From NCBI RefSeq assembly GCF_000022085.1, contig NC_011894.1:6736001-6800000 (forward strand): DNA of 64,000 bases, given 5' to 3'. The position numbers were made by a program, and so were the translations under genes. Under the pieces are notes generated by a model. That model made no database searches, was not told where the DNA came from, and saw only the letters and a list, made by a program, of their open reading frames with translations. Positions 1-64,000 of this stretch are shown here, piece by piece. Source of the stretch: Methylobacterium nodulans ORS 2060. Its GTDB lineage: Bacteria > Pseudomonadota > Alphaproteobacteria > Rhizobiales > Beijerinckiaceae. Each line of letters starts with the position of its first letter. The first letter of the stretch is position 1.

Positions 1-417
1 ATAGCTTGCCACGGGCTTGGGGCGGCATCATTTCCAGTCTCGTTTCTCTACCCTACTGCAGAGCCAATCCGCCAAAAGGTTGACCCGACACCGGGCGCAG
101 GCGGCGCTTTCCGTCGCCCGCCGCCTGCTCATGAATATGCAGGCCGAAGGTCTGTACGTCTGACCCAGCCAAATCCGATTTGGCCAACCCCGAGCCATGG
201 TCACCTTCGGCTACGGTCAACCTACGTGAGTGAGGGGAAGACCCGTTCCGTGCGATACGGAGGATGTGGCACGGGCCAGTCCCACCGCACGCACGGCACA
301 GCCCGTACCACCGGCGGACCGGGCAACACCATCGCTTCCCCTAGTCCCGGTCCGCTTCCCCTACCTCAGCTTAAAGCCTTACTTGACCATGGGAGCCCAC
401 CAGGGCTCCCGGTCCTT
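1..417. other. gap without a recognised gene
   Basis: No convincing coding sequence. A frame open from base 5 to a TGA at 161-163 ends in an arginine-rich segment that could be the tail of a gene, but it has no start and starts right after an in-frame TAG. Confidence 0.4.
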
Positions 418-621
418 CTATCCTGTCACCCGCAGGTACCGGATCCATCCCGTGTGGTCGGGATAGACGGTTATCCCGCCCCGGCCGCATTCCGTGCAGC
501 GCAGCCGGTGCCCGACCTGGTCCATATCCAGGTCGTTCGGGAGGCGAAGCTCCGCCAGAGGTGCAGGAGAGAGGCGAGGGGGCTCATGTCCGGCCTCCAC
601 GCCAGTCGCACCCGACCGCAC
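418..621 (-). CDS. small zinc-ribbon-like hypothetical protein
   Basis: A protein of at most 67 residues whose second half reads HRLRCTECGRGGITVYPDH. This has one CxxC knuckle and reads like the short zinc-ribbon proteins common in Methylobacterium accessory DNA. The GTG at 621 makes it overlap the 3' end of the upstream gene by 38 bases; a second GTG at 600 shortens the overlap. The two genes probably form one leftward transcript. Function is unknown. That it is coding is inferred from composition and the CxxC motif; the start is not settled. Confidence 0.5.
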   Translation of the reverse strand: MRSGATGVEAGHEPPRLSPAPLAELRLPNDLDMDQVGHRLRCTECGRGGITVYPDHTGWIRYLRVTG

Positions 622-922
622 TCAGCGCCACGGCTGCGCGGGTCGCCACGCGGGCGCGCACCTCCTCGGGCGCTGCCTCGCACTCCCGGAGCTGCCACTC
701 GTAGGCTGGGCCAAAGAGATCGCTGATCGCCCGCGTGTCGTGGCGCGCCTCCGCGATCCGAAGGCGTTCCCCCTCGACCCACGTGCTGTCCTGCTCGAGG
801 AGGAAGTCCGAAGCGGGCTCGGCCACACCCGTCGGGTTGCCGATGAGGGTGATGCTGCCCCCGATCAGCGGGAGGCTCACCAAGCCGCGCAGGAATGCGC
901 GACGATCGTGCGGGGCGCTCAT
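584..922 (-). CDS. hypothetical protein with Tat-like signal
   Basis: 112 residues from an ATG at 922; the frame is open further upstream but that part is not protein-like. The N-terminus has DRRAFLRG followed by a hydrophobic stretch of about 20 residues, which resembles a twin-arginine signal. The rest is a charged, helical domain (residues 40-100) with no motif I recognise. It would be exported or membrane-anchored if the signal works. It lies upstream of the zinc-ribbon gene on the same strand. The family is unknown to me. Confidence 0.55.
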   Translation of the reverse strand: MSAPHDRRAFLRGLVSLPLIGGSITLIGNPTGVAEPASDFLLEQDSTWVEGERLRIAEARHDTRAISDLFGPAYEWQLRECEAAPEEVRARVATRAAVALSAVGCDWRGGRT

Positions 923-1511
923 AGCGGTTCGCCCCCGTGGAAGTCGAAGCCCTGGAAGCTGTCGAAATGGCGCGCGAACGCGCGCCGGGAGACGGCGATC
1001 GATATAACAGGCGACCTCGGTGCAGATACCCAAACGGGTGATGGCGCGGCCCGAGCGGGCAGGGGGGCAGCGGCGCAGATTCAGACCTCAGCACCAGCCG
1101 ACGCAGCAGGAGATGCGTCAGTGGGTGCCTTCGGTCGGCTCTACACCACCTGCTGTTGGGCCTCTGACATAATGTTAGCACAGTATATGGTGGTGTCTAT
1201 ACATCGGATGCAAGCAAGATTGGAGAAATAATGCTGGATCCGCTGGTCTGTCGGAACCGAATTATCCTTGTGTATCAGTCGGTTAGTCGCGCCTTGCAGG
1301 CCCCCGGGACTGTCCGCACGTCCGGCTTGGGCTGAATCGCCGATGAGCGATCATGCTGGTTGTACAATTATGACCTTAGAAGATGCTGGTATTCTAAAGT
1401 TAGATATTTAGAAATCTAGAGGTTTAGGAAATACGAGCGCCACCAGCCCAACCTAGAGTGTGCAAGTAGAACTTACGGGTGCGGTCAGATCCAGGCTTAA
1501 TGCCGGAAACG
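923..1511. other. gap without a recognised gene
   Basis: Bases 1150-1460 are clearly more AT-rich than the surroundings and include a run of TTAGATATTTAGAAATCTAG type sequence near 1390. No reading frame here looks coding. Confidence 0.4.
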
Positions 1512-1543
1512 AAAAAGCCCGCCGCGGCGGGGCCGGGCGGGCT
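1512..1543 (-). terminator. rho-independent terminator
   Basis: On the minus strand an 8-bp stem AGCCCGCC / GGCGGGCT is followed by TTTTT. It lies 60 bases past the stop of the leftward gene at 1604-1831. Confidence 0.7.
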
Positions 1544-1603
1544 GAGATGGGCTTGTTCAGACCGGCGTCAGGCAACCACGCCGGCGCGGCGCCCAAACCT
1601 GCG

Positions 1604-1831
1604 CTACCGGATCGGATCCGCCCCGCCCTGAGCCCGGAGCCGCGCAGCGACGGCCAGCAGGCCCACCCGATCGATCCAGGCGCTCATCTCGGGATCACCC
1701 TGCTCCTGTGCACGCGTGCTCAGACCGGTGAAGCGGAGCAGCACCCGCTGCACCTCGTCATTGACCAGCAGAGCGGGAGGCGGAGCGACCATCACAGGCG
1801 ACGGCACGAAGGAGTATGAGGTCCCGGTCAT
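1604..1831 (-). CDS. hypothetical protein, 75 aa
   Basis: A small protein with an ordered-looking, mixed composition: a leucine-rich helical middle, then a segment with alternating acidic and hydrophobic residues. It ends 60 bases before a good terminator, which supports transcription on this strand. It has no signal peptide, membrane segment or known motif. It is probably one of the lineage-specific small Methylobacterium proteins. Function unknown. Confidence 0.5.
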   Translation of the reverse strand: MTGTSYSFVPSPVMVAPPPALLVNDEVQRVLLRFTGLSTRAQEQGDPEMSAWIDRVGLLAVAARLRAQGGADPIR

Positions 1832-2163
1832 CCTGTGCCCCGCGAATCAAACCGAGCCGGCTTCGTAGCCTAGGCGGTCGCGGATGGCACTCACCCAGGA
1901 AGTTGAAGGCGACGAGCTAAAAGCTGAGCGACGACGCCCTAAGGAGAAAGCTGGTGGCCAACATTCGCTGCCGGCGCACTGCAAGGTGGTCGGACGGGAT
2001 GTGCCGTGGCCGGATGAAGGCTAAGAGCTGCGCAGCGGATGAGCGGGCGACACTCCAGCGCGAGCACATCATTCGCATAAGCTGCAGGATGGTGAGGCTG
2101 GCTCCGCCTCGCTTAGACCTAAACCCATATCGCGAAATTCAGATTAATGCGATATACCACCTT
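1832..2163. other. gap without a recognised gene
   Basis: No protein-like frame. The end of this stretch (about 2110-2163) is AT-rich and runs into the low-GC NUDIX gene. Confidence 0.4.
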
Positions 2164-2631
2164 TTAAATCTGCGCCTTCGTGCGAAAGTAATTCCGAAGA
2201 TCCGCCTGCAAAGTTAAAGCCATAGCTTCAACGGCGCTAAAAAAGCGCGTCTCGACTATTTCTCGCTTATCAATTTTAATAGTCGGAACATTTGAGAGAT
2301 GTGTTTCAAAAATGTGCACCTTGTCATGCCGGTTCTCCCAGAAGTGATCCACAATCAGGGCCAGGTGTATTTGTTCAGGTAAAATTTTGAAGCCTAGCTC
2401 CTCTGAGATCTCGCGAATTGCTGCTTGAGCTGGAATTTCGTGTGCCTCAACACCTCCTCCAGGCAGATCCCAGGTTCCACGGTAGGACGTCCGCACAAGA
2501 AGAACCTGCTCATTGTACCAAAGCGCCACAACTGCGCCCAAATGATGAGGTTTAGTAAATTTCCAAACTATTCTGGCTGCACGGTAGCCGTAGTAGTACG
2601 CGACGCGAAAAATCCAATCCGGAAGGGGCAT
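2164..2631 (-). CDS. NUDIX hydrolase
   Basis: 155 residues. Residues about 30-140 form a NUDIX fold; the box runs from GGGVEAHE to REISEELGF and matches GX5EX7REUXEEXGU, so the metal-binding glutamates are present. The N-terminus has an aromatic-rich segment (VAYYYGYRAARIVW) seen in some NUDIX proteins near membranes or cell-surface loci. Substrate cannot be read from sequence; nucleoside diphosphate derivatives are typical. Base composition is strikingly lower in GC than the neighbours, and codons such as AAA, ATT and TTT are frequent, which suggests recent acquisition. It stands alone on its strand. Confidence 0.9.
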   Translation of the reverse strand: MPLPDWIFRVAYYYGYRAARIVWKFTKPHHLGAVVALWYNEQVLLVRTSYRGTWDLPGGGVEAHEIPAQAAIREISEELGFKILPEQIHLALIVDHFWENRHDKVHIFETHLSNVPTIKIDKREIVETRFFSAVEAMALTLQADLRNYFRTKAQI

Positions 2632-3006
2632 GGTTTAGACTGCCCTGAGAGTGCAAAAAGACGCCGGCTCGGGCGGGGAAGCCCGGTCGGCGTTGAAGTG
2701 GAGATCCATTCGCGGGGGGGCAAGCCGTGACAGTGCCGGACCGCTCCAGCAGCCCTCAGGCCCCCATTCACACCACCTTGAACCGCTCCCGGCCGGCCTT
2801 GGCGTTCCACGAGCGCCCGAAGCGCGGCTGTGCTGCCACAACGAGGGTAGCCGCACCGATCGCACCGGCAACATCTGGTATGGTGATATGGCTCCTAAGG
2901 CTTATGCCGCGCCTCTTCGTATGATTTTGTGTGGCGGATTGTTCAATTCGCGATAGGTTCTCACGAGAGAATGCGTCAGTCTTCGCCTTTCGTCCAGTGA
3001 AGTGCG
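2632..3006. other. gap without a recognised gene
   Basis: Contains a GC-rich hairpin at about 2661-2692 (GCCGGCTCGGG / CCCGGTCGGC). It holds no protein-like frame. Confidence 0.4.
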
Positions 3007-3267
3007 ATGCAAAGCGTGGCTTTTTTCCGAGAAAAGGCAGAGCAGTGCCGGTGCTTGGCCCGCGCCATGTGCAATCAGCACGATCCGATCGTGATCACGC
3101 TCAACGCAATGGCCGCTGAGTTTGATGCTGAGGCGGCCGCAATCGAAGCGCGCGTGGCGATGCTGCACCTGATCGGCCACGACGATGACGTGTCACCCAA
3201 GCGGGAGCAGACGAACGAACTGCTCGACACCGGCAAGGCTACATTCAAGCTCAGCGAACACGAGTAG
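3007..3267 (+). CDS. hypothetical protein, FREKAEQCR-type
   Basis: 86 residues, mostly helical: FFREKAEQCRCLARAM at the N-terminus, then an alanine/glutamate-rich helix (AAEFDAEAAAIEAR). This pattern is a familiar small soluble protein of Methylobacterium and Bradyrhizobium, usually found alone and of unknown role. It has no membrane segment or signal. The ATG at 3007 begins the conserved-looking part. I name no function. Confidence 0.65.
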   Translation: MQSVAFFREKAEQCRCLARAMCNQHDPIVITLNAMAAEFDAEAAAIEARVAMLHLIGHDDDVSPKREQTNELLDTGKATFKLSEHE

Positions 3268-3304
3268 GCGGTAGACCGACCAAGGCGCGCATGACCGCCG
3301 CTGG

Positions 3305-3390
3305 TCTACCAGGGCATCCTCGTCCGGCGTTTGGGCGCTAGATCGCCTGGAGGCGGTGCGAACCGCGATCCTGCTGGCGAGGCCCGCGCC
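3305..3390 (+). repeat. gene-remnant repeat, copy 1
   Basis: About 85 bases nearly identical to 8880-8965. In one frame both copies encode ALDRLEAVRTAILLAR, so they look like remains of the 3' end of a gene. The intact 82-residue gene at 20668-20916 ends with the related VRTAILLAHLT. Confidence 0.65.
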
Positions 3391-3411
3391 GCGCCTGCAC
3401 GGGAACGACTA

Positions 3412-3555
3412 AGCCCGCCGCGGCGGGGCCGGGTGGGCTTGCTGGCTCCAGTCGCGGGGTGGATCAGGCTCGAAACCCAACCAGCTTGGCTATGGAAGGG
3501 CAGCGATGGGCGGACAGCAGCCCTCTACGCCTTCGCCCGCAATGACCGGGGCTGA
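3412..3555 (+). repeat. dispersed repeat, copy 1
   Basis: Starts with a hairpin (AGCCCGCC / GGTGGGCT, 3412-3439) and goes on to GGGCTTGCTGG, CCAACCAGCTTGGCTATG and CAATGACCGGGGCTG. The last three blocks recur in the same order at 9530-9650. Confidence 0.65.
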
Positions 3556-3719
3556 CCTGATCCGGACCTTACGCCTTGTAGGAAGTTTGGAGTTTGACGA
3601 ACCTGGTGAGCAGTGCACGTCTTCCGCAAGTCCGGTCTTAATCCGTCCGGCAACCTGGTTCAGACCTATTCCTCGGCGGCGCGGTGTGTCTGTCATGTGG
3701 GCCGCATCAGAGGGCTGCC

Positions 3720-6137
3720 TCACGTCCTGGCAGCGACCGTGACGAGGTCGGCTTGGGCCTTGCCCGAGTCTTCCGCAGAGCGACGCTCGATCCGGCTCAT
3801 CAATTCATCGGCCATATCCTGGAGGCGCCGGCGGTCTGGCTCCGGGAACTCGCGGGGCCGGGTGTCGATGACGCAAAGGGTGCCGATCACCAATCCCGCC
3901 GAGGTCCGCAGCGGAGCCCCGGCGTAGAAACGGATGCCCTTCTCCAGCACGAGCGGATCGTCCGCGAAGCGGGGATCCTCGGTCACATCCTCGGAGACCA
4001 GCACCTCGTTCGCCGCGATCACGTGGGCGTCGAGCGTTTCCTCACGAGGAGTCTGCTCGGTGACCTGGGTTTCCAGGTTCAGGCTTGCCGCATCCGGCTG
4101 GGGCCGATGCACCTCGTCCACGAAGGACACGAGGGCGATCGGGGTGTCGAACGCCTGCGCAACCGTCCTGGACACCTCATCAAACTGACGGCCCTTCGCG
4201 GAGGCCAAGCCAAGGTCGTGCAGCGCCGCAAGCTGCGCCTGCTCGGAGTCGGGAAGGACCGGGGGCGTTTCGCCGGGCGGTGCCGGGCGGCAGACCCACG
4301 CATTCACCTGGTCGACACAAGCCTCGAGCGAGACGAAGACCGCATCGGCCGCCACCTGCTTTTTGAGGTCATCTGCCTGCCCCGTCCCGGGCGCCAGGTT
4401 CCAGCAGCAGACGACGAGCTTCACATGAGGCGCCCGGCGGCGGAGACGACGGCAGATGTACCGGGCATAGACCTGCGGCTGCGGATGCAGGTAGGACAGG
4501 CACACCACGTCCACGCCCTGGAGGTCGAGCTGTCCCAGGGCCCCCTGGCTGACGGCGATCGGCGGCAGAACCCGGGCGCCGATGCCCCGCTCCTCGAGCA
4601 CCTGCGCCATCATCTCGGCCGCCGCGCGGTCGAGCTCGGTGCGCCCCGCCAGGCAGAGGACGGACGGCGGCCGCTCCGCTGCGGCAGACGGCAAGCGATC
4701 TTCGCCAGGCTCGTCGGCGGAGGCTTTCTCCCGGACATGGTCCTCGATCTCGCGCACGACGCAGATCGCGGTGTCGGCGACGAGCCGCCGGTAGTTGGTG
4801 TCGGTGGTGCTGCGCTGGCGGTCGTTCTCGGCCAAGCGGAGGGCGGGGATGGCCACGTTGTCGTTGAACTCGCGCGAGGAGTGCTCGTCGACGTAGTCCT
4901 CGGCCATCTCCACTGCCTCCTCCAGATTGCCGGCCAGCAGGCGCTGGTAGAGCCGCTCCTCCGGTGCGAGCACCGGATCGCTGCCGAGGAGAACGCCGAG
5001 GAATTCGAGCTGCGGCACGTAGCGGCCGATGACCACGAGGCACACCGTCAGAGGCGTCGCGAGGAACAACCCGACCGGCCCCCACAGGCTGGTCCAGAAG
5101 ATCGCCGCCATGATGATGGCCAGTGACGACAGCCCGGTGCTGGAACCATAGAGCCATGGCTCGATGACGTTGTTGCTGATGAGCTCCGCTGCCAGGAACA
5201 CCCCTACCACCCAGAACAGCATCGTCCAGCCGGGATCGACCGCAACCGCAAGGGCAATCGGGAAGAGGGCGGCCAGGAAGGGGCCGAGATAGGGGATGAA
5301 CCGCAGCACCGCTGCCAGCAGGCCCCACAGCAGGGCATTCGGCACGCCAATGAAGTAGAGGGCAATGCCGATCGGGATGCCGTAGGTCAGGTTCACCACG
5401 AGCTGCATCAGCAGATAGCGGCTGACCCGGGCGGCGGCATCGTTGATGGCCTGAGTGCTCTTCTGGAGGTCGCCTGCTCCCGCCAGCTTGATGAAGCGGT
5501 CGCGCAGGTCCTCCCGCTCGAGCAGCACGAAGATCACGAAGATGACGACCAAGCCTGCTGTGGCGAGCGGCGCCAGCAGCGGACCGACGACGGTTTGGAT
5601 GATCTCAAGTGGCTTGGCCCGCGGCGCTTCGAGCCTCACGGTGACCGGCTCCTGCGCGGTGCCGCTGCCGAGCCTGGACCCGGGTGTCTGCGCCGGAGCG
5701 TTGTCGGCGGGCTGCTCGCCCGAGATCTCCTTGCCGACGTCCTTGATGGTGGTCGTGACCTTGTCCACGATTCCCCCGCCGGGAGCGGAGGCCTGCAACG
5801 AGCGGATCTTGTCGGTGATGGTGGTTTGATAGCTCGGGAGGTTGTTGGCAAGCTGAACGAGCTGGCGCCCGACCACAAAGGCGATGCCCGCGATCAGGAT
5901 GAAGGCAAGGGTCACGGCGACGAGAACCGCTGCAATCCGCGGCAGCCGCCATCGCCTGAGCCAGTTGACCAGTGGCGTCAGGGCGAAGCTCAGGAGGATG
6001 GCCAAGGCGAAGGGGACGAAGATATCCCGGCCGAAGTAGAGTCCTGCGATCGCCAGGACGATGCCGCCGGCGGTCAGGATGGGGGATCCCGCGGGCCGTA
6101 GGGCTGGCGGGGGTGGAGCCGGAGCCGGGTCGGCCAT
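3720..6137 (-). CDS. AI-2E family permease fused to Rossmann-like and GAF domains
   Basis: 805 residues, more than twice a normal PerM/AI-2E transporter (about 350). Residues 20-385 are the membrane permease domain, with paired helices at the N-terminus and a cluster of helices after residue 195. Residues about 490-610 look like a B12-binding-type Rossmann fold (VLCLAGRTELDRAAAEMM, VDVVCLSYLHP, LVVCCWNL) without a visible DxHxxG cobalamin motif. Residues about 630-790 are a GAF domain (TPIALVSFVDE, EDPRFADDPLV, GIRFYAGAPL, IGTLCVID). Known: this family moves small solutes, but substrates are mostly untested. Inferred: GAF or Rossmann parts may gate transport. Divergent from the sensor kinase, with 175 bases between them. 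Confidence 0.85.
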   Translation of the reverse strand: MADPAPAPPPPALRPAGSPILTAGGIVLAIAGLYFGRDIFVPFALAILLSFALTPLVNWLRRWRLPRIAAVLVAVTLAFILIAGIAFVVGRQLVQLANNLPSYQTTITDKIRSLQASAPGGGIVDKVTTTIKDVGKEISGEQPADNAPAQTPGSRLGSGTAQEPVTVRLEAPRAKPLEIIQTVVGPLLAPLATAGLVVIFVIFVLLEREDLRDRFIKLAGAGDLQKSTQAINDAAARVSRYLLMQLVVNLTYGIPIGIALYFIGVPNALLWGLLAAVLRFIPYLGPFLAALFPIALAVAVDPGWTMLFWVVGVFLAAELISNNVIEPWLYGSSTGLSSLAIIMAAIFWTSLWGPVGLFLATPLTVCLVVIGRYVPQLEFLGVLLGSDPVLAPEERLYQRLLAGNLEEAVEMAEDYVDEHSSREFNDNVAIPALRLAENDRQRSTTDTNYRRLVADTAICVVREIEDHVREKASADEPGEDRLPSAAAERPPSVLCLAGRTELDRAAAEMMAQVLEERGIGARVLPPIAVSQGALGQLDLQGVDVVCLSYLHPQPQVYARYICRRLRRRAPHVKLVVCCWNLAPGTGQADDLKKQVAADAVFVSLEACVDQVNAWVCRPAPPGETPPVLPDSEQAQLAALHDLGLASAKGRQFDEVSRTVAQAFDTPIALVSFVDEVHRPQPDAASLNLETQVTEQTPREETLDAHVIAANEVLVSEDVTEDPRFADDPLVLEKGIRFYAGAPLRTSAGLVIGTLCVIDTRPREFPEPDRRRLQDMADELMSRIERRSAEDSGKAQADLVTVAART

Positions 6138-6312
6138 CGTGCGGTGCCTTCGGTTCGGGTTAACCGCAGAGCAACTCGACGCCAGTGCAGTTGAACCGAT
6201 CTACGGCTCGGGTGCGTTGCCGTCGTAACAGGCACGGACTCAGCCGACGCTGCCAGGAACTTCCCCCCAACGGAATTGTTCCGGCCGTGACTGTGGGGAG
6301 AACCGCCCCCCG

Positions 6313-8532
6313 ATGAACCTGCGCCTTTTCTCGCAAGCTTGTGGCGTCCTCGCCATCCTTGCCGGTCTGCTCGTTCTGTTGGGATGGGGGGCAGAGATCA
6401 CGGCGCTGCAATCCGTGGTCCCTGGCTTTCCCGCGGCGCAGCCAATGACGGCCCTGGCGATGGCCTTCTGTGGGGGTGCCTTGCTGTTCCAGGGCGTCAA
6501 ACATGCCGACGGGCGCAGGGCTGCGGTCGGTCTGGCGTCGGCAGTCGTCGTGGTCTCCCTGCTGAACCTTGCCGCGTATGCCGGGCTGGACCTGGGCCTG
6601 GACCGATGGTTGTTCTCCGATCGGCTGGCGAACCAGCCGGGGCCTTATCCGCATCCCGGTCGCATGGCTGAGGTGACGGCCCTATGCTTCCTCCTCATGG
6701 CGTTCGCGACCGCCGCGAAGGCGCGGCGCCGGATGGCGCTCCCGGCGGTGGCGGCGGCAACGGTGGCCCTCGTGCTCGCAAGCGTGGCCCTGCTGGCTTA
6801 TCTCTTCGACGCATCGATCCTTGAAGTGGCAGGGTTCTCGGCGCTCTCCCTGCCCACCGCTGTCGTGCTGGTGGTGTTGTCGGGAGGAGCGCTGGCCGCC
6901 GAGCCGCTCAGGGGCTGGCCACGACGCCTGACGCTGGGCACTCTCGGCGGCAGCCTCTCGCGCGTCCTGCTACCGCTTGCGGTCATCGTGCCGATCGGCA
7001 TCGGGGCCGCGGCCATGATCGCCACGCGCGCAGGCTACGTCCCGCCGGACTTGCGTCTGATCGCCGTCTGCGCGGTGACGGCCGTGCTTCTCGGGGCCGG
7101 GGTGATGTGGGCCGCCGGCCGGATCGACGGTCTCGACGCGGCCCGGCAGCGCTACCGGCAGCTTTACGAGGCGCAGCGGACCGCCCATCTGGTCCTTGCG
7201 CCGGACTTCACCATCGAGGAAGCCTCCGAATCCTACCTTGAGGCCACAATGACCCAACGGCAGGAGCTGGTGGGTAAGGGATTGTTCGAGGCGTTTCCTG
7301 ACAACCCGGCCGACCCGGGTGCAACCGGCGCGCGCAACCTGCGCGCCTCGCTTGAGCGGGTCCTGAAGAACCGGGCGTCCGACCGCATGCCGGTACAGCA
7401 GTACGACATCCGTCGCCCCAGCGGCGAGTTCGAGGTCCGCTGGTGGTCGCCTCTGAACAGTCCGGTGTTCGGCCCTGACGGCGAGGTCCGCCATATCATT
7501 CACCAGGTCGAGGACGTCACCGCCGAGATGCTGGAACGGCAGGCGGCGGCGGAGGCCCGGGCCGGTGAGGCTCGTGTTCGAGCGGTGGCCGACGCGATCC
7601 CAGGACTGGTCTTCGAGACTGACCCCGCGGGGTGGAACACCTATGTCAACGAGCAGTACGGCGCCTACACGGGCCTGCCGACCGAAGCGCTGCTCGGCGA
7701 CGGCTGGCGGCAGGTGTTCCATCCCGACGACCGCGACCGGGCAGCCGCGACATGGCAGGAGACCGTGGGCAGCAACCGGCCCTTTGAGATGGAATGCCGG
7801 ATACGCAGGGCCGAGGGAGTCTGGCGCTGGTTCATGCTCCGCATCTCGGCGCTCCGCGACCGGGCGGGGCGGGTTGAAAAGGGGATCGGCGTCTGCACTG
7901 ACATCACGGACCAGCGTGAGGCGTCCGAGCTTCAGCGCACTCTGTTGCTGGAGGTCAGTCACCGGGTGAAGAACAGCCTCGCTCTCATCTCCGGCCTGCT
8001 CACCCTGCAAGCCCGGCCACTCGGAGGCGCGGCGCGCCGCGCTCTGGAGGAGGCGTCGCAGCGGGTGCATGCCGTTGCTCGCGTGCACGACCAGCTCTGG
8101 CGCGGTGCCGGGACACGTGACATCGATCTGAGGCCCTTCCTCTGCGATCTCTGCTCGGCGGTTGGGACGACCGCGCCCAGGCACTCGACCGTCTGCCACG
8201 CAGAACCGGCGATCGTGAGCGCGGATCTGGCCGTCCCGCTCGGCCTGTTTGTCAACGAGCTGCTGACCAACGCCTACAAGTACGCCTATCCCGCAGGCGA
8301 GGAGGGCGAGGTGCGGGTGCTAGGGACGAACCTCCCGGACGGCCGCTACCGGCTGGAGGTGTCGGACGCAGGGCGCGGCCTACCGCCCGGGTTCGACTTG
8401 GCCAAGAGCCGCGAGAGCCTGGGCATGAGGGTGATCACCAGGCTCGCCGCACAGCTCGGGGGCGAACTGACCGCCGGGGCTGCCGAGCCGGGTGCCCGGT
8501 TTATCCTGGTGTTTCTGCTACGGGCGGGCTGA
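6313..8532 (+). CDS. membrane PAS sensor histidine kinase, HWE/HisKA_2 type
   Basis: 739 residues. Residues 1-270 hold about eight membrane helices with short loops, a MASE-like sensor module. Two PAS domains follow (about 285-405 and 415-535; the second ends EKGIGVCTDITDQRE). The phosphoacceptor is His550 in EVSHRVKNSLALI, typical of HisKA_2/HWE kinases. The ATPase domain has the N box (NELLTNAYKYAY, about 647), the G1 box (VSDAGRGLP) and the G2 region (SLGMRVI). Known: this class often feeds single-domain or PhyR-type regulators. No response regulator is adjacent. It is divergent from the permease-GAF gene and the two may share control. Confidence 0.92.
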   Translation: MNLRLFSQACGVLAILAGLLVLLGWGAEITALQSVVPGFPAAQPMTALAMAFCGGALLFQGVKHADGRRAAVGLASAVVVVSLLNLAAYAGLDLGLDRWLFSDRLANQPGPYPHPGRMAEVTALCFLLMAFATAAKARRRMALPAVAAATVALVLASVALLAYLFDASILEVAGFSALSLPTAVVLVVLSGGALAAEPLRGWPRRLTLGTLGGSLSRVLLPLAVIVPIGIGAAAMIATRAGYVPPDLRLIAVCAVTAVLLGAGVMWAAGRIDGLDAARQRYRQLYEAQRTAHLVLAPDFTIEEASESYLEATMTQRQELVGKGLFEAFPDNPADPGATGARNLRASLERVLKNRASDRMPVQQYDIRRPSGEFEVRWWSPLNSPVFGPDGEVRHIIHQVEDVTAEMLERQAAAEARAGEARVRAVADAIPGLVFETDPAGWNTYVNEQYGAYTGLPTEALLGDGWRQVFHPDDRDRAAATWQETVGSNRPFEMECRIRRAEGVWRWFMLRISALRDRAGRVEKGIGVCTDITDQREASELQRTLLLEVSHRVKNSLALISGLLTLQARPLGGAARRALEEASQRVHAVARVHDQLWRGAGTRDIDLRPFLCDLCSAVGTTAPRHSTVCHAEPAIVSADLAVPLGLFVNELLTNAYKYAYPAGEEGEVRVLGTNLPDGRYRLEVSDAGRGLPPGFDLAKSRESLGMRVITRLAAQLGGELTAGAAEPGARFILVFLLRAG

Positions 8533-8969
8533 GGGAACGGCAGCTTGTGACCCTGTAAAGACGCGAACCTGGCTGGTCTTAACAGACGATTTGTACAATT
8601 TCATCCTTCGGCGAGCCCCGGCAGCACGAGCGACAAGGGCTGCGGGACCTCAGAGCGGGAGCGGAAACCGCACGCAGGTCCTCATGCCCTTCTCGACCGG
8701 CTCCTCTGCGCCCGCCGTGAAGCTGCATCAGCCCTCGCGCGTGAGACCGACCTGTTGCAACCGGGTTGAAAGGTCACTCCAGTCTGCAAAGTGGATTTGT
8801 CACAGAACCGCTGGCCGGCCTGGCGCCGAGGTAGCCCGGGGCGGGACTGCGGAGACCTCCGGCGAAGCGGCAGCCGGTGCGCTATCGGGGCATCCTCGTC
8901 GGGCGTTCGGGCGTTAGATCGCCTGGAGGCGGTGAGGACCGCGATCCTGCTGGCGAGGGTGACTGAGCC
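8533..8969. other. gap with gene-remnant repeat copy 2
   Basis: No intact gene. Bases 8880-8965 are the second copy of the ALDRLEAVRTAILLAR remnant, and the rest shows no protein-like frame. Confidence 0.5.
8880..8965 (+). repeat. gene-remnant repeat, copy 2
   Basis: Matches 3305-3390 with a few substitutions (GGGGCATCCTCGTC, TAGATCGCCTGGAGGCGGTG, CCGCGATCCTGCTGGCGAG shared). It ends just before the start of the next gene. Confidence 0.65.
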
Positions 8970-9413
8970 ATGATGACCAGCGCAGACGCCAAAGCCTTCG
9001 CTCGGGTCCAGCACGCCGGGCAAACCGACAAGGCCGGCGTGCCCTCCATCAAGCACGTGGAGCGCATCGCATCCGCCGCCGAGATGCGGGTTCACCATGC
9101 GCACCCTCTCACGTGGCGGCCCACATGGCCTGAGGACTGCCACGATTTCGTTGCGTCTGTCGACGGCCACCTGTTCGCCCGGGTCTACAAGACCATCAGC
9201 GTGCCGACCTGGGCGCCTCAATGGGCCTGGAGCATCCTCCTCAAGCAGTCGCCGTCCGCTCTTGGTTTCGAGAAATCAGGAACCGCGGAGACAAAGGGGC
9301 AGGCCGTCGCTGCCGTGCGCGAGCGATGGGTCTTGGCCTGCGAGTGGTCGGCTGAGGCGGGCAAGCCGCTGATCATGAGGCGGGACGTGCGGTGGCCGGA
9401 TCAGGAGGGCTGA
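8970..9413 (+). CDS. hypothetical protein starting with an HD-domain fragment
   Basis: 147 residues. Residues 10-33 (FARVQHAGQTDKAGVPSIKH) match the opening helix of RelA/SpoT-type HD phosphohydrolases, but the metal-binding HD motif that should follow is missing. From residue 40 the protein changes character: DFVASVDGHLFARVYKT and a tryptophan-rich WAPQWAWSILL segment, then TKGQAVAAVRERW. This looks like a fusion made by deletion, or a gene that has borrowed an HD start. Catalysis by the HD part is unlikely. Two adjacent ATGs could start it. Confidence 0.55.
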   Translation: MMTSADAKAFARVQHAGQTDKAGVPSIKHVERIASAAEMRVHHAHPLTWRPTWPEDCHDFVASVDGHLFARVYKTISVPTWAPQWAWSILLKQSPSALGFEKSGTAETKGQAVAAVRERWVLACEWSAEAGKPLIMRRDVRWPDQEG

Positions 9414-9422
9414 GACGAAAAA

Positions 9423-9450
9423 AGCCCGGCTGCGGGAGGGCAGCCGGGCT
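9423..9450 (-). terminator. terminator hairpin
   Basis: A perfect 10-bp stem AGCCCGGCTG / CAGCCGGGCT with an 8-base loop. The T-run follows on the minus strand, so it formally serves leftward transcription from the AmpH-like gene. It also sits 10 bases past the rightward gene ending at 9413. Confidence 0.65.
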
Positions 9451-9529
9451 CAGAACGCCCCCGGATCAGATGCAGGAGGGCACAATGTCCCTGGCAACGA
9501 AACAGTCCGCTGCGGCGACGTCGTGCGGG

Positions 9530-9650
9530 CTTGCTGGTTCTGCGCAGGGCGCATCAGGGTCGAAGCCAAACCAGCTTGGCTATGAAGGGGCCGCTACGGT
9601 GGAACGAGGGCCCCCTACATCTTCCTGCAATGACCGGGGCTGGCGCATCT
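9530..9650 (+). repeat. dispersed repeat, copy 2
   Basis: Shares with 3430-3555 the ordered blocks GGGCTTGCTGG, CCAGCTTGGCTATG and CAATGACCGGGGCTG, with divergent bases between them. Confidence 0.6.
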
Positions 9651-9774
9651 CTGCGCTTCACCAACTTGTGCGACACGCCTGTAAATTGCTCGATACAATA
9701 CTGTCAGTCATGGAAATTCAGGGACTACGAGAAGCGCATTTCACCCTTCCTCTAGCAATCTCTCCACCTCGGAA

Positions 9775-10884
9775 TCAGCGCGTCACGAGGTTTGCGATCA
9801 GCTTGTTGGCAGCATCCGTCAGGGAGGAGAACATGGCAAAATCGACGCGGTTCACGACGACGAACACGCCGACGTCGCGGCCGGGGGCGAAGGCGACGTA
9901 GCTCATAAATCCTGCACCGCCACCGCTCTTGATCAAGAGCATCGGCTCGATGCCTCGTGCCGCCACCGCGACCCAGCCGAGCCCGAGACCCGCCATCGGC
10001 GCGGCATCGTCAAAGCCGATCGCGGCCGGCATCGACTGGCGTGGGCGGTAGACAGCCTGGCTGAGGGCCAGCACTGGGTTCGCGCTGTCGAGGTTGTGGC
10101 GCAACCAGCGCGCCATGTCATTTCCCGTGCTGTACAAGCCGCCGCTTCCGTCCGTCGCGTGCGTGTCGACGCAGGTTGCAGGGCCTCCAAGACCCGAGCC
10201 GATCATCAGCCGCGCGCATTGCTCGGGCGTTGGTGCGAACCCGGTATCCGTCATGCCGAGTTGCCCCGTGACGTGGCTGCGCAGCAAATCGGGATAGGAG
10301 CGGCCGCCGGCTTTCCCGATGGCATCGGCCAAGAGGTCGAACCCGACATTGGAGTAGGAGGCGATGGTACCGGGTTCCCACGGCAGTCGATAGCTGGGAA
10401 GCCACGTCCAGCGATCGTCGTATGTCGGCCAAGCCCGAGGGTTTACGCCGTCGGGCGCGTCGCCCATCTCTCGCGGCAGCGCCGCCGAATGGGTGGCCAG
10501 ATCGAGCAATGTGATGGGGCGGGCGTTGAAGTCTGGCAATCGCGCGTCGGCGGCGAAAATCTGCAAGGGGTCGGTCAGGGCGAGCTTTCTTTCAGACGCG
10601 AGCGATACCAGAACCTCTGCTGTGAACACCTTCGTGATGGAGTTCAGCCGCACGAGGCTCGCGCCGTCCGGCTTGTTTCCTTTGCCCTTCTCAGTCTCGC
10701 CATAGCCGCGGATCAGCACTTGGTCGCCACGCACGACCACCAGGACCATGCCGGGAGCCCCGGACTCCCGGAACATGATTTCTCCGGTGAGGTCGGTTGC
10801 GGCCAAGAGGATCGGATCATCAGCTGCATGCGAGGCCGTCGCGGTCACGAGTGCAAAGACGAGTGCGATGAATGCGAATCGCAT
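9775..10884 (-). CDS. ampH: AmpH-like D-Ala-D-Ala carboxypeptidase/endopeptidase
   Basis: 369 residues with a signal peptide at 1-20 (cleavage after SHA). A class C beta-lactamase/penicillin-binding fold follows. The catalytic SxxK is S82-I-T-K85, the YxN motif is Y177-S-N179, and the KTG box is K319-S-G-G. Many segments match E. coli AmpH in order, including SGAPGMVLVV, YGET, THSAALPRE, GMTDT and GVFVVVNR. AmpH trims and recycles peptidoglycan peptides in the periplasm and only weakly hydrolyses beta-lactams. The gene stands alone; a terminator hairpin lies at 9423-9450. Length is as in the family and all active-site residues are present. Confidence 0.9.
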   Translation of the reverse strand: MRFAFIALVFALVTATASHAADDPILLAATDLTGEIMFRESGAPGMVLVVVRGDQVLIRGYGETEKGKGNKPDGASLVRLNSITKVFTAEVLVSLASERKLALTDPLQIFAADARLPDFNARPITLLDLATHSAALPREMGDAPDGVNPRAWPTYDDRWTWLPSYRLPWEPGTIASYSNVGFDLLADAIGKAGGRSYPDLLRSHVTGQLGMTDTGFAPTPEQCARLMIGSGLGGPATCVDTHATDGSGGLYSTGNDMARWLRHNLDSANPVLALSQAVYRPRQSMPAAIGFDDAAPMAGLGLGWVAVAARGIEPMLLIKSGGGAGFMSYVAFAPGRDVGVFVVVNRVDFAMFSSLTDAANKLIANLVTR

Positions 10885-10976
10885 GACGGTGCCGCGGCTC
10901 CGGTTCAGAGCTGAAGCTTAACACGCACGCGATCCAGCTCGAGCACTCAGTTTCGACATTCGCTGTTGATTGACGC

Positions 10977-11288
10977 CTACGGTTGGCGCTGAATGGAGCG
11001 CAAGGTCATCGATTTATCTCTTCGATCATCAAGAATTGACTGTCCGTGCGCCTCTAGATAGCGGTGCGTCAGCTCGGCGAGCACCCGCTGCAACCATTCT
11101 GGATTCAACGCGACCGGATGGCCCATCTCGGCGGCCGTGCGGTCGAACTCGTCCAGAGCCACCCGGATGAGATCGCAGCTCAACCGCCGATGCCGGTGCT
11201 CGGCCCGAGCCAGCCGCAGGCGGACGCCCCATGACGGCTCGATCCGGGGCTCATCCTGCTGCGGCCAGAGCCAGCGGAACGGGTTCAC
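10977..11288 (-). CDS. phage hypothetical protein, 103 aa
   Basis: A basic, helical protein that begins MNPFRWLWPQQDEPR. It overlaps the upstream gene by ATGA (11285-11288), so the two are translationally coupled. No motif is recognised. Its position after the tail-fibre genes is where phages keep small lysis or accessory genes, but nothing here resembles a holin or endolysin. It is taken as the leftmost prophage gene. Confidence 0.55.
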   Translation of the reverse strand: MNPFRWLWPQQDEPRIEPSWGVRLRLARAEHRHRRLSCDLIRVALDEFDRTAAEMGHPVALNPEWLQRVLAELTHRYLEAHGQSILDDRRDKSMTLRSIQRQP

Positions 11289-11632
11289 CGGCCCACCTCC
11301 CGCCGGAGGTCTTCAATGCGCTGAAGGATGGTCTCGATTCGACCAACCGCCGCGTCGAGCTTGTCACGGGTCCACTGGTCGTTGGTGACCCCGTGCTGCT
11401 TCAGGTCGGTGATCAGGCTGCGCGTTTCCACCTTGGCCTGCTCGACCGCCTCATGCAGCCGTTCGAAGATGCCGGTCCGGCTTTTCAGCGCTGCGGTAAC
11501 GGCGGCGTTCGTGCCGGTGTTCCGTTCGACCGTGACGGCGAGTTTCTCGACCAGCGCCTCCAGATTGCGCTGGTACTTCTCGGTCACGGCAGCCGTAGAC
11601 GCCACTTGCAAGCCTGTCCTGTCCAGCAACAA
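11285..11632 (-). CDS. phage hypothetical coiled-coil protein
   Basis: 115 residues, almost all predicted helix with heptad-like spacing (EKYQRNLEALVEKLAVTVERN, then FERLHEAVEQAKVETRSLI and a C-terminal KLDAAVGRIETILQRIEDL). The first dozen residues are not conserved-looking and abut the truncated gene upstream, so its true 5' end may have been lost in a deletion near 11630. It is coupled to the next gene by ATGA. Function unknown; a structural or membrane-associated coil is possible. Confidence 0.55.
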   Translation of the reverse strand: MLLDRTGLQVASTAAVTEKYQRNLEALVEKLAVTVERNTGTNAAVTAALKSRTGIFERLHEAVEQAKVETRSLITDLKQHGVTNDQWTRDKLDAAVGRIETILQRIEDLRREVGR

Positions 11633-11885
11633 CCATCAATGTGACGGCGTCGCTATCGGAGACTTGCGTCCTCACGTAATTGTTCGCGTTCATCCGCATG
11701 AGGCTGGCCGTGAATTCCGGCGCCCCAATCACCGTCCCGCCTGGCTTGCCAGGCGCAAGGTTCCTCCCCGCCGCCGTAGACGAGAAGCCAAAGAAATTCA
11801 GGTACTCCAGGCCGTCCGGCACGGGCGCAATGTAGCGGGAGGCACTGGCGGAGGCGTCGGCGCCTCTGATGGTGATGCGGGGCAT
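11630..11885 (-). pseudogene. truncated phage tail-associated protein
   Basis: Begins at an ATG at 11885, 11 bases after the esterase stop, with MPRITIRGADASASAS and a proline/glycine-rich domain through NNYVRTQVSDSDAVTLMVVA. The protein-like sequence stops near 11630 and the frame runs on into antisense-like residues. I infer that a deletion removed the 3' part and joined it to the coiled-coil gene. It is probably a small tail-tip or carbohydrate-binding protein; the family is not identified. Confidence 0.5.
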
Positions 11886-11895
11886 GACAGATCCG

Positions 11896-13886
11896 TCAGA
11901 CTTGAGCGACAGGTTGCTTGAAGGCGATGCACCAATTCGCGAGCGAATAGGGCTTGCCGACAAGTGAGGCTATGTTATCCGCAGCATAATCTCCGGAACC
12001 GGCCGCATACTCCTAATTGAATGGCGCTTGCAGAGGGTCGCTATCACAGAGGTTCCCCCCGCCGAATGCCTCCGCCTGTCGACCGTAATAGAGGTTCGCG
12101 ACGCCGCTCAGTGAGCGTCCCAAGGTGAACTTGACGACAGCGTCTCCAGCGATCTCAACGCTGTTGATCGGAACGACGCCAAGGCTATCGATGACAGTGA
12201 ACCCCTTGGTCGAGAGATCGACAGGCGTCGTCCCCGCCCAGAAAGCTCGGAACTGCAGAGGCGGCGCAGGGACGTGGAAGCTGGCGAGGATGGTGCGTCC
12301 CCTGGCCACGATGGACAGAGGGCTCAACGGCCGCCAGGATCCTCCGGAGGGTCAGCACCTCGTGCAGGACCTTCCTGAAATACAGGGCCATCCACCGATA
12401 GCCGTTCGGGGTGAGATGACCGCCCTTGTCCGTGAAGGGATAGCTCGGGGTTGCGATAAAAACCCCAGCCATTTCTTGCGATAGTTCCCACTGCGCGTCA
12501 CCGATCGACAGGTCTGCGGCGTCGCTGGTATACTGCCCTCCGGTTTGGTACATGATGAGTGCCGGCGGCTTGCTCTGGTTCGGCACAAGTTCGGATTTTA
12601 TATCCGAAATGAGCTGGGCGAGTTTCGCCTTATACGATGATTTGCTGATTGAGCCGCCGAAATCAGGGACATAATTGTATTCACCTTGAAGCCATAGAAC
12701 CGCAGGTATTCCATATGTGAGATTGGCGGCTTGGGCGGCCGCTTTTCCAGCGGCGGACATGACGCGCAAGCGATTGAACAGCTCCGGGCTGACCCCCTTC
12801 GAAAGCTGCTCGATCGTCCGGCCGCCGACCGCGCAGTTCGAGATCACCAGCTTGCGATCATCCATGCTGGCGAGCGCGAAGTGCTGCAGTTGCAGATCGC
12901 GGGCGAACAAGCACGCGGCCAAGCCCGGCTCCTCTCCGAGCGTGCCGACGCCGGGAGAAAGAGCGGCTTGCTGCGCGGCAGACAGGATTGCCCCTGTGTC
13001 GTTGTTTTAGGCCGTGGCTACAGCGGGGCGCAGCACGGCATCGCCGACAGGACTTGGATTGGAATCGTCATAGGCCCCACCGGGGCGCACCGACTGCCCG
13101 ATCATCAGGACGTCGGATCGCCCGGCCGTCGTCTTGACCGGCCAACCCTCCCAGCCCTGACCAAGGGACTGCCCGTCGACGAACAGGTGGTTGAGCCCAA
13201 AAGACAGGGAGGCCGTATAGCCGTTGACCTGAGATCGGGTCAGGGCGGCGATGCCGAGCGCGCGGGCATTCTCGGCCCCGATCTCCTCCGCGCGGAAGTC
13301 ACCGTCACCTGCCCCGGTGCCGGTATCGGCGCCGCCGCTGCCCGGGATCACGAACAGCACGAAGCCAGCCTCGTCCGTGAAGACGGTATCGCCCTGGCTG
13401 AACCCCGAGGCGTTCAGCTCTGTGATCTCCAGAGCGTTCTCGACGTGCAGGCGATCCGTTTCGACGGCCGGGCCGCTCAGGACGTCATTGAGCTGTAGCC
13501 CATATTCGCTGAAGCGGGCGATCGGGACACCGTTCTCGTCCACGATGTCGAGAGCGCCAGCGGGGTCAACCTTGAACATGTCGGCGATCGGATCAAGGGA
13601 CGCCTGAAAGGCATCGATCTCGGCATCCAAGGCAGTGACCCGCCGGAAGAGCTCGGCGGCGATGCTGGGGTCGAGGCCGGCGAGACCGCTAAGGCGCTGG
13701 GCGAGGATCTCCAGCGTCTGACGCCGCAGCCCGGACAGCCCCGGCTGACCGGTGATCTGGGTGTGAACGAGTATCTCGGAGGCGGCATTCCCGTCGTCCA
13801 GAGGCAGATTTGGTCGTGCGAATGCCGGCATCAGCCATGCGGAAGCGTCCCAGGGTTGGAGAGGGCACCCGGAGGGCGTCCTGCAT
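11896..13886 (-). pseudogene. phage tail protein with SGNH/SASA esterase domain, broken
   Basis: The reconstructed product has an N-terminal phage-specific region with a helical stretch (SGLRRQTLEILAQRLSGL), then a sialate-O-acetylesterase-like SGNH domain: GQSLGQGWEG, LWLQGEYN and the catalytic Asp/His area GGHLTPNGYRW. It ends in a beta-rich domain finishing LANWCIAF. Such esterases on tail tips deacetylate surface polysaccharide. Four lesions are visible: a frameshift near 13820, an in-frame TAA at 13007-13009, a frameshift near 12330 and an in-frame TAG at 12013-12015. The sequence after each lesion still reads as family sequence. The ATG at 13886 is the likely original start. Confidence 0.75.
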
Positions 13887-13913
13887 GTCGATGGGGATGG
13901 AAGGATTGACCGG

Positions 13914-16876
13914 TCAAGCCACCGTGATGTCGAAGGGGCCGACCGGGACGCTCTCGATGGGGTTCTCAAGGCTGTCGAGGGCGGTCGCCCAGATGCGGTA
14001 CGGGCCGGGGCTCAGGTCCGTGATCTCGAAGACGGGGAGCGGTGTGTTCAGACCGCTGGCGATCGGGTCGCCCTGCTTCGTGGCGCTTGCGAACAGGGCG
14101 GAGGCGCCCGAAGCAATGTAGATCTGCGTGGCAGCAGTCTGGGGGCTCGGGCCGCTGGTGACCTGCACGCGGATCGTGCCGGCGGAAGGCGACGTCGCGG
14201 AGAGGTTCTGCGGCGGCGACGGGGCATCCGGATCAGTCGCGGCGACCACATGGGTGAGCGACGCACTCCAGTCGCCCGGCGTGCCGAGCGTGGACACCGC
14301 CCGGCCCTGCAGCTCGAGCTCGTCACCGCGCTGATAGCCCGGCAGCACGACGGCGCCAGCCGCCGCGGCTCCGGGCGCGAAGAGCCATGTCGGCGTCCCG
14401 ATCTTGCGGTGGCGTACCTCGAACGAGGCGATGGGCAAGGTCTCCTGCGGGTTGGCGCGGATCACCACCACCACGGGGGTCGGGTTCGACGGCGTGGCCG
14501 CATCGGCCGCAAGGCGCCCTGGGACAGCACGGCGTCGATGATCGCCACCAGCGGCGCGCCGGCCGGCTCCTGCGCCTCGCCGCCCGCCCGGCCACTCCAC
14601 GGTGGCGGCACCTCGGCATCGACCAGCGCCTCGATCTCGGGAGCGTGGTCGATGAGGGTGAGGCGAGCGGAGAGATCCTGCATCGCCTCGATGCCCTTGA
14701 CCGTGCAGGCGAAGGACTCGCGCGAGCTGGGGCCGAAGAAGGCGAGGTTGCCAACAGCCGGATCGGTGCCGGCCCCGGTCAGGACAACCGTGTTGGTCTC
14801 ACCGGGTGCCGTCTGGATTGTCCGCAGCAGGCTGGAGCCGTCGTCGCGCCGGAAGCGCACGGCGTAGGTCTGGCCCGCCTCCATCGTGACCGGCTCGTCC
14901 AGGGTGACGTTCGTGCGGCCGGCGATCGTGGTCACGGCCTGGACGCGGGCCGCCACCATCGTCCGGTCGAGGACGTCGTGTAAGAGCTGAGCCCGGTCGC
15001 CGCGCGAGCACTGCAGCGCCTCGAAGTCCTGGTTCGCGGTGTGAGTATCGCGGCGCAGTTGCAGCTCGTAGCCGCGGCGCCGCCCCTCCCGATACACCTG
15101 ATCCGGGTTGGTTACGCCCGGGAGGTCGATCTTCTCGGTGACCGTGATCGGCCCGGTATGGCCCGGGAGCGGGATGATCCGCTCGGCCTTGGCGAAGCCG
15201 TTGGTCTCGTCCAGGAAGGACACCCGGAAGGCGTGCGGCAGGATCGTGTAGGGCCGCTCGCCCTGGTAGCCCCAGGAGTTGCGCGGCGAGATGTGGGCCG
15301 TGACCGTGTCGAGCGCCCGGTCGATCACCACGCCCCAGGCGGTGCCGCTGTCCTGCGGGCTCGCCCGGCCGGCCGCGGCGATGTCGCCGAGCACGTCGAG
15401 GACGGATGCCTCATAATCATGCACCCGGTTGTAGGTCAGCCCCTTGGCGGCACAGAAGGCGTGCCAATCCTCCAGGGCCGCGACCTCGTCCAGGGTGAAC
15501 GGGTAGGTGATCGCCGGGCCGGTGAGCACGTAGCGGAACAGGCTGGCCGGGTTGTTGGTCTCGCGCACGACCCAGGTCTGCGAGGCCGCGTCCCAATCCG
15601 GGCAGATCGAGGCCATGTCGCAGTTGAGCGCGTCGAGCATGCCGTTGAGCTGGCCGGTGGCACGGATCCGGCAGGCGGCGAGCGCGAGCGGCTTGTCGAA
15701 GTCGATCGGGTACTCCGGCCGGAAGGAGCGCAGGACCGACCACACCGTGCGGCCGTGGCGCTGGATCTCCTTTTTGCTCTGATCCGCCTCGTCCCAGTCG
15801 AGGGTGGTGCGGGTCAGCTCGATGTCGTACCGGCCGCGCTCGGGGAATGCGATCGGAACCGTGCGGGTCAGGGCGCTCGACTTCTTCGAACTGATGACGA
15901 TCGGCGGCGCCGCGACCCAATCGTCCGTGCCGCTCTTGGCGTACTGCACGTTGATGGAGACCGTGAAGGTCTGGTAGCCGCCGTCCTTGTTCACGGCGAA
16001 GACGCCGGACGGCGCGCTGATGTCGATCTCGCAGCCGGTGCAGTCCGAAGCAGTGGTGCGGATCTGCGGGCCACCGGTGGGCGCAGCGGCCGACTTCAGC
16101 TCGACCGACAGCGCCTCCTCGATCACCTGCTGCGGGTAGAGGGTCAGGCGCTCGTCGGCGGCGTAGCCCTGGCGGGTCTCCAGGGTCACGTCCGTGAACC
16201 GCTCGATCGGCGTCTCGCCGATACGCCAGTTGCGCATAGCCAGCGGGCCGTAGCCGCACAGGAACGAGGCCACGACATAGCGCTCGTCGCCCACCGCCTG
16301 CGTGTAAGGCGTGGCGGCATAGGGCGGCGCGGAGCGGATCTTGCCGAGGACGAGCGGCACGACGCCATCCGGCGTCAGCTGGTTCTGCAGCCCCTGGATG
16401 CTGTAGGTCGGCTTGTCCTTGGCGTCCGAGCGCGGCGGGACGAGTGCGTTGATCAGGAGCGTGCCGGCCAGCAGCGTGGTGCCGGTGATGACCGCCGACG
16501 CGAGCGATGCCAGCGTGCCGGTCGCAGCGCCCGGCAGACCCAGCAGCGAGCCGGCGAGCATGGGGCCGTAGAACTGCCCGAGGGCGAGCGCGCCGACCGT
16601 CACCGCGATGGTGAGCACGTTGCGCATGATGTCGCCCTGCGGGACAGGGCGGATGATCAGCTGCGTGCCGGGCTTCGGGCGGACCCGGTGCCAGATGGCC
16701 GGCAGCACCTCCTCGTCGCCGATGGTGACGCGCAGCAGGCGCTGCATCCCATCCGTGAGGCCCGGGTAGGCCGCGGCGACGATCTCCGCGACGCTGCTGC
16801 CCGGCGCCACCGTCAGCTCGTGCCGGCGGGCGACATCGAACAGACTGTCGAGGGCGAGGACCGAGACGTCACGCAT
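13914..16876 (-). pseudogene. TipJ-like host-specificity/tail tip protein, frameshifted
   Basis: A lambda gpJ-type central tail fibre/tip protein that reads the host surface. Residues 1-785 are in one frame: a small N-terminal domain, two hydrophobic helices (about 85-145) and the long tip domain (WRIGETPIERFTDV, GRTVWSVLRSFRPEYP, RGDRAQLLHDVLDRT). After DAVLSQG near 14520 the sequence continues in another frame as RLAADAATPSNPTPVVV with fibronectin-like repeats, down to a TGA at 13914. One missing C in GGCCGCCTTGCG explains the shift. Its start overlaps the upstream remnant by 8 bases. Confidence 0.8.
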
Positions 16877-18286
16877 CGGAGCGATCGCCTATGATGATCT
16901 CGTGGCCGTACCCCGCCGACCGGACCGCGACCGGCGCGCCCGTGTTGTTGCGGATGGTCACAACCGCCGGATCCTGCTTGGGCGAGCAGGCGAGCAAGGT
17001 GTCCGTAGATCGTGCCGAGCCGGCGCGTGCCGTAGGCGAGGTTCGACGCGACGCGCCCGAAGGCGCTGGTGGCGTCGCCCAGATGCGAGGTGAGATCCGC
17101 CGCGCGCGACAGGCTGGCGCTGTAGGCCTCGAACAGCATGCGCTGTGCGCCGAGGCGGTCACCCTGCTCCGCAAGGTTGCGGACGGTCGCCTCGGTGCGG
17201 GCGTTCAGGAGGCCGAGCTTCTCGTTGAGGGTCTGAGCCCCTTTGGCCGGATCGGCAAAGGCCTGCGCCAGCTCCTGCGTGGCGTCCGCAACCTCCTGGC
17301 CGGTGGTGGCCGCGAAGTCCTTCGCAGACCGCCCGAGGGCCACGAACATCTCGACCCCGATCCGCCCCGTGGCGGCGAGGGTCGCCGCGATGCTGCGCGC
17401 CTCGCGCACGGACACCTCACCCGAGGCGGCGATGGCGACGGCCGCGGCGTTCACCTGCTGCGCACTCGCGCCCGAGGCCCGGCCAGTGCCGGCCAGCAGG
17501 CGGTCCACCTCGCGCATCCGGTTCTGGTAGGAGAGCAGCGCCGCACCCCCGGCGATGATCGCCACGGAGGTGACACCGACCGCGCCCCCGAGCAGCCCGA
17601 TCCGGGTGGCCAATCCCGCCGCCGCCTCGCCGGCCTGCGTCAGCGCACCCTTCACGCTCGCCCCACCCGGTCCGGCGAAGGTCTGCGCGATCTGCGGGGC
17701 CTGCTGAAGCGCAATCAGGGCCGGGCTCATGCCGGAGGCGGCCGATGAGACGATATCGCCGTCCTGGAACATCAGGTTGCGGATCTCGTCCGACCGCAGG
17801 CGGCGCGTTCTCATTGGCGGCCTGCGGCGTCACCCCGAGAGAGCCCAGCCGCCGGGAGGCCTGCGCATTCGCCTCGGCGCGGGCGCGGTCGGCCTCGATC
17901 TGGGTCAGGGTGGCGCGGCCGGTCGCGCCGAGATCGCGCCAGCCATCGCTGATGGCCCGAATGCGGGCGTGTGCCGCTTCGGCGGCCCGGGCCTGCTCCT
18001 CGAACACCGCGGCGGAGGCGCGCGCGGAGCCAACCTGGGGCGTGCTGACGCCGAGCAGCGCATTCACGCTCGCCTGAGCGCGCGCCTGCGCCTCCGCCTG
18101 CCGAGCGGCCTCGGCCAGACGCTGGTACCGAGCGGCCTGGCGGTCAGCGGCAGCGCCCGCAGCGTCGGCCGCGGCGGTGACGCCCTGGAACGCCTGCTGG
18201 CCCGCCCGGCCGGCCTCGTCGGAGGCGCGTCTGACCTCGGCGCCGCCCTCGACGGCGAGGCGGATCGCGACGCTATTCGCCATCAC
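16869..18286 (-). pseudogene. tail tape-measure protein remnant fused to another gene's 3' end
   Basis: The N-terminal part (18286 to about 17815) has the alanine/glutamine-rich coiled coil of a tape measure (AEAARQAEAQARAQASVNALLG). A frameshift near 17815 moves the continuation to a second frame (LRSDEIRNLMFQDGDIV, a hydrophobic helix GLLGGAVGVTSVAIIAGG, then SVREARSIAATLAATG). Near 16985 this stops and a third frame carries VVTIRNNTGAPVAVRSAGYG to a TGA at 16869. The last piece looks like the end of a different tail gene. I infer a large deletion between them; a full tape measure would be far longer. Confidence 0.7.
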
Positions 18287-18940
18287 CGCTCTCCTTCCGG
18301 TAGGCCTTCACGATCAGCGGCTCGACCCGAGGCAGCAGGTCGGCAAGCAGCGGCAAGGCCGCGCCCATGGCATCGGCCATCAGCAGGATCGCCCCGAAGT
18401 CGAGAGCATAGACGCCGCCGAAGCCCACGCGCATCTGCCCGCCGCAGCGCTGGATCACCGACCAAGCCACGATGCCCTCATCGGTTTCCGGGGCGTGCAG
18501 CGTGTAAGGGCACTCGGCACAGGTTACACCACAGGCAGCGCAGTATTCGTCTCCCCCGCCGAAGTGCCAGGAGGCGAGCTCGAGGATGCATTTTTTTCCG
18601 CGTCCCGCTTCAGCGCCGGAATGACATAGCGGCTGTCGAACTCATCGAAGGCGGCCCAGACGGTCATCAGCAGGTCGACGGTCTCGGGCGTTGCCGGAAC
18701 CGGCACGCCATCGGCATCGCCGACTCCCTCCCACTCGATGATCGCGCGCCGGGCCAGCTCGCCGACAAGGGCGATGTTCGTCCGCAGATCGAGATCCTCG
18801 CGATCGTCGCTGCGGATGACCTTGCTGACCGCCTCGCGCGCGGCCAGCATCATCGCCACCGTGACCGGCCGAACCCGGACGCGCACGCCGGGCAGGAGGT
18901 CGAGCCAGCAGGGTTCGGAAGAGGGAGAAAGTCTAAGCAT
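18273..18940 (-). CDS. tail assembly chaperone, -1 frameshift product (gpGT-like)
   Basis: A -1 slip on the A7 run at 18591-18597 (GAA AAA AAT read as AAA TGC) would join the chaperone to a second open frame. The product has 222 residues. The extension reads ILELASWHFGGGDEYCAACG, then TCAECPYTLHAPETDEG and a hydrophobic GAILLMADAMG, ending at a TGA at 18273. Its conserved-looking Cys-rich part has no ATG; the first usable start is a GTG at 18470 that would lose it. This is the same layout as lambda G/GT. Inferred, not proven. Confidence 0.65.
18524..18940 (-). CDS. tail assembly chaperone (gpG-like)
   Basis: 138 residues. I chose the ATG at 18940 because AAGGA lies 7 bases ahead of it; ATGs at 18955 and 18967 lack that. 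The protein starts MLRLSPSSEPCWLDLLPGVR and has a helical core (VTVAMMLAAREAVSKVI, IALVGELARRAIIEW, LMTVWAAFDEFDSRYVIPAL). The tail ASSSSPPGTSAGETNTA is flexible, typical of the short chaperone form. It lies between tail tube and tape measure, the standard place. Known: such chaperones coat the tape measure during tail assembly. The DNA immediately upstream is an insertion, so its native promoter link to the tail tube gene is broken. Confidence 0.7.
   Translation of the reverse strand: MLRLSPSSEPCWLDLLPGVRVRVRPVTVAMMLAAREAVSKVIRSDDREDLDLRTNIALVGELARRAIIEWEGVGDADGVPVPATPETVDLLMTVWAAFDEFDSRYVIPALKRDAEKNASSSSPPGTSAGETNTALPVV
18591..18597 (-). promoter_or_regulatory. putative -1 ribosomal frameshift slippery site
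   Basis: Seven A bases on the minus strand, zero frame GAA AAA AAT. The P-site AAA can re-pair with AAA one base back and the A-site moves from AAT to AAA. It lies exactly where the downstream -1 frame begins to look coding. Confidence 0.6.
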
Positions 18941-18967
18941 GAGAATATCCTTCATAATTCCAGCCAT

Positions 18968-19462
18968 GTCTTACTTTGAAAGCACCGCGATGCGCAAAAA
19001 ACCATCGGCAGCGCAAATCAGTTTCTTACAGAAGAAGAAATAACTAAGCTGACAGACTTCTTGTCAGATTCACTTGTAGAGCCCGTTTAAAAGTCGCCCG
19101 AGCGCGGCTCCGAGCGGCGGAAGCTCGGTTGGAGAACCTTCGCCAATCTCAAAAAGCATCGCATTTGACCACCTTCGGCTCCGAGCCCACGCCCGAGTTT
19201 CTGCCGAAGGCGCATTCTCAAATGAACTCTCAAACCATAACACCGCAGCATCTTAGCTGACCGCGGCCGGGCATCTGGATAGGAACGGTGCCGCGAATAC
19301 TTGTCAGCCGCCAACATACACAAAAGTTAACGCTGTGAAGCGTCAAAGATATGACATAATTGCTGTAAAACCTCCCTTCTGCGCAGGCCGGCAAACAGAC
19401 TTATTGTTTCTGGCAGAATCGGTAGCACCCATACACCGCTGAGAGCTTGCGAGGAGACGCAC
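18968..19462. other. AT-richer gap inside the prophage
   Basis: No protein-like frame. GC is lower than on both sides. It forms the left part of the DNA inserted between the chaperone and tail tube genes. Confidence 0.45.
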
Positions 19463-20462
19463 ATGCGTAGGTGGGCACGCCTGGCAACCGCACCGCTTTG
19501 GCCTCTGCAACTCGCGACTGCTGCCAAGTCGTTCGAGCACAATCCCCTGATCGGAAGCCGCCAGCTCAACCGATGGGGGCTGCACGGCAAACGGGTCGAA
19601 CTCGCGGCACGTCTCGCAGCATCTCGTCGCGCAAGGCTCGCGTCCAGAGTGCCGGTCGAGGACCGCGCCGCTTTCGACCGAGACGGCTTCGTGATCAAGC
19701 GTCGCTTTCTGCCTGACGATGCCTTCAAGACTGCGCGACGAGATCCAGGCTTACAGGGGACCCATACGGGAAAAAGCCGAAGGGCGGACAGTTCTGCGCA
19801 AGGTAACGGTCGGCAGCAAGCTGCTTGAGCAAATGCCGAGCTTGAAACAGGTTCATGGATCAGAGACATGGCAAGGGCTCATCCGTTACGTCGGCAGCCG
19901 GGACTCGGAACCAGGCATGTTTCTGCAGGCAGTTTTGCAGCAAGCGTCTGACGGTGAAGATGACCCACAAACAATTCTGCACGCCGACACGTTCCATCCG
20001 ACGGTGAAGGCTTGGCTTTTCCTGACGGACGTTGAGGAGCACAGCGGTCCGTTTACCTACGTTCCCGGCTCGCATCGGCTCACGGCGCGGAGGCTCGAAT
20101 GGGAGCGGCGAATGAGCCTGACCGCGGTTTCTTCAGACGATTTTGAGACGAGGCAGGGCTCTTTTCGAGTTAGCGAGGCCGAACTGGAAGATCTTGGCTT
20201 CCAGATGCCCGTACCTGTTGCCGTACCTGCCAACACTCTTGTGGTGGCAGACACATTCGGCTTTCACGCCCGCGGCCGGAGCGCCCGTCCGTCGACGCGG
20301 GTTGAAGTCTGGGGGATCGGTCAGCGTAACCCGTTCCTTCCATGGACCTCGCTCGATCGAGCCGTCGGAGCTCTGTCTTCGCTCGGGCGCACAGGAAACG
20401 ACTGGGAGGTGCGCACAGGCATTTCGATTTTCGATGATGTCAGAAAGCCGGCTGAGCGGTAG
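19463..20462 (+). pseudogene. phytanoyl-CoA dioxygenase (PhyH) family, frameshifted
   Basis: A 2-oxoglutarate/Fe(II) oxygenase-like protein. The first frame runs from the ATG at 19463 to FVIKRRFLPDDAF; the second takes over near 19719 with RLRDEIQAYRGPIREKAEG. One base change restores a single product of about 330 residues. The iron ligands are visible as HADTF (HxD) and the distal His in HARGRS, with GPFTYVPGSHRLT between. It is oriented against the phage structural genes and lies between tail tube and tail chaperone, so it is a cargo gene (moron) or a later insert. The substrate is unknown. Confidence 0.75.
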
Positions 20463-20667
20463 TCAAAGTTCTTTGTCACGTCAGGCGCTCGGCAAGTTGC
20501 GCCTCCCAGCGCCTCAATTTACTTGCCAAACCGGCATCGCATCAGATGCCTGCCGTCTTACGAAAACCAAACCCAAGTCGTTCAGCGGTATCGATAAATA
20601 GACCCGCACATAGAGCAAATTTACAGCTTTCCATTCTACCACATCCTTCAGCTGAAGGTGCTCACTC

Positions 20668-20916
20668 ATGGCAACAATTGCAGACCTCCTCACGACCCGG
20701 CTCCTGACCGACGAGCAGGTCGACGCAGCCGTGATGGGCTACCTCGCCGACCCCGCGCCTGGATCCCGCCAGATCGCGCACGGCCTCGCCCTCGACATCA
20801 ACGCGGCCGTTGCTGCCTACCGCCAAGCCGCAGACCTGATGCAGCGAAAGGACGTCACCGTTGCACGGCGGCGGGTGGCCGTTCGGACGGCGATCCTGCT
20901 GGCGCATCTGACGTGA
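20668..20916 (+). CDS. hypothetical protein, 82 aa
   Basis: A soluble helical protein (ADLLTTRLLTDEQVDAAVMG, then a helix with AAVAAYRQAADLMQRKD) ending VRTAILLAHLT. The same C-terminal motif survives in two remnants at 3305-3390 and 8880-8965, so this seems to be the intact member of a small repeated gene family. It has an ATG start with GAAGG about 8-12 bases before it. It sits in the 2 kb insert with the broken PhyH gene and points the same way. Function unknown. Confidence 0.65.
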   Translation: MATIADLLTTRLLTDEQVDAAVMGYLADPAPGSRQIAHGLALDINAAVAAYRQAADLMQRKDVTVARRRVAVRTAILLAHLT

Positions 20917-21003
20917 GCGCCACATCCATGGACGTCACGGCTGCCATGGCCGCCCACGTCTCACCGCCAAAGCGGTGTTCGGAATTTGGTGGCAGTGCCG
21001 TCC

Positions 21004-21945
21004 TCAGTAGCTCGGCACGTTATTGATGAGGGTGGCGGTGACCGTGCGGCCGAGGGTGGGATCCTTGGCCGCCTGCCAGTTGAAGGTCGCCTGCACGCCG
21101 TTCGGGCCGGTCACGGGGGTCTTGGCCCGCGGCAAGAAGACAGAGTGGACCTTGAACACGAGCGAGCGCGCGGCGTCCGTCACCCACCCGAACGTGAACT
21201 CGACCGGTGTGCCGGCGGTGGCCTGATCCAGCAGGGCGGTGTTGGCGAAGCGCACCACGAGGCTGCCGGTCATCGCCACCATGCCCGGGTCGGCGTCCTC
21301 GATCCGCCCGTCCCCGCGGATCGCCTCCACCTTCTCCAGCTGGTTCGAGTAGGTGAACTCGGCCGAGACAACGGAGCCGAGTGCCACGCCGCCGCGGGTG
21401 ACGGTGCCCTGGAACGGGCTGAACCGCTCGATGCTCGCCTCGGCGAGGGTGCCGGCGGCCGAGGCGGTGAGCTTGGTCTCGCCCTGGGCGATCAGGCCCA
21501 GGGTCGCGGTGAGCAGGCCGGAGTGCTGCATCTGAACCCGCAGCGTGTTGCCGCGCACCCCGAAGTTCTGGCCGTAGCTCGGCACCTCGGGCAGGCCGAC
21601 CTCGACCGTCATGGAGGGCAGGTCGATCGCGCCCGACGTGAACACATGCGTGGTCGTGCCGCTGTCGGCGGTCGACGTCGGCTGCCCCATGAACAGCTTC
21701 AGCCAGTTGCCGAAGTTCTTCAGATCGACCGGGACGACGACATCGCCGTCATTGTTGATCACGTCCTTCGAGGGCGGCAGCGGCTCGCGGCCGTAGCCGA
21801 GCAGATCGCTGGCAATCAGACCTTGTTCCTCGCCGAGGTTCGAGGAGACGAAGGGCAGCTTGCGGTAGCCGCTGGCGGGCGGCGTGCCATAGGTAGTCTC
21901 GAAGGCCGCCGCCATGATGGCGTTGGCTCCACGCGCGCGTGCCAT
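21004..21945 (-). CDS. phage tail tube protein
   Basis: 313 residues, beta-rich, intact. It starts MARARGANAIMAAAFETTYG and has the features of a siphophage major tail tube protein: FRKLP-like entry, repeated beta strands (GDVVVPVDLKNFGNWLKLFM), THVFTSG and a C-terminal Ig-like or additional beta domain with RAKTPVTGPNGVQATFNW. It forms the hollow tube for DNA passage. It lies just after the tail terminator gene (19 bases apart), as in lambda V after U. The next tail gene downstream is separated by the 2 kb insert. Confidence 0.8.
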   Translation of the reverse strand: MARARGANAIMAAAFETTYGTPPASGYRKLPFVSSNLGEEQGLIASDLLGYGREPLPPSKDVINNDGDVVVPVDLKNFGNWLKLFMGQPTSTADSGTTTHVFTSGAIDLPSMTVEVGLPEVPSYGQNFGVRGNTLRVQMQHSGLLTATLGLIAQGETKLTASAAGTLAEASIERFSPFQGTVTRGGVALGSVVSAEFTYSNQLEKVEAIRGDGRIEDADPGMVAMTGSLVVRFANTALLDQATAGTPVEFTFGWVTDAARSLVFKVHSVFLPRAKTPVTGPNGVQATFNWQAAKDPTLGRTVTATLINNVPSY

Positions 21946-21964
21946 GGGTCTCTCCTGGCGGTGG

Positions 21965-22399
21965 TCAGTTCAGGGGATCGGGGGTGCCGTAGACGGCAGT
22001 GATGCCGATCAGGGCGGCACGGGAGACGGGAGCGCCGTCCGCCGTCAGCGGCTCGGTGGTGGCAGCCGACACCATCAGGTAGTCGCACAGCCCACCGAGC
22101 GTCCGATCTGCCGCGACGGCCGTGCCGATCGCCTGCAGCATGGCATCGAGCCGCGCTTCGGCGCTCACGCTGCGGGTGCCGTTCGCGGCCACCTCGACCG
22201 GGATCTCGTGGCTGAAGATGTAGATGGTCGGGTTGAGCGTGACCTCCGGCTCGCCCGGGTCGCCGTCATCCACATTGACGAAGCCACCGGCCGGGATGGT
22301 CTGCGGTTTGACCTCGTTGCGGGAGTGGGCGGCCTGCGGGAGGGCTGCCTTCAGCAGCTCGGCCACGGCCTGGAGGACGCGCTCGCGCGTGCTCGGCAT
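21965..22399 (-). CDS. tail terminator/completion protein (gpU-like)
   Basis: 144 residues from the ATG at 22399 (MPSTRERVLQAVAELLKAAL). An upstream ATG at 22423 would add eight residues. A helix is followed by a mixed alpha/beta domain with PTIYIFSHEIPVEV and a C-terminal LIGITAVYGT strand. Size, fold pattern and position before the tail tube gene fit the lambda gpU family, which caps the tail and joins it to the head. It appears intact. The upstream neighbour (gpZ-like) is broken. Confidence 0.65.
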   Translation of the reverse strand: MPSTRERVLQAVAELLKAALPQAAHSRNEVKPQTIPAGGFVNVDDGDPGEPEVTLNPTIYIFSHEIPVEVAANGTRSVSAEARLDAMLQAIGTAVAADRTLGGLCDYLMVSAATTEPLTADGAPVSRAALIGITAVYGTPDPLN

Positions 22400-22423
22400 C
22401 GTCTCAGTCGCCCAGATGTGCAC

Positions 22424-23319
22424 AAACAGAATGGAATAGGACCTGCGGCGTCCGAACTAGCGCGCAAAACCCGCGACACGGATCGGCGGGGCCCCGGCCG
22501 AGGTATAACCCGGCGCTGTCAGTTCGGCCGCCTAGCAATCAAAATTGGAAAGTCGCCGGCGCGGGACTGCTGAGGCGATTTCTCCGAGGTAACGCAGCAG
22601 CGGCGATCCAGACCCGGCGAGGCGCCTGGCGGATCCTGCGGCGCGTGAGGGAGGCGCGCCTAAGTGCTTGATATCGGCGAGCCGCCGTCACTCGGCCGCT
22701 GCGATGACATCAAGGATGAGCTGGCGGTGTGGACGTAGATGCCGCGCCACCAGATCGCCGGTCACCGTGCACAAAAGAAATGCCAGCACGGAAGCAAGCT
22801 CCGGCCGGCAGTGCAGGCTTTGGGATGATCCCACTCCAAGGGATGGAACCTAGATGACACCCAAATGCGGAATAATTGCGGCCGTTTCGCAGGCCGAGAT
22901 CTGGCAACGAAATGCTCGATTGCGCCCTCAACTCCTCACCAATCCAAGAACTCATACGACCGTTACTATCATCCCTGCCAACCGTAGGCATTATGCGGCA
23001 TCCGCGAGTGGCCACCATCTCATTGCGACTTACACACCCCAGCCCCGTTGCCGGCAACACTTCGTCAACTATTTCGCTGCAGCCTGTCGCGAGTCGAGCA
23101 GCATTCTCGTGCTGAATACAGCGACGGCTTGGTTCGCCCTAGCGTCTTAGTTAGGCCGTTGCTCCTGAGTTTCCGAGACCGCCTGCTCGTGTCGGTGTGG
23201 ATCTGAGCAGGCGAAGGCAGCGACCGGCAGACCGCCACGAGGGCTCGGCGGACTGGTCGCTGCAGCTGGCGGCCGGGTTGATCCGGACCTGTCGGCCCGG
23301 CCGCTGGCTCACTGCTGTG
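22424..23319. other. gap inside the prophage, probably deleted/inserted DNA
   Basis: About 0.9 kb without a protein-like frame, where a head-tail joining gene would be expected. The segment 22860-23160 is more AT-rich than the phage genes and I recognise nothing in it. Confidence 0.45.
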
Positions 23320-23505
23320 TCAATGCCAGCTCGTCCGTGCCCGCGCCGCCCGCGCCATCGCGATCAGCTCTTGCCCCGTGAGCCTGCGGCTGGCCGAAAC
23401 GTCATTCAGCAGCCTGAGTGCAGCGATTACTACTCGATCAGGCTGCCTCGCTTGCGCTTGGCGCCAGTCGGCAATCCTCGCCCGCAGCATGCTTGCTAGG
23501 CTCAT
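23320..23505 (-). CDS. small hypothetical protein, 61 aa
   Basis: Reads MSLASMLRARIADWRQAQAR, then an alternating helical stretch VVIAALRLLNDVSAS and GQELIAMARAARAR. Composition and codon use look coding. An ATG at 23523 would add six residues. Two amphipathic helices, no motif. It sits in the damaged region between head and tail genes, so it may belong to the host or to an insert rather than the phage. Confidence 0.5.
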   Translation of the reverse strand: MSLASMLRARIADWRQAQARQPDRVVIAALRLLNDVSASRRLTGQELIAMARAARARTSWH

Positions 23506-23639
23506 TGGAATGGCCCTCCGCAACTCAGCTTGGCCGGAGCCTAGCGAAAACTTGGCCGTTGGAAAGGGGGGGTCTTCACCGGTGACATCCTATTTCACCG
23601 GGCCAGCACGCCGCCTTTACCCATGGCAAGCATCGCCGC

Positions 23640-23740
23640 TCCGTCACCTGCCGCATCCCGGCCGTGACCGAGCGGGCGATCTGCACCTCGCTGCCGGCAA
23701 GCGCCTGGCGGAGGTCCAGGACCTGGGCGGAGAACCTCAC
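23640..23740 (-). pseudogene. 5' fragment of a gpZ-like minor tail gene
   Basis: Begins at a GTG overlapping the upstream stop (GTGA at 23740) and reads RFSAQVLDLRQALAGSEVQI then ARSVTAGMRQVTE, the usual start of lambda Z-like minor tail proteins. After residue 34 the frame degenerates, so all but the first 100 bases are gone. Confidence 0.6.
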
Positions 23741-24093
23741 GGCCCACCCTCGTCATCAGGTGCCAGCGGCGAGACCTCGCAGGTGCGCACGAGCCGGCGC
23801 ACATCGATCTTCGCGAGGCCGGTGACGACCACCGTCTGCGTAATTGCGCCCTCCTCGTCGAGGAGGTCGAGCTGATCGCCCTGCGCGGGCTCCGCCACCT
23901 CGGACAGGCGCACGGAGATCAGCATGGCATTCAGGTCGAAGCGGCTGTCGCCCAAGCCGACGATGGCCTCGGGCGACAATCGCATGAGGCGCACGGGCAG
24001 CCCGGGTGCGGCGCCGCCCGCCCGCCAGAGCGCATCCTCGCCCATGTTCGGGTCGTCGAACAGGGCGTCGACGCCGAGCGCGAAGGCGGTCAC
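23737..24093 (-). CDS. head-tail joining protein
   Basis: 118 residues from a GTG at 24093 that overlaps the previous stop (GTGA). It starts TAFALGVDALFDDPNMGEDA and ends in a beta-rich part (GAITQTVVVTGLAKIDVRRL), which matches small phage head-tail attachment proteins placed after the capsid gene (lambda FII position). It looks intact. It is coupled by overlap to both neighbours; the one downstream is broken after about 100 bases. Confidence 0.65.
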   Translation of the reverse strand: MTAFALGVDALFDDPNMGEDALWRAGGAAPGLPVRLMRLSPEAIVGLGDSRFDLNAMLISVRLSEVAEPAQGDQLDLLDEEGAITQTVVVTGLAKIDVRRLVRTCEVSPLAPDDEGGP

Positions 24094-24392
24094 GGCCGGG
24101 CCCGCAAGGCCGCGATGACGTCGGCCCTGGTCTCGGCGCCCGATACGTCGACGCCGCGCTCGACGGCGAACGCCTCCAGCTCGGGCCGGGTCTTGCCGTC
24201 GAGGTCGTCGCCGCCCGATGGCTCGCTGCCGGGCTTGGGCGACTGCGCCGCCGGCTGGTCCGGCCCGCGCTCGCCCTCGCCGCCCTCGTCCTCGGCCGAG
24301 ACGTGGGTGCCAGCGAGGAGCGCAGCCTGCGCCTCGTCCCACCCCTTGGTGGCGACCTCGCCGTTCTTGCTGTCCTTCTCGCGCAGCCGCAT
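24090..24392 (-). CDS. phage hypothetical with C-terminal SAP/HeH-like motif
   Basis: 100 residues. The middle is acidic and low-complexity (EDEGGEGERGPDQ). The last 35 residues, DLDGKTRPELEAFAVERGVD plus ADVIAALRA, fit the helix-extended-helix/SAP-like module often found at the end of phage capsid-adjacent proteins. Position matches lambda FI, which helps DNA packaging. It lies between the capsid gene and the head-tail joining gene and appears intact. Confidence 0.6.
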   Translation of the reverse strand: MRLREKDSKNGEVATKGWDEAQAALLAGTHVSAEDEGGEGERGPDQPAAQSPKPGSEPSGGDDLDGKTRPELEAFAVERGVDVSGAETRADVIAALRARP

Positions 24393-24403
24393 GGTGGCCC
24401 CCG

Positions 24404-25236
24404 TCAGTTCGAGGTGGTGCCGCGCACGAGAAGCTGCGGGCGCTCCACGAGCGGGAGCGGGTTGGACTCCGTGTGGATGTCCATGCCCTTGCCGAACTTC
24501 TTCGGCTCCAGAGGAGCCACGAAGACCTCGGCGTCGGGGTTGTCGAGGAGCGGAGCCTGATTGACGCTGCTCCAGAAATCCGGGGCGCCCAGTAGTTCGT
24601 GAACGTGTCGTTTGTTCCCAGCGGGAAGAACCGCACGTCGCCAGCTGGGATGAACCGGTCCGGCGTGCTCATGGATCCGTCTTCCTTCACATAGGAGGCG
24701 GCACCGCGATGCTCCTCGAACACGATCCCCTTGAAGGGAAAGCCCTTCCGAACGCTGTCGCGGAGGGGGTTCTGGATCGCCGTGAAGTACTTGAATGCTT
24801 CCTTGACGGAAGCATGGCTGGTGAATCGCGCCATCCACTCCGGCGAGGCGAGCGCATGGACGCCGCTCATGGTCTCGCCGAGGAGGTTGTCCTCCATGTA
24901 GCCGACCACCTCGTCGCACTTCGCACCGACGTCGGTCGAGGACGTGCCGAGCGTGAAGTCGACGACCTTCTCGGTGACGCCGAAGGCGTCGAAGAGATCG
25001 AGGAGCACCGTGCCGTCGTAGTCGAGGATCTGGCCGCGCAGCGCGGTGATGCGCAAATGCTCCAGCGTGATCGCGTGCTTCTTGCGCATCGTGATCAGCT
25101 TGCGGTTCACGAAGCCCAGCACGGTCTCCAGCGAGATCCCGCCGCCATAAGCCGCGAGCATATTCTGCACGTCGGTGGCGAGCACGCTGTCCTCGTGCGG
25201 GATGTGCGGCACCACGAACGCCTTCGGCTTCTGCTT
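24404..25236 (-). pseudogene. major capsid protein, N-terminally deleted and frameshifted
   Basis: Lambda E-family capsid. The retained part begins around VPHIPHEDSVLATDVQNML and runs through RKKHAITLEHLRITALRGQ, DGTVLLDLFDAFG and RFIPAGDVRFFPLG to TNYWA. Family members have about 80 residues before VPH, which are missing. Near 24585 the frame shifts by one base at a CCCC run and the true C-terminus (DFWSSVNQAPLLDN, FGKGMDIHTESNPLP, VERPQLLVRGTTSN) follows in another frame to the stop at 24404. A functional capsid cannot be made. Confidence 0.8.
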
Positions 25237-26095
25237 GCCGCGGGTCCCGAGGCTCGAAGTCGGAGGTCTGGACGCGGTCGGCCATGCCGGCGGCGACGGC
25301 GTCCGCTCCCACCTTCATGCCGCCGGCCCCGAAGTCGGAACGCACCCGGGCCGGGGTCGTCTTCCGGCCGCGGGCCACATCGGCGATGAATTGGGTCTCG
25401 ATGCTGTCGAGGAGCGCGCGGATCTGGCCGGCACCGTCCTCGGTCTGCGGGTCGGGGCGCTTGTTCGGCGCGTTCGAGGAGACGATCTCGATCAACAGGC
25501 TGCCGGAGGCGTCCGGCTCGACCTGCTTCGAGATGGCCGCGACGACGCCGATCGAGCCGAGCATGCCCGTCTTCTCGGTGACGAGCTCGCCCGCCGCGGA
25601 GGCGATCCAGTAGGCCGCCGAAGCGGCCGAGCCGCTCACGTGGGCGACCACGCGCTTGCGCCCGCGCATGGCGTAGAGCTGGTCGGCCAGGGCGTTGATG
25701 CCGGTCGGCGAGCCGCCGGGCGAATCCACCAGCAGCATGACGGCGCCGACATCAGTGCTGTCGCGGGCGAGGGCCAAGTCCCGCGCGAGCATCGCCGCCG
25801 AGGTGCCGGTGCCCGACATCTCGGTCAGCATGTTGGCGCGCGGAAAGATCGGGCCGATGACCGGAATGACCGCGACACCCTCCCGGGTGAGCATGGCGTA
25901 GCGCGCCCCCTCCAGGCGCTGCGCGGTCGGGCCCGCGGCCGCCTGGAGATCCAGCCGGAACCAGTCCTCGCCCTCGGCCGCGCGGCGCTCGGCGCGCCCG
26001 GCGCGATCCAGGCTCGCGAGGCTGGCCAGGAAGTAGAGGTAATCGGGACGGATCGCCCACGGCTCGGCCGTCAGAGCATGGAGCGCGCTGATCAT
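25237..26095 (-). pseudogene. S49-type prophage protease (gpC-like), 3' end lost
   Basis: Starts at an ATG overlapping the portal stop (ATGA at 26095). An S49/ClpP-like serine protease domain is clear: GVAVIPVIGPIFPR, VGAVMLLVDSPGGSPTG, VVAHVSGSAASAAYWIAS with the catalytic Ser in GSAASAAY, and LVTEKTGMLGSIGVV with the expected Lys nearby. Lambda C-type proteases mature the head. After ADRVQTSDFEPRDPR the frame runs straight into antisense-like translation of the capsid gene, and no decoration-protein gene is present. I infer a deletion of the protease 3' end, decoration gene and capsid 5' end. Confidence 0.75.
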
Positions 26096-27627
26096 GACTG
26101 CCCTTCCGGTATGGGGGGAGCGTCGTCGGGCGGCGGATCCCCGGCGGCCGATTGCGTGGCGCGGCGACCGTCGCTGGTGTAGGCGAGCCCCGCCGCGTCG
26201 GCTCGCTCGTTGTCCACCTTGTTCTCGGCGTCGATCGCCTCGGCGTCGTATCCGGCCTCGGCCACCTTCTGGGAGCGGGACGAGAACCCGGCCTGAACCT
26301 CCATGGACTTGCCCTGGACGTCCTGCACCGGATGGATGTACGGCCAGGCCGGCGGGATCCACTTCACCGAGTAGGCGACCGAACGTGGCATGCCCGCGGG
26401 GATCTTCAGGGCGCCCGACAGCACCGCCAGATCCATCCAGCGGTTCCAGACTGGACGGCAGAACTGAAACACCACCTGATGGTGCTGCCAGCCCTCGACA
26501 GCCCGGCGGAAATCGTTGAGCGCGGCGCGCAGCGTGCGATCGTTCAGCGTGCTGTAGTCGCCGCTCAGGATCTCGTAGAGCAGCCCGCACGCCGCCGCGA
26601 CGCCGCGCTTGGCCTCGCGGACGAACATCTCGAAGTTCGGCCCGAGGTCCGGCGGGTTCGAGAAGGTGACGTCCTCGCCGTCGGCAAGCGCCTGGAGCGT
26701 CCCGGGCTCGAACTCCAGCGTGGCGGCGCCCTCGTCGTCGGCGCCGTCCGTGCCGAGCGGCCCGGAGCCGACCGGACTGTCCGCCTCCTCCATCACCCGC
26801 TTGATGAAGCCGACGAGCCACGCCGCGTTCTTCTTCCGCACCAGCTCGGCAGCGAGGTAGGCGTCGAGGTCGTAGAACGTGCGCAGCACCCGAGCCAGCC
26901 AGGGTTCGCCACGATCCTGCCCGGGCCGCATTGCCCGGTAGAGGTGAGCCACGTCGCTCGCTGGCACCTCGGCGAGCTCCAGGCCGGAGGGAACCATGAC
27001 GCCGTCGCCCGGATGCTCGCGGTAGAGGAAGTAGCTCTGGCGCCGTCCGATGGCATCGTAGCGGATGCCTTGCCGGATCCGGTTCCCGATTTCGGTCTTG
27101 AGGTGCGGGCAGTGATCGCCCTCCAGCACCTGCAGCTGCAGCGGGACTGGCAGCCCGTCCGTGAGGAGCCGCGTGCGCAAGCGCGTGAAGGTCTCGCCCC
27201 CCTCGACCATGCCGCGTACGGCAATGGCGGTGAGGCCGTAGAAGTCGTGCGCGCCGACGCTGTCGGCCACATCGGTCCATTCCAGCCAGAGGGCCTGGAT
27301 CCGAGTCCGGAAGGCCGCGTCCTCCGCCTTGACCCGCTTGGCCTCCTCCTCGCTCAAGCCTTCCGTCGACCGCGCCGCGGTGGATCGGGGCACGATGCCG
27401 ATTCCGACGATGTTGCTCACCAGCCGGTCGACCGCGGCGCCGGCGTAGGGGTTCTTCCGGGCCTGATCGCGGCTCTTCCGGCGCAGCTCGTCGAGCGCAT
27501 AGGTGATGGCGGTGTTCGGGCCGTAGCTGCCGACCCGCCAGGACCGTGAGCGCCGGCCGCGCCCGCCCGCGACGTCGTAGGCCGGCGCCTCGAGCGCGCC
27601 GCCGCCCGCCCCGCCGTCGAGGTCCAT
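26092..27627 (-). CDS. phage portal protein, lambda family
   Basis: 511 residues, one of the few intact large phage genes. It includes NPYAGAAVDRLVSNIVGIGI, the GMVEGGETFTRLR segment, LQLQVLEGDHCPH, GEPWLARVLRTFYDLDAYL and KKNAAWLVGFI, all typical of lambda gpB-type portals. It forms the dodecameric ring at the head vertex. A possible earlier start, MSQAQPVRFRIKG at about 27692, lies in another frame and could be the true N-terminus before a frameshift. It overlaps the protease gene by ATGA. Confidence 0.85.
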   Translation of the reverse strand: MDLDGGAGGGALEAPAYDVAGGRGRRSRSWRVGSYGPNTAITYALDELRRKSRDQARKNPYAGAAVDRLVSNIVGIGIVPRSTAARSTEGLSEEEAKRVKAEDAAFRTRIQALWLEWTDVADSVGAHDFYGLTAIAVRGMVEGGETFTRLRTRLLTDGLPVPLQLQVLEGDHCPHLKTEIGNRIRQGIRYDAIGRRQSYFLYREHPGDGVMVPSGLELAEVPASDVAHLYRAMRPGQDRGEPWLARVLRTFYDLDAYLAAELVRKKNAAWLVGFIKRVMEEADSPVGSGPLGTDGADDEGAATLEFEPGTLQALADGEDVTFSNPPDLGPNFEMFVREAKRGVAAACGLLYEILSGDYSTLNDRTLRAALNDFRRAVEGWQHHQVVFQFCRPVWNRWMDLAVLSGALKIPAGMPRSVAYSVKWIPPAWPYIHPVQDVQGKSMEVQAGFSSRSQKVAEAGYDAEAIDAENKVDNERADAAGLAYTSDGRRATQSAAGDPPPDDAPPIPEGQS

Positions 27628-27694
27628 GGCGATCGGGGTGACGTACTGGCGGTGCCCTTGATCCGGAACCGGACGGGCTGGGCCTGAGACATGC

Positions 27695-27949
27695 TCACCA
27701 CCCGCTGCGGCCCGTCATCACGACATGGCGGGTGCGGCGCGGCGCGGCGCCGCTGACGGACGCCTCCAGGTCGCTGATCCGACGCACGAGGTCCGCCCGG
27801 GCCTGCCGCATCTCGGCGTAGCCGCGGTACGTGATGCGCCCGGCGTTGTCGGCCTGCTCGACGGTGAGCACGCCGCTCGCCATGGCCCGATCGAGCTTCG
27901 CGAGCTGGGCCCTCAGCTTCGCGAGCTGCTGTTCCGGCGTGTCGGCCAT
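27695..27949 (-). CDS. head-to-tail joining protein W (gpW-like)
   Basis: 84 residues: MADTPEQQLAKLRAQLAKLD, then EQADNAGRITYRGYAEMRQA and DLVRRISDLEASVSG. This is the gpW pattern, two helices around a short hairpin, located between terminase and portal as in lambda. It stabilises the packaged head and helps tail joining. It appears intact. The start at 27949 lies 3 bases before the terminase stop at 27952. Confidence 0.8.
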   Translation of the reverse strand: MADTPEQQLAKLRAQLAKLDRAMASGVLTVEQADNAGRITYRGYAEMRQARADLVRRISDLEASVSGAAPRRTRHVVMTGRSGW

Positions 27950-27951
27950 AC

Positions 27952-28790
27952 CTACCTCATCGGCCGGTTGTTGACCCGGCTGCGCCGCACGGCGCGCCGC
28001 TGCTGATTGCGGGCCGCGAGCGTGCGCGCCGCGACCTCGGGCGCCACCACCGCCTCGTCCGGCCGGGGCCGCTCGATGCCGAGCGCCGCCTCGAGTTCGC
28101 GCCAGTGCGGCTCGCGCCAGCGGTCCCAGCCCCGCATCGCGGCAAGCCCGCGGGCGTAGTTCGCGCAGTCCAGCACCTCGTTGCGCCGCCCACCGATCGG
28201 CACCCACCCCCCGGCGCGTGCGGCCGCGCGTGACGTGCGTGACGAGTTCCTCAGCGGTGAGCTGCTTGACCTGATCCTCACTCACGTCCCGCGGCAGGTG
28301 CACGAACCCGGCCGGGAACGGCTTGCCCTCCGGCGGGCGCTGCAGGGCGAGGCAGCCCATCATCTCCTGCTTGGCGAAGGACGCCCCGATCCGGACCGTC
28401 TTCAGCCCGCGCCGCAGCTTCCGGCCGGCCGCCGTGGAATCCTTCGCGCCCACGCCCAGGAAGGCGCCGGCATAGCTGTCCTGGCCATCCACCGCATGGA
28501 CCGGGCGCCCGGCCTGCCGGCGCACGAAGGCATACACCTCGGCGGTGAAGCCGCTGGAGTCGATGCCCCAGTCCCGCACCGTCATCTCGGCGCCGCTCGC
28601 GTGCGGCCAGGTCTCCTCGACCATGGCTTCGAGGTCGGCCCACACCTCCGGCCGGTTCGTCGCCCCGGGCAGCACCCGGTGCTCCACCAGCCAGCGCTCC
28701 CGATTGCGCCCGAACGCCCAGATCCCGACCTCAAGGCGATCTTTCTGCCCCTGACGCCACTTCCGTGAGAGGCTGGCGGTGTCGGCCCAG
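27952..28790 (-). pseudogene. terminase large subunit, ATPase domain deleted, frameshifted
   Basis: Only the C-terminal nuclease part of a gpA-type large terminase remains: RLEVGIWAFGRNRERW, RDWGIDSSGFTAEVYAF, AVDGQDSYAGAFLGVG and PRDVSEDQVKQLTAEELVTH. The first about 350-400 residues with the Walker motifs are absent, and the fragment follows directly on the small-subunit gene. A one-base insertion in a run of six G near 28209 shifts the frame. The true end (GGWVPIGGRRNEVLDCANY) continues in another frame to a stop at 27952. Confidence 0.8.
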
Positions 28791-29375
28791 GTCTGCTGTG
28801 GGCTCGCCGAGCTCGGCGAGGTGTTGATGGACATGCGCGGTCAGGATCTGGGTCAGCGCGCGGGGATCGACCTTGAGCTCGTCAGCCATCGTGATCGCGA
28901 CCCGGGCGAACCAGGCCAGCCAGGCATCGCGCAGGTCACGGGCGGTGTCGAAGAACAGCTTCTCGGCCGCCGCGCGGTCGACCAGCTTGCCGTCCTCCTT
29001 TTCCACGGCCCGCTTGCGCTGGAGGCCGAGGAAGTTCTCCTTCCGCCGGATAGCGAGCGGCAGGGGGAGGTTCGGATCATCCGGGTCCCCGGCCTCGCCC
29101 TCGTCCTTCTGGTCCGGCCCGGCGGGCCGGGGGCGGTCCGCGGGAGGTGCCTTCGGTGCCGCAGTAGGTGCTGGCCGTTCACTCATCGGTACCGCCCGTA
29201 TCGGCCTGTGAGCCACCCCGCCGCGGTACCTGGCCGGGCGCTGATCAAGGTTCCACTCGGTGGCCTCGACGTTCACCCGCCCGTCGTCCGTCAGGGTGAG
29301 CAGGCCCTGGGCCTTCCACTTCGTGACGACAGCCTTCGAGACGCCCCGGTGCCGGGCGAACTCGGCCTGCGTCAT
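28785..29375 (-). pseudogene. terminase small subunit (Nu1-like), 3' end fused into terminase large
   Basis: Starts MTQAEFARHRGVSKAVVTKW, a winged helix-turn-helix that binds the packaging site; a GTG at 29408 is an alternative start. A proline/acid-rich linker follows, then the helical region (RRKENFLGLQRKRAVEKEDG, LRDAWLAWFARVAI, LTQILTAHVHQHLAELGEP). Right after LGEP the sequence becomes the terminase large subunit in another frame. The normal stop and junction have been deleted. The DNA-binding half looks intact. Confidence 0.75.
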
Positions 29376-29389
29376 GGCCTCGGCGGAGC

Positions 29390-29432
29390 GTTCACGGCCT
29401 GCGTTCACGGTTCACCGTTCACGGGTTTCACG
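29390..29432. repeat. GTTCACGG iterons at the small terminase 5' end
   Basis: GTTCACGG occurs at 29390-29397, 29403-29410 and 29417-29424, with GTTCACC at 29410-29416 and GTTTCACG at 29425-29432. Five near-identical units in 43 bases. Confidence 0.6.
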
Positions 29433-29519
29433 ACCCTGGCGCTAGGAAACTTGGGGGCCCCGCCCACCCGTATCGATTCCGACTGCCCAGGGTCCCTGGC
29501 GCTACGCCCAGCGGGCGGC

Positions 29520-29801
29520 TCAGATGACGCTGCTGTCGTCCGTCCAGTGCCGGTGCCGGCGGACGATGCGGACCCGGCCGCGGCGGGTCTCCAGCAGGGT
29601 CTTGCTGGGCTGGCACGGATCGAACATTAAGTGGCCGCCCGCATCCCGAGCCGGCACGATCACCTCGCCGGTCAGATCGTCGGCGGTGTGGACAGACCGT
29701 ACCCGCTCGCCATCGAGCGTCACGTTGAAGGTGATGCCCTGGTCACGCGCCTCAGCGTAGGTCCGGAAGCCGGGGTCACGCGCGTCGATCGAGATCCGCA
29801 T
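29520..29801 (-). CDS. phage hypothetical protein, 93 aa
   Basis: Starts MRISIDARDPGFRTYAEARD, continues with beta strands (ITFNVTLDGERVRSVHTAD) and LTGEVIVPARDAGGHL, and ends in an arginine-rich strand. Composition is protein-like throughout and it looks intact. Such small beta proteins are often found upstream of terminase genes in alphaproteobacterial prophages. No function known. It is the last leftward gene before the rightward hicAB pair. Confidence 0.65.
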   Translation of the reverse strand: MRISIDARDPGFRTYAEARDQGITFNVTLDGERVRSVHTADDLTGEVIVPARDAGGHLMFDPCQPSKTLLETRRGRVRIVRRHRHWTDDSSVI

Positions 29802-30009
29802 GGGCCCTCTCCCGCGGGGATCAGCAACTCACAACCCCACCAACGCGGATCCACCCCAGACGATCACCCCCACTACGACGACCGCAGCGACGAGGCCACC
29901 AAGGAGGGTGCGCGCAGAGCTTACGGGCGTGCCGCCGATCATGCCGGACATGTGGTGCTACTGCCTCTCTCGGCATGGGCCCAAGCGGGCCGCTCCTTAT
30001 CGTGAAGTT

Positions 30010-30050
30010 TCCACACTTCTGTTGGCTTACACAGAAGTGTGGAATATGGT
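30010..30050 (+). promoter_or_regulatory. hicAB promoter overlapped by a 13-bp inverted repeat
   Basis: TCCACACTTCTGT (30010-30022) and ACAGAAGTGTGGA (30031-30043) are perfect inverted repeats. A promoter TTGGCT (30022-30027), 17-base spacer, TATGGT (30045-30050) overlaps them. Transcription would start at about 30057, next to the hicA ATG at 30058, so the mRNA would be leaderless. No Shine-Dalgarno sequence is present. Confidence 0.75.
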
Positions 30051-30057
30051 AGCTCCC

Positions 30058-30246
30058 ATGAACGCGAACGAACTCCGCAAGCTCCTCGCCTCCAAGGGCT
30101 GCACCTTCGAGAACCACAAGGGCAGCTCGGGCCACGTCACGGTGCGCCGGGGCGACAAGGTCTCTCAGATCCCGATGCACGGGAGCCGCAAGGAACTGGG
30201 CAAGGGGCTCGTGAACCGCATCCTCAAGCAGCTGGACCTGAAGTGA
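30058..30246 (+). CDS. hicA: HicA family mRNA interferase toxin
   Basis: 62 residues, the usual HicA length: MNANELRKLLASKGCTFENH, then KGSSGHVTVRRGDKVSQIP with the catalytic-site His in GSSGHV, and the ending LGKGLVNRILKQLDL. It has the double-stranded RNA-binding-like fold and cleaves mRNA when free of HicB. The stop overlaps the hicB start by one base (TGATG). It points rightward, against the surrounding phage genes, so it is an independent cassette. The gene looks intact. Confidence 0.9.
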   Translation: MNANELRKLLASKGCTFENHKGSSGHVTVRRGDKVSQIPMHGSRKELGKGLVNRILKQLDLK

Positions 30247-30662
30247 TGGCCGGATACCGCATCGAACTGGAGCCCGACGACGACACCCTGATGGTGATCT
30301 GTCCGGCCCTGCCGGAGGTCGCCACATTCGGCGAGGACGAGGCCGATGCCCGCCGGCATGCGGTCGATGCGATCGAGGAGGCTTTGGCCGCCCGCATCGC
30401 CGATGGCCGGGACCTGCCGCCCTTCGAGGACGGTGCGGACGTCGTCCGGCTGCCGCTGCTCACTCTCCTGAAGGCCGCCCTCTACAGCGAGCTGCGCCGG
30501 CAGGGGCTCACCCGCGCTGATCTGGTGCGGCGCCTGGATTGGAAGCGCGAGTCGGTGGATCGCCTGTTCCGGCTCGACCATGCGTCCCGCCTCGACCAGA
30601 TCGAGGCTGCCATGGCGGCGCTGGGGCGGGAGGTGGATCTTGTCGTACGCGAGGCGGCCTGA
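30246..30662 (+). CDS. hicB: HicB family antitoxin with DNA-binding domain
   Basis: 138 residues. Residues 1-60 are the HicB RNase-H-like domain (YRIELEPDDDTLMVICPALP, EADARRHAVDAIEEALAARI). Residues about 75-135 are a helix-turn-helix domain (LKAALYSELRRQGLTRADLV, SRLDQIEAAMAALGREVDL). It neutralises HicA and should repress the operon by binding the inverted repeat at 30010-30043. The overlap with hicA gives tight coupling. It is probably the reason this decaying prophage is held in the chromosome. Confidence 0.9.
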   Translation: MAGYRIELEPDDDTLMVICPALPEVATFGEDEADARRHAVDAIEEALAARIADGRDLPPFEDGADVVRLPLLTLLKAALYSELRRQGLTRADLVRRLDWKRESVDRLFRLDHASRLDQIEAAMAALGREVDLVVREAA

Positions 30663-30789
30663 TCTGAAGGCAGCGCGAGGCCACAAGCCTCCATTCTGCG
30701 GAGAACGGCTGTCCCGTCTCCCCCGGGGCTCAACATCGACCCCCTGAGGGGGAGACAAGCGCCGGCCTTCAAACCAGATGGCGCACAAC

Positions 30790-31311
30790 CTAATCGATGG
30801 GCCGAACGTCGGCATGGCCGCACTCGAACGGCGTCGCCCGCCCGAAGATCTGCACTGCCACCTTCAGCCGCTCGTTCGGCAACACTTCCTCGACCATGGC
30901 GGGGAAGCTGGCGAACGGACCCGCCTGGACCACGACCCTGTCGCCCGCCGCGATGCCGGCCGGCTTCCGCTTCTCGGTGATCCCGATCGCTGCGACGAAG
31001 GCGGCCATGTCGGGCCCGCTGATCGTCATCGGGGCCATGTCGGCCCGCGTCGGGTTGCGCAGCACTCGCGTGACCCCGCGGGCGGTGGGCACCTTGCCGT
31101 CCAGGTCGGCGGCTCCCTCGACACCCACGAACACGGTCCGGTGGAACATCTGGGCCCGGCGCAGGTAGGGCCTGCCCTCCCGATGCCCGACAGCAACCGT
31201 CCTTGGCACCACGGTCGGGATTCCCTGCTCCTTCAGTGTGTCGAGCGCGCGGCCCATCATGCTGGGCGCCGTGCGGACGAGGTGCCATGTCCGGCTCTCG
31301 TCCACCTGCAC
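30790..31311 (-). CDS. NusG-like transcription antiterminator
   Basis: 173 residues. N-terminal NusG domain: TWHLVRTAPSMMGRALDTLK, then VPRTVAVGHREGRPYLRR and FVGVEGAADLDGK. C-terminal KOW domain: GDRVVVQAGPFASFPAMVEE, VAVQIFGRATPFE. Both have the usual NusG spacing. As a prophage gene before the structural operon it could be a specialised NusG that lets polymerase pass terminators in the late or replication genes. The GTG start at 31311 fits five bases after the stop of the tiny gene upstream. Intact. Confidence 0.8.
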   Translation of the reverse strand: MQVDESRTWHLVRTAPSMMGRALDTLKEQGIPTVVPRTVAVGHREGRPYLRRAQMFHRTVFVGVEGAADLDGKVPTARGVTRVLRNPTRADMAPMTISGPDMAAFVAAIGITEKRKPAGIAAGDRVVVQAGPFASFPAMVEEVLPNERLKVAVQIFGRATPFECGHADVRPID

Positions 31312-31315
31312 AGGC

Positions 31316-31402
31316 TCACAGGCGCTCCCAGAGGCGTTCCCGGGCCTGCCGGCGGCGCTTCTCGCGCAGGCGGCGCTTCTTCGATTTGGCGAGGTGGCTC
31401 AT
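31316..31402 (-). CDS. tiny arginine/lysine-rich protein, 28 aa
   Basis: MSHLAKSKKRRLREKRRRQ and RERLWERL: half of the residues are Arg or Lys. It starts at an ATG that overlaps the upstream stop (ATGA) and ends 5 bases before the NusG-like gene, which favours translation. It could bind RNA, like small phage antitermination peptides. That role is inference only. Confidence 0.45.
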   Translation of the reverse strand: MSHLAKSKKRRLREKRRRQARERLWERL

Positions 31403-31647
31403 CGGCGCTGCTCACCCGCAACGATGTCGGCCAAGGAGTGGATCAGGTCGCCGCAATCTCCGCAGCCGCCCGAGTAGCCCCGCACCCAACGCTCGTCGTC
31501 CGGCCTGCGCAGCAGGCCTTCTTCGGCCCCTCGCTGCTTGCCCGTGCACATCGCGGCGACGCGCCGAAGCAGCTCGGACGCAACGGCAGGTTCGATGTTG
31601 AGCCCCGCCGTCGCCTGTGCGGCAAGGGCAGGCAGGTCATAGCTCAT
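31399..31647 (-). CDS. phage hypothetical protein, 82 aa
   Basis: Starts MSYDLPALAAQATAGLNIEP, helical middle (ASELLRRVAAMCTGKQRG) and a cysteine-bearing end (YSGGCGDCGDLIHSLADIV). The CxxC could bind metal. It opens a leftward group of three tightly packed small genes (this one, the 28-residue ORF and the NusG-like gene) that starts right after the large inverted repeat. Intact. Function unknown. Confidence 0.6.
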   Translation of the reverse strand: MSYDLPALAAQATAGLNIEPAVASELLRRVAAMCTGKQRGAEEGLLRRPDDERWVRGYSGGCGDCGDLIHSLADIVAGEQRR

Positions 31648-31668
31648 CGCCTTCCTCCGATCCTACCG

Positions 31669-31799
31669 GCCATGTCGCATGACGCACCATGACGCACTTC
31701 CTAACGAGGCAGCATGCGCGGGGGTGTGAGCGCACGTGCGCGTGCGCGCACGCATGCCCCTTCGTTGGAAAGTGCGTCATGGTGCGTCATGCGACATGG
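31669..31799. repeat. large imperfect inverted repeat with Z-DNA-like centre
   Basis: The arms 31669-31699 and 31769-31799 are perfect over about 31 bases and continue imperfectly inward to CGCATGC. Each arm holds two direct copies of ATGACGCA. The centre 31730-31757 is 28 bases of strictly alternating purine and pyrimidine. The right arm overlaps the last codons of the Prim-Pol/VirE gene. Possible replication origin or operator. Confidence 0.75.
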
Positions 31800-33970
31800 C
31801 CCTTGGGCACGAAGGCCCGTCCCTTCCAGTCGCGAACTGAGACCCAGCCGAGCCGCTTCAGGGCGGCGCCGATGCGCCTCTGCTCGGCGGTTCCGATCTT
31901 CGGGAGATCGAATCCGAGGCAATCCCGGGCAACCTCCGTCACCGAAACCCGGCTTCGACCGATGAGGAAGCCGGTGATCGCCTCTTCCCAGGCATCCGCC
32001 TCGAACCGGGCTTCCTGCTCGGGCTGGATGTGCTGCCGCTCGAACTCGTCGTCGGGCCACCAGCGCGTCTTCTCGCGGTAGTGAGCCACCGCCTCGGCGA
32101 AGAGCTGGTCGCGGTCCCGCGCCAGGGCATCGGTGTCCACGCACCCGACCTTGACGGGCCAGTAGCGCCGGCCTCCGGTCTCGTCGCGCAGGTACGTCGC
32201 CTTGTTCGTGGTGCCGATGAAGACGCACTGGCGCGGCTGGATGATCTCCTTGCGCCCATAGCTCGGCCGGTAGCGCTCCACGGGGCGGCTGATGAACGCC
32301 TTCAGGGCAGCGTCCTCCGCCTTGGACATCGCGCTCATCTCGGCGATCTCGATGAGCCATTTCCCGGCAAGGTGCTGGGCGACGTCCTTACCCGTCGTGA
32401 CATCCGGCAGGTTGTCGGAGAACCACGGGCCGCCGAGGATGGCGCAGGCCGTCGACTTGCGCGCGCCCTGCTCGCCCTCCAGCACCATCATGTAATCGGC
32501 CTTGCAGCCGGGCTCGTAGATGCGGGCCACCATGGCGACGAGGAACATCGTGCCGATGCCGGCGGTGTAGGGCGTTGCCTCGGCCCCGAGATAGGTCGAG
32601 AGCCATGTGCCAAGCCGCTCCCGCGCGTCCCAGCGCAGGCCGTCCAGGTAGTCGCGGACGGGATGGAACGAGCGCTCGTGCGCCCGCTGGTCGACGGCCT
32701 GATGTGCCGTGTCCTTGCTCATCCGCGGCAGGCCGCAGACCTGCAGCCATTCCTGCACCCGGCTGACATCGTTGTCCGTCGCCGGCCGGATCGGAATCGG
32801 GGCCGCAATGCCGCCGCCGGGGTCCGGCACGCCGCGCGTGAGCACGGTGGCGCAGAGCATCTCGTCATAGCGAAGACCTCGCTCATCTCCGGCGCCAACC
32901 GGAGGGCCGTCATGGCGTTCGCGAGGTTCGGCAGCGGGTTGCCGCGGTCATCGAGCAGGCAGGCGCCGAGCCAGTCGCCCCCGGAGGCCGCGAAGGGCCG
33001 GCCGGCGGGCTCACCGTCCGGGTCGTCTTCATCGCCCTTGCTGCGGGCTTTCGCCCGGCGTTGGCCGCTCTTCTGTTGCGGCGGAGGTTCGGGGATCTCC
33101 CGCGGCTTGGCGGCACCGGCCGTCAACCCGCTCTCGATCGTCGCCATGGCCCGGTCCCGGCCCTTGTCGCGCACCAGGCCGCAGGCAATCGCGGCGTCCA
33201 TCAGCCGGTCCGTCGCCACGGCCGCGTCGAGCACCCCTGCACCCACCAGCGTGCCGAGCTGGAAGGCTGCCCGGTTGAGCCGGTTGTTGCGTCCGCGAAC
33301 AGGCGTGCTCGCCACGGCGGAGCATTCTGCCTCGAGTGCCGCCTGGACGTAGCGCTCCCTTCGGTCACCGCCGCTCTCGCGCCGCCGCCTGCCGGCGCGG
33401 ACCTCCGGCTTCGGAGCCGGCTCCGGGTCCGCCGCCTTCCGGGCCTTGCCGCCTTCGACCAGATCGAGCAGCCACATAGCCGCCCTCGCCGCGCACGTTG
33501 ATCCCCTTGGGCAGGTCGCCTTCCGCGTTGGTGATCGACCGGTCCTCGGGGTAGCGGAACAGGAGATGGCGCCCGCCGCTCGGCGTGACGTGGGTGTGGG
33601 TCGCGGGGACGTCGCCATGCTCGGCCGCGAGCTGCCGCCAAGCCGCGAGGCCATCCGCATCGCCAGGCTTCTTCACCACATCGGGGTCGAGCGCGAACGT
33701 GCCGGCGTCGTGGCCCATGCGCAGGCCGATCATGGCCTTCGGCCACCTCCGCCACAGCCTGCGGATCTGCTCCTCGTCGCGCGTGGCCTTGTAGAACCCG
33801 CCCGTCTTCGGGATCGGCTTGCCCTGCTCGTCCTTGTCCCGGGGCACCAGGGGACGTTTGCTGTCCTCCCCGGTCGGGCTCGGATTGCAGGGGAACACCG
33901 CGAAGCCGCGCCGCGCCCACGCGAGGGCGTGCTCGACCATCTCGGTGGGATATGTGGCGCTCGCGTTCAC
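31787..33970 (-). pseudogene. bifunctional Prim-Pol/VirE-like replication protein, broken
   Basis: The first part (GTG at 33970) is a primase-polymerase domain: EHALAWARRGFAVFPCNPSP, then LRMGHDAGTFALDPD and THTHVTPSGGRHLLFRYPED. Near 33480 a short deletion jumps from GGYV to WLLDLVEGG in another frame. After a linker, LAPEMSEVFA meets YDEMLCATVL near 32870; one missing base (GCTATGAC for GCCTATGAC) shifts the frame. The last part is a VirE-type helicase with P-loop LEGEQGARKSTA and GTTNKATYLRDETGGRRYWP. It would prime and unwind phage DNA. As it stands it cannot make the full protein. Confidence 0.8.
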
Positions 33971-34282
33971 GCGGCGGCCCGCCCCTCACGCGCATCGAGC
34001 GCCCGGAGCACCGCCGCACTGAAGGCGTCACCGACCGCCTTCGAACTCGAACACGGCCGCGTACTGGATCTTGCCGTCCCGCCGGACGAGCTCCTGGTCA
34101 CGCCCGATCTGCGCCTTGGCCGGCAGGCCGACCCAGCGCCGGCCGTTACTTTCATTGACGCTGCAATCGCGGATGGTCAGGCGCATCGCCGGGATGCGGA
34201 CCGTCACGAACCCCTTCAGGGTGTTGCGGTCCATGGGGCGGAACTCCACTACCTCGACCGCGAGCTTGCCGCCGTTGCTCAT
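33967..34282 (-). pseudogene. phage hypothetical, SpoVG-like pattern, frameshifted near its end
   Basis: From the ATG at 34282: MSNGGKLAVEVVEFRPMDR, LKGFVTVRIPAMRLTIRDC, NESNGRRWVGLPAK and KIQYAAVFEF. The strand order and NGRRWVGLPA resemble SpoVG-type nucleic-acid-binding proteins. One extra G in TTCGAAGGCGG near 34045 gives an early stop at 34028. The natural end (KAVGDAFSAAVLRALDAREG) continues in another frame to a stop at 33967, overlapping the Prim-Pol start. It overlaps the upstream gene by ATGA. Truncated product may still fold. Confidence 0.6.
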
Positions 34283-34680
34283 CGGCACCCCATCAGGTTC
34301 TTGATCCGCTCGAAGGCACGCGGCGGATCTCCGGGCACGCCGTCGTTGAAAGGCTCAAGCCCGTTCCGCTCCCGCATCAGGGCGATGCGGCGCCCGATCA
34401 GGCCGAGCAGGTCGGCGCGGTCGCCCGCGGACATGTCGCGGATCCAAGCCGCGGCCTCGACGCGCGCGATCAGGGTCGGCCCATCGGCGAGGCCCATCCG
34501 GCGCATGAACCGATCAAGGTCACGGATCTCGTCGTCGTGAGGCCCGTCGAGGAGCGCCTGAAGCTTGGCGCGCTTCCAAGCCCTGTATTGCTTCGAGAGC
34601 TGCTCGTCCTCGCGCAGCTTCTTCTCGGCCTCAGGCCCTCTGGGGCGGGGGCGCGCACGCTTGCCCGAGATCGTGCAGCA
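34279..34680 (-). CDS. phage hypothetical protein, charged helical
   Basis: The supported part begins about GKRARPRPRGPEAEKKLRED and includes QYRAWKRAKLQALLDGPHDD, LDRFMRRMGLADGPTL, RVEAAAWIRDMSAGDRAD and ALMRERNGLEPFNDGVPGD. The 5' end is not settled: the frame is open to 35073 but antisense-like past about 34680, and no good start is seen. It appears to begin back to back with the rightward gene at 34662, so the two divergent genes share a start region. Conserved in related prophages by my recollection; function unknown. Confidence 0.5.
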   Translation of the reverse strand, partial: CCTISGKRARPRPRGPEAEKKLREDEQLSKQYRAWKRAKLQALLDGPHDDEIRDLDRFMRRMGLADGPTLIARVEAAAWIRDMSAGDRADLLGLIGRRIALMRERNGLEPFNDGVPGDPPRAFERIKNLMGCR

Positions 34681-35100
34681 GGCGGCCCGGAGCGTCGAGG
34701 CGGCGGCGGAGGCCGGGAGGACGATGCCGGCCTGGCCGAGCGGCAGGAGTGGACGGATCTGCTCGCCACCGTGCCGACGACCGAGGGCGGCCGGCACGCC
34801 TTCCTGGCCTATGCTCTCGACTTCCTTCGTCGATCCGGCGGCGCGGTCGTCGAAGCCGATGCGGCCGCAGCCCTCGTCCGTGCGACGCGCCCGCTGACGC
34901 CTCGGGATGCGGCGCCCGACCCCGAGCGCGACGCCCGCCTCCTCGCCCGCGCCCTCCCTCTCTGGCAAGCGGGGAACGACACCCACACCATCGCCTGTTC
35001 CTGACCCTCGACGGGGAAGGAATCGTCCGGGAGGACGAGGTCGCGCGGGTGCTGGCCTGCCATCGTGATGCAACCCCTCAAGCCATCACCCAGGGAGGTG
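34662..35100 (+). pseudogene. rightward phage gene with two frameshifts
   Basis: Three frames read in sequence give a coherent product: LPEIVQQAARSVEAAAEAG (from a TTG at 34662), then after about 34725 GLAERQEWTDLLATVPTTEG with HAFLAYALDFLRRSGG, and after about 35000 LFLTLDGEGIVREDEVARVL. The end LALWQAG/ND-type and REDEVA pattern suggests a helical DNA-binding or regulatory protein, but I do not recognise the family. The exact 3' end is unclear. It is the first gene of the rightward module leading to the integrase. Confidence 0.4.
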
Positions 35101-35110
35101 CAGCGCGAAC

Positions 35111-35221
35111 ATGTGCGCCTCCTTCCCCGCGCCCACATACGGTGTTCGCGGAATCTATGTGGGTTTCGCTCGTGCGGTGTGGATCCCGCTCGACATCCCC
35201 GACTGGCTGTGTGCGCCGTGA
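35111..35221 (+). CDS. small hypothetical protein, 36 aa
   Basis: MCASFPAPTYGVRGIYVGFA then VWIPLDIPDWLCAP. It overlaps the next gene's GTG by GTGA (35218-35221), and GGGAGG lies about 17 bases upstream. Overlap and non-random composition support translation. Function unknown. Confidence 0.45.
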   Translation: MCASFPAPTYGVRGIYVGFARAVWIPLDIPDWLCAP

Positions 35222-35667
35222 ACGCGCCGCTGCGTTTAAACGCACGCACTCCGGTGGCCCAGGACGGCGATACTGCCCCGCTCCGGGGTGAGCGGACCTG
35301 CCTGGAGTGCGGACAGCCCTACGGGGCTGCAGCGCGCCATCCCGGCTTCTGCTCCACGGCATGCCGGCAGGCCTGGAACAACCGGCGCCTCCAGTGCGGC
35401 GCCGAGGTCTACGACCTCTGGATGGCCTTCCGCTTCCAGCGGCCCCTCGCCCGGGCGCTCAAGCTGCTGTCCGCGCTCAACCGCTTGGCCTCGCTCTACC
35501 GCGAGGAGGACCGCCGCGAGCGGGCGGGCCGCCCGTCCTGGCGAGCGCCGGAGGTGGTGCTGGCGAGCCGGCCGTACCTGCGGGCGGTGCGGCTACCGAC
35601 GAGGCGGAGGGCCTTGAGGATGGGCAGCCGTATTGATCGGGCTCGCGCTGACGAGCCTTGGGCGTAA
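35218..35667 (+). CDS. hypothetical protein with CxxC zinc-finger
   Basis: 149 residues from the GTG at 35218. Residues 27-50 hold CLECGQPY, then FCSTACRQAWNNRR: CxxC and CxxxC pairs about 17 apart, a treble-clef-like zinc site also seen in short DNA-binding proteins. A helical region (RFQRPLARALKLLSALNRLA) follows and the C-terminus is basic. It could be an early regulator or recombination partner. It lies in the overlapping rightward series that ends with the integrase. It appears intact. Confidence 0.65.
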   Translation: MNAPLRLNARTPVAQDGDTAPLRGERTCLECGQPYGAAARHPGFCSTACRQAWNNRRLQCGAEVYDLWMAFRFQRPLARALKLLSALNRLASLYREEDRRERAGRPSWRAPEVVLASRPYLRAVRLPTRRRALRMGSRIDRARADEPWA

Positions 35668-35686
35668 CAGAGGGGAGGGGTGACGG

Positions 35687-35941
35687 GTGACGCGCCGCTC
35701 TTCTCACCGCGACCAGGGATTGTTCCCGTGCGAGGCAGAGATCGCGCGCCGACTCAGCCAGACGCCTGCCGAATGGGCCGCAAAGGCGAAGATCCTGGAG
35801 CGCGATGGCCTACCGAAGATCGACCCCCTGATGGGAGGTCGTCCATGGCGGGCCGTGCAGGCCTTCTTCGATTGGCGCTACGGTCTTTCCACCGTCGAGG
35901 CGATGGCGCCCGATGGATTGGAGAACCTCAATGTCCTCTGA
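35687..35941 (+). CDS. integrase-associated small protein, possible excisionase
   Basis: 84 residues from a GTG: LFPCEAEIARRLSQTPAEWA, then LPKIDPLMGGRPWRAVQAFF and GLSTVEAMAPDGLENL. The first block is helix-turn-helix-like. Proteins of this type regularly precede tyrosine integrases in alphaproteobacteria. Its stop overlaps the integrase start by 11 bases, so the two are co-translated. A directionality role is inferred from position. Confidence 0.65.
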   Translation: MTRRSSHRDQGLFPCEAEIARRLSQTPAEWAAKAKILERDGLPKIDPLMGGRPWRAVQAFFDWRYGLSTVEAMAPDGLENLNVL

Positions 35942-37154
35942 CTTTTCCGCGCCCGGCTTGAAGCGCCACAAGCGCAAGAACGGACCTGACACGCTGTATT
36001 GGGTCGCGCGAGCCGACCTCGTGAAGGCGGGCTATCGTCCAGAGACGATTCGCCTTCCGTATTCTCTCGACAATGCGGACGATCTGCCGCTCATCTCCGC
36101 CGCCTGCATGCGCTTCCAGGCGGAGATGCTGGAGTGGTCCTCTGGCCGGCGTGAAGATCGCAAGCGCTTCGATGGCACGATCGCGAGCCTGGTGCGCTGC
36201 TATCAGGTGGACGAGGCCAGCCCGTATAGCGGGCAGAAGTGGAACACGCGGCGGACCAACGATCACATCCTCAAGCTGATCGAGGCAGCCTTCGGCGAGC
36301 GCAATCTCGCCGCGCTCCGCATCGGAGACTTCCGCCGTTGGTATGACCGGGCGAAGCAGCCGAAGGTGCCGGGCGGCCCGGAGCGGATCGATCGCGCCTG
36401 CAAGATCATCAAGATGCTGCGGGAGCTGTTCAAGTATGGCGTGACGGCCGAACTGCCGGAGTGCCAGCGCTTGCGGACCATCCTGATGGAGGCCGAGTTC
36501 CGGCAGGCGCCGCGCCGCAGGACGAAGCTCGAACTGGAGCACGTGGAGGCTTTCGTGGCGAAGGCCCTCGAGTTCGGAGAGGTGTCCCTGGCTCTCGGCA
36601 CGGCGCTGCAGTTCGAGACGACGCTTCGCCAGAAGGACGTGATCGGGGAGTGGGAGCCGATCCCGGACGGCACTGCTGCGACCGGCATCGTTCTCAATGG
36701 CCGGCGCTGGGTGAACGGCTTGGTCTGGAGCGACCTCGGCGAGCGCCTCCAGCTCGTGAAGGACACGACGAAGACGGGGCAGACCGCGGCGCACGATCTC
36801 ACGCTGTGCCCGATCGTGATGAAGGTCTTGGCCCTCATTCCCACGGACCGGCGCATCGGCCCGCTGATCACCGATCCGGCCTCAGGGCGCCCCTATGCCG
36901 AATTCGTCCACACCCGGGAGTGGCGGCGCGTAGCGACCGCGGCCGGCATCCCGAAGCACATCTGGAACATGGACGCCCGTGCGGGCGGGATCTCCGAGGC
37001 GGACGACGCCGGGGCCGAGCTGGACCACATCCGGTCCGCGGCCGCCCACGCGCAGTCATCGACCACAACCCGCTACGTGCGCGGCACCATCGGGAAATCG
37101 CGCAAGGTGGCCGAGCTGCGGCTCGCTCACCGGGCGTCGAGGAACAAGGCCTAA
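35931..37154 (+). CDS. tyrosine-family site-specific integrase
   Basis: 407 residues from the ATG at 35931. N-terminal arm-binding/SAM-like region, then a catalytic domain. An early Arg box reads TTLRQKDVIGE. Near the C-terminus are MDARAGGISEADDAGAELD, an HIRSAAAHAQ block with the HxxR-like residues and the tyrosine in TTTRYVRG. It recombines the prophage with tRNA-Gly; the gene ends 90 bases from the tRNA 3' end, as expected for an integrase at the attachment site. The gene is intact, unlike most of the element. Confidence 0.88.
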   Translation: MSSDFSAPGLKRHKRKNGPDTLYWVARADLVKAGYRPETIRLPYSLDNADDLPLISAACMRFQAEMLEWSSGRREDRKRFDGTIASLVRCYQVDEASPYSGQKWNTRRTNDHILKLIEAAFGERNLAALRIGDFRRWYDRAKQPKVPGGPERIDRACKIIKMLRELFKYGVTAELPECQRLRTILMEAEFRQAPRRRTKLELEHVEAFVAKALEFGEVSLALGTALQFETTLRQKDVIGEWEPIPDGTAATGIVLNGRRWVNGLVWSDLGERLQLVKDTTKTGQTAAHDLTLCPIVMKVLALIPTDRRIGPLITDPASGRPYAEFVHTREWRRVATAAGIPKHIWNMDARAGGISEADDAGAELDHIRSAAAHAQSSTTTRYVRGTIGKSRKVAELRLAHRASRNKA

Positions 37155-37243
37155 ACGGGTCTTGGGGAACGCGACGGGGAAGGTGGGGAATGCGAGGTCA
37201 ACGGTAGGGCAATCCAAGCCCCTGACGCCAAAGGCAGAAGGGC

Positions 37244-37317
37244 TGGAGCGGGTGAAGGGAATCGAACCCTCGTCATCAGCTTGGAAGGCTGTTGCTCTAC
37301 CATTGAGCTACACCCGC
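37244..37317 (-). tRNA. tRNA-Gly (TCC anticodon), prophage integration target
   Basis: The minus strand folds into a cloverleaf: acceptor GCGGGTG / CACCCGC, D-arm GCTCAATGGTAGAGC, anticodon loop CTTCCAA with anticodon TCC, T-arm GAGGGTTCGATTCCCTT, discriminator T and encoded CCA (37244-37246). The 3' end faces the integrase, so the attachment core is expected here. The gene is complete. Confidence 0.95.
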
Positions 37318-37359
37318 GCGGGAGCCGCGATAGCATGATGCCTCGCGGATGAGAAGCGG

Positions 37360-38676
37360 TCAGGCTGCACGGCCGGGCGGAGCGAGGCGGGCGACGATCG
37401 GCGCCGCGAGGGCGTGGTAGAGCCCCTCGGGGCAGATGAGCTTCGAGGTCGCATCGGCGAGGAGCGCGGCGAGCATCAGCGGGATCACGAGGGCGTGCGC
37501 CTCCGTCATCTCCGACACGATCACGAAGGAGGTGATCGGCGCCTGCAGCACCCCCGCCAGGTAGGCGACCATGCCGATGAGGACGAGGGCGCCGATCGGC
37601 GCCTGCGCGAAGTAGGGCGACAAATGGGCGCCGAGCCCCGCCCCGACCGCCAGCGAGGGCGCGAACAGCCCGCCCGGGATGCCGCTGATCGAGGAGAGCG
37701 TGGTGGCGAGGAACTTCGCCGGGCCGAACCAAGCCGACGGGTCCGCCGTGCCGTGCAGGAGCGCCTTCGCCTCCTCATAGCCGGTGCCGTGGACGTGGCC
37801 GCCGGTGGCCAACCCGCACAGGGCGACGCCGAGGCCGCACAGCATCGCGAAGGCGACCGGGTGCCGGCGCATCAGGATCCCGGGCCGGCCCGGCAGGCCG
37901 CGGGCCACCGCGATGACGATGCGGCTGAACAGCCCGCCGCAGAGCCCCCCGACGATGCCGAAGACCGGCACGGCGAGCCAGCCCGTCCCGAACGGCAGCG
38001 TCGCCGCCGTGGTGCCGAAATAGGCGTAGTTGCCGAGGAGCGCCAGGGAGGTGAGGCCCGCCGCGATCACCGTGCCGAGCACGAGGCCGCTCGTCTTCGA
38101 CTCGAAGGAGCGGCTGAGCTCCTCGATCCCGAACACGATGCCGGCGAGCGGCGTGTTGAACGCCGCCGCCACCCCGGCCGCCCCGCCCGCGAGCAGGAGC
38201 CCGCGCTGGTGCTCCGGCGCCCGGCGGCCCGCCGCCGCCATGATCGCCGCCCCCACCTGCACGGTCGGCCCCTCGCGCCCCGCCGAGGCGCCGCACAGGA
38301 GGCCGAGCGTCATCACGACGATCTTGCCGACCGCGACCCGCAGCGAGACGAGGACCGCGCGCCGCTCCGGCTCGACGATCTGGCGGGCCGCGATCACCTG
38401 AGGGATGCCGCTGCCCTCGGAATTCGGGAACACCCGCCGCGCCAGCAGAACCGCCAGCCCGAAGCCGAGCGGCGTCACCGCGAGCGCGGCGAGCGGCGAG
38501 AGGGCGAGGAGGTCGCGGAACGCGGCCTGCGCCGCATCCGCGAGCTGCGCCATCAGCACCGCCGCCGCCCCGACGCAGAGCCCCCCGACCAGGAAGAGGC
38601 CGCGGCGCGTGCCGGGATCGAGGATCCGGCGGCGCAAGGGGGCCGAGACACGCCGCCACGATCCCTCACCGCGCAT
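37360..38676 (-). CDS. CLC-family chloride channel/antiporter
   Basis: 438 residues with about 11 membrane helices. The CLC signature motifs are all present: NSEGSGIPQV (about 85-94), GREGPTVQVGAA with the gating glutamate (about 133), and SGIPGGLFAPSLAVGAGLGA (about 332). The family exchanges chloride and protons or passes chloride; the gating Glu is kept, so an antiporter is possible. The central Tyr cannot be assigned without alignment. It has no CBS domains. It stands alone next to the tRNA and reads away from the next gene. Confidence 0.92.
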   Translation of the reverse strand: MRGEGSWRRVSAPLRRRILDPGTRRGLFLVGGLCVGAAAVLMAQLADAAQAAFRDLLALSPLAALAVTPLGFGLAVLLARRVFPNSEGSGIPQVIAARQIVEPERRAVLVSLRVAVGKIVVMTLGLLCGASAGREGPTVQVGAAIMAAAGRRAPEHQRGLLLAGGAAGVAAAFNTPLAGIVFGIEELSRSFESKTSGLVLGTVIAAGLTSLALLGNYAYFGTTAATLPFGTGWLAVPVFGIVGGLCGGLFSRIVIAVARGLPGRPGILMRRHPVAFAMLCGLGVALCGLATGGHVHGTGYEEAKALLHGTADPSAWFGPAKFLATTLSSISGIPGGLFAPSLAVGAGLGAHLSPYFAQAPIGALVLIGMVAYLAGVLQAPITSFVIVSEMTEAHALVIPLMLAALLADATSKLICPEGLYHALAAPIVARLAPPGRAA

Positions 38677-38813
38677 GCCGCATCCCCCCCTCCATGATCC
38701 GCCCGCAGGCCTGCCCCGGGTCCGTCACCTTGGACGAAAGGGCGGGGGATGCGAAGCTCCGTTTGCCGCGCGCGTCGCATACCCTGTGCGCGATCAACCG
38801 GAGGGGGACGACC

Positions 38814-39752
38814 ATGCGGGTTCTGGTGGTGGGTGCGGGCGCGACGGGCGGCTATTTCGGGGCACGGCTCGCGGAGGCCGGGCGGGACGTGACCTTCCTG
38901 GTGCGCCCGGCCCGGGCCGAGCGGCTCGCCGCCCACGGCCTCGTGGTGAAGAGCCCGGTGCGGGACGTGCACATCCCCGCGCCGTCGACCGTGACGGCCG
39001 ACCGGATCGACGGCCCCTTCGACCTCGTGCTCCTGAGCTGCAAGGCCTACGACCTCGACAGCGCCGTCGCGGCCGTCGCCCCGGCGGTGGGGCCCTCGAC
39101 CATGGTGCTGCCGATCCTCAACGGCATGGCTCATCTCGACCTCCTCGACGCCCGCTTCGGGATGGAGCGCGTGCTCGGCGGCTCCTGCGCCATCGCGGCG
39201 ACGCTCAGTCCGGCCGGCGAGATCGTGCAGATGAGCGAGATGCACAGCCTCACCTTCGGGGAGCGGGACGGGGCGCGCTCGGCCCGGGTCGAGGCCGTCG
39301 CAGCGCTCATGCAGGGCGCCACCTTCACGGCGCGGCTCAGCGAGAAGGTGCTGCTGGAGATGTGGGAGAAGTGGGTCTTCCTCGCGACCCTGGCGGGCGG
39401 GACCTGCCTGATGCGGGGGGCGGTCTGCGACATCGTGGCGGCGCCGGGCGGCCGGGCGCTGATGCAGGGCCTCCTCGACGAGTGCCGCCGCATCGCCTCG
39501 GATGCGGGCTTCCCGCCGCGCGAGAAGTTCCTGGAGACGAGCCGCGCCGCGCTGACCGCCGAAGGCTCCACCATGACCGCCTCGATGCTGCGCGACATCG
39601 AGCGGGGCGCAGCGATCGAGGCCGATCACATCATCGGCGACCTCATCCGGCGCGGGCGCGCGGCGGCACCGGGTGCCGCCTTCCGGCATCTCGACATGGC
39701 CTACGCCCATCTCAAGACCTACGAGGGCCGCCGGGCGCGGGCCGGGACCTGA
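38814..39752 (+). CDS. 2-dehydropantoate 2-reductase family
   Basis: 312 residues. I chose the ATG at 38814 because GGAGGGGG lies just before it; the open frame upstream is not protein-like. N-terminal NADP-binding fold VLVVGAGATGGYFGARLAEA, then LLSCKAYDLD and LNGMAHLDLL. The C-terminal helical domain has EKWVFLATLAGGTCLMRG and SMLRDIERGAAIEADHI, typical of PanE/ApbA, including the conserved Lys (EKWVF) and Glu near EADHI. The reaction would be ketopantoate to pantoate in CoA synthesis; many paralogs have other ketoacid substrates. The gene stands alone, so panE is not asserted. Confidence 0.85.
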   Translation: MRVLVVGAGATGGYFGARLAEAGRDVTFLVRPARAERLAAHGLVVKSPVRDVHIPAPSTVTADRIDGPFDLVLLSCKAYDLDSAVAAVAPAVGPSTMVLPILNGMAHLDLLDARFGMERVLGGSCAIAATLSPAGEIVQMSEMHSLTFGERDGARSARVEAVAALMQGATFTARLSEKVLLEMWEKWVFLATLAGGTCLMRGAVCDIVAAPGGRALMQGLLDECRRIASDAGFPPREKFLETSRAALTAEGSTMTASMLRDIERGAAIEADHIIGDLIRRGRAAAPGAAFRHLDMAYAHLKTYEGRRARAGT

Positions 39753-39881
39753 CGAGGGGCCGCCTCGTCGAGGGTGCGGGCCGGGCGCGGTCGCGCGCCG
39801 CCGCGCGGTGGCTTGCCGCAGATTGCATCCGTTCTAAGCTCCACCGCGTTAGGGCGGGTTGTGGACGAGGGGAGAGCCGTC

Positions 39882-40397
39882 ATGGCCGAGACCGAGACCG
39901 TCGGCGATGCCGTGATCCCGCCGCCGCGCTGCTCGCAGGTGGTGCTGTCGGATTTCGGCCTGTTCTTCGAGGAGCAGCGCCGCAAGCGCCAGCTCGCCGA
40001 GGAGCCGCCGGACGAGCCGGCGCCCACTCCGCCGCTCACCGCGGAGGATCTCCGCCGCGTCGCCCTCCTCAAGGGCATCGCCGCCGAGGTGCTCGACTCC
40101 GCCGCGGCCCAGCTCGCACCGCACGGGATCCTCGTCGAGCGCGGCCCCTCCCTGCGGGGGCGTCCGGATTTCGAGCAGGCCTACACCCAGTTCATGCTGA
40201 TCAACCGGCAGAACGGGCGCGCCTCGCCGGTCTACGTGATGAGCATCACGGATGCGGGCTATTTCCTCGCCAGCGCCTGCGATCCGCAACTCGACCACGA
40301 CCTCGCCGACCGGCAGGTGACCCATTGCGCGGCGAACGAACTCACCTGCGAGATCGTCGCCCGGGTGGTGAAGGACGCGATCCTGCACGTGGTGTGA
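39882..40397 (+). CDS. hypothetical protein, 171 aa
   Basis: From the ATG at 39882, with GGGGAGAG 6-13 bases upstream. A proline-rich acidic N-terminal third is followed by an ordered domain: LLKGIAAEVLDSAAAQLAPH, ERGPSLRGRPDFEQAYTQFM, SPVYVMSITDAGYFLASACD, and a C-terminal helix VARVVKDAILHVV. It is soluble and has no known motif. It stands alone between a reductase and a convergent glycosyltransferase. Function unknown. Confidence 0.65.
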   Translation: MAETETVGDAVIPPPRCSQVVLSDFGLFFEEQRRKRQLAEEPPDEPAPTPPLTAEDLRRVALLKGIAAEVLDSAAAQLAPHGILVERGPSLRGRPDFEQAYTQFMLINRQNGRASPVYVMSITDAGYFLASACDPQLDHDLADRQVTHCAANELTCEIVARVVKDAILHVV

Positions 40398-40474
40398 TGC
40401 GAACGGCCCGAGCCGCCGACGCATCCGGGCGGCCGATACCACCGGTCATGGTCAAGGCGCGTCGGGGCGAGACG

Positions 40475-41650
40475 TCAGGACCCGCGCGCCCTGCGGCGGT
40501 CCGGGACGAGGCGCCTCCACCACGCCGCGACACCGATGGAGCGCGGCGCGCGCGGGAGCGGCGGGATCGCGGGCGACAGATGCCAGTTCAGCGGCTCGAA
40601 GGCGTAGTCGTACTGTTCCAGATCGCCGTCGTAATCCAGCCTGCGCAGGATCGCCTCCGCCACCTGCTCCGGATCGCGCAGCGTGAAATCCAGGTTGAAC
40701 GACGACTGGAAGGCCTCGAAGCTGGTGCCGACGGGATAGTAGTAGTGGGCCTGGTGCTGCCTGAGGGCATCCGTCAGCGCGTAGGTCGCGCTGAATTCGG
40801 GCGTCGGACAGAGGACGATGATCCGCCGGCCGGGCGGCGCGAAGACCGCCGTGTGCAGGGCCGAGCCGAGCGAGCCGATGATCGTGCGCCGGGAGGCGAA
40901 CAGGCGCACCTGCGCGGCGAAGTCCAGTTCCTCCGGATAGACGATGTCGACGCCGCCGCGGGCGAGCCGGTCCACCACCTGCTCCTCGTTGAGGAACCGC
41001 CGGACCCCGCTCTTCAGCCGCGTCTTGGCGAGATAGACGGGACGCGCCTCGCTGCCGACGCAGCCGGGCTCGTAGGTCCCTTGCGCGATGCGGTCGCACA
41101 GGCGCCCGTAGACGGAGTGGACGAATTGCTGCTCCTGGAGGCTGCTGGCCGGGACGACGAGCTCGCGGATGCGGACGGGCTCCTCGAAGGTGTGGATGTC
41201 ATGGACGGTCAGGCCGAGCCTGCGCAGGATCTCGACCTGGGCCTTGAAGGCCTCCCAATCCTCGCGGGTCCCCGGACCGTGACACAGGATGGGCGGGCAC
41301 GGCTCCCGGTCGCTCGCCAGGGGCCAGAAGCGCGGCAGCGTGTTGACGAGGAAATGCCCATAGTGAAGGGCGAAGTTCCCGAAATAGATGTAGCGGTCGA
41401 ACGGTGCGGTCCTGGCCGCCTCCGCCACGTCGGAGGGCCACGCCGCCCCCTGGTAGCAGGGAACTGCCGGATCCTCGCGGGTATCGAAGGAGCCCGGGAT
41501 ATGGCGGCGGTGCCGGTCGAACACGCCCCAGGACGCGTCCAGGCCCGGCCGGTAGGGGATGTAGGTCACGTCGCGCGCGATGCCGATGAGGGGATCGGCA
41601 TCCCGGACGACGACGTGGCCGGTGGGTGTCGTGAGGCGTTGCAGCGACAT
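40475..41650 (-). CDS. glycosyltransferase family 61 (DUF563)
   Basis: 391 residues, soluble. Conserved GT61 blocks: FDRYIYFGNFALHYGHFLVN (the H-x-GHF core), PVYLAKTRLKSGVRRFLNEE, VDIVYPEELDFAAQVRLFAS, then GSLGSALHTAVFAPPG and a C-terminal YYYPVGTSFEAF. The second and third are the nucleotide-sugar and acceptor region of DUF563 proteins. It probably adds a sugar to a cell-surface polysaccharide. No other glycan genes are next to it. The ATG at 41650 matches the first protein-like residue. Confidence 0.85.
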   Translation of the reverse strand: MSLQRLTTPTGHVVVRDADPLIGIARDVTYIPYRPGLDASWGVFDRHRRHIPGSFDTREDPAVPCYQGAAWPSDVAEAARTAPFDRYIYFGNFALHYGHFLVNTLPRFWPLASDREPCPPILCHGPGTREDWEAFKAQVEILRRLGLTVHDIHTFEEPVRIRELVVPASSLQEQQFVHSVYGRLCDRIAQGTYEPGCVGSEARPVYLAKTRLKSGVRRFLNEEQVVDRLARGGVDIVYPEELDFAAQVRLFASRRTIIGSLGSALHTAVFAPPGRRIIVLCPTPEFSATYALTDALRQHQAHYYYPVGTSFEAFQSSFNLDFTLRDPEQVAEAILRRLDYDGDLEQYDYAFEPLNWHLSPAIPPLPRAPRSIGVAAWWRRLVPDRRRARGS

Positions 41651-41771
41651 GGACCGGGTCGCACGGGGCAGCGCGGACCTCGCGCCGGAGGGCTGCCCGC
41701 TTCATCGCTTTTCCCTTAGAGGTGGGCCGGTCGGCGCGTCAACGTGAGCGCCCCCGCCCCGGAGAGCCGCC

Positions 41772-41942
41772 ATGACCGCCGTCGTCTCCATCGTCTCGCT
41801 CCTCCTCGTGATGTTCCTGGTCAGCCGAGGCGTGCCGGGCCGCACCATGCTGGTGATCCTCGCGGTGACGCTCGCGATCGTGCTGCTGATCGTCGGGGCC
41901 GAGCGGTCCGGGATGTGGCCGGGCGAACTGCGCACGCGCTGA
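41772..41942 (+). CDS. small two-helix membrane protein, 56 aa
   Basis: MTAVVSIVSLLLVMFLVSRG is a first membrane helix, PGRTMLVILAVTLAIVLLIV a second, with a short loop of basic residues and a tail ERSGMWPGELRTR. GGAGAG precedes the ATG by 5 bases. It is too short for usual gene finders. Role unknown. Confidence 0.65.
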   Translation: MTAVVSIVSLLLVMFLVSRGVPGRTMLVILAVTLAIVLLIVGAERSGMWPGELRTR

Positions 41943-42007
41943 GCCTTCGACGTGTCATCCGTCCGTCTGGAGAACCGGATCCGCCCTCTCCTGGACCTCC
42001 TCTCGCC

Positions 42008-42041
42008 GTGACGATCCTGCCCCTGTGACGATCCTGTCCCT
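42008..42041 (+). repeat. 17-bp tandem duplication at a gene start
   Basis: GTGACGATCCTGCCCCT is followed directly by GTGACGATCCTGTCCCT. Both begin with GTG, but 17 is not a multiple of three, so only the second GTG (42025) is in frame with the deformylase-like gene. Confidence 0.8.
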
Positions 42042-42522
42042 CTTGCGCTACCCCGACCCGCGCCTGCGCCAGCCGGCTCCGCCCGCCGCCCTGCCCGATC
42101 CGGGCGTGAGCGCCGTTGCGGCGGACCTCGCTGAGACGCTCGCCGCGCATGGCGCGATCGGCCTCACGGCGCCGCATGCCGGCCTCCCCGTTCGCGTCAC
42201 GGTGATCCGGCTCGGCCCCGACGCGCCGCTCGCCACCTACGTCAACCCGGAGGTGGTCTGGGCCTCCTCCGAAACGGCGCGCCACCGGGAGGGCAGCGTG
42301 GCGATGCCGGGCGTCGACGAGGAGGTGGAGCGGCCGGCCCGTGTGCGGGTGCGCTTCCAGGATCTCGACGGCACCCCGCGGCAGATCGCGGCCGAGGGCT
42401 TCCTCGCCGCCTGCCTGCAGCACGAGATCGATCAGCTCGACGGCGTGTTCTGGACCGAGCGTCTGTCGCGCCTGAAGCGCGAGCGGCTGCTCAAGCGGTT
42501 CGGGAAGGTGCAGCGCGGGTAA
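42025..42522 (+). CDS. peptide deformylase-like protein lacking metal ligands
   Basis: 165 residues with the full deformylase fold and length. The three catalytic motifs are altered: motif 1 (GxGxAAxQ) is GAIGLTAPHAG, motif 2 (EGCLS) is EGSVAMPG so the metal-binding Cys is replaced, and motif 3 (HExDH) is HEIDQ, so the second His ligand is Gln. The glutamate of HE is kept. Known: active enzymes need Cys and both His to hold Fe or Zn. It is therefore probably inactive as a deformylase, or has another role. Paralogs like this occur in Rhizobiales by my recollection. Confidence 0.85.
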   Translation: MTILSLLRYPDPRLRQPAPPAALPDPGVSAVAADLAETLAAHGAIGLTAPHAGLPVRVTVIRLGPDAPLATYVNPEVVWASSETARHREGSVAMPGVDEEVERPARVRVRFQDLDGTPRQIAAEGFLAACLQHEIDQLDGVFWTERLSRLKRERLLKRFGKVQRG

Positions 42523-42664
42523 TACCAACGGTCGTTGAAAAGGACCGTTGGTTCCGCTCTCGGATTTTCGCCAAGCCTCGTCACAAAGCCTTTGGCTTGG
42601 TGTCGACAAGTCGAGATGGCTCAACGGCCCGCTGCGTCAGCAGCCCGGGCCGTTGGTATGAGAC
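42523..42664. repeat. intergenic palindromic repeat, copy 1
   Basis: Holds ACCAACGGTC / GACCGTTGGT as a hairpin at its left end and TACCAACGGCCC-type sequence at its right end. On the minus strand it contains GAGGCTTGGCG and CCGGAACCAACGG-like blocks shared with 56540-56600. Confidence 0.65.
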
Positions 42665-43549
42665 TCACGTGAGGGCGCCCGCGGCGTCGAGGATGTGGCG
42701 CAGCTCGGCGCGGGCCTCGGGGTCGAGCGCCGCCTGGGGCGGAACGGGATCGCCGACCGGGAATCCCTGCAGGTCGAGCCCGGCCTTGACGCAGGCGGCG
42801 AGGTTGTAGCGGGCGAAGGCCTGGTTCACCGCCCAGAGATCGCGCTGCAGGGCCATTGCGCCCGCCCAGTCGCCGGCCCGCGCCCGCTCGTAGAGCGCGA
42901 CGCTCTGGCGCGGCACGAGGCAGGCGGGCCCCGCCATCCAGCCGACGCCGCCGATCAGCATCACGCAGGCCGGGATGTGCGAGGAGGCGGCGAAGACCTG
43001 CATTCGCCCCTCGGTCTCGGTGAGGATCGAGAGGAGGCGCCCGGTATTGGTCGACGCGTCCTTGATGTAGCGGATGTTCGGCACCCGGGAGAGCCGGCGG
43101 ATCAGCGGCAGCGACAGGTCGGCGCGCTGGAAATGCGGGTTGGTGTAGAGCACGACCGGCCCGTCGACGGCCGCCGCGACGGCCGTGAAATAGGCCTCGA
43201 TCCCTTCGTCGGGAATCGGGAAATAGGCTTCGAGCGTGGCCATGATGCCGTCCGCCCCGCACGCCATCGCGGCGCGGGCGAGGGCGAGGGCCTCGGCGGT
43301 GGTGGTGGCGGCGACCCCCGCGATCACCGGCACGCGCCCGGCCGCCGCCTCCACCACGGTCTCGACCACGGCGAGCTTCTGGGCGGGGGTGAGATAGGCG
43401 AATTCACCGGTCGAGCCGAGCGGCGTCAGGCCGTGGACGCCTGCCGCGATCAGGTGCTCGACGAGGCGCGCCAGCACCTCGCGCATCACCCGCCCCTCCG
43501 CGTCGATCGGCGAGACGAGGTAGGGAAAGACGCCGTGGAGCGCGCGCAT
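42665..43549 (-). CDS. dihydrodipicolinate synthase (DapA) family aldolase
   Basis: 294 residues, one TIM barrel. Motifs: [13 protein letters not shown] (the GSTGE pyruvate-binding loop), [10 protein letters not shown] with the conserved Tyr, and NIRYIKDAS with the Schiff-base Lys (about 163). The [15 protein letters not shown] loop is also in place. This subclass (NAL/KDG-type) condenses or splits a ketoacid and pyruvate; without the arginine that marks true DapA I do not assign lysine synthesis. It ends four bases from... the LysE gene start side, reading the same way, so the two form a leftward pair. Confidence 0.85.
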
Positions 43550-43552
43550 CGG

Positions 43553-44188
43553 TCAGGCCCTGTCGAGCATCAGCCGGGTGCCGAAGCCCATGAAGGCGAG
43601 GCCCGCGGCCCGGTCGATCCAGCGTCGCAGGCGCAGGTATCCGTCGGCCACGCGCCGCAGGGTGAGAACGTGGACCACGACGGCGAACCAGCCGAAGGCG
43701 ATCCCGACCATCAGCGCGACCGCCGCGATGCCGAGCGCCACCGGCGGCTCGGGCGGCAGCGTCGCGGCGAACAGGCTCGACACGAAGAGCGGCGCCTTCG
43801 GGTTGGCGAGGTTGGTGAGGAGGCCGAGGCCGAAGGCGCGCCCGCGCGGAGCGGCCGGCGGAGCCTCGTCCTGCGCGGCGCTCCGGCCCAGGCTGCCCGC
43901 CAGGAGGCGGAGCCCGAGCACCACCAGATAGGCGCCGCCGCCGAGCTTGAGCGCGAGGTAGAGCCAGGGCGCGGCGGTGAAGAGGGCGTGGATGCCGAAG
44001 AAGCCGGCGCTTCCCCAGGCCCCGACGCCCAGCGCGACGCCGAGCGAGGCGCTCAGCGCCGCCGCCCGCCCGCGCGTCACCGACAGGCGGCTGATCAGCA
44101 GGAAGTCGGGACCGGGCGCGATCATGGCGGCGAGCTAGAGGCCCGCGATGGCGCCGAGGACGAGGGCGGAATCGGTCAGTGCGGCCAC
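43553..44188 (-). pseudogene. LysE family exporter with in-frame amber stop
   Basis: A RhtB/LysE-type amino-acid exporter with about six membrane helices. The frame from a GTG at 44188 reads AALTDSALVLGAIAGL, then TAG at 44135-44137, then LAAMIAPGPDFLLISRLSV, the conserved first-helix motif. Family members normally have Tyr or another residue at the stop. Translation could restart at the ATG at 44125 and give 190 residues without the first half of helix one. The rest is intact (LGLLTNLANPKAPLFVSSL, GWFAVVVHVL). Probably a recent lesion or a leaky gene. Confidence 0.75.
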
Positions 44189-44677
44189 GTCGGCATTCCC
44201 CGAAGGCGGGATCGTCCGCAACCCTGGGCGATGGGCGGGACCAAGTCCAGGCTCAGCCGCCGAGATGCCGGTTGCGGGCGGCGTAGCCCGCGCGTGGCGG
44301 CCTCACGCGGTCCGTCCGACGCGGGAAGGCCCGCCGGGCGACCGACGGGCCTTGAGCAGGGGCCACGTTCCAGGGTTTCGGTGTCGTGAAGGATCGGCGC
44401 GGTTCGGATGCCGTCTCGGCCACGCGCCGGACTGGACCGCCCTGGAGCCACTATCCCTGTCGGATCTGGCCCGGCGGCGTGTCCTCGCCCCCATCGGCGG
44501 TGCGGGTCGCCTGAGGTTGACGGCCGTGAGCGTACATGCGCTGACCTCCTCATGTCGACGTGGGTGGAAGGGCATGCTGCCCCCGTTCGGGGGCCCGGGT
44601 CAAGCGGTCCGTGAGCCGGCTTCGCGCACCGGCGGCCTTGATCCGCCCGCTGCGTCAGCATCTTTAGGCCGTAGCGA
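44189..44677. other. gap with only a possible short ORF
   Basis: About 490 bases with no long gene. One 28-codon ORF with a strong ribosome binding site lies at 44451-44537. Confidence 0.45.
44451..44537 (-). CDS. possible short peptide, 28 aa
   Basis: GAGGAGG lies 7 bases before an ATG and the peptide reads MYAHGRQPQATRTADGGEDT plus PPGQIRQG. Hydrophilic, no motif. The strong binding site is the only reason to list it; it could also be chance. Confidence 0.3.
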   Translation of the reverse strand: MYAHGRQPQATRTADGGEDTPPGQIRQG

Positions 44678-45538
44678 TCAGAGATCGGGGTTGGTCGGTT
44701 CCGTGCGCCGCGCCACCACCGTGTAGCAGAGGCGCCGCTGCCCCAGCATGGGCTGATGGTGGAACGTCACGACGGATTCCCCGAAGCCGAGCATCCGGAG
44801 GAACTCGCGGACGGTCTCGGGTCCCAGGATCCACCAGGGCTGGATCTGGTCCCGGCGCGCGGCCCGGGGCGCCAGCAACATCGGCAGGCCGAGCCGGGCC
44901 GGAACGTATCTCAGGAAGCCGTAGCGCTTCGGCAGCACCTCCGTGACGACGGCCGTCTCGCGGGTGAGGCGCAGCGCGCCGCGCAGGCCCCGGAGCGGGT
45001 CGCGCAGATGCGACAGGACGATGCCCAGGAAGGCGATGTCGACGGGGCCGATGCCCTCCGGGATGGCGTCGGCCGTGCCGAGCGCGAGGCGCGTGCGCGA
45101 TCCCAGCGCCTCGTGGCTGAACCAGAAGGCGCTCCTGATCTGCTGGAGGTGGTGGTCGAGGAGCCGGCCCATGAATTCCCGCTCGGAGCCGGCATAGAGC
45201 GGGATGTCCCAGTCCCGGCCCTGCGCGAGGTCGAAGGCGATGACCTCCGCGCCCATCGCCTCGAGGGCGAAGCTGACGAAGCCGCTGGCGCAGCCGACGT
45301 CGAGGACGGTCTTCCCGGCCACCTCCACGTGGCCGGTATAGTCCCGCAGGCCGGGCCTGAGGTCCCACTGGCCCTGGATCGTGCCGTGCCCGGGAAGGTC
45401 GATGGTGTGGGTGAAGAAGCACTCCTCCAAACCCGTCACCGGCCGCGGGACGGCGAAGAGATCCGGCCTCGCGCCCGGGGCGTCGCGCGCGCTGGCGGAA
45501 AGGTCCGCCGCGCCGGGGCGGCCGTGAGGCCCGTTCAC
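44678..45538 (-). CDS. SAM-dependent methyltransferase
   Basis: 286 residues from a GTG that overlaps the upstream stop. The methyltransferase core begins VLDVGCASGFVSFALEAMGA (motif I, DVGCxSG), then VIAFDLAQGRDWDIP, IGPVDIAFLGIVLSHLRDPL (motif IV) and TAVVTEVLPKRYGFLR. The N-terminal 45 residues include a segment ECFFTHTIDLPGHG typical of TylF/CmoB-like or glycan methyltransferases. The substrate is unknown; possibly a sugar or a lipid. It is coupled to the 156-residue gene upstream and probably shares its mRNA. Confidence 0.8.
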   Translation of the reverse strand: MNGPHGRPGAADLSASARDAPGARPDLFAVPRPVTGLEECFFTHTIDLPGHGTIQGQWDLRPGLRDYTGHVEVAGKTVLDVGCASGFVSFALEAMGAEVIAFDLAQGRDWDIPLYAGSEREFMGRLLDHHLQQIRSAFWFSHEALGSRTRLALGTADAIPEGIGPVDIAFLGIVLSHLRDPLRGLRGALRLTRETAVVTEVLPKRYGFLRYVPARLGLPMLLAPRAARRDQIQPWWILGPETVREFLRMLGFGESVVTFHHQPMLGQRRLCYTVVARRTEPTNPDL

Positions 45539-46005
45539 CGGGCCACGCCCTGCCGGCGCGGGCCGAGGGCGGCCCAGACCCGCTGCAGCCGCTGACGGAA
45601 CGGGCGCGTCCCGCTGCGCATCAGGTCGCGCCCGCACCGGACCGCCGCCTCGGGGCTGAACTGGAAGGCGATCTCGGTGTTCTCCGCGACCGTGAGGGCG
45701 AGGGCCGGACGCTCGGGCGCGAGCTTGCCCGCCGTCCAGCGCAGGACCGGAAAGAAGCAGTTCTCGACCCGGGTCCCCGGCGCGACCGGATGATCCCGGT
45801 CCGTCGCAACCGACGCGGTGGCGATCAGCGCGAGGCCGAGATCCGTCGCCTCGGCCGCGCTCAGGCGGACCGGGTAGTCGCGCGGGCCGAACCGCACCAC
45901 GAGGTCGATGGCGTCCGGGCCTGCCGCCGTCACGGAGAAGCCGATGCCGGGGCGGGCGGGGACGCCCCGCTCCGGTTCGACCGCCGTCACACCTTCCGAG
46001 TCCAT
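45535..46005 (-). CDS. hypothetical protein coupled to a methyltransferase
   Basis: 156 residues from the ATG at 46005 (MDSEGVTAVEPERGVPARPG). It has beta-rich segments (IGFSVTAAGPDAIDLVVRFG, VENCFFPVLRWTAGKLAPER, ALTVAENTEIAFQFSPEAAV) and a basic C-terminal helix. The last stop overlaps the methyltransferase GTG (GTGA), so the two are co-translated. The upstream frame to 46134 is arginine-rich and not protein-like. Unknown family; perhaps an accessory or substrate-binding partner. Confidence 0.6.
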   Translation of the reverse strand: MDSEGVTAVEPERGVPARPGIGFSVTAAGPDAIDLVVRFGPRDYPVRLSAAEATDLGLALIATASVATDRDHPVAPGTRVENCFFPVLRWTAGKLAPERPALALTVAENTEIAFQFSPEAAVRCGRDLMRSGTRPFRQRLQRVWAALGPRRQGVAR

Positions 46006-46346
46006 GCCGCGGGACCTCCCTCGAGGCCGGAACCTCCGTCGCCCGAGCCATACCGCCCCGCTCGCCGCCGCCGCAAGCCGGGGCGCCGGCATCCCCGGCC
46101 GCCCGCACCGGGAGCTGCGCCGGGACTTGCCCATTGCTTGTGTCGATCACGGCTGCACGGCACCGGATTTGTGCCGCTGCACAATGATCTGCCGCAGCGC
46201 AAGAGAAGTCCTGTGCTCGGGCCGGCGCGAATCAACTCTGGTCCTGTCAAGGCAAAAGAAGGGCTACTCGGCCGGATCTTGCCCAGCCTCTGCCACATTT
46301 GCCATCGAGCTTGGCCGAAAGCGTGACCGCAAGCTCCGGGGGTTGA

Positions 46347-47072
46347 ATGCCGCGATCGCGATCGATGTCTCTGGCCGCCGGCTTGGCGGTCCTGGTCTCC
46401 GCGCCGCATCTGGGGGGCTGCGGGGTTCTGCATTCCGGCCTCGACCCGGTGGCGAGCACCGGCTCGCTGCCGAACGGGAAACGGCTCGCCGCCGTCACGC
46501 TGGCCGACCGCGAGTGCCTGGCCCGGGCTATGTACTTCGAGTCCAACCGGTCGAGCGAGGAGGGCCTGCTCGCCGTCGGCACCGTGGTGATCAACCGGCT
46601 CGAAGCGCCCGCCTATCCCGACTCGATCTGCGGCGTCGTCGGGCAGCACCGGCAGTTCGCGGCGGGCGTGCTGCACAAGCCAATGCGCGAGAAGGAGCGC
46701 GAGAAGGCCGAGCAGGTCGCCGACGCGATCCTCTCCGGCCAGCGCCACGAGGGCGTCGGCAACGCGAAGTTCTTCCACACCGCGGGCCTGCGCTTCCCCT
46801 ACTCGAACATGCACTACGTGGCGCTCGCGGGCGGCAACGCCTTCTACGAGAAGCGCTCGCGCCACGAGCGCGAGGCGCTGCCGGCTCCCGCGCAGATGGC
46901 GCTGGCCCCCGTGCAGGCGCTGCCGGCCCCTGTGCATGTGGCGCGGGGCCGCGCGCCGGTCCCGGTCACCCGCGTCGCCCGCACGACCGGGCAGACGCCC
47001 CTCGCCGAGCTCGGGCCGGCCCGCAACATCTGCCGCGTCGCCGCCGCCGGCGCTGCCCGCACGCCGGGCTGA
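46347..47072 (+). CDS. cell wall hydrolase, SleB-like lipoprotein
   Basis: 241 residues with a lipoprotein signal: hydrophobic stretch then LGGC, acylated Cys25. Residues 50-175 are the Hydrolase_2/SleB domain: ECLARAMYFESNRSSEEGLL with the catalytic glutamate, VVINRLEAPAYPDSICGVVG, AKFFHTAGLRFPYSN and the GNAFYE end. The C-terminal 65 residues are rich in proline and alanine. It would cleave peptidoglycan at the inner face of the outer membrane, acting in growth or septum splitting. Such proteins are common in Rhizobiales. Single gene. Confidence 0.88.
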   Translation: MPRSRSMSLAAGLAVLVSAPHLGGCGVLHSGLDPVASTGSLPNGKRLAAVTLADRECLARAMYFESNRSSEEGLLAVGTVVINRLEAPAYPDSICGVVGQHRQFAAGVLHKPMREKEREKAEQVADAILSGQRHEGVGNAKFFHTAGLRFPYSNMHYVALAGGNAFYEKRSRHEREALPAPAQMALAPVQALPAPVHVARGRAPVPVTRVARTTGQTPLAELGPARNICRVAAAGAARTPG

Positions 47073-47540
47073 CCATCTGCGCTCGGCACTGGCAGGAATC
47101 CGGCAGACGCTGCCGCGAGCGCCCGGTGGATGTTCAGGCCCCCCGCGCGGCCGAGTTCCGCTACCCGCCGGTTGTTCGTCGTGCCTCCGGCCGAAGCCCT
47201 CCCGGGTCGCCACCTCCGCGGGCCCTGGCGTCGCATGCACGAGGCTCCTTCCCGTGAATCCCGATGAGAATCGGCGCGGCGGAGCGGACCGTCCGGACGC
47301 CGGAGCGTCTCGCCAATTGGTCCAAGTGCAGCCGGCCGGGAGTGCGCTCGCCGGCGGCCAGGCTTCCTCCCGGCGGGAGGGGAGTGCGGGCCGCGCGCCC
47401 GTCACCCCCGTGCGGAGCCGGCTATTCCGGTGCGCCGCCGCTCGCTTGACGCCTCGGCTGCTGCGGCGCACCATCACGCCCTCGCGATCGGTTCTGACGG
47501 GTCCTGCAGCGCAGAGCCGCCCGAGGGGAAGCCATCCGTC
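47073..47540. other. gap without a recognised gene
   Basis: About 470 GC-rich bases. No frame on either strand looks coding and no promoter or terminator is clear. Confidence 0.4.
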
Positions 47541-47912
47541 ATGTTGTTCCAGCCCCCCGTGTTCGAGACCATCTTCCGCATCCCGGCCGCGCACAGGCTG
47601 ATGATCATGGGCTCCCGCAGCCGCGGCGGCCCGGCGGACGGCGTCTGCTGGTTCCACACCGAGCACGATGCGGCCGGCCAGCCGATCGCGCGCTACGAGA
47701 CCTACGACGAGACGGACGTGACGGGGCAGGACCGCTGCGGCTGGCGCAAGTACGATGCGCGCGGGCGCCTCGTGGCGTGCCACGAGGTCGCCATGCGCTG
47801 GTCGCAGCTGGTGCGGATGGCCTCGCGCCGGGAGGCCGAAATCGCCCTGCAGGGGCCTGCGCCGTCCCGGACCGCGCCGACGCGGCGCGGGCCGCGGCAT
47901 CTGGCGGCCTGA
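47541..47912 (+). CDS. hypothetical protein, 123 aa
   Basis: From the ATG at 47541, with GAGGGGA 13 bases upstream. The body reads PPVFETIFRIPAAHRLMIMG, SRGGPADGVCWFHTEHDA, ARYETYDETDVTGQDRCGWR and KYDARGRLVACHEVAMRWSQ, a beta-rich domain with two Cys. The last 25 residues are arginine/alanine-rich and disordered. Soluble, no known motif. It is convergent with the porin gene, with a hairpin between them. Confidence 0.6.
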   Translation: MLFQPPVFETIFRIPAAHRLMIMGSRSRGGPADGVCWFHTEHDAAGQPIARYETYDETDVTGQDRCGWRKYDARGRLVACHEVAMRWSQLVRMASRREAEIALQGPAPSRTAPTRRGPRHLAA

Positions 47913-47946
47913 GTCGCTCCAAGCCGCGCATCGCGAAGGCGGGGCC

Positions 47947-47974
47947 GGGCCGGAGGCGGGCGCATCTCCGGCCC
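47947..47974. terminator. convergent-gene terminator hairpin
   Basis: GGGCCGGAG (47947-47955) pairs with CTCCGGCCC (47966-47974) across a 10-base loop, between two convergent genes. No T-run on either side. Confidence 0.5.
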
Positions 47975-48001
47975 GTCTCGGCGCTCTGAGGCTGGGGGAT
48001 C

Positions 48002-48742
48002 TCAGAACGTCGAGAACCGGTAGTTCAGGCCGGCCCGGACGAGGCCGAAGGCGGAGCTGTCCGGGGCGACGCCGTAATAGGCGCCCGCGGTGGCGTCGTA
48101 GATCGTGTCGCGGTGCCCACGGTCGAGATTGACGTACAGGCCCTCGAGCCGGGCGCTGAGCCGGTCGGTGATGGCGTATTCGACGCCGCCGCCCGCGGCC
48201 CAGCCGGTGCGGGTCGTGCCGGGCAGGGGGCCGGTATAGGACGCGGCGAAGGACGGCAGGCTGCCGCCCCCATAGGCGAAGCCGCCCGTGCCGTAGACCA
48301 GGATCCGGTCCACCGCGTAGCCGATCCGGCCCCTCACCGTGCCGAACCAGTCGAGGCTCGGGCCGACGTCGTAGAAGGGCGCGGAGCCGACGAGCCCGGT
48401 GCGGCTGCGTCCGAAGGTGGTGCCCTGGATGTCGGCTTCCGCGCCGACCACGAAGCCCGATCCGGGCGTGAACTGGTAATTGTAACCGACCTGACCACCA
48501 CCGACGAAGCCGTCGCGGCCGCCGCCCGTCGAGATCGTGCCGTAGGTCGGATCGGTGAAGCTGTCGCTGCCCGAGCCGAACCCGTAGCCCGCGTTCACGC
48601 CGGCGTAGAAGCCGGTCCAGGTGAAGACCGGCGGGACCGGCAGCGGGGGCGGGGCCGCGTGCCGGGGCAGGTCGGCGGCCAGCGCCGCCGGGCCGAGGCA
48701 GGCGCAGCCGAGCGCTCCGAGGCGGAGGATCGATCGCATCAT
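48002..48742 (-). CDS. Omp25/31-like outer membrane beta-barrel protein
   Basis: 246 residues from the ATG at 48742. A signal peptide (to about residue 22, ALAADL) is followed by a proline-rich linker and a barrel that starts FTWTGFYAGVNAGYGFG, the hallmark of Rhizobiales Omp25/31-type proteins. Alternating strands (VGYNYQFTPGSGFVVGAEAD, GTVRGRIGYAVDRILVYGTG, LSARLEGLYVNLDRG) end in GLNYRFSTF with a terminal aromatic for barrel insertion. An outer-membrane structural protein or porin. It stands alone with a terminator hairpin downstream. Confidence 0.88.
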   Translation of the reverse strand: MMRSILRLGALGCACLGPAALAADLPRHAAPPPLPVPPVFTWTGFYAGVNAGYGFGSGSDSFTDPTYGTISTGGGRDGFVGGGQVGYNYQFTPGSGFVVGAEADIQGTTFGRSRTGLVGSAPFYDVGPSLDWFGTVRGRIGYAVDRILVYGTGGFAYGGGSLPSFAASYTGPLPGTTRTGWAAGGGVEYAITDRLSARLEGLYVNLDRGHRDTIYDATAGAYYGVAPDSSAFGLVRAGLNYRFSTF

Positions 48743-48952
48743 GGATTCATGCCGTGGTTGAGGAGGGGACGCGGCCTCCCGCCGCCCCATCCGGGCGGGA
48801 GAGAGCCGCGGGCCTGCCCGGGAGGCAGGGGTGGCCGTGCGGCCTCGGCCCGGCGGGCCGTGACGGGCTCGCCGGGTTTCACGGATCGTCGCCGGATCCG
48901 CGATCTCGGGGGTTCTCGCGGGGCGTTTTCGCGGGGCTTGGGACCGCCGCCG

Positions 48953-49156
48953 CTACAGCGTCCGCAGGATCAGCATCGTCTGGATCGCCACCAGCAGGAC
49001 AGCGCCGCCGATGAGCAGGCACAGCCCGATCATCACCACTCTCTCGCCGCCGTCGCCCGGATCCGCGGCGGGGTCGGACGGCCAGCGGCCGGACAGTTCC
49101 GGCGGCGGGAACGACACGACGCTGTCCGCCGGGAGGTTGCGGAGGGGGCCGGCCAT
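48953..49156 (-). CDS. small membrane protein, 67 aa
   Basis: Hydrophilic proline/aspartate-rich N-terminus (PPPELSGRWPSDPAADPGDG), then one C-terminal membrane helix, VVMIGLCLLIGGAVLLVAIQ. Type II-like single-span protein. It is the second gene of a leftward pair behind the triple palindrome region, 17 bases from the first. Function unknown; co-transcription with the DUF6502 locus region is likely. Confidence 0.6.
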   Translation of the reverse strand: MAGPLRNLPADSVVSFPPPELSGRWPSDPAADPGDGGERVVMIGLCLLIGGAVLLVAIQTMLILRTL

Positions 49157-49173
49157 CGCGCGCCTCGTCGCGT

Positions 49174-49320
49174 TCAGCGGGCCGACAGGGCGGGACGGAC
49201 CAGATCCGCCACCGAGGCGGCGGCCACCGGCATCGCCAGCGCGAGAGCGACCACGAGGCCGCGGCCGACCATGGCGAGCGACGGGACCGGGGAGAACGGC
49301 CGGGGAAGGGATCGAGCCAT
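49174..49320 (-). CDS. small hydrophobic protein, 48 aa
   Basis: From the ATG at 49320: MARSLPRPFSPVPSLAMVGR, then a hydrophobic LVVALALAMPVAAASV. It could be a signal-anchored peptide or a short secreted protein. The start lies 13 bases from the nearest of three 17-bp palindromes, so it is probably under their control. It heads the leftward two-gene unit. The frame extends upstream to 49380 but that part crosses the palindromes. Confidence 0.55.
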   Translation of the reverse strand: MARSLPRPFSPVPSLAMVGRGLVVALALAMPVAAASVADLVRPALSAR

Positions 49321-49333
49321 GATGGCCTCCTTC

Positions 49334-49430
49334 GTGGGAAACTTGACCACGGCGGCCTTGTATGTGGGCAAATTTCCCACGTCAACCGGGATTCCGGCGT
49401 GGGCAGCCGATTTGTGGGATTGTGTCCCAC
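49334..49430. promoter_or_regulatory. three 17-bp GTGGG-N7-CCCAC operator-like sites
   Basis: GTGGGAAACTTGACCAC (49334-49350, one mismatch), GTGGGCAAATTTCCCAC (49364-49380) and GTGGGATTGTGTCCCAC (49414-49430). Centres are 30 and 50 bases apart, about 3 and 5 helical turns. They lie between divergent genes at 49320 and 49455. A weak promoter TTGTGT-N16-TAGAAC overlaps the third site. Confidence 0.8.
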
Positions 49431-49454
49431 GCGTGGTCGGCTAGAACCGAGCCG

Positions 49455-50297
49455 ATGGCCGCGCCCTCTCCCCACGTCCCGCCGGATGCAAGCCGTCTGC
49501 AGGCACCCGTCGCGCGCCTGCTGCGCCCGCTGGTGCGGCTGTTCGTGCGCTGCGGAATCACCTTTCCGGCGCTGACCGACCTCCTGCGCGAGCTCTACGT
49601 CAATGTCGCCGAGTACGACTTCGCGCTGCCGGGCAAGGAGCAGACGGACAGCCGGGTGAGCCTGCTCACGGGCATCCACCGCAAGGAGGTGCGCCGGCTG
49701 CGCGGGGCGGGGGCGCCGGTGAGCGCCGTGCCGGTGGCGGTGTCGCGCACGAGCCGCATCATCGCCCGCTGGCTCGCGGCGCCCGAATTCACGGACGAGC
49801 AGGGCCGCCCCCGACCGCTGCCGCGCGCCTCCGAGACGGAGCCCTCCTTCGAGAGCCTCGTCGCCTCCGTCACCCGCGATCTTCGCCCGCGCGCCGTGCT
49901 CGACGAGTGGCTCGACCGCGGGATCGCCTTCGTGGACGAGGCGGAACGGATCGTGCTGTCGGAGGCCGCCTTCGTGCCGCGGGGCGGCGGCGAGCAGCAG
50001 CTCTACTATTTCGGCCGCAATCTGCACGACCATGTGGCGGCGGCAGTGACGAACATCCTCGAGGAGAGGCCGCGCTTCCTGGAGCGCGCGGTGCATTACG
50101 ATGGTCTCTCGCCCGACCTCGCCCGCCGCCTGGAGGCGCGGGCGCGCGAGATCGCCATGGAGGCGCTGCAGCAGGCGAACCGTGAGGCACATGCCGCCTG
50201 CGAGACCGATCCGGGCGGCGCGGCGCGCTGGAACTTCGGCCTCTACGTCTATGTCGAGGAGGCGCCGGCCCCGCCCCGCGCGAATCCGACGCCGTGA
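49455..50297 (+). CDS. DUF6502 family protein, putative regulator
   Basis: 280 residues from the ATG at 49455; the open frame before it runs through the palindromes. Conserved-looking blocks: ARLLRPLVRLFVRCGITFPA, LTDLLRELYVNVAEYDFAL, SRVSLLTGIHRKEVRRLRG (helix-turn-helix-like, about 75-93), SRIIARWLAAPEFTDEQGRP and FESLVASVTRDLRPRAVLDE, then LYYFGRNLHDHVAAAVTNIL. The middle part resembles a winged DNA-binding domain. Its role is untested; with three palindromes at its own start I infer autoregulation. It overlaps the DUF5666 gene start, so the two are co-translated. Confidence 0.75.
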   Translation: MAAPSPHVPPDASRLQAPVARLLRPLVRLFVRCGITFPALTDLLRELYVNVAEYDFALPGKEQTDSRVSLLTGIHRKEVRRLRGAGAPVSAVPVAVSRTSRIIARWLAAPEFTDEQGRPRPLPRASETEPSFESLVASVTRDLRPRAVLDEWLDRGIAFVDEAERIVLSEAAFVPRGGGEQQLYYFGRNLHDHVAAAVTNILEERPRFLERAVHYDGLSPDLARRLEARAREIAMEALQQANREAHAACETDPGGAARWNFGLYVYVEEAPAPPRANPTP

Positions 50298-51580
50298 GGG
50301 CCCCCGCCGTGTCTCTGAGCCGCCGCGCCCTGCTGCGCCTGCTCTCCGGCGCGAGCGCGCTCGCCTTCGCCCGCCCGGCGGGCGCGGCCGGGGACAAGAT
50401 CCTCGACCAGGGCATCGGCGGCACCGGCATCCGGCCCGGGCCCGACGAGGAGGGCGACCGCGGCATCGGCGGCACGGGCGTCGTCGGCACGATCCGGGCC
50501 TTCGGCAGCATCGTGGTCAACGGCCTGCGCATCGCCTATCCGCCGGACGTTGCCGTGGCCATCGACGGCCGGCCCGCCGGCGTCGTGGAGCTGAAGCTCG
50601 GTCATGTCGTGCAGGTCGTGGCGCGTGCGGACGAATCCGGCCTGTCCACCGCGCGCATCGACGTCCTCCACGAGGTGGTCGGGCCGGTGACGGCGGTCGG
50701 GCGCGACCGCCTCACGGTGCTGGGCCAGACCGTCGCCACGCGGGGCGCCGCGGAGCCGCGCCGCTGGCGCCTCGGCGAGCGGGTGGCGGTGAGCGGCCTG
50801 CGCCGGCCGGACGGCGTCATCGCGGCGAGCCGGATCGATCCGGCGGGCGACCGTCCCGCCCTCGTCGCCGGGCCGGTGCGGCGGGCCCCCGGCGGCACGC
50901 CGCGCATCGGCACCCTGCCGCTGCCGGGCCTGGATCCCGCGCTCGTCGGGCGCCGGGCCGTGGTCGAGGGCGAGGTGGCCGGGCGGCGTCTCGCCATCGC
51001 GGAGAGCCGTGAGGCCGGCCGGCCCTTCGGGCCCGAGGTGGGCCGCGTCTCGATCGAAGCCTTCGTGGCCCGCGACGGCGGGCGCCTGCGCCTCGGCTCG
51101 GGCCTTGAGGTGGCGGGCAGCGCTGCCGCGCTGCCGCGCTCCGGCGGCCTCGCCGTGATCGATGCCGCGGTCGGCCGGGAAGGCCGCCTGACCGTCGAGT
51201 CCCTGCGCCTGCGCCGGGATCCGGCGGAGAGTGGCCGGAGCGGGCCGGGCGCCGCCGACCCCGTCGGGCGGGGCGGCGTCGACGCGCCGGGCGGGCGCGG
51301 GCCGGGTGGCCGCGGTGTCGAGGGGCCGGCCCAGCCGGGCAGTCCCGGCGGCCTCGGCCGGGGCGGCGTCCCGCTCGATCGCCGGATGCCCGGGGATGCG
51401 GGCGGCTTCGCGCCGCATGGCGGCCCAGGCAGGCCCGGGGGGCTCGCCCCGCCGGGCGGCTTCACGGCGCCGGGTGGGGCGGGACCCGGCGGCTTCGCTC
51501 CGCCCGGTGGCTTCGGCGCACCCGGGGGCCCGGGCGGCTTCGGGCCGCCCGGCGGCGGAGGCTTCGGCGGGCGCCGCTGA
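50294..51580 (+). CDS. secreted DUF5666-repeat protein with Gly-rich tail
   Basis: 428 residues from a GTG overlapping the DUF6502 stop. A twin-arginine-like signal (SRRALLRLLSGASALAFARP) leads it out of the cytoplasm. The mature part repeats GIGGTGI and has DUF5666-like beta units (TIRAFGSIVVNGLRIAYP, VGPVTAVGRDRLTVLGQTVA). The last about 100 residues are low-complexity with repeated GGF and PPGG, like adhesive or disordered extracellular tails. It is co-translated with DUF6502 and probably works with it. Function unknown. Confidence 0.75.
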   Translation: MRAPAVSLSRRALLRLLSGASALAFARPAGAAGDKILDQGIGGTGIRPGPDEEGDRGIGGTGVVGTIRAFGSIVVNGLRIAYPPDVAVAIDGRPAGVVELKLGHVVQVVARADESGLSTARIDVLHEVVGPVTAVGRDRLTVLGQTVATRGAAEPRRWRLGERVAVSGLRRPDGVIAASRIDPAGDRPALVAGPVRRAPGGTPRIGTLPLPGLDPALVGRRAVVEGEVAGRRLAIAESREAGRPFGPEVGRVSIEAFVARDGGRLRLGSGLEVAGSAAALPRSGGLAVIDAAVGREGRLTVESLRLRRDPAESGRSGPGAADPVGRGGVDAPGGRGPGGRGVEGPAQPGSPGGLGRGGVPLDRRMPGDAGGFAPHGGPGRPGGLAPPGGFTAPGGAGPGGFAPPGGFGAPGGPGGFGPPGGGGFGGRR

Positions 51581-51590
51581 GGGCCGGGCC

Positions 51591-52685
51591 TCAGGCCGCT
51601 TTCCGGCGCTCCGGGTAGAGCCGCAGCAGGCCCTCTTCGGTGGCCTCGGCGACGCCGCGTTCCGTGATGAGGCCGGTCACGAGGCGCGCGGGCGTCACGT
51701 CGAAGGCGGGATTCGCCACCGGGCTTCCGGGCGAGACCACCTGGATCGTGGCGAAGCCCCCGTCCTCCGTGCGGCCGGTGAGGTGGGTCACCTCGCGGCC
51801 GTCCCGCTCCTCGATCGGAATTCCGGCGACGCCGTCGGTCAGGGTCCAGTCGATCGTGGAGACGGGCAGCGCGGCGTAGAAGGGCACGCCGTTGTCGAAG
51901 GCCGCGAGCGCCTTCAGGTAGGTGCCGATCTTGTTGCAGACGTCGCCCGTCGACGTGGTGCGGTCGGACCCGACGATGCAGAGGTCCACGCCCCCGTGCT
52001 GCATCAGGTGCCCGCCCGCATTGTCGGCGACGACCGTGTGCGGCACGCCGTGGGCGTTGAGCTCGAAGGCGGTGAGTGCCGCGCCCTGGTTGCGGGGCCG
52101 CGTCTCGTCCACGAAGACATGGACGGGCACCCCCGCATCATGCGCCACGTAGATCGGCGCCAGCGCCGTCCCCCAGTCGACCGTGGCGAGCCAGCCCGCA
52201 TTGCAGTGGGTGAGCACATTCACCCGCCGGCCCTTGGCGGCGGTCTGCGCGATGAGGCGTGCGCCGTGCTCGCCGATGGCACGGCAGTTCGCCACGTCCT
52301 CCTCGGCGATCCGGCCGGCTTCCGCGAAGGCTTGGGGGGCCCGTGTGTCCGGCGGGAGCGGCCGCAGGATTCCGCTCAGCCGCTCCAGCGCCCAGCGCAG
52401 GTTGACGGCAGTGGGCCGCGTCGCGGCGAGCATGGCGGCGATGCGCTCCAGCCCCGCATCGGAGGGGTCCCGGCGCAGGCCGAGCGCGAGCCCGTAGGCC
52501 GCCGTGACGCCGATGAGGGGCGCTCCGCGCACCACCATGGTGCGGATGGCCTCGGCGGCCTCCTCGGCGGTGGTGAGGCGGCGGATCTCGAAGGCGAAGG
52601 GGAGCCGGGTCTGGTCGATCACGCAGACGGCGTCGCCGCCCGGCTCGGGAAAGATGGTGCGATAGGGGCGGCCGTCGATCTTCAT
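51591..52685 (-). CDS. mtnA: S-methyl-5-thioribose-1-phosphate isomerase
   Basis: 364 residues, family length. It turns methylthioribose-1-phosphate into methylthioribulose-1-phosphate in methionine salvage. Catalytic Cys is in [18 protein letters not shown], and the Asp is in [20 protein letters not shown]. Other hallmarks are [19 protein letters not shown] and [14 protein letters not shown] beginning, [20 protein letters not shown] and [15 protein letters not shown]. It ends 11 bases from the convergent DUF5666 gene. No other salvage genes are next to it. Confidence 0.93.
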
Positions 52686-52768
52686 GCGCCCATCTTAGAG
52701 GATGTCCAGGAGAAGTGGACACCTTTCCCCGGCCCCTTTCTCCGTCCCGGACATCCGACGCATCGCGG

Positions 52769-53281
52769 TCAGTCGATGGCGAGGCTGAAGGGGGTGCCCT
52801 CGTAGGCGTCGGCGCCGCGCCCGATCGCCGCGATGGCGGCGATCATGCGGCCGTCCCGGCCCAGGATCTCGTCCGCGACCGCGACGAGGCGCGCATTGGG
52901 CGTGGCGGAAGGGGAGGCGGCGCGGAGCGCTTGCGCCAGCTCCGCCTCGTCGCGCTCGGGCCTGAGCGCGCAGACCGCGATATAGGCCGCCGCCGTCGAG
53001 CGGCTGATGCCGGCATAGCAGTGCAGCACCAGGGGCTGCGCCCGCCCCCAGGCGCGCACGAAGGCGATCAGCTGCTCCACATGGGTGCGTTCCGGCAGGA
53101 CATGATCGACCATCGGCGCGGTGATGTCGCTGACGCCGATGAACAGGTGGTTGTCCGGCGCGATCGATGCCGGCCGCACCACGGGCGTGCCGACATTGAT
53201 GAGCGTGACCACGTGGCTCGCGCCGCAGGCCGCGACGGTCTCGGGTAGGTGCGACAGGGAGCAGACGTAGAGCTTCGGCAT
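52769..53281 (-). CDS. dual-specificity/tyrosine phosphatase-like protein
   Basis: 170 residues. The phosphate-binding loop HCYAGISRSTAAAYI has the CX5R signature (Cys to Arg). The acid Asp may be D in VSDITAPMVDHVLPER. Small soluble PTP-fold proteins of this type (PTPLA/DSP-like, sometimes annotated tyrosine phosphatase family) are common in alphaproteobacteria. It is the last gene of the serB-tag-HD operon, 6 bases after the HD gene. The substrate is unknown. Confidence 0.85.
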   Translation of the reverse strand: MPKLYVCSLSHLPETVAACGASHVVTLINVGTPVVRPASIAPDNHLFIGVSDITAPMVDHVLPERTHVEQLIAFVRAWGRAQPLVLHCYAGISRSTAAAYIAVCALRPERDEAELAQALRAASPSATPNARLVAVADEILGRDGRMIAAIAAIGRGADAYEGTPFSLAID

Positions 53282-53287
53282 GATCGG

Positions 53288-53911
53288 TCAGCTCCCGGAG
53301 AGGGCCGGCACAGGGTGGCGCTCGGCGACGAGCGCCTGGAAGCGGTCGAGGAAGCGCGCCTGCGCCTGCCCGGTCGGCCAGGGGTCGAGAAGGGCGTCGA
53401 CCGGCACCCGCACGGGTTCCGGCCGGCCGAAGACCTTGAGCGCCTCCTCGCGCGAGAAGCCCGCGAGCCGCGTGGCTTCGAGGAAGGCCGCGAGCTTGTC
53501 GGCGCGCTTGATCAGGCGCTGCATCGCCGGGGCGGGCTCCGGGGGGAGACCGAAGCGCAGGCGGATCGCCGCGAGCAGCCGCTGCTCCACCACCTTGTAG
53601 GAATGGCCGATCGCCGCCTTGAAGGGGGAGATGATGTCGCCGATCACGTATTCGGGTGCGTCGTGCAGCAGGAGGTCGAGGCGTTCGGCCGGCCCCGCCT
53701 GCGGCAGGAGGCCGACGCCCAGGGCCTCGACGAGGAGTGCGTGCTGGGCGACCGAGAAGACGTGCGGCCCGGCCGTCTGGCCGTTCCAGCGCGCCACGCG
53801 GGCGAGCCCATGGGCGATGTCCTCGATCTCCACGTCGACCGGCGAGGGATCGAGGAGGTCGAGGCGGCGGCCCGACAGCATCCGCTGCCAAGCCCGGGGA
53901 GCGGCCGTCAT
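53288..53911 (-). CDS. HD-domain hydrolase (YfbR-like)
   Basis: 207 residues from an ATG that overlaps the tag stop (ATGA). HD metal-binding residues: HVFSVAQHALLVEALG, then LLLHDAPEYVIGDIISPFK with His-Asp, and Asp in KRADKLAAFLEA. This group includes 5'-deoxynucleotidases of the YfbR type, which clean up dNMPs. It is part of the operon serB-tag-HD-phosphatase. A housekeeping nucleotide-clearing role fits the DNA-repair neighbour but is inferred. Confidence 0.8.
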   Translation of the reverse strand: MTAAPRAWQRMLSGRRLDLLDPSPVDVEIEDIAHGLARVARWNGQTAGPHVFSVAQHALLVEALGVGLLPQAGPAERLDLLLHDAPEYVIGDIISPFKAAIGHSYKVVEQRLLAAIRLRFGLPPEPAPAMQRLIKRADKLAAFLEATRLAGFSREEALKVFGRPEPVRVPVDALLDPWPTGQAQARFLDRFQALVAERHPVPALSGS

Positions 53912-54576
53912 GCGGGGCCCCCGGGGGCCCTGTCGGGTCCCGGGCCTCCGGCCGGGATCCCGAGGCCGCCGGGGCCCGGCAGGGCGGCGCAGGTTTCGTG
54001 GCGGCAGCAGCCGACCAGATGGTCGTTGACCATGCCGACCGCCTGCATGAAGGCATGCACGATGGTGGGGCCGCAGAAGCCGAAGCCTTCGGCCTTGAGC
54101 GCCTTCGACATCCGGCGCGAGACGGCGGTCTCGGTCGCGATCCCGCGGCGGTCGCGCGCCGTGCCCTGGACGGGCCGCCCGTCCACGAAATCCCACAGGA
54201 AGGCCGAGAAGCCGGGGCCGCGCTCCTGGATAGTGAGATAGGCCCGGGCGCTGCGGATGGTGCCGGTGATCTTGGCGCGGTTGCGGATGATGCCGGCATC
54301 CCGCATCAGCGCCTCGACCTCTCGATCGCCGAAGCGGGCGATGGCCTGCGGATCGAAGCCCGCGAAGGCCCGCCGGAAGGCGTCGCGGCGGCGCAGGATG
54401 GTGATCCAGGACAGCCCGGCCTGGAACCCGTCGAGGATCAGCTTCTCGAAGAGCGCCCGGTCGTCGTGCTCCGGCACGCCCCATTCCGTGTCGTGATAGG
54501 CAACGTAGAGCGGGTCGGTGCCCGGCCACCAGCAGCGGGCCCGCCCGTCCGGGTGGGTGATCAGTCCGTCCGTCAT
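53908..54576 (-). CDS. tag: DNA-3-methyladenine glycosylase I
   Basis: 222 residues. Tag motifs: RCWWPGTDPLYVAYHDTEWG with the zinc Cys/His, LFEKLILDGFQAGLSWITIL, RRAFAGFDPQAIARFG, IIRNRAKITGTIRSARAYL, GFGFCGPTIVHAFMQAVGMV, and the zinc end HLVGCCRHETC. It removes 3-methyladenine from alkylated DNA. It starts right after the serB stop (adjacent bases) and overlaps the HD gene. The last 25 residues past the zinc site are proline-glycine-rich and unusual for the family. Confidence 0.92.
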   Translation of the reverse strand: MTDGLITHPDGRARCWWPGTDPLYVAYHDTEWGVPEHDDRALFEKLILDGFQAGLSWITILRRRDAFRRAFAGFDPQAIARFGDREVEALMRDAGIIRNRAKITGTIRSARAYLTIQERGPGFSAFLWDFVDGRPVQGTARDRRGIATETAVSRRMSKALKAEGFGFCGPTIVHAFMQAVGMVNDHLVGCCRHETCAALPGPGGLGIPAGGPGPDRAPGGPA

Positions 54577-55473
54577 TCAGTCCACGAACTCGGCGGCGGA
54601 GAAGCCCTGCAGGTAGAGGAGGGCGGTGAGGTCCCCGTGCTCCACCCGGGCATGGGCGGCCTCCGCCACCGCGGGCTTCGCCCGGAAGGCGACGCCGAGG
54701 CCGGCCTCCCCCAGCATGGCGAGGTCGTTGGCGCCGTCGCCCACCGCCAGCGTCTCCGCCGCCGACAGGCCGAGCCGGCTGCGCAGCTCGACCAGGGCCG
54801 CGCGCTTGGCGTCGCGCCCGACCACCGGTTCCTCGACGGTGCCGACGAGGCGCCCCTCCGTGATGACGAGGCGGTTCGCCCGGTGCTCATCGAAGCCGAG
54901 CCGTGCGGCGACCGGGCCGGTGAACAGGGTGAACCCGCCGGAGACCAGGACCGTGTAGGCCCCGTGCGCCCGCATGGTCCGCACCAGGGTGCGCCCCCCG
55001 GGCGTGGGGGTGATGCGCGCCGCGATCACCTCGGCGATGGCCTCGACGGCCAGGCCCCTCAGGAGCGCCACGCGCTCGCGCAGGGCCGGCTCGAAGGCGA
55101 TCTCGCCGCGCATGGCCCGTTCGGTGATCGTCGCCACGTGCTCCTTCAGCCCGACCCGGTCGGCGAGTTCGTCGATGCATTCCTGGCCGATCATGGTGGA
55201 ATCCATGTCGGCGAGGAACAGGCGCTTGCGCCGGTGCGCGTCGGCCGGCAGCACCGCCACGTCGATCGGCTCGCCCCGCAACGCCGTGCGCAGCCGCGCG
55301 GCAAGGGCGGGGCCCGATGCCGGGGTGCCCGGAACCAGCACCTCGGCGGCGACCTCGCCGTGCAGGATGCGCGGCTGGTGCTCGGTCGCCAGCACGCGCC
55401 GCGTCTCGGCGAGCACCGCATCGGTGATGGCGGGGCGCGCGGGGTTTGCTATCAGGATGGCCACGAGGGTCAT
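54577..55473 (-). CDS. serB: phosphoserine phosphatase
   Basis: 298 residues from the ATG at 55473. HAD phosphatase with DxDST nucleophile [39 protein letters not shown], motif [20 protein letters not shown] and the motif [25 protein letters not shown]. The N-terminal about 80 residues are an ACT-like regulatory domain. It catalyses the last step of serine synthesis. It heads the leftward operon serB-tag-HD-phosphatase. Its start lies head to head with miaA, only 28 bases away. Confidence 0.93.
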
Positions 55474-55501
55474 GACGGAACTCGGAAAGGCGGACGAAGG
55501 C

Positions 55502-56413
55502 ATGGCCGGGCGGGCGATCCTCATCGCAGGGCCGACCGCCTCGGGCAAGTCGGCGCTCGCCCTCGGGCTGGCGCAGGCCCGCGGCGGCGTGGTGATCAAC
55601 GCCGATTCGATGCAGGTCTACGGCGACCTGCGCGTCCTCACGGCCCGGCCGAGCCCCGAGGAGGAGGAGGCCGCGCCCCACCGCCTCTACGGCCATGTCG
55701 ACGGCGCGGTGAACTACTCGGTCGGGCACTACCTCGCCGATGCCGGGAGGGTGCTGCGGGACGCTTGGGCGGCGGAGCGCCTGCCGATCGTCGTCGGCGG
55801 CACCGGGCTCTACTTCAAGGCGCTGCTGGAGGGGCTCTCCGCGATCCCGCCCGTTCCCGAGGCGGTGCGCGCGGCGGTGCGGGCGCAAGCCGAGGGGCGC
55901 GAGACGGCCTCGCTCCACGCGGATCTCGCCCGCCTCGACCCGGAGGGGGCGGCCCGCATCGCGCCGGGCGACCGGCTGCGGGTGCTGCGGGCGCTCGAGA
56001 TCCGGGCCGCGACCGGGCGCCCGCTCTCGGCCTTCCAGGGCAGCCGGCAGCCCGGGCCGCTCGCCGGCGTCGCCTGCGAGAAGCTCTTCCTGGCGCCCGA
56101 CCGCGCAGGCTTGCGTGCCCGCATCGACGCGCGCTTCCTCTCCATGATGGAGGCGGGCGCTCTCGACGAGGTGCGGCGCCTGCGGGCCCGGCACCTCGAC
56201 CCGATGCTCCCGGTGATGCGCGCCCACGGGGTGCCGGGCCTGATCGCCCATCTCAATGGGGCGCTCACGCGGGAGGAGGCCGTGGCCCGCGGGCAGGCCG
56301 ACACGCGGCGCTACGCCAAGCGGCAGGTGACGTGGTTCCGCCACCAGGTCGGGGAGGATTGGCGCTGGCTCACGCCGGAGGAGGCGGCCCGGGAGTTCCT
56401 GCCGGGCCACTGA
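55502..56413 (+). CDS. miaA: tRNA dimethylallyltransferase
   Basis: 303 residues from the ATG at 55502, chosen for GAAGG just before it; an ATG at 55472 would add 10 residues and overlap the serB start codon in CATG. P-loop [57 protein letters not shown], the [12 protein letters not shown] end motif. It transfers dimethylallyl to A37 of tRNAs reading U-starting codons. Length is as in the family. Divergent from serB. Confidence 0.93.
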
Positions 56414-56518
56414 CGGAAAGTCCGGATCTCCTCTTTCCCGGACGACTGGAGCGTCAGCGGAAGGAGATCCGGGAAAGGGATGGGGGCCGTACCCTGCCCG
56501 GTCTTACTTCTGCGTCAT

Positions 56519-56600
56519 CAGTGCATCGACGGGGCTGCGATCGAGGCTTGGCGACAATCCGAGACCGGAACCAACGGACATTGGAAACGCCCGCTGGCAT
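56519..56600. repeat. intergenic palindromic repeat, copy 2
   Basis: GAGGCTTGGCGACAATCCGA and GACCGGAACCAACGG match the minus strand of 42530-42620 (GAGGCTTGGCGAAAATCCGA, GCGGAACCAACGG). It lies 3' of both convergent genes. Confidence 0.65.
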
Positions 56601-57466
56601 CACCTCTCCAGGCGGGCGATCAGGCTCGACGTGTCCCAGCGCCCGCCGCCCAGGCCCTGCACCTCCGCGTAGAACTGGTCGACCAGGGCCGTCACTGGCA
56701 GGAGCGCCCCGTTGCGGCGGGCCTCGGCGAGCACGATGGCGAGGTCCTTGCGCATCCAGTCCACCGCGAAGCCGAAGTCGAACCGGTTCTGGTTCATGGT
56801 GCGGCCCCGGTTCTCCATCTGCCAGGAGCCCGCCGCGCCCTTGGCGATCACGTCGAGCACCGCCTCCATGTCGAGCCCGGCCCGCTTGCCGAAATGGATC
56901 CCCTCGGCGAGGCCCTGCACCAGCCCGGCGATGCAGATCTGGTTGACCATCTTGGTGAGCTGGCCGGCGCCGGCCGGGCCCATCAGCCGGCAGGAGCGGG
57001 CATAGGCCATGATCACGGGCTCGACCGCCGCGTAGGTCGCCGGGTCCCCGCCGCACATCACCGTGAGCATGCCGTTCTCGGCTCCGGCCTGACCCCCGGA
57101 GACCGGCGCGTCGATGAAGCCGAAGCCGCCGGCGGCGGCAGCCGCGGCAAGCTCGCGCGCCGCGTCCGCCGAGGCCGTGGTGTGATCGACGAAGATCGAG
57201 CCCGGCCGCATCGCCGCGAAGGCGCCCTGCGCCCCGGTCGTGATCTCGCGCAGGTCGTCGTCGTTGCCCACGCAGGCGAAGACGATCTCCTGGCCGGCGG
57301 CGGCCTCGGCCGGGGTCGCGGCCGCGCGGCCCCCATGGGCCGCCACCCAGTCCTCTGCCTTCGCGGCGGTGCGGTTGTAGACCGTGACCGCATGGCCCTT
57401 GGCGGCGAGGTGGCGCGCCATCGGGCTGCCCATCACGCCGAGACCGAGAAACGCAACCGTCGCCAT
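56600..57466 (-). CDS. NAD(P)-dependent beta-hydroxyacid dehydrogenase family
   Basis: 288 residues. N-terminal Rossmann fold VAFLGLGVMGSPMARHLAAK, VYNRTAAKAEDW with arginine after the second strand favouring NADP. IDAPVSGGQAGAENGML is the substrate-binding motif (DAPVSGG) and GQLTKMVNQICIAG holds the catalytic Lys. The family includes 3-hydroxyisobutyrate dehydrogenase and glyoxylate/succinic semialdehyde reductases. In a methylotroph the glyoxylate reductase-like role is plausible but not shown. It lies 30 bases after the stop side of the binding-protein gene, same strand. Confidence 0.85.
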   Translation of the reverse strand: MATVAFLGLGVMGSPMARHLAAKGHAVTVYNRTAAKAEDWVAAHGGRAAATPAEAAAGQEIVFACVGNDDDLREITTGAQGAFAAMRPGSIFVDHTTASADAARELAAAAAAGGFGFIDAPVSGGQAGAENGMLTVMCGGDPATYAAVEPVIMAYARSCRLMGPAGAGQLTKMVNQICIAGLVQGLAEGIHFGKRAGLDMEAVLDVIAKGAAGSWQMENRGRTMNQNRFDFGFAVDWMRKDLAIVLAEARRNGALLPVTALVDQFYAEVQGLGGGRWDTSSLIARLER

Positions 57467-57496
57467 GGCAAGATGCCTCCCTGGAATGTGCCCGGG

Positions 57497-58267
57497 CTAC
57501 TTCGTGTCGAACGGCAGGTACTTCGCCCGGATGCGGTCATAGGTGCCGTCCGCGATCACGGCGGCGATCGCCCGGTCGAAGGCCTCGCGCAGGGCATCGT
57601 CGCCCTTGCGCAGGCCGATCCCGACGCCCTCGCCGAGAAGAGGATCGCCCGGCGGCACGTCGCCGACGAGCCGGCAGCAGGCCGCACCGTCGGGGAGCGC
57701 CAGGATCTCCGTGAGCTCGCGCTTGTCGCCGAGCACGAGGTCGAGCCGGCCCAGGCGCAGGTCGTAGCCGGCATCCTTCACCGAATCGAAGCTGCGGATG
57801 TCTGCCTCCGGCGCCCGTGCCTCCAGATAGGCGAGCTGTGGCGAATGGGCGGCGGCGCCGACGGCCCGGCCCTTCAGCGCGGCTGGGTCGAGGGGGCCCG
57901 TCTGGTCGTCCCGGCGCGCCATGTAGGAGGAGGGGATGCGGTAGTAGGACCGCGAGAAGGAGATGCGGGAGCGGCGTTTCGGCGTGATCGCGAGCGAGGC
58001 CATGATGGCGTCGTACTCGGCCCCTTCGAGTCCCCGGATGATCCCGTCCCACTGGTGGAGGACGATCCGGCAGGTGAGCCCCGCGGCCTTGCAGAGCGCC
58101 TCGGCGAGATCGACCTCGAACCCGGCGGGCTTGCCGTCCTCGACGTAGTTGAAGGGCGGATTCCCGCCTTCGGTCGCGATTCGCACCGGATCCGGCAGCG
58201 GTGCGGCCTGCACGGGCGAGGCGGCGAGGCTGACGAGGACGAGGAGGCGCGAGAGGAGGCGGCTCAT
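57497..58267 (-). CDS. ABC transporter periplasmic substrate-binding protein, amino-acid type
   Basis: 256 residues from the ATG at 58267. A signal peptide (VLVSLASPVQA-like) ends near residue 21. Family 3 solute-binding domain: VRIATEGGNPPFNYVEDGKP, AGFEVDLAEALCKAAGLTCR, YDAIMASLAITPKRRSRISF, GRAVGAAAHSPQ and LDLVLGDKRE. Lys/Arg/Orn/His or polar amino-acid ligands are typical. No permease or ATPase is next to it, so it must share one coded elsewhere or act as a sensor partner. Confidence 0.85.
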   Translation of the reverse strand: MSRLLSRLLVLVSLAASPVQAAPLPDPVRIATEGGNPPFNYVEDGKPAGFEVDLAEALCKAAGLTCRIVLHQWDGIIRGLEGAEYDAIMASLAITPKRRSRISFSRSYYRIPSSYMARRDDQTGPLDPAALKGRAVGAAAHSPQLAYLEARAPEADIRSFDSVKDAGYDLRLGRLDLVLGDKRELTEILALPDGAACCRLVGDVPPGDPLLGEGVGIGLRKGDDALREAFDRAIAAVIADGTYDRIRAKYLPFDTK

Positions 58268-58495
58268 CCGGAAGGGTCCTGCGGAAGCCGGTCCCTTGCC
58301 ACGCTTGGCCACCCCGGCGCAACCGCGCAGGCCGCGCCGCAGGGCGCCGAATCGGGCCGGTTCTGGCAGTTCCTCCGCTCCTGAATGGAAACTGACCTGC
58401 GTGGAAGCCGCTACGCTCCTCATGCCAGAAGGCCCGGCCCTCGCCGCCCGCCAGGGTTAAGCGGCCTTTAAGCGGAAAACCCTCCTCATGGCGGC

Positions 58496-60202
58496 ATGCG
58501 CCTGACCCGCCGCTCCCGCGCTCCGCAGGATTCCTTCGAGGCCGTCGACGTGCTGCCGCCCGAGCCGCCGCGGCTCCGTCCCGTCGCGCCCGCACGGCGC
58601 TCCGGCCTCGATGCGGTCGATGCCGTCGAGGCGGAGATCGGCCGCGCGGTCCGGGGCATCGCCGGATCGGCGGCCATCCTCGGCGCCGAGGCGGCGGCGG
58701 CGCGGGCCGGCCTCGCGGCCGTCGGCGCCCATCTGGGGGCGGATCCCTCGGGGATCGCGGAGGACGGCCGGCGGATCGCCGAGGCGGCCGACGCGCTGGC
58801 GGACGACGCGACCGGGATCGGCGCCGTGCTGGAGCAGGCTGGCCGCCACCTCGACCATGCGGGCGAGAGCCATGCGCAGGCGCGCTGCGCGGCCGGCGCC
58901 CTGGCGGACATCGCCGACGAGATCGCCCGCGCGGTCGATCGGGTCGCCGTCCTCGCCCGGGAGGCGAACCTGCTCGCGCTTCATGCCACGATCGAGGCGG
59001 CCCGCCTCGGCGGAGCCGGTGAGGGCTGCGCCCGGATGGCCCGGGACGCGGCGCGGCTCTCGGCCGAGGGCGCCCGCGCGGGCGAGGCGATCCGCCAGCT
59101 CGGCCGGCGAATCGAGTCCGGGTCGCAGGCCGCCACGGAGGCGACCCAGGCGGCCGCGGTCGCGATTGCGGGTCTGCGCCCCGTGCTCGCGACGCTGCAG
59201 GCGGCGAGCGAGGGCCAGGCCGGGCGGGCCGGCATGATCGCTGGAACGGCCCGAAGCCTCGCGGTGGATGCCGCCTGCATCGATGAGGGCGCCCGGGCGG
59301 CAATTGCCGCCGCGGACGGGGCCGCGCGCCATGCCGCCGCGGCCGAGGCGGCGGCCGGGGATCTCGCCCGGATCGGCCCCCGGATCGTCGCGGCGATGCG
59401 GCAGGCCGAGATCGGCGACCGGCGCCTCCACGACCGCTACCCGGTCGATCTGCCGGCGTGGGTGGGGTCGCGCGGCCTCGGCCGCGTCCTCGATCTCGGG
59501 GCGGGCGGCCTGCTGCTGGCGCCCCCTGCGGGGCATGCGGCCGCCCTCGGCGCGTCCCTCGCCCTTGAGGTGCGCGGCATCGGCCGGCTCGGCGTCACCG
59601 TGGTGGGGATCAGCCCCCGGGGGCTGCACTGCGCCTTCGCGCAGGCCGAGGATGCCGCGTGCTGTGCGCCGGCGCTCGCCCGGATCGAGGAGGCCCACCG
59701 CCCCCTCGTCGCAGCCGCCCAGGAGGCCGCCGCGCAGGTCGCCCGGGCGCTCGAAGGCGCGCTTGCCGCCGGGCGCCTTACCCGCGACGCCCTGTTCGGG
59801 ACCGCCTACGCGCCGGAGCCCGGCAGCGATCCGCCGCGCTTCCTTAGCCCCGCCGGGCCGGTGCTGGAGGAGATCCTGCCGCCCCTGCTGGAGCCGCTGC
59901 TCCTCGCCGACGAGCGCCTCGTCTTCTGCATCGCCGTCGACCGCAACGGCTACGCGCCGGTGCACAACCGCCGCTTCGCGCAAGCCCCCCGCCCGGACGA
60001 TCCCGCCTGGACCGCCCGCCATTCCCGCCACCGGCGCTTTCACGACGATGCCGTGGGGCTCGCCGCCGCCCGCTCGATGCGCGCCTTCCTCGTGCAGCTG
60101 GTTCCGGACGAGGGACGCGGCACACCGCTGCGGGAGGTCTCCGCGCCCATCCGCGTGCACGGCCGGCACTGGGGCGGGATGCGGATGGCCTACCGGATCT
60201 AG
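58496..60202 (+). CDS. soluble chemoreceptor-like protein with PilZ-like domain
   Basis: 568 residues, no membrane helix. Residues 40-300 are a very Ala-rich coiled coil with a degenerate chemoreceptor tip (VAVLAREANLLALHATIEAA, RLGGAGEGCARMARDAARLS for NLLALNAxIEAARAGExGRGFAVVA). Residues about 310-410 look like PilZ: RRLHDRYPVDLPAWV, then VLDLGAGGLLLAPP with an imperfect D/NxSxxG. The last about 120 residues match the sensor end of cytosolic receptors: AVDRNGYAPVHNRRFAQ, RHSRHRRFHDDAVG, RSMRAFLVQLV. It may couple c-di-GMP to chemotaxis. No che genes adjacent. Confidence 0.75.
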   Translation: MRLTRRSRAPQDSFEAVDVLPPEPPRLRPVAPARRSGLDAVDAVEAEIGRAVRGIAGSAAILGAEAAAARAGLAAVGAHLGADPSGIAEDGRRIAEAADALADDATGIGAVLEQAGRHLDHAGESHAQARCAAGALADIADEIARAVDRVAVLAREANLLALHATIEAARLGGAGEGCARMARDAARLSAEGARAGEAIRQLGRRIESGSQAATEATQAAAVAIAGLRPVLATLQAASEGQAGRAGMIAGTARSLAVDAACIDEGARAAIAAADGAARHAAAAEAAAGDLARIGPRIVAAMRQAEIGDRRLHDRYPVDLPAWVGSRGLGRVLDLGAGGLLLAPPAGHAAALGASLALEVRGIGRLGVTVVGISPRGLHCAFAQAEDAACCAPALARIEEAHRPLVAAAQEAAAQVARALEGALAAGRLTRDALFGTAYAPEPGSDPPRFLSPAGPVLEEILPPLLEPLLLADERLVFCIAVDRNGYAPVHNRRFAQAPRPDDPAWTARHSRHRRFHDDAVGLAAARSMRAFLVQLVPDEGRGTPLREVSAPIRVHGRHWGGMRMAYRI

Positions 60203-60248
60203 AGTCGCGGCCGAACGGGCGGCCTGCCGCTCCTGTGGAGGCGGGGCG

Positions 60249-61289
60249 TCAGCCCCCCGTCGTGCTCATGTGCCGGGGCACGGCCGGGCGGGCGGCGCGC
60301 GCGATGACGAAATCGTGGCCCTTGGGCTTGCGGGTGATCGCCTCGGCGATCGCCGCGGCCACCACCGCGTCGTCGGGGGAGGCGCGCAAGGGCGCGCGCA
60401 GGTCCGCCACATCCTCCTGGCCGAGGCACATGAAGAGCTGACCGGTGCAGGTGAGGCGCACCCGGTTGCAGCTCTCGCAGAAATTATGAGTGAGCGGCGT
60501 GATGAAGCCGAGCCTCCCGCCGGTCTCCTCCACCCGCACGTAGCGGGCCGGGCCGCCGGTGCGGTCCGGCAGCGGCGTCAGCGTGAAGCGCTCCGCGAGG
60601 CGTTCGCGCACCACCGACAGGGGCAGGAACTGATCGACCCGGTCGGGCTCGATCTCCCCGAGCGGCATGACCTCGATCAGGGTCATGTCCATGCCCTCGC
60701 CATGCGCCCAGGCGAGCATCGGGACGATCTCGTCCTCGTTCACGCCCTTGAGCGCCACGGCGTTGAGCTTGACCTTGAGGCCCGCTGCCCGCGCCGCCGT
60801 GATGCCGTCGAGCACCACGGAGAGGTCGCCCCGGCGGGTGATCGCCCGGAACTTCTGCGGGTCGAGGGTGTCCAGCGAGACATTGATGCGGCGCACGCCC
60901 AGATCCGCGAGCTCGGCCGCGTGCTGCTTCAGCTGCGTGCCGTTCGTGGTGAGCGTCAGTTCGTCGAGGGCGCCGGAGGCGAGGTGGCGCGAGAGCCCGC
61001 GGAACAGGTGCATGATGTCCCGCCGCACCAGCGGTTCGCCGCCGGTGATGCGCAGCTTGCGCACCCCATGCGCGACGAAGACCGAGCAGACCCGGTCCAG
61101 CTCCTCCAGGGTGAGCAGGTCGCGCTTGGGGAGGAAGGTCATGTCCTCCGCCATGCAGTAGACGCAGCGCAGGTCGCAGCGATCCGTCACCGAGACGCGC
61201 AGATAGGTGATCGCCCGCTGGAACGGGTCGATGAGGGGCGCCGGCCGCACGGGCGCGGGGCGCGTCGTCTCGTCGGGGGGACCCCACAT
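60249..61289 (-). CDS. moaA: GTP 3',8-cyclase
   Basis: 346 residues. Radical-SAM protein of molybdenum cofactor synthesis. The first cluster site is [17 protein letters not shown] (CxxxCxxC), followed by [17 protein letters not shown] and the SAM-binding NVSLDTLDP. The second cluster Cys residues are in [18 protein letters not shown]. The C-terminus ends STTGG, the double glycine needed for activity. It converts GTP with MoaC to cyclic pyranopterin. Divergent from the DUF971 gene with 137 bases between. Intact. Confidence 0.95.
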
Positions 61290-61426
61290 GGCGGATTCGG
61301 TTCCTCACGCGGCGTCGGGCTGCGCGGCGTCTGGCGGCCGCGTCGAACCCTGCCTATTGCATGCATATGAGCATATGAGGACTTGGACCACGGCGGGCAA
61401 GCCGTGGGGCGCCCGGGAGAGCCGTC

Positions 61427-61801
61427 ATGAGTGACGCAGACTGGCCGACGGAGATCCGACTGTCGCGGGACAAGCGGGTGCTGCACGTGACCTTCGCGAG
61501 CGGCGCGAGCTTCGCGCTCCCGGCCGAGTACCTGCGGGTCGAGAGTCCCTCGGCCGAGGTGCAGGGCCACGCCCCCTCCGAGCGCAAGTGGCTCGGCGGC
61601 AAGCGCGAGGTCCAGATTCTGTCGGTCACGCCGGTCGGCAACTACGCCGTCAAACTGGCCTTCGACGACATGCACGACACCGGGATCTATTCCTGGACCT
61701 ATCTGCGCGAGCTGGGGCTCGAGCAGGAGGAGCGATTCGCCCGCTACCTGGACGAGATCGCCAAGCGCGGCCTCAGCCGCGATCGGGTCCGGCCGGCCTG
61801 A
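61427..61801 (+). CDS. DUF971 (GBBH-like N-terminal domain) protein
   Basis: 124 residues, the whole protein being the domain: EIRLSRDKRVLHVTFASGAS, EYLRVESPSAEVQGH, VQILSVTPVGNYAVKLAFDD and HDTGIYSWTYLRELG. The HDTGIYSW motif marks the family. Stand-alone DUF971 proteins are linked to iron-sulfur cluster assembly or molybdenum cofactor genes in other genomes, which fits moaA next door (divergent). The link is inferred from position only. Confidence 0.85.
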   Translation: MSDADWPTEIRLSRDKRVLHVTFASGASFALPAEYLRVESPSAEVQGHAPSERKWLGGKREVQILSVTPVGNYAVKLAFDDMHDTGIYSWTYLRELGLEQEERFARYLDEIAKRGLSRDRVRPA

Positions 61802-61968
61802 CCGGCCTGTCCGCCCCGGGTTTCGGTCCGCTGCGGCGAGCAAAAAAACCGGTGCGTGACAGCCTCTTGGCCTGAGCTTCGGGGCGGGGGTGGCTCTTTG
61901 TTCAGCATCTGTTAATCTTCTGGCGATCCGATGGCCCGCGTCCCAGGGGCCTTCGACAGGAGTTGCCG

Positions 61969-62241
61969 ATGTTCAGCATTGGACCCTTCCACCGGTCGTC
62001 CGGCCAGCCTGCGGGGATCTACACCTCGCTGCTTCCGCTTGAGCCGGAGCCTCTGGAGACCCCCACGGGCGGCGCCCCGTCCGCTCCGGCGCCGACCTTC
62101 CGCCGGCACGCCCTCGCCACCGTGCTGCTCATCGTGATGACGCTCGCGGTCCAGTCGGCCGTGGGGTGGTGGACGCTGCCCGGTGCGCCGCACGACCTGT
62201 CGCCTTCGGCCCTTGCGCCGACGGAACGCGCGCCGTCCTGA
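61969..62241 (+). CDS. small single-span membrane protein, 90 aa
   Basis: From the ATG at 61969 with ACAGGAG 6-12 bases upstream. A hydrophilic N-terminus (residues 1-45, PLEPEPLETPTGGAPSAPAP) is followed by one membrane helix (ATVLLIVMTLAVQSAVGWWT) and a short tail. Type II topology is likely. Function unknown. The space before it is GC-poor around 61890-61920. Confidence 0.6.
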   Translation: MFSIGPFHRSSGQPAGIYTSLLPLEPEPLETPTGGAPSAPAPTFRRHALATVLLIVMTLAVQSAVGWWTLPGAPHDLSPSALAPTERAPS

Positions 62242-62392
62242 AGGTTGTCGCGAGACTCTCCGACATTCTGCCGCATCGGTGTCGAGAACCGGGCGACAAT
62301 CCAGCCTGCCCCTTGCGCAGAGGCCACAATTCGTTAACGTCCCGTTCAGCGGGGAACGCTCGCGAAACTCAGCGCAAAGGGGGAGGCCTCAC

Positions 62393-62587
62393 ATGGCTTC
62401 AGACGCTGTCACCACGCACGATGCTATTCGGGTGAAGCCCACCCAGGACGGGACCTACACGGTGTACCGGGGCACCAGCGTGCTGGTGAGCGGCCTCACC
62501 CGCGCCCAGGCCGAGCTTTACGAGGCCTCGATCATCCAGCAGGCGCGCAGGGCGCAGGACTCCGCTTCCGGCCGTTCCATCCACTGA
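62393..62587 (+). CDS. small hypothetical protein, 64 aa
   Basis: From the ATG at 62393, GGGGGAGG 9-16 bases upstream. It reads MASDAVTTHDAIRVKPTQDG, TYTVYRGTSVLVSGLTRAQA and ELYEASIIQQARRAQ: a small beta-hairpin plus helix. Soluble. Typical of Methylobacterium-specific small proteins. Function unknown. Confidence 0.65.
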   Translation: MASDAVTTHDAIRVKPTQDGTYTVYRGTSVLVSGLTRAQAELYEASIIQQARRAQDSASGRSIH

Positions 62588-63015
62588 AGTCTCGATCGCC
62601 TCCGGCGCGGCCGAGTGGGGTTGCGGGGCCGGAACGGCGATGCAGAGCCACACGAGGACCGACTCGATCGGCGCGATCCTGGGCCGACCCGTCCTCCTTA
62701 TCATCCCCCGACATGACGAACGACACCAGGGGCCGCTGAGCGAGAGACCCGTCCGGGCTGGCGCCCAGGCGTGCCCCGGGGCCGGCGTTGCCGCGACGCC
62801 GATCCGGCGCCCGGCGATCGTATCCGCGAGGTCGAGCGCGCGAGAATTCGCCCGAATCGGGGCTGCCCGTCCTCGATCGAGCAGTCAGACGTGGATTCTC
62901 CCTCCCCCTCGACGGGTATAAATCGATCCTTTGCAAACAAAATCAAATGTTAACGTCTGACGCCGAACACTGACCCGAAGGCCGCTTTCGGTCGCGGCAC
63001 AGTGGACAATGAGGC
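62588..63015. other. gap without a recognised gene
   Basis: About 430 bases. No protein-like frame. The last 100 bases (62915-63015) are AT-richer and probably hold the promoter of the GAF-protein gene, but I cannot mark clear boxes. Confidence 0.4.
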
Positions 63016-63450
63016 ATGGTCGATCTCATCGCTTGCACAGACCTCGCCGGATCCGGCGAGGAAGATCGACTGCGTGAACTCGCGGCCTACCGGATCGCGG
63101 ACACCGCGCCGGAGCCGCAGATCGACTGCATCGCGGCCGTTGCGGCTGCTCTTTTCGGGACGCCCTGGGCCGCCGTGACGCTGATCGGCGAGGCTACCCA
63201 CTGGATCAAGGCACGGTTCGGCCTCGACCTCGCGGAGATGCCCCGGTCGATCTCCTTCTGCAATCACACCATCCGGAGCGACGAGGTTCTGGTGGTGCCC
63301 GACGCCGCGGCCGATCCGCGCTTTCGCGACGATCCGCTGGTGCGGGGCGATCTCGGCCTGCGCTTCTATGCCGGGGCCTTCGCGGCACGGCTCGCCGCTG
63401 GGGTCGAGGCCCGGGACGACAGCGGATTGCTGCGGGCCGCCTGGGGGTGA
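63016..63450 (+). CDS. GAF-domain protein, C-terminally truncated
   Basis: 144 residues. The GAF part starts RLRELAAYRIADTAPEPQID, continues with GTPWAAVTLIGEATHWIKAR, SISFCNHTIRSDEVLVVPD and AAADPRFRDDPLV, and reaches LGLRFYAGA. A GAF domain would go on with APL.T..G..IGTLCVID as in the permease fusion at 3720-6137, but here it ends in an unrelated ARLAAGVEARDDSGLLRAAW. Ligand and partner domain (kinase or cyclase) are lost. The truncation point is close to the rrn promoter. Confidence 0.75.
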   Translation: MVDLIACTDLAGSGEEDRLRELAAYRIADTAPEPQIDCIAAVAAALFGTPWAAVTLIGEATHWIKARFGLDLAEMPRSISFCNHTIRSDEVLVVPDAAADPRFRDDPLVRGDLGLRFYAGAFAARLAAGVEARDDSGLLRAAWG

Positions 63451-63510
63451 GGGCGCGCGGGTGGCGAGACGGAGCGGGGAGGGGGTGTCGCAACAGGTTC
63501 AGATTGGGAG

Positions 63511-63539
63511 TTGACGGCCGGGATGGGGGGCCGTATACG
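63511..63539 (+). promoter_or_regulatory. rrn promoter
   Basis: TTGACG (63511-63516), 17-base spacer, TATACG (63534-63539). The bases between -10 and the expected start at about 63546 are GC-rich (ACCCCCC), as in promoters under stringent control. It lies 300 bases before 16S rRNA. Confidence 0.75.
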
Positions 63540-63658
63540 ACCCCCCATCGGCGCCGGCCGCGAGAGATCAGCGGCCCGGCTGCTTCTGCTTCTTTCCGAC
63601 AGCCTGTGAGGTCGGGTCCGGGTGGGTTGCCCGGGGCGGCCGGACTGTCGTTGAGGCG

Positions 63659-63670
63659 GGCTCTTTGACA
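63659..63670 (+). promoter_or_regulatory. rrn leader boxA antitermination element
   Basis: GGCTCTTTGACA matches the rrn boxA (E. coli TGCTCTTTAACA) that loads NusB-NusE on the rRNA leader. It is 113 bases past the promoter start and 180 bases before 16S. Confidence 0.7.
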
Positions 63671-63846
63671 AGTGCATCGGAGGAAGAGAAGCGTGGACGG
63701 CGTTGTCCTTGCGGGCTGGGGCTTGGGCCCTGGCCGGAGCAGGATGAGGCGCCGGTCCGACGTTTCTGGAAGCTCACCGATCCGGGGCAACCCGGGATCG
63801 AGTGTGCCCTGTCAATGTTGTGATCGAGCGTTTTGAGGTCAGCTCT

Positions 63847-64000
63847 TCAAGGTGAGAGTTTGATCCTGGCTCAGAGCGAACGCTGGCGGCAGGCTTAACA
63901 CATGCAAGTCGAGCGGGCCCTGCGGGGTCAGCGGCAGACGGGTGAGTAACGCGTGGGAACGTGCCCTTCGGTTCGGAACAACCCTGGGAAACTAGGGCTA
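63847..64000 (+). rRNA. rrs: 16S ribosomal RNA, 5' end (partial)
   Basis: AGAGTTTGATCCTGGCTCAG starts at 63855, followed by AACGCTGGCGGCAGGC, AACACATGCAAGTCGAGC and GGGTGAGTAACGCGTGGGAA. The sequence continues past the window. The V1 hairpin region is short, as in Rhizobiales. Confidence 0.97.

Follow-up and report, generated by a model that had tools for sequence, protein, structure and literature searches.

The window, the whole 64,000-nucleotide stretch of Methylobacterium nodulans ORS 2060 DNA analysed here, spans positions 6736001-6800000 of a 7,772,460-base contig. It contains a DUF6502 gene directly followed by a DUF5666 gene, and three palindromes (A, B and C), with start-to-start spacings of 30 and 50 bp, lie between this pair and a divergent gene for a small protein (Table 1). 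The initial annotation had described three identical copies of GTGGG-N7-CCCAC. Two of them (B and C) are exact, whereas A carries one mismatch.

Table 1. Features of the DUF6502-DUF5666 locus (coordinates of the window).
Feature	Coordinates	Strand	Description
Second small membrane protein ORF	48953..49156	-	67 aa; clade-specific
Divergent small gene	49174..49320	-	48 aa, single TM (by eye); start 49320 behind RBS AAGGAGG
Palindrome A	49334..49350		GTGGGAAACTTGACCAC; 1 mismatch; in 5' end / leader of divergent small gene
Predicted divergent promoter	49357..49385	-	TTGACG (49385-49380), 17 nt, TACAAG (49362-49357); from sequence and conserved layout
Palindrome B	49364..49380		GTGGGCAAATTTCCCAC; exact GTGGG-N7-CCCAC; in -35/-10 spacer of predicted divergent promoter
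Palindrome C	49414..49430		GTGGGATTGTGTCCCAC; exact GTGGG-N7-CCCAC; likely DUF6502 -35 box at its centre
Predicted DUF6502 promoter	49420..49447	+	TTGTGT (49420-49425), 16 nt, TAGAAC (49442-49447), 7 nt to ATG
DUF6502 gene	49455..50297	+	280 aa; PF20112, E 5.2e-34
DUF5666 gene	50294..51580	+	428 aa; PF18914, E 8.9e-11; start overlaps DUF6502 stop by 4 nt

We compared this locus with two sets of relatives. The near set comprises 111 loci, of which 80, termed here the named loci, are the best 80 of 146 relatives confirmed in genome contigs; because these are close kin (67-88% DUF6502 protein identity), they do not amount to many independent observations. The distant set holds 174 loci: 94 newly returned by searches of genomes sampled from the class and phylum of the window's genome and from the class and family of G743, a multi-copy genome considered below, and 80 hand-picked from the remaining matches in G743's class and family rather than all matches; 172 of them have usable upstream DNA. 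A few of its rows are non-independent, being two pieces of one gene or tandem copies.

The DUF6502 protein is a full-length match to PF20112 (117.8 bits against a curated cut-off of 27, residues 15-272), a family described by Pfam as of unknown function, for which we propose here an operator and a role as regulator. A helix-turn-helix (HTH) is predicted around T64-R83 (TDSRVSLLTGIHRKEVRRLR), and a conserved HTH-like signature lies in DUF6502 around T-x-S-R-[IV]-S-x-x-T-G-x-x-R-[KR]-[DE]-V. No known HTH family was matched significantly; the weak matches obtained include several to HTH/winged-helix families, and the best match of the N-terminal part to a solved structure was weak (E 0.074). For the full family, no relative of solved structure was found at E up to 10. 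The window protein matched no Pfam family other than DUF6502 at E up to 0.1, no other family reached E 0.01 in any of 59 homologs, and the Pfam profiles of TetR, MarR, GntR, LysR and other repressors all stayed below their cut-offs. Two protein searches, whose results may share members, returned 2,548 and 4,977 homologs. DUF6502 is common: it was found in 74 of the 149 genomes related to that of the window, and in 15/385 sampled genomes of the window genome's class and 21/398 of its phylum. Sampling around G743 gave 99/369 genomes with DUF6502 in its class and 59/150 in its family. We also looked for a defence or phage link of the locus and rejected it: PHROGs gave no match and PADLOC a single weak one (E 0.043).

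A DUF5666 homolog follows DUF6502 by coordinates in 79 of the 80 named loci, the exception (L072) lying at a contig end, and in 127 of the 174 distant loci according to a profile grown from the named loci. The window protein matches PF18914 with 42.4 bits against a curated cut-off of 27, and all ten distant downstream proteins tested also exceed this cut-off. No more than 60 nt separate the chosen DUF5666 start from the DUF6502 stop in 108/109 near and 119/127 distant cases (medians 11 and -4, respectively). Among the 149 relatives, 71 genomes carry both families, three DUF6502 only and one (G036) DUF5666 only. The window protein begins with a Tat-like N-terminus (SRRALLRLL) and ends in a Gly/Pro-rich tail. 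A crude RR (Tat-like) pattern was present in 23/109 near and 4/127 distant proteins, and a lipobox pattern in 2/109 near and 89/127 distant ones. Gene order and signal sequences thus back the proposal of the initial annotation that DUF5666 is the coupled, exported product; Tat export, its further suggestion, may apply to the window protein but does not appear to be general. Two DUF6502 genes without DUF5666 (L290 and L291) stand beside exported-looking or lipoprotein-like genes, with TGGG-N7-CCCA palindromes in between. The passages of three papers that name DUF5666 mention it in a table or list (PMC12455991; PMC10714799; PMC13255231).

Both small membrane proteins had been regarded as partners of the system. 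The divergent one is indeed conserved: a profile found it in place in 51 of 81 sets (the named loci and the window), and of the 11 further matches, the eight listed are longer frames that overlap this position. The second has a homolog in only 10 of the 80 named loci. A gene for an outer-membrane beta-barrel protein (PF13505) lies at 48002-48742, downstream of the small genes, and many of the named loci likewise have a homolog on this side of DUF6502.

The exact palindrome occurs twice in the window as opposed to 0.17 times expected from shuffling (at least two copies in 2 of 100 shuffles), whereas at one mismatch four copies were found against 4.1 expected, i.e., without excess. Across the whole genome (8.84 Mb), the exact pattern is found at 7 places and a reversed control pattern at 11, so a lone copy means little, and the weight of the evidence lies in the clustering of the palindromes and their conservation across species. 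Three of the five further exact palindromes of the genome were considered as additional DUF6502 targets and set aside. The one at 2349877 looks like chance and precedes an ORF that we take to be transposase-like; the one at 5030809 also looks like chance and has no evident target gene. The exact palindrome place GTGGGTTCGAATCCCAC recurs in many genomes among the matches listed and presumably corresponds to a tRNA T-arm, which it resembles.

In the test that the initial annotation had proposed, the palindrome did recur before other DUF6502 genes. With at most one mismatch it lies upstream in all 80 named loci, and an exact copy is found within 250 bp upstream of DUF6502 in 78 of them; the other 910,718 bp of the same loci contain 11 exact copies, a background of 0.003 per 250 bp. 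Backward or wrongly spaced control patterns matched 0-4 of the 80 loci, with three exceptions at one mismatch (inverted N9, 14/80; direct N10, 18/80; direct N12, 32/80) that may originate in overlaps inside the same palindrome cluster. Beyond the named set, exact TGGG-N7-CCCA was present in 30 of 31 further near-relative loci. The named loci mostly bear three sites (56/80), otherwise two (20/80) or one (4/80), and many have a GTGGG..ACCAC site at the relative place of palindrome A. Spacings of 30/31 and 59 are the most frequent, and 49 occurs in eleven pairs. Since the spacings vary, we abandoned the helical phasing of three and five turns seen in the window as a defining feature. On sequence grounds, we take the palindromes to be real, conserved operators.

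The positions of the sites relative to promoter-like elements are conserved as well. For the C site, we compared 80 distinct regions from the 111 near loci, after dropping repeats and regions without GTGGGATTG-N3-CCCAC. At a distance of 16 nt past the TTG hexamer within the site, 65 of these regions have the T and 64 the A (positions 29-30), and the first in-frame start lies 23 or 24 nt past the site in 64/80. In the window, the DUF6502 transcript is probably leaderless, with its predicted -35 element inside palindrome C. Of the 80 named loci, 70 have a TTGAC on the opposite strand no more than 1 bp away from a palindrome, and after a further 17 nt the T is found in 66 and the A in 69 of these 70. 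Because this TTGAC-17-TA layout is conserved at the palindrome, B would fill the spacer of the divergent promoter. A strict scan of 49150-49650 for the E. coli-type consensus found neither predicted promoter.

The distant loci were sorted by the predicted recognition helix into H-type (G-x-HR), T/S/N-RK and T/S/N-RR. Allowing one mismatch, GTGGG-N7-CCCAC was found at 43/73 H-type loci vs 0/75 T/S/N-RK loci (Fisher 7e-18), and TTGGG-N8-CCCAA at 2/73 vs 40/75 (Fisher 6e-13), both tests ignoring relatedness. At the same stringency, ATGTG-N7-CACAT occurs at 7 of 12 T/S/N-RR loci vs 1 of 75 T/S/N-RK loci; the T/S/N-RR loci are mixed, with TTGGG-N8 also present at three of the 12. When the exact core TGGG..CCCA was scanned over spacers of 3-12, the H-type loci peaked at 7 (39/73) and the T/S/N loci at 8 (42/91), with exact TGGG-N7-CCCA in 1/91 T/S/N loci, exact TGGG-N8-CCCA in 1/73 H-type loci and at most two hits in a reversed-sequence control. 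About half of the distant loci (34/73 H-type and 49/91 T/S/N) lack an exact core of their own type nearby.

The tree places this difference between subfamilies. In a FastTree tree of 181 rows built with the HTH columns removed, trait changes were counted over the 91 rows bearing both traits, and the operator register changed once and the helix class three times. Three independent pairs differ in the helix: in one of them the register differs the same way and in two there is no difference. The match between operator and helix is thus one event between subfamilies, and with one of three pairs in agreement we do not regard it as proven that the helix residue switches the register.

Genomes with several DUF6502 copies, of which 17 were listed for comparison of paralogs, allow both operator forms to be seen side by side. 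In three of them (G743, G1352 and G1008), members of both subfamilies are preceded by a recognisable site, each with the spacing of its own subfamily: N8 at L127 vs N7 at L145 and L147 in G743, N8 at L180 vs N7 (one mismatch) at L275 in G1352, and N8 at L238 vs N7 at L264 in G1008. L147 combines an H-type helix and the N7 register with the TTGGG flank of the other type. No recognisable site was found at L146 and L274, and in G886, G927 and G1023 one or both subfamilies have none. The operator form, N7 or N8, follows the DUF6502 subfamily, also between the paralogs of these three genomes, as would be expected if DUF6502 were the binder. Because the form follows the subfamily even within one genome, and because the sites precede DUF6502 across classes, our best reading is that DUF6502 represents an uncharacterised family of HTH-type regulators that binds the palindromes, with its own operon, the divergent gene and the exported DUF5666 protein under its control. 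We hold this reading with good, though not full, confidence.

DUF6502 would accordingly act as a one-component DNA-binding regulator, presumably as a dimer on each palindromic operator. Occupying C, it would cover the -35 element of its own promoter, and from B and A it would cover the spacer and the start region of the divergent promoter. In the simplest case, DUF6502 would repress both DUF6502-DUF5666 and the small membrane-protein gene until some signal relieves the repression, so that the exported DUF5666 protein and the small membrane protein would be made together when needed. The autoregulated switch envisaged by the initial annotation is compatible with site positions that fit operators at both divergent promoters and with the operator type following the subfamily. 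Alternatively, DUF6502 might bind the sites mainly as an activator, or as an activator on one side and a repressor on the other. Three sites and two divergent promoters leave room for a dual role, and the spacings do cluster, at 30/31 and at either 49 or 59, ten bases apart. The overlap of C with the likely -35, the filling of the spacer by B, and the placement in the other subfamily, where 26 of the 38 T/S/N sites whose start codon was placed leave no more than 4 nt between their end and that codon, argue against it. A -35 overlap, a promoter spacer and a site just before the start codon are the usual positions of repressors, and we regard activation or a dual role as unlikely.

It is also conceivable that another regulator uses the palindromes as its operators and counts the DUF6502 operon among its targets, and the distribution of the sites within the genus bears on this point. 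The strict palindrome GTGGGANNNNNTCCCAC was found in 54/54 DUF6502-positive vs 2/17 DUF6502-negative Methylobacterium genomes (among G000-G070), an absence from 15/17 that is partly trivial because the DUF6502 locus itself is missing there; in some positive genomes (e.g., G040 and G057), what was listed is not the C site but a second one. Outside the genus, within the order, the strict palindrome fails to track DUF6502 (1/5 positive and 4/43 negative genomes). G036 retains a DUF6502 remnant of 69 residues, and its 4.8-kb region lacks the site. G027 keeps a relic of the C site (L308:2983-2999), followed by what looks by eye like a DUF5666 remnant, and G055 has an intact, perfect site before a DUF6894 gene, yet DUF6502 was undetectable in either genome, in G055 at E up to 10. 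The relic and the perfect site would suit a different regulator, as would the weakly recognised HTH of DUF6502; both genomes could instead be recent losses of DUF6502.

Several genomes of the genus carry a second palindrome, and in many cases it begins 30-43 nt upstream of where a DUF6894 gene of 80-88 aa starts. Among the 30 genomes returned as loci, out of 51 with a DUF6894 match, 23 have the site before this gene (21 exact, two with one mismatch), a count in which the Pfam identity was tested on one gene and some genes are paralogs rather than orthologs. DUF6502-positive genomes have it in 22 of 27 cases and DUF6502-negative ones in one of three (present in G055, absent from G004 and G025). 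In other Methylobacterium, DUF6894 is thus a likely second target of the palindrome-binding regulator; the window's own genome has no DUF6894 match at E 1e-20. DUF6894-like genes with a palindrome 30-43 nt upstream were seen in L292-L298, L300-L305, L309, L310, L312-L332, L336 and L339, with one mismatch in L321 and L323. In L299, L306, L307 and L289, a palindrome precedes a gene for a Ser-rich protein of about 190-210 aa that starts with or contains MSTIS, and in the last three this site lies near the DUF6502 locus. Among open-licence PubMed Central papers, none was found on DUF6502, PF20112 or DUF6894, and a search there for the C-site palindrome gave nothing relevant among the matches listed.

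Weighed together, the absence of the palindrome from most DUF6502-negative genomes, the lack of the DUF6894 site in two of three of them and an operator type that follows the DUF6502 subfamily even between paralogs make a different regulator improbable, more so than activation by DUF6502. That the palindromes function in RNA, as hairpins or terminators, and not as binding sites for a protein is hardly credible, for although they are inverted repeats near start codons, C lies upstream of the predicted transcription start, asymmetric sites (GTGTG..CCCAC, GTGGG..ACCAC) recur in many of the 80 named loci without compensating change, and no terminator-like site was found in 49150-49650.

If DUF6502 is the regulator that binds the palindromes, the locus would resemble known systems in part. 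TetR, MarR and similar proteins are autoregulated divergent one-component repressors, and the DUF6502 locus likewise has a divergent target, palindromic operators over both predicted promoters and a predicted HTH. DUF6502 differs from them in having no above-cut-off match to these families and in its putative target, where an exported DUF5666 protein takes the place of a pump or an enzyme. MraZ also binds TGGG-type repeats, and its sites share the TGGG core with the palindromes described here. However, MraZ boxes are direct repeats, whereas those of the DUF6502 loci are inverted, and the window has no match to the MraZ family.

With a regulator role for DUF6502, two families that lack an assigned function would become one system open to testing, its binding site and its conserved exported target already in hand. 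Genomes whose paralogs differ in operator provide a natural set for following how recognition helix and site spacing change together. More tentatively, and with considerable doubt, the helix types and their sites might form a readable operator code, in which they pair with GTGGG-N7, TTGGG-N8 or TGTG-N7, and DUF6502, DUF5666 and the small membrane protein might constitute an envelope feedback module, in which the exported or the membrane protein would report the state of the envelope to the regulator.
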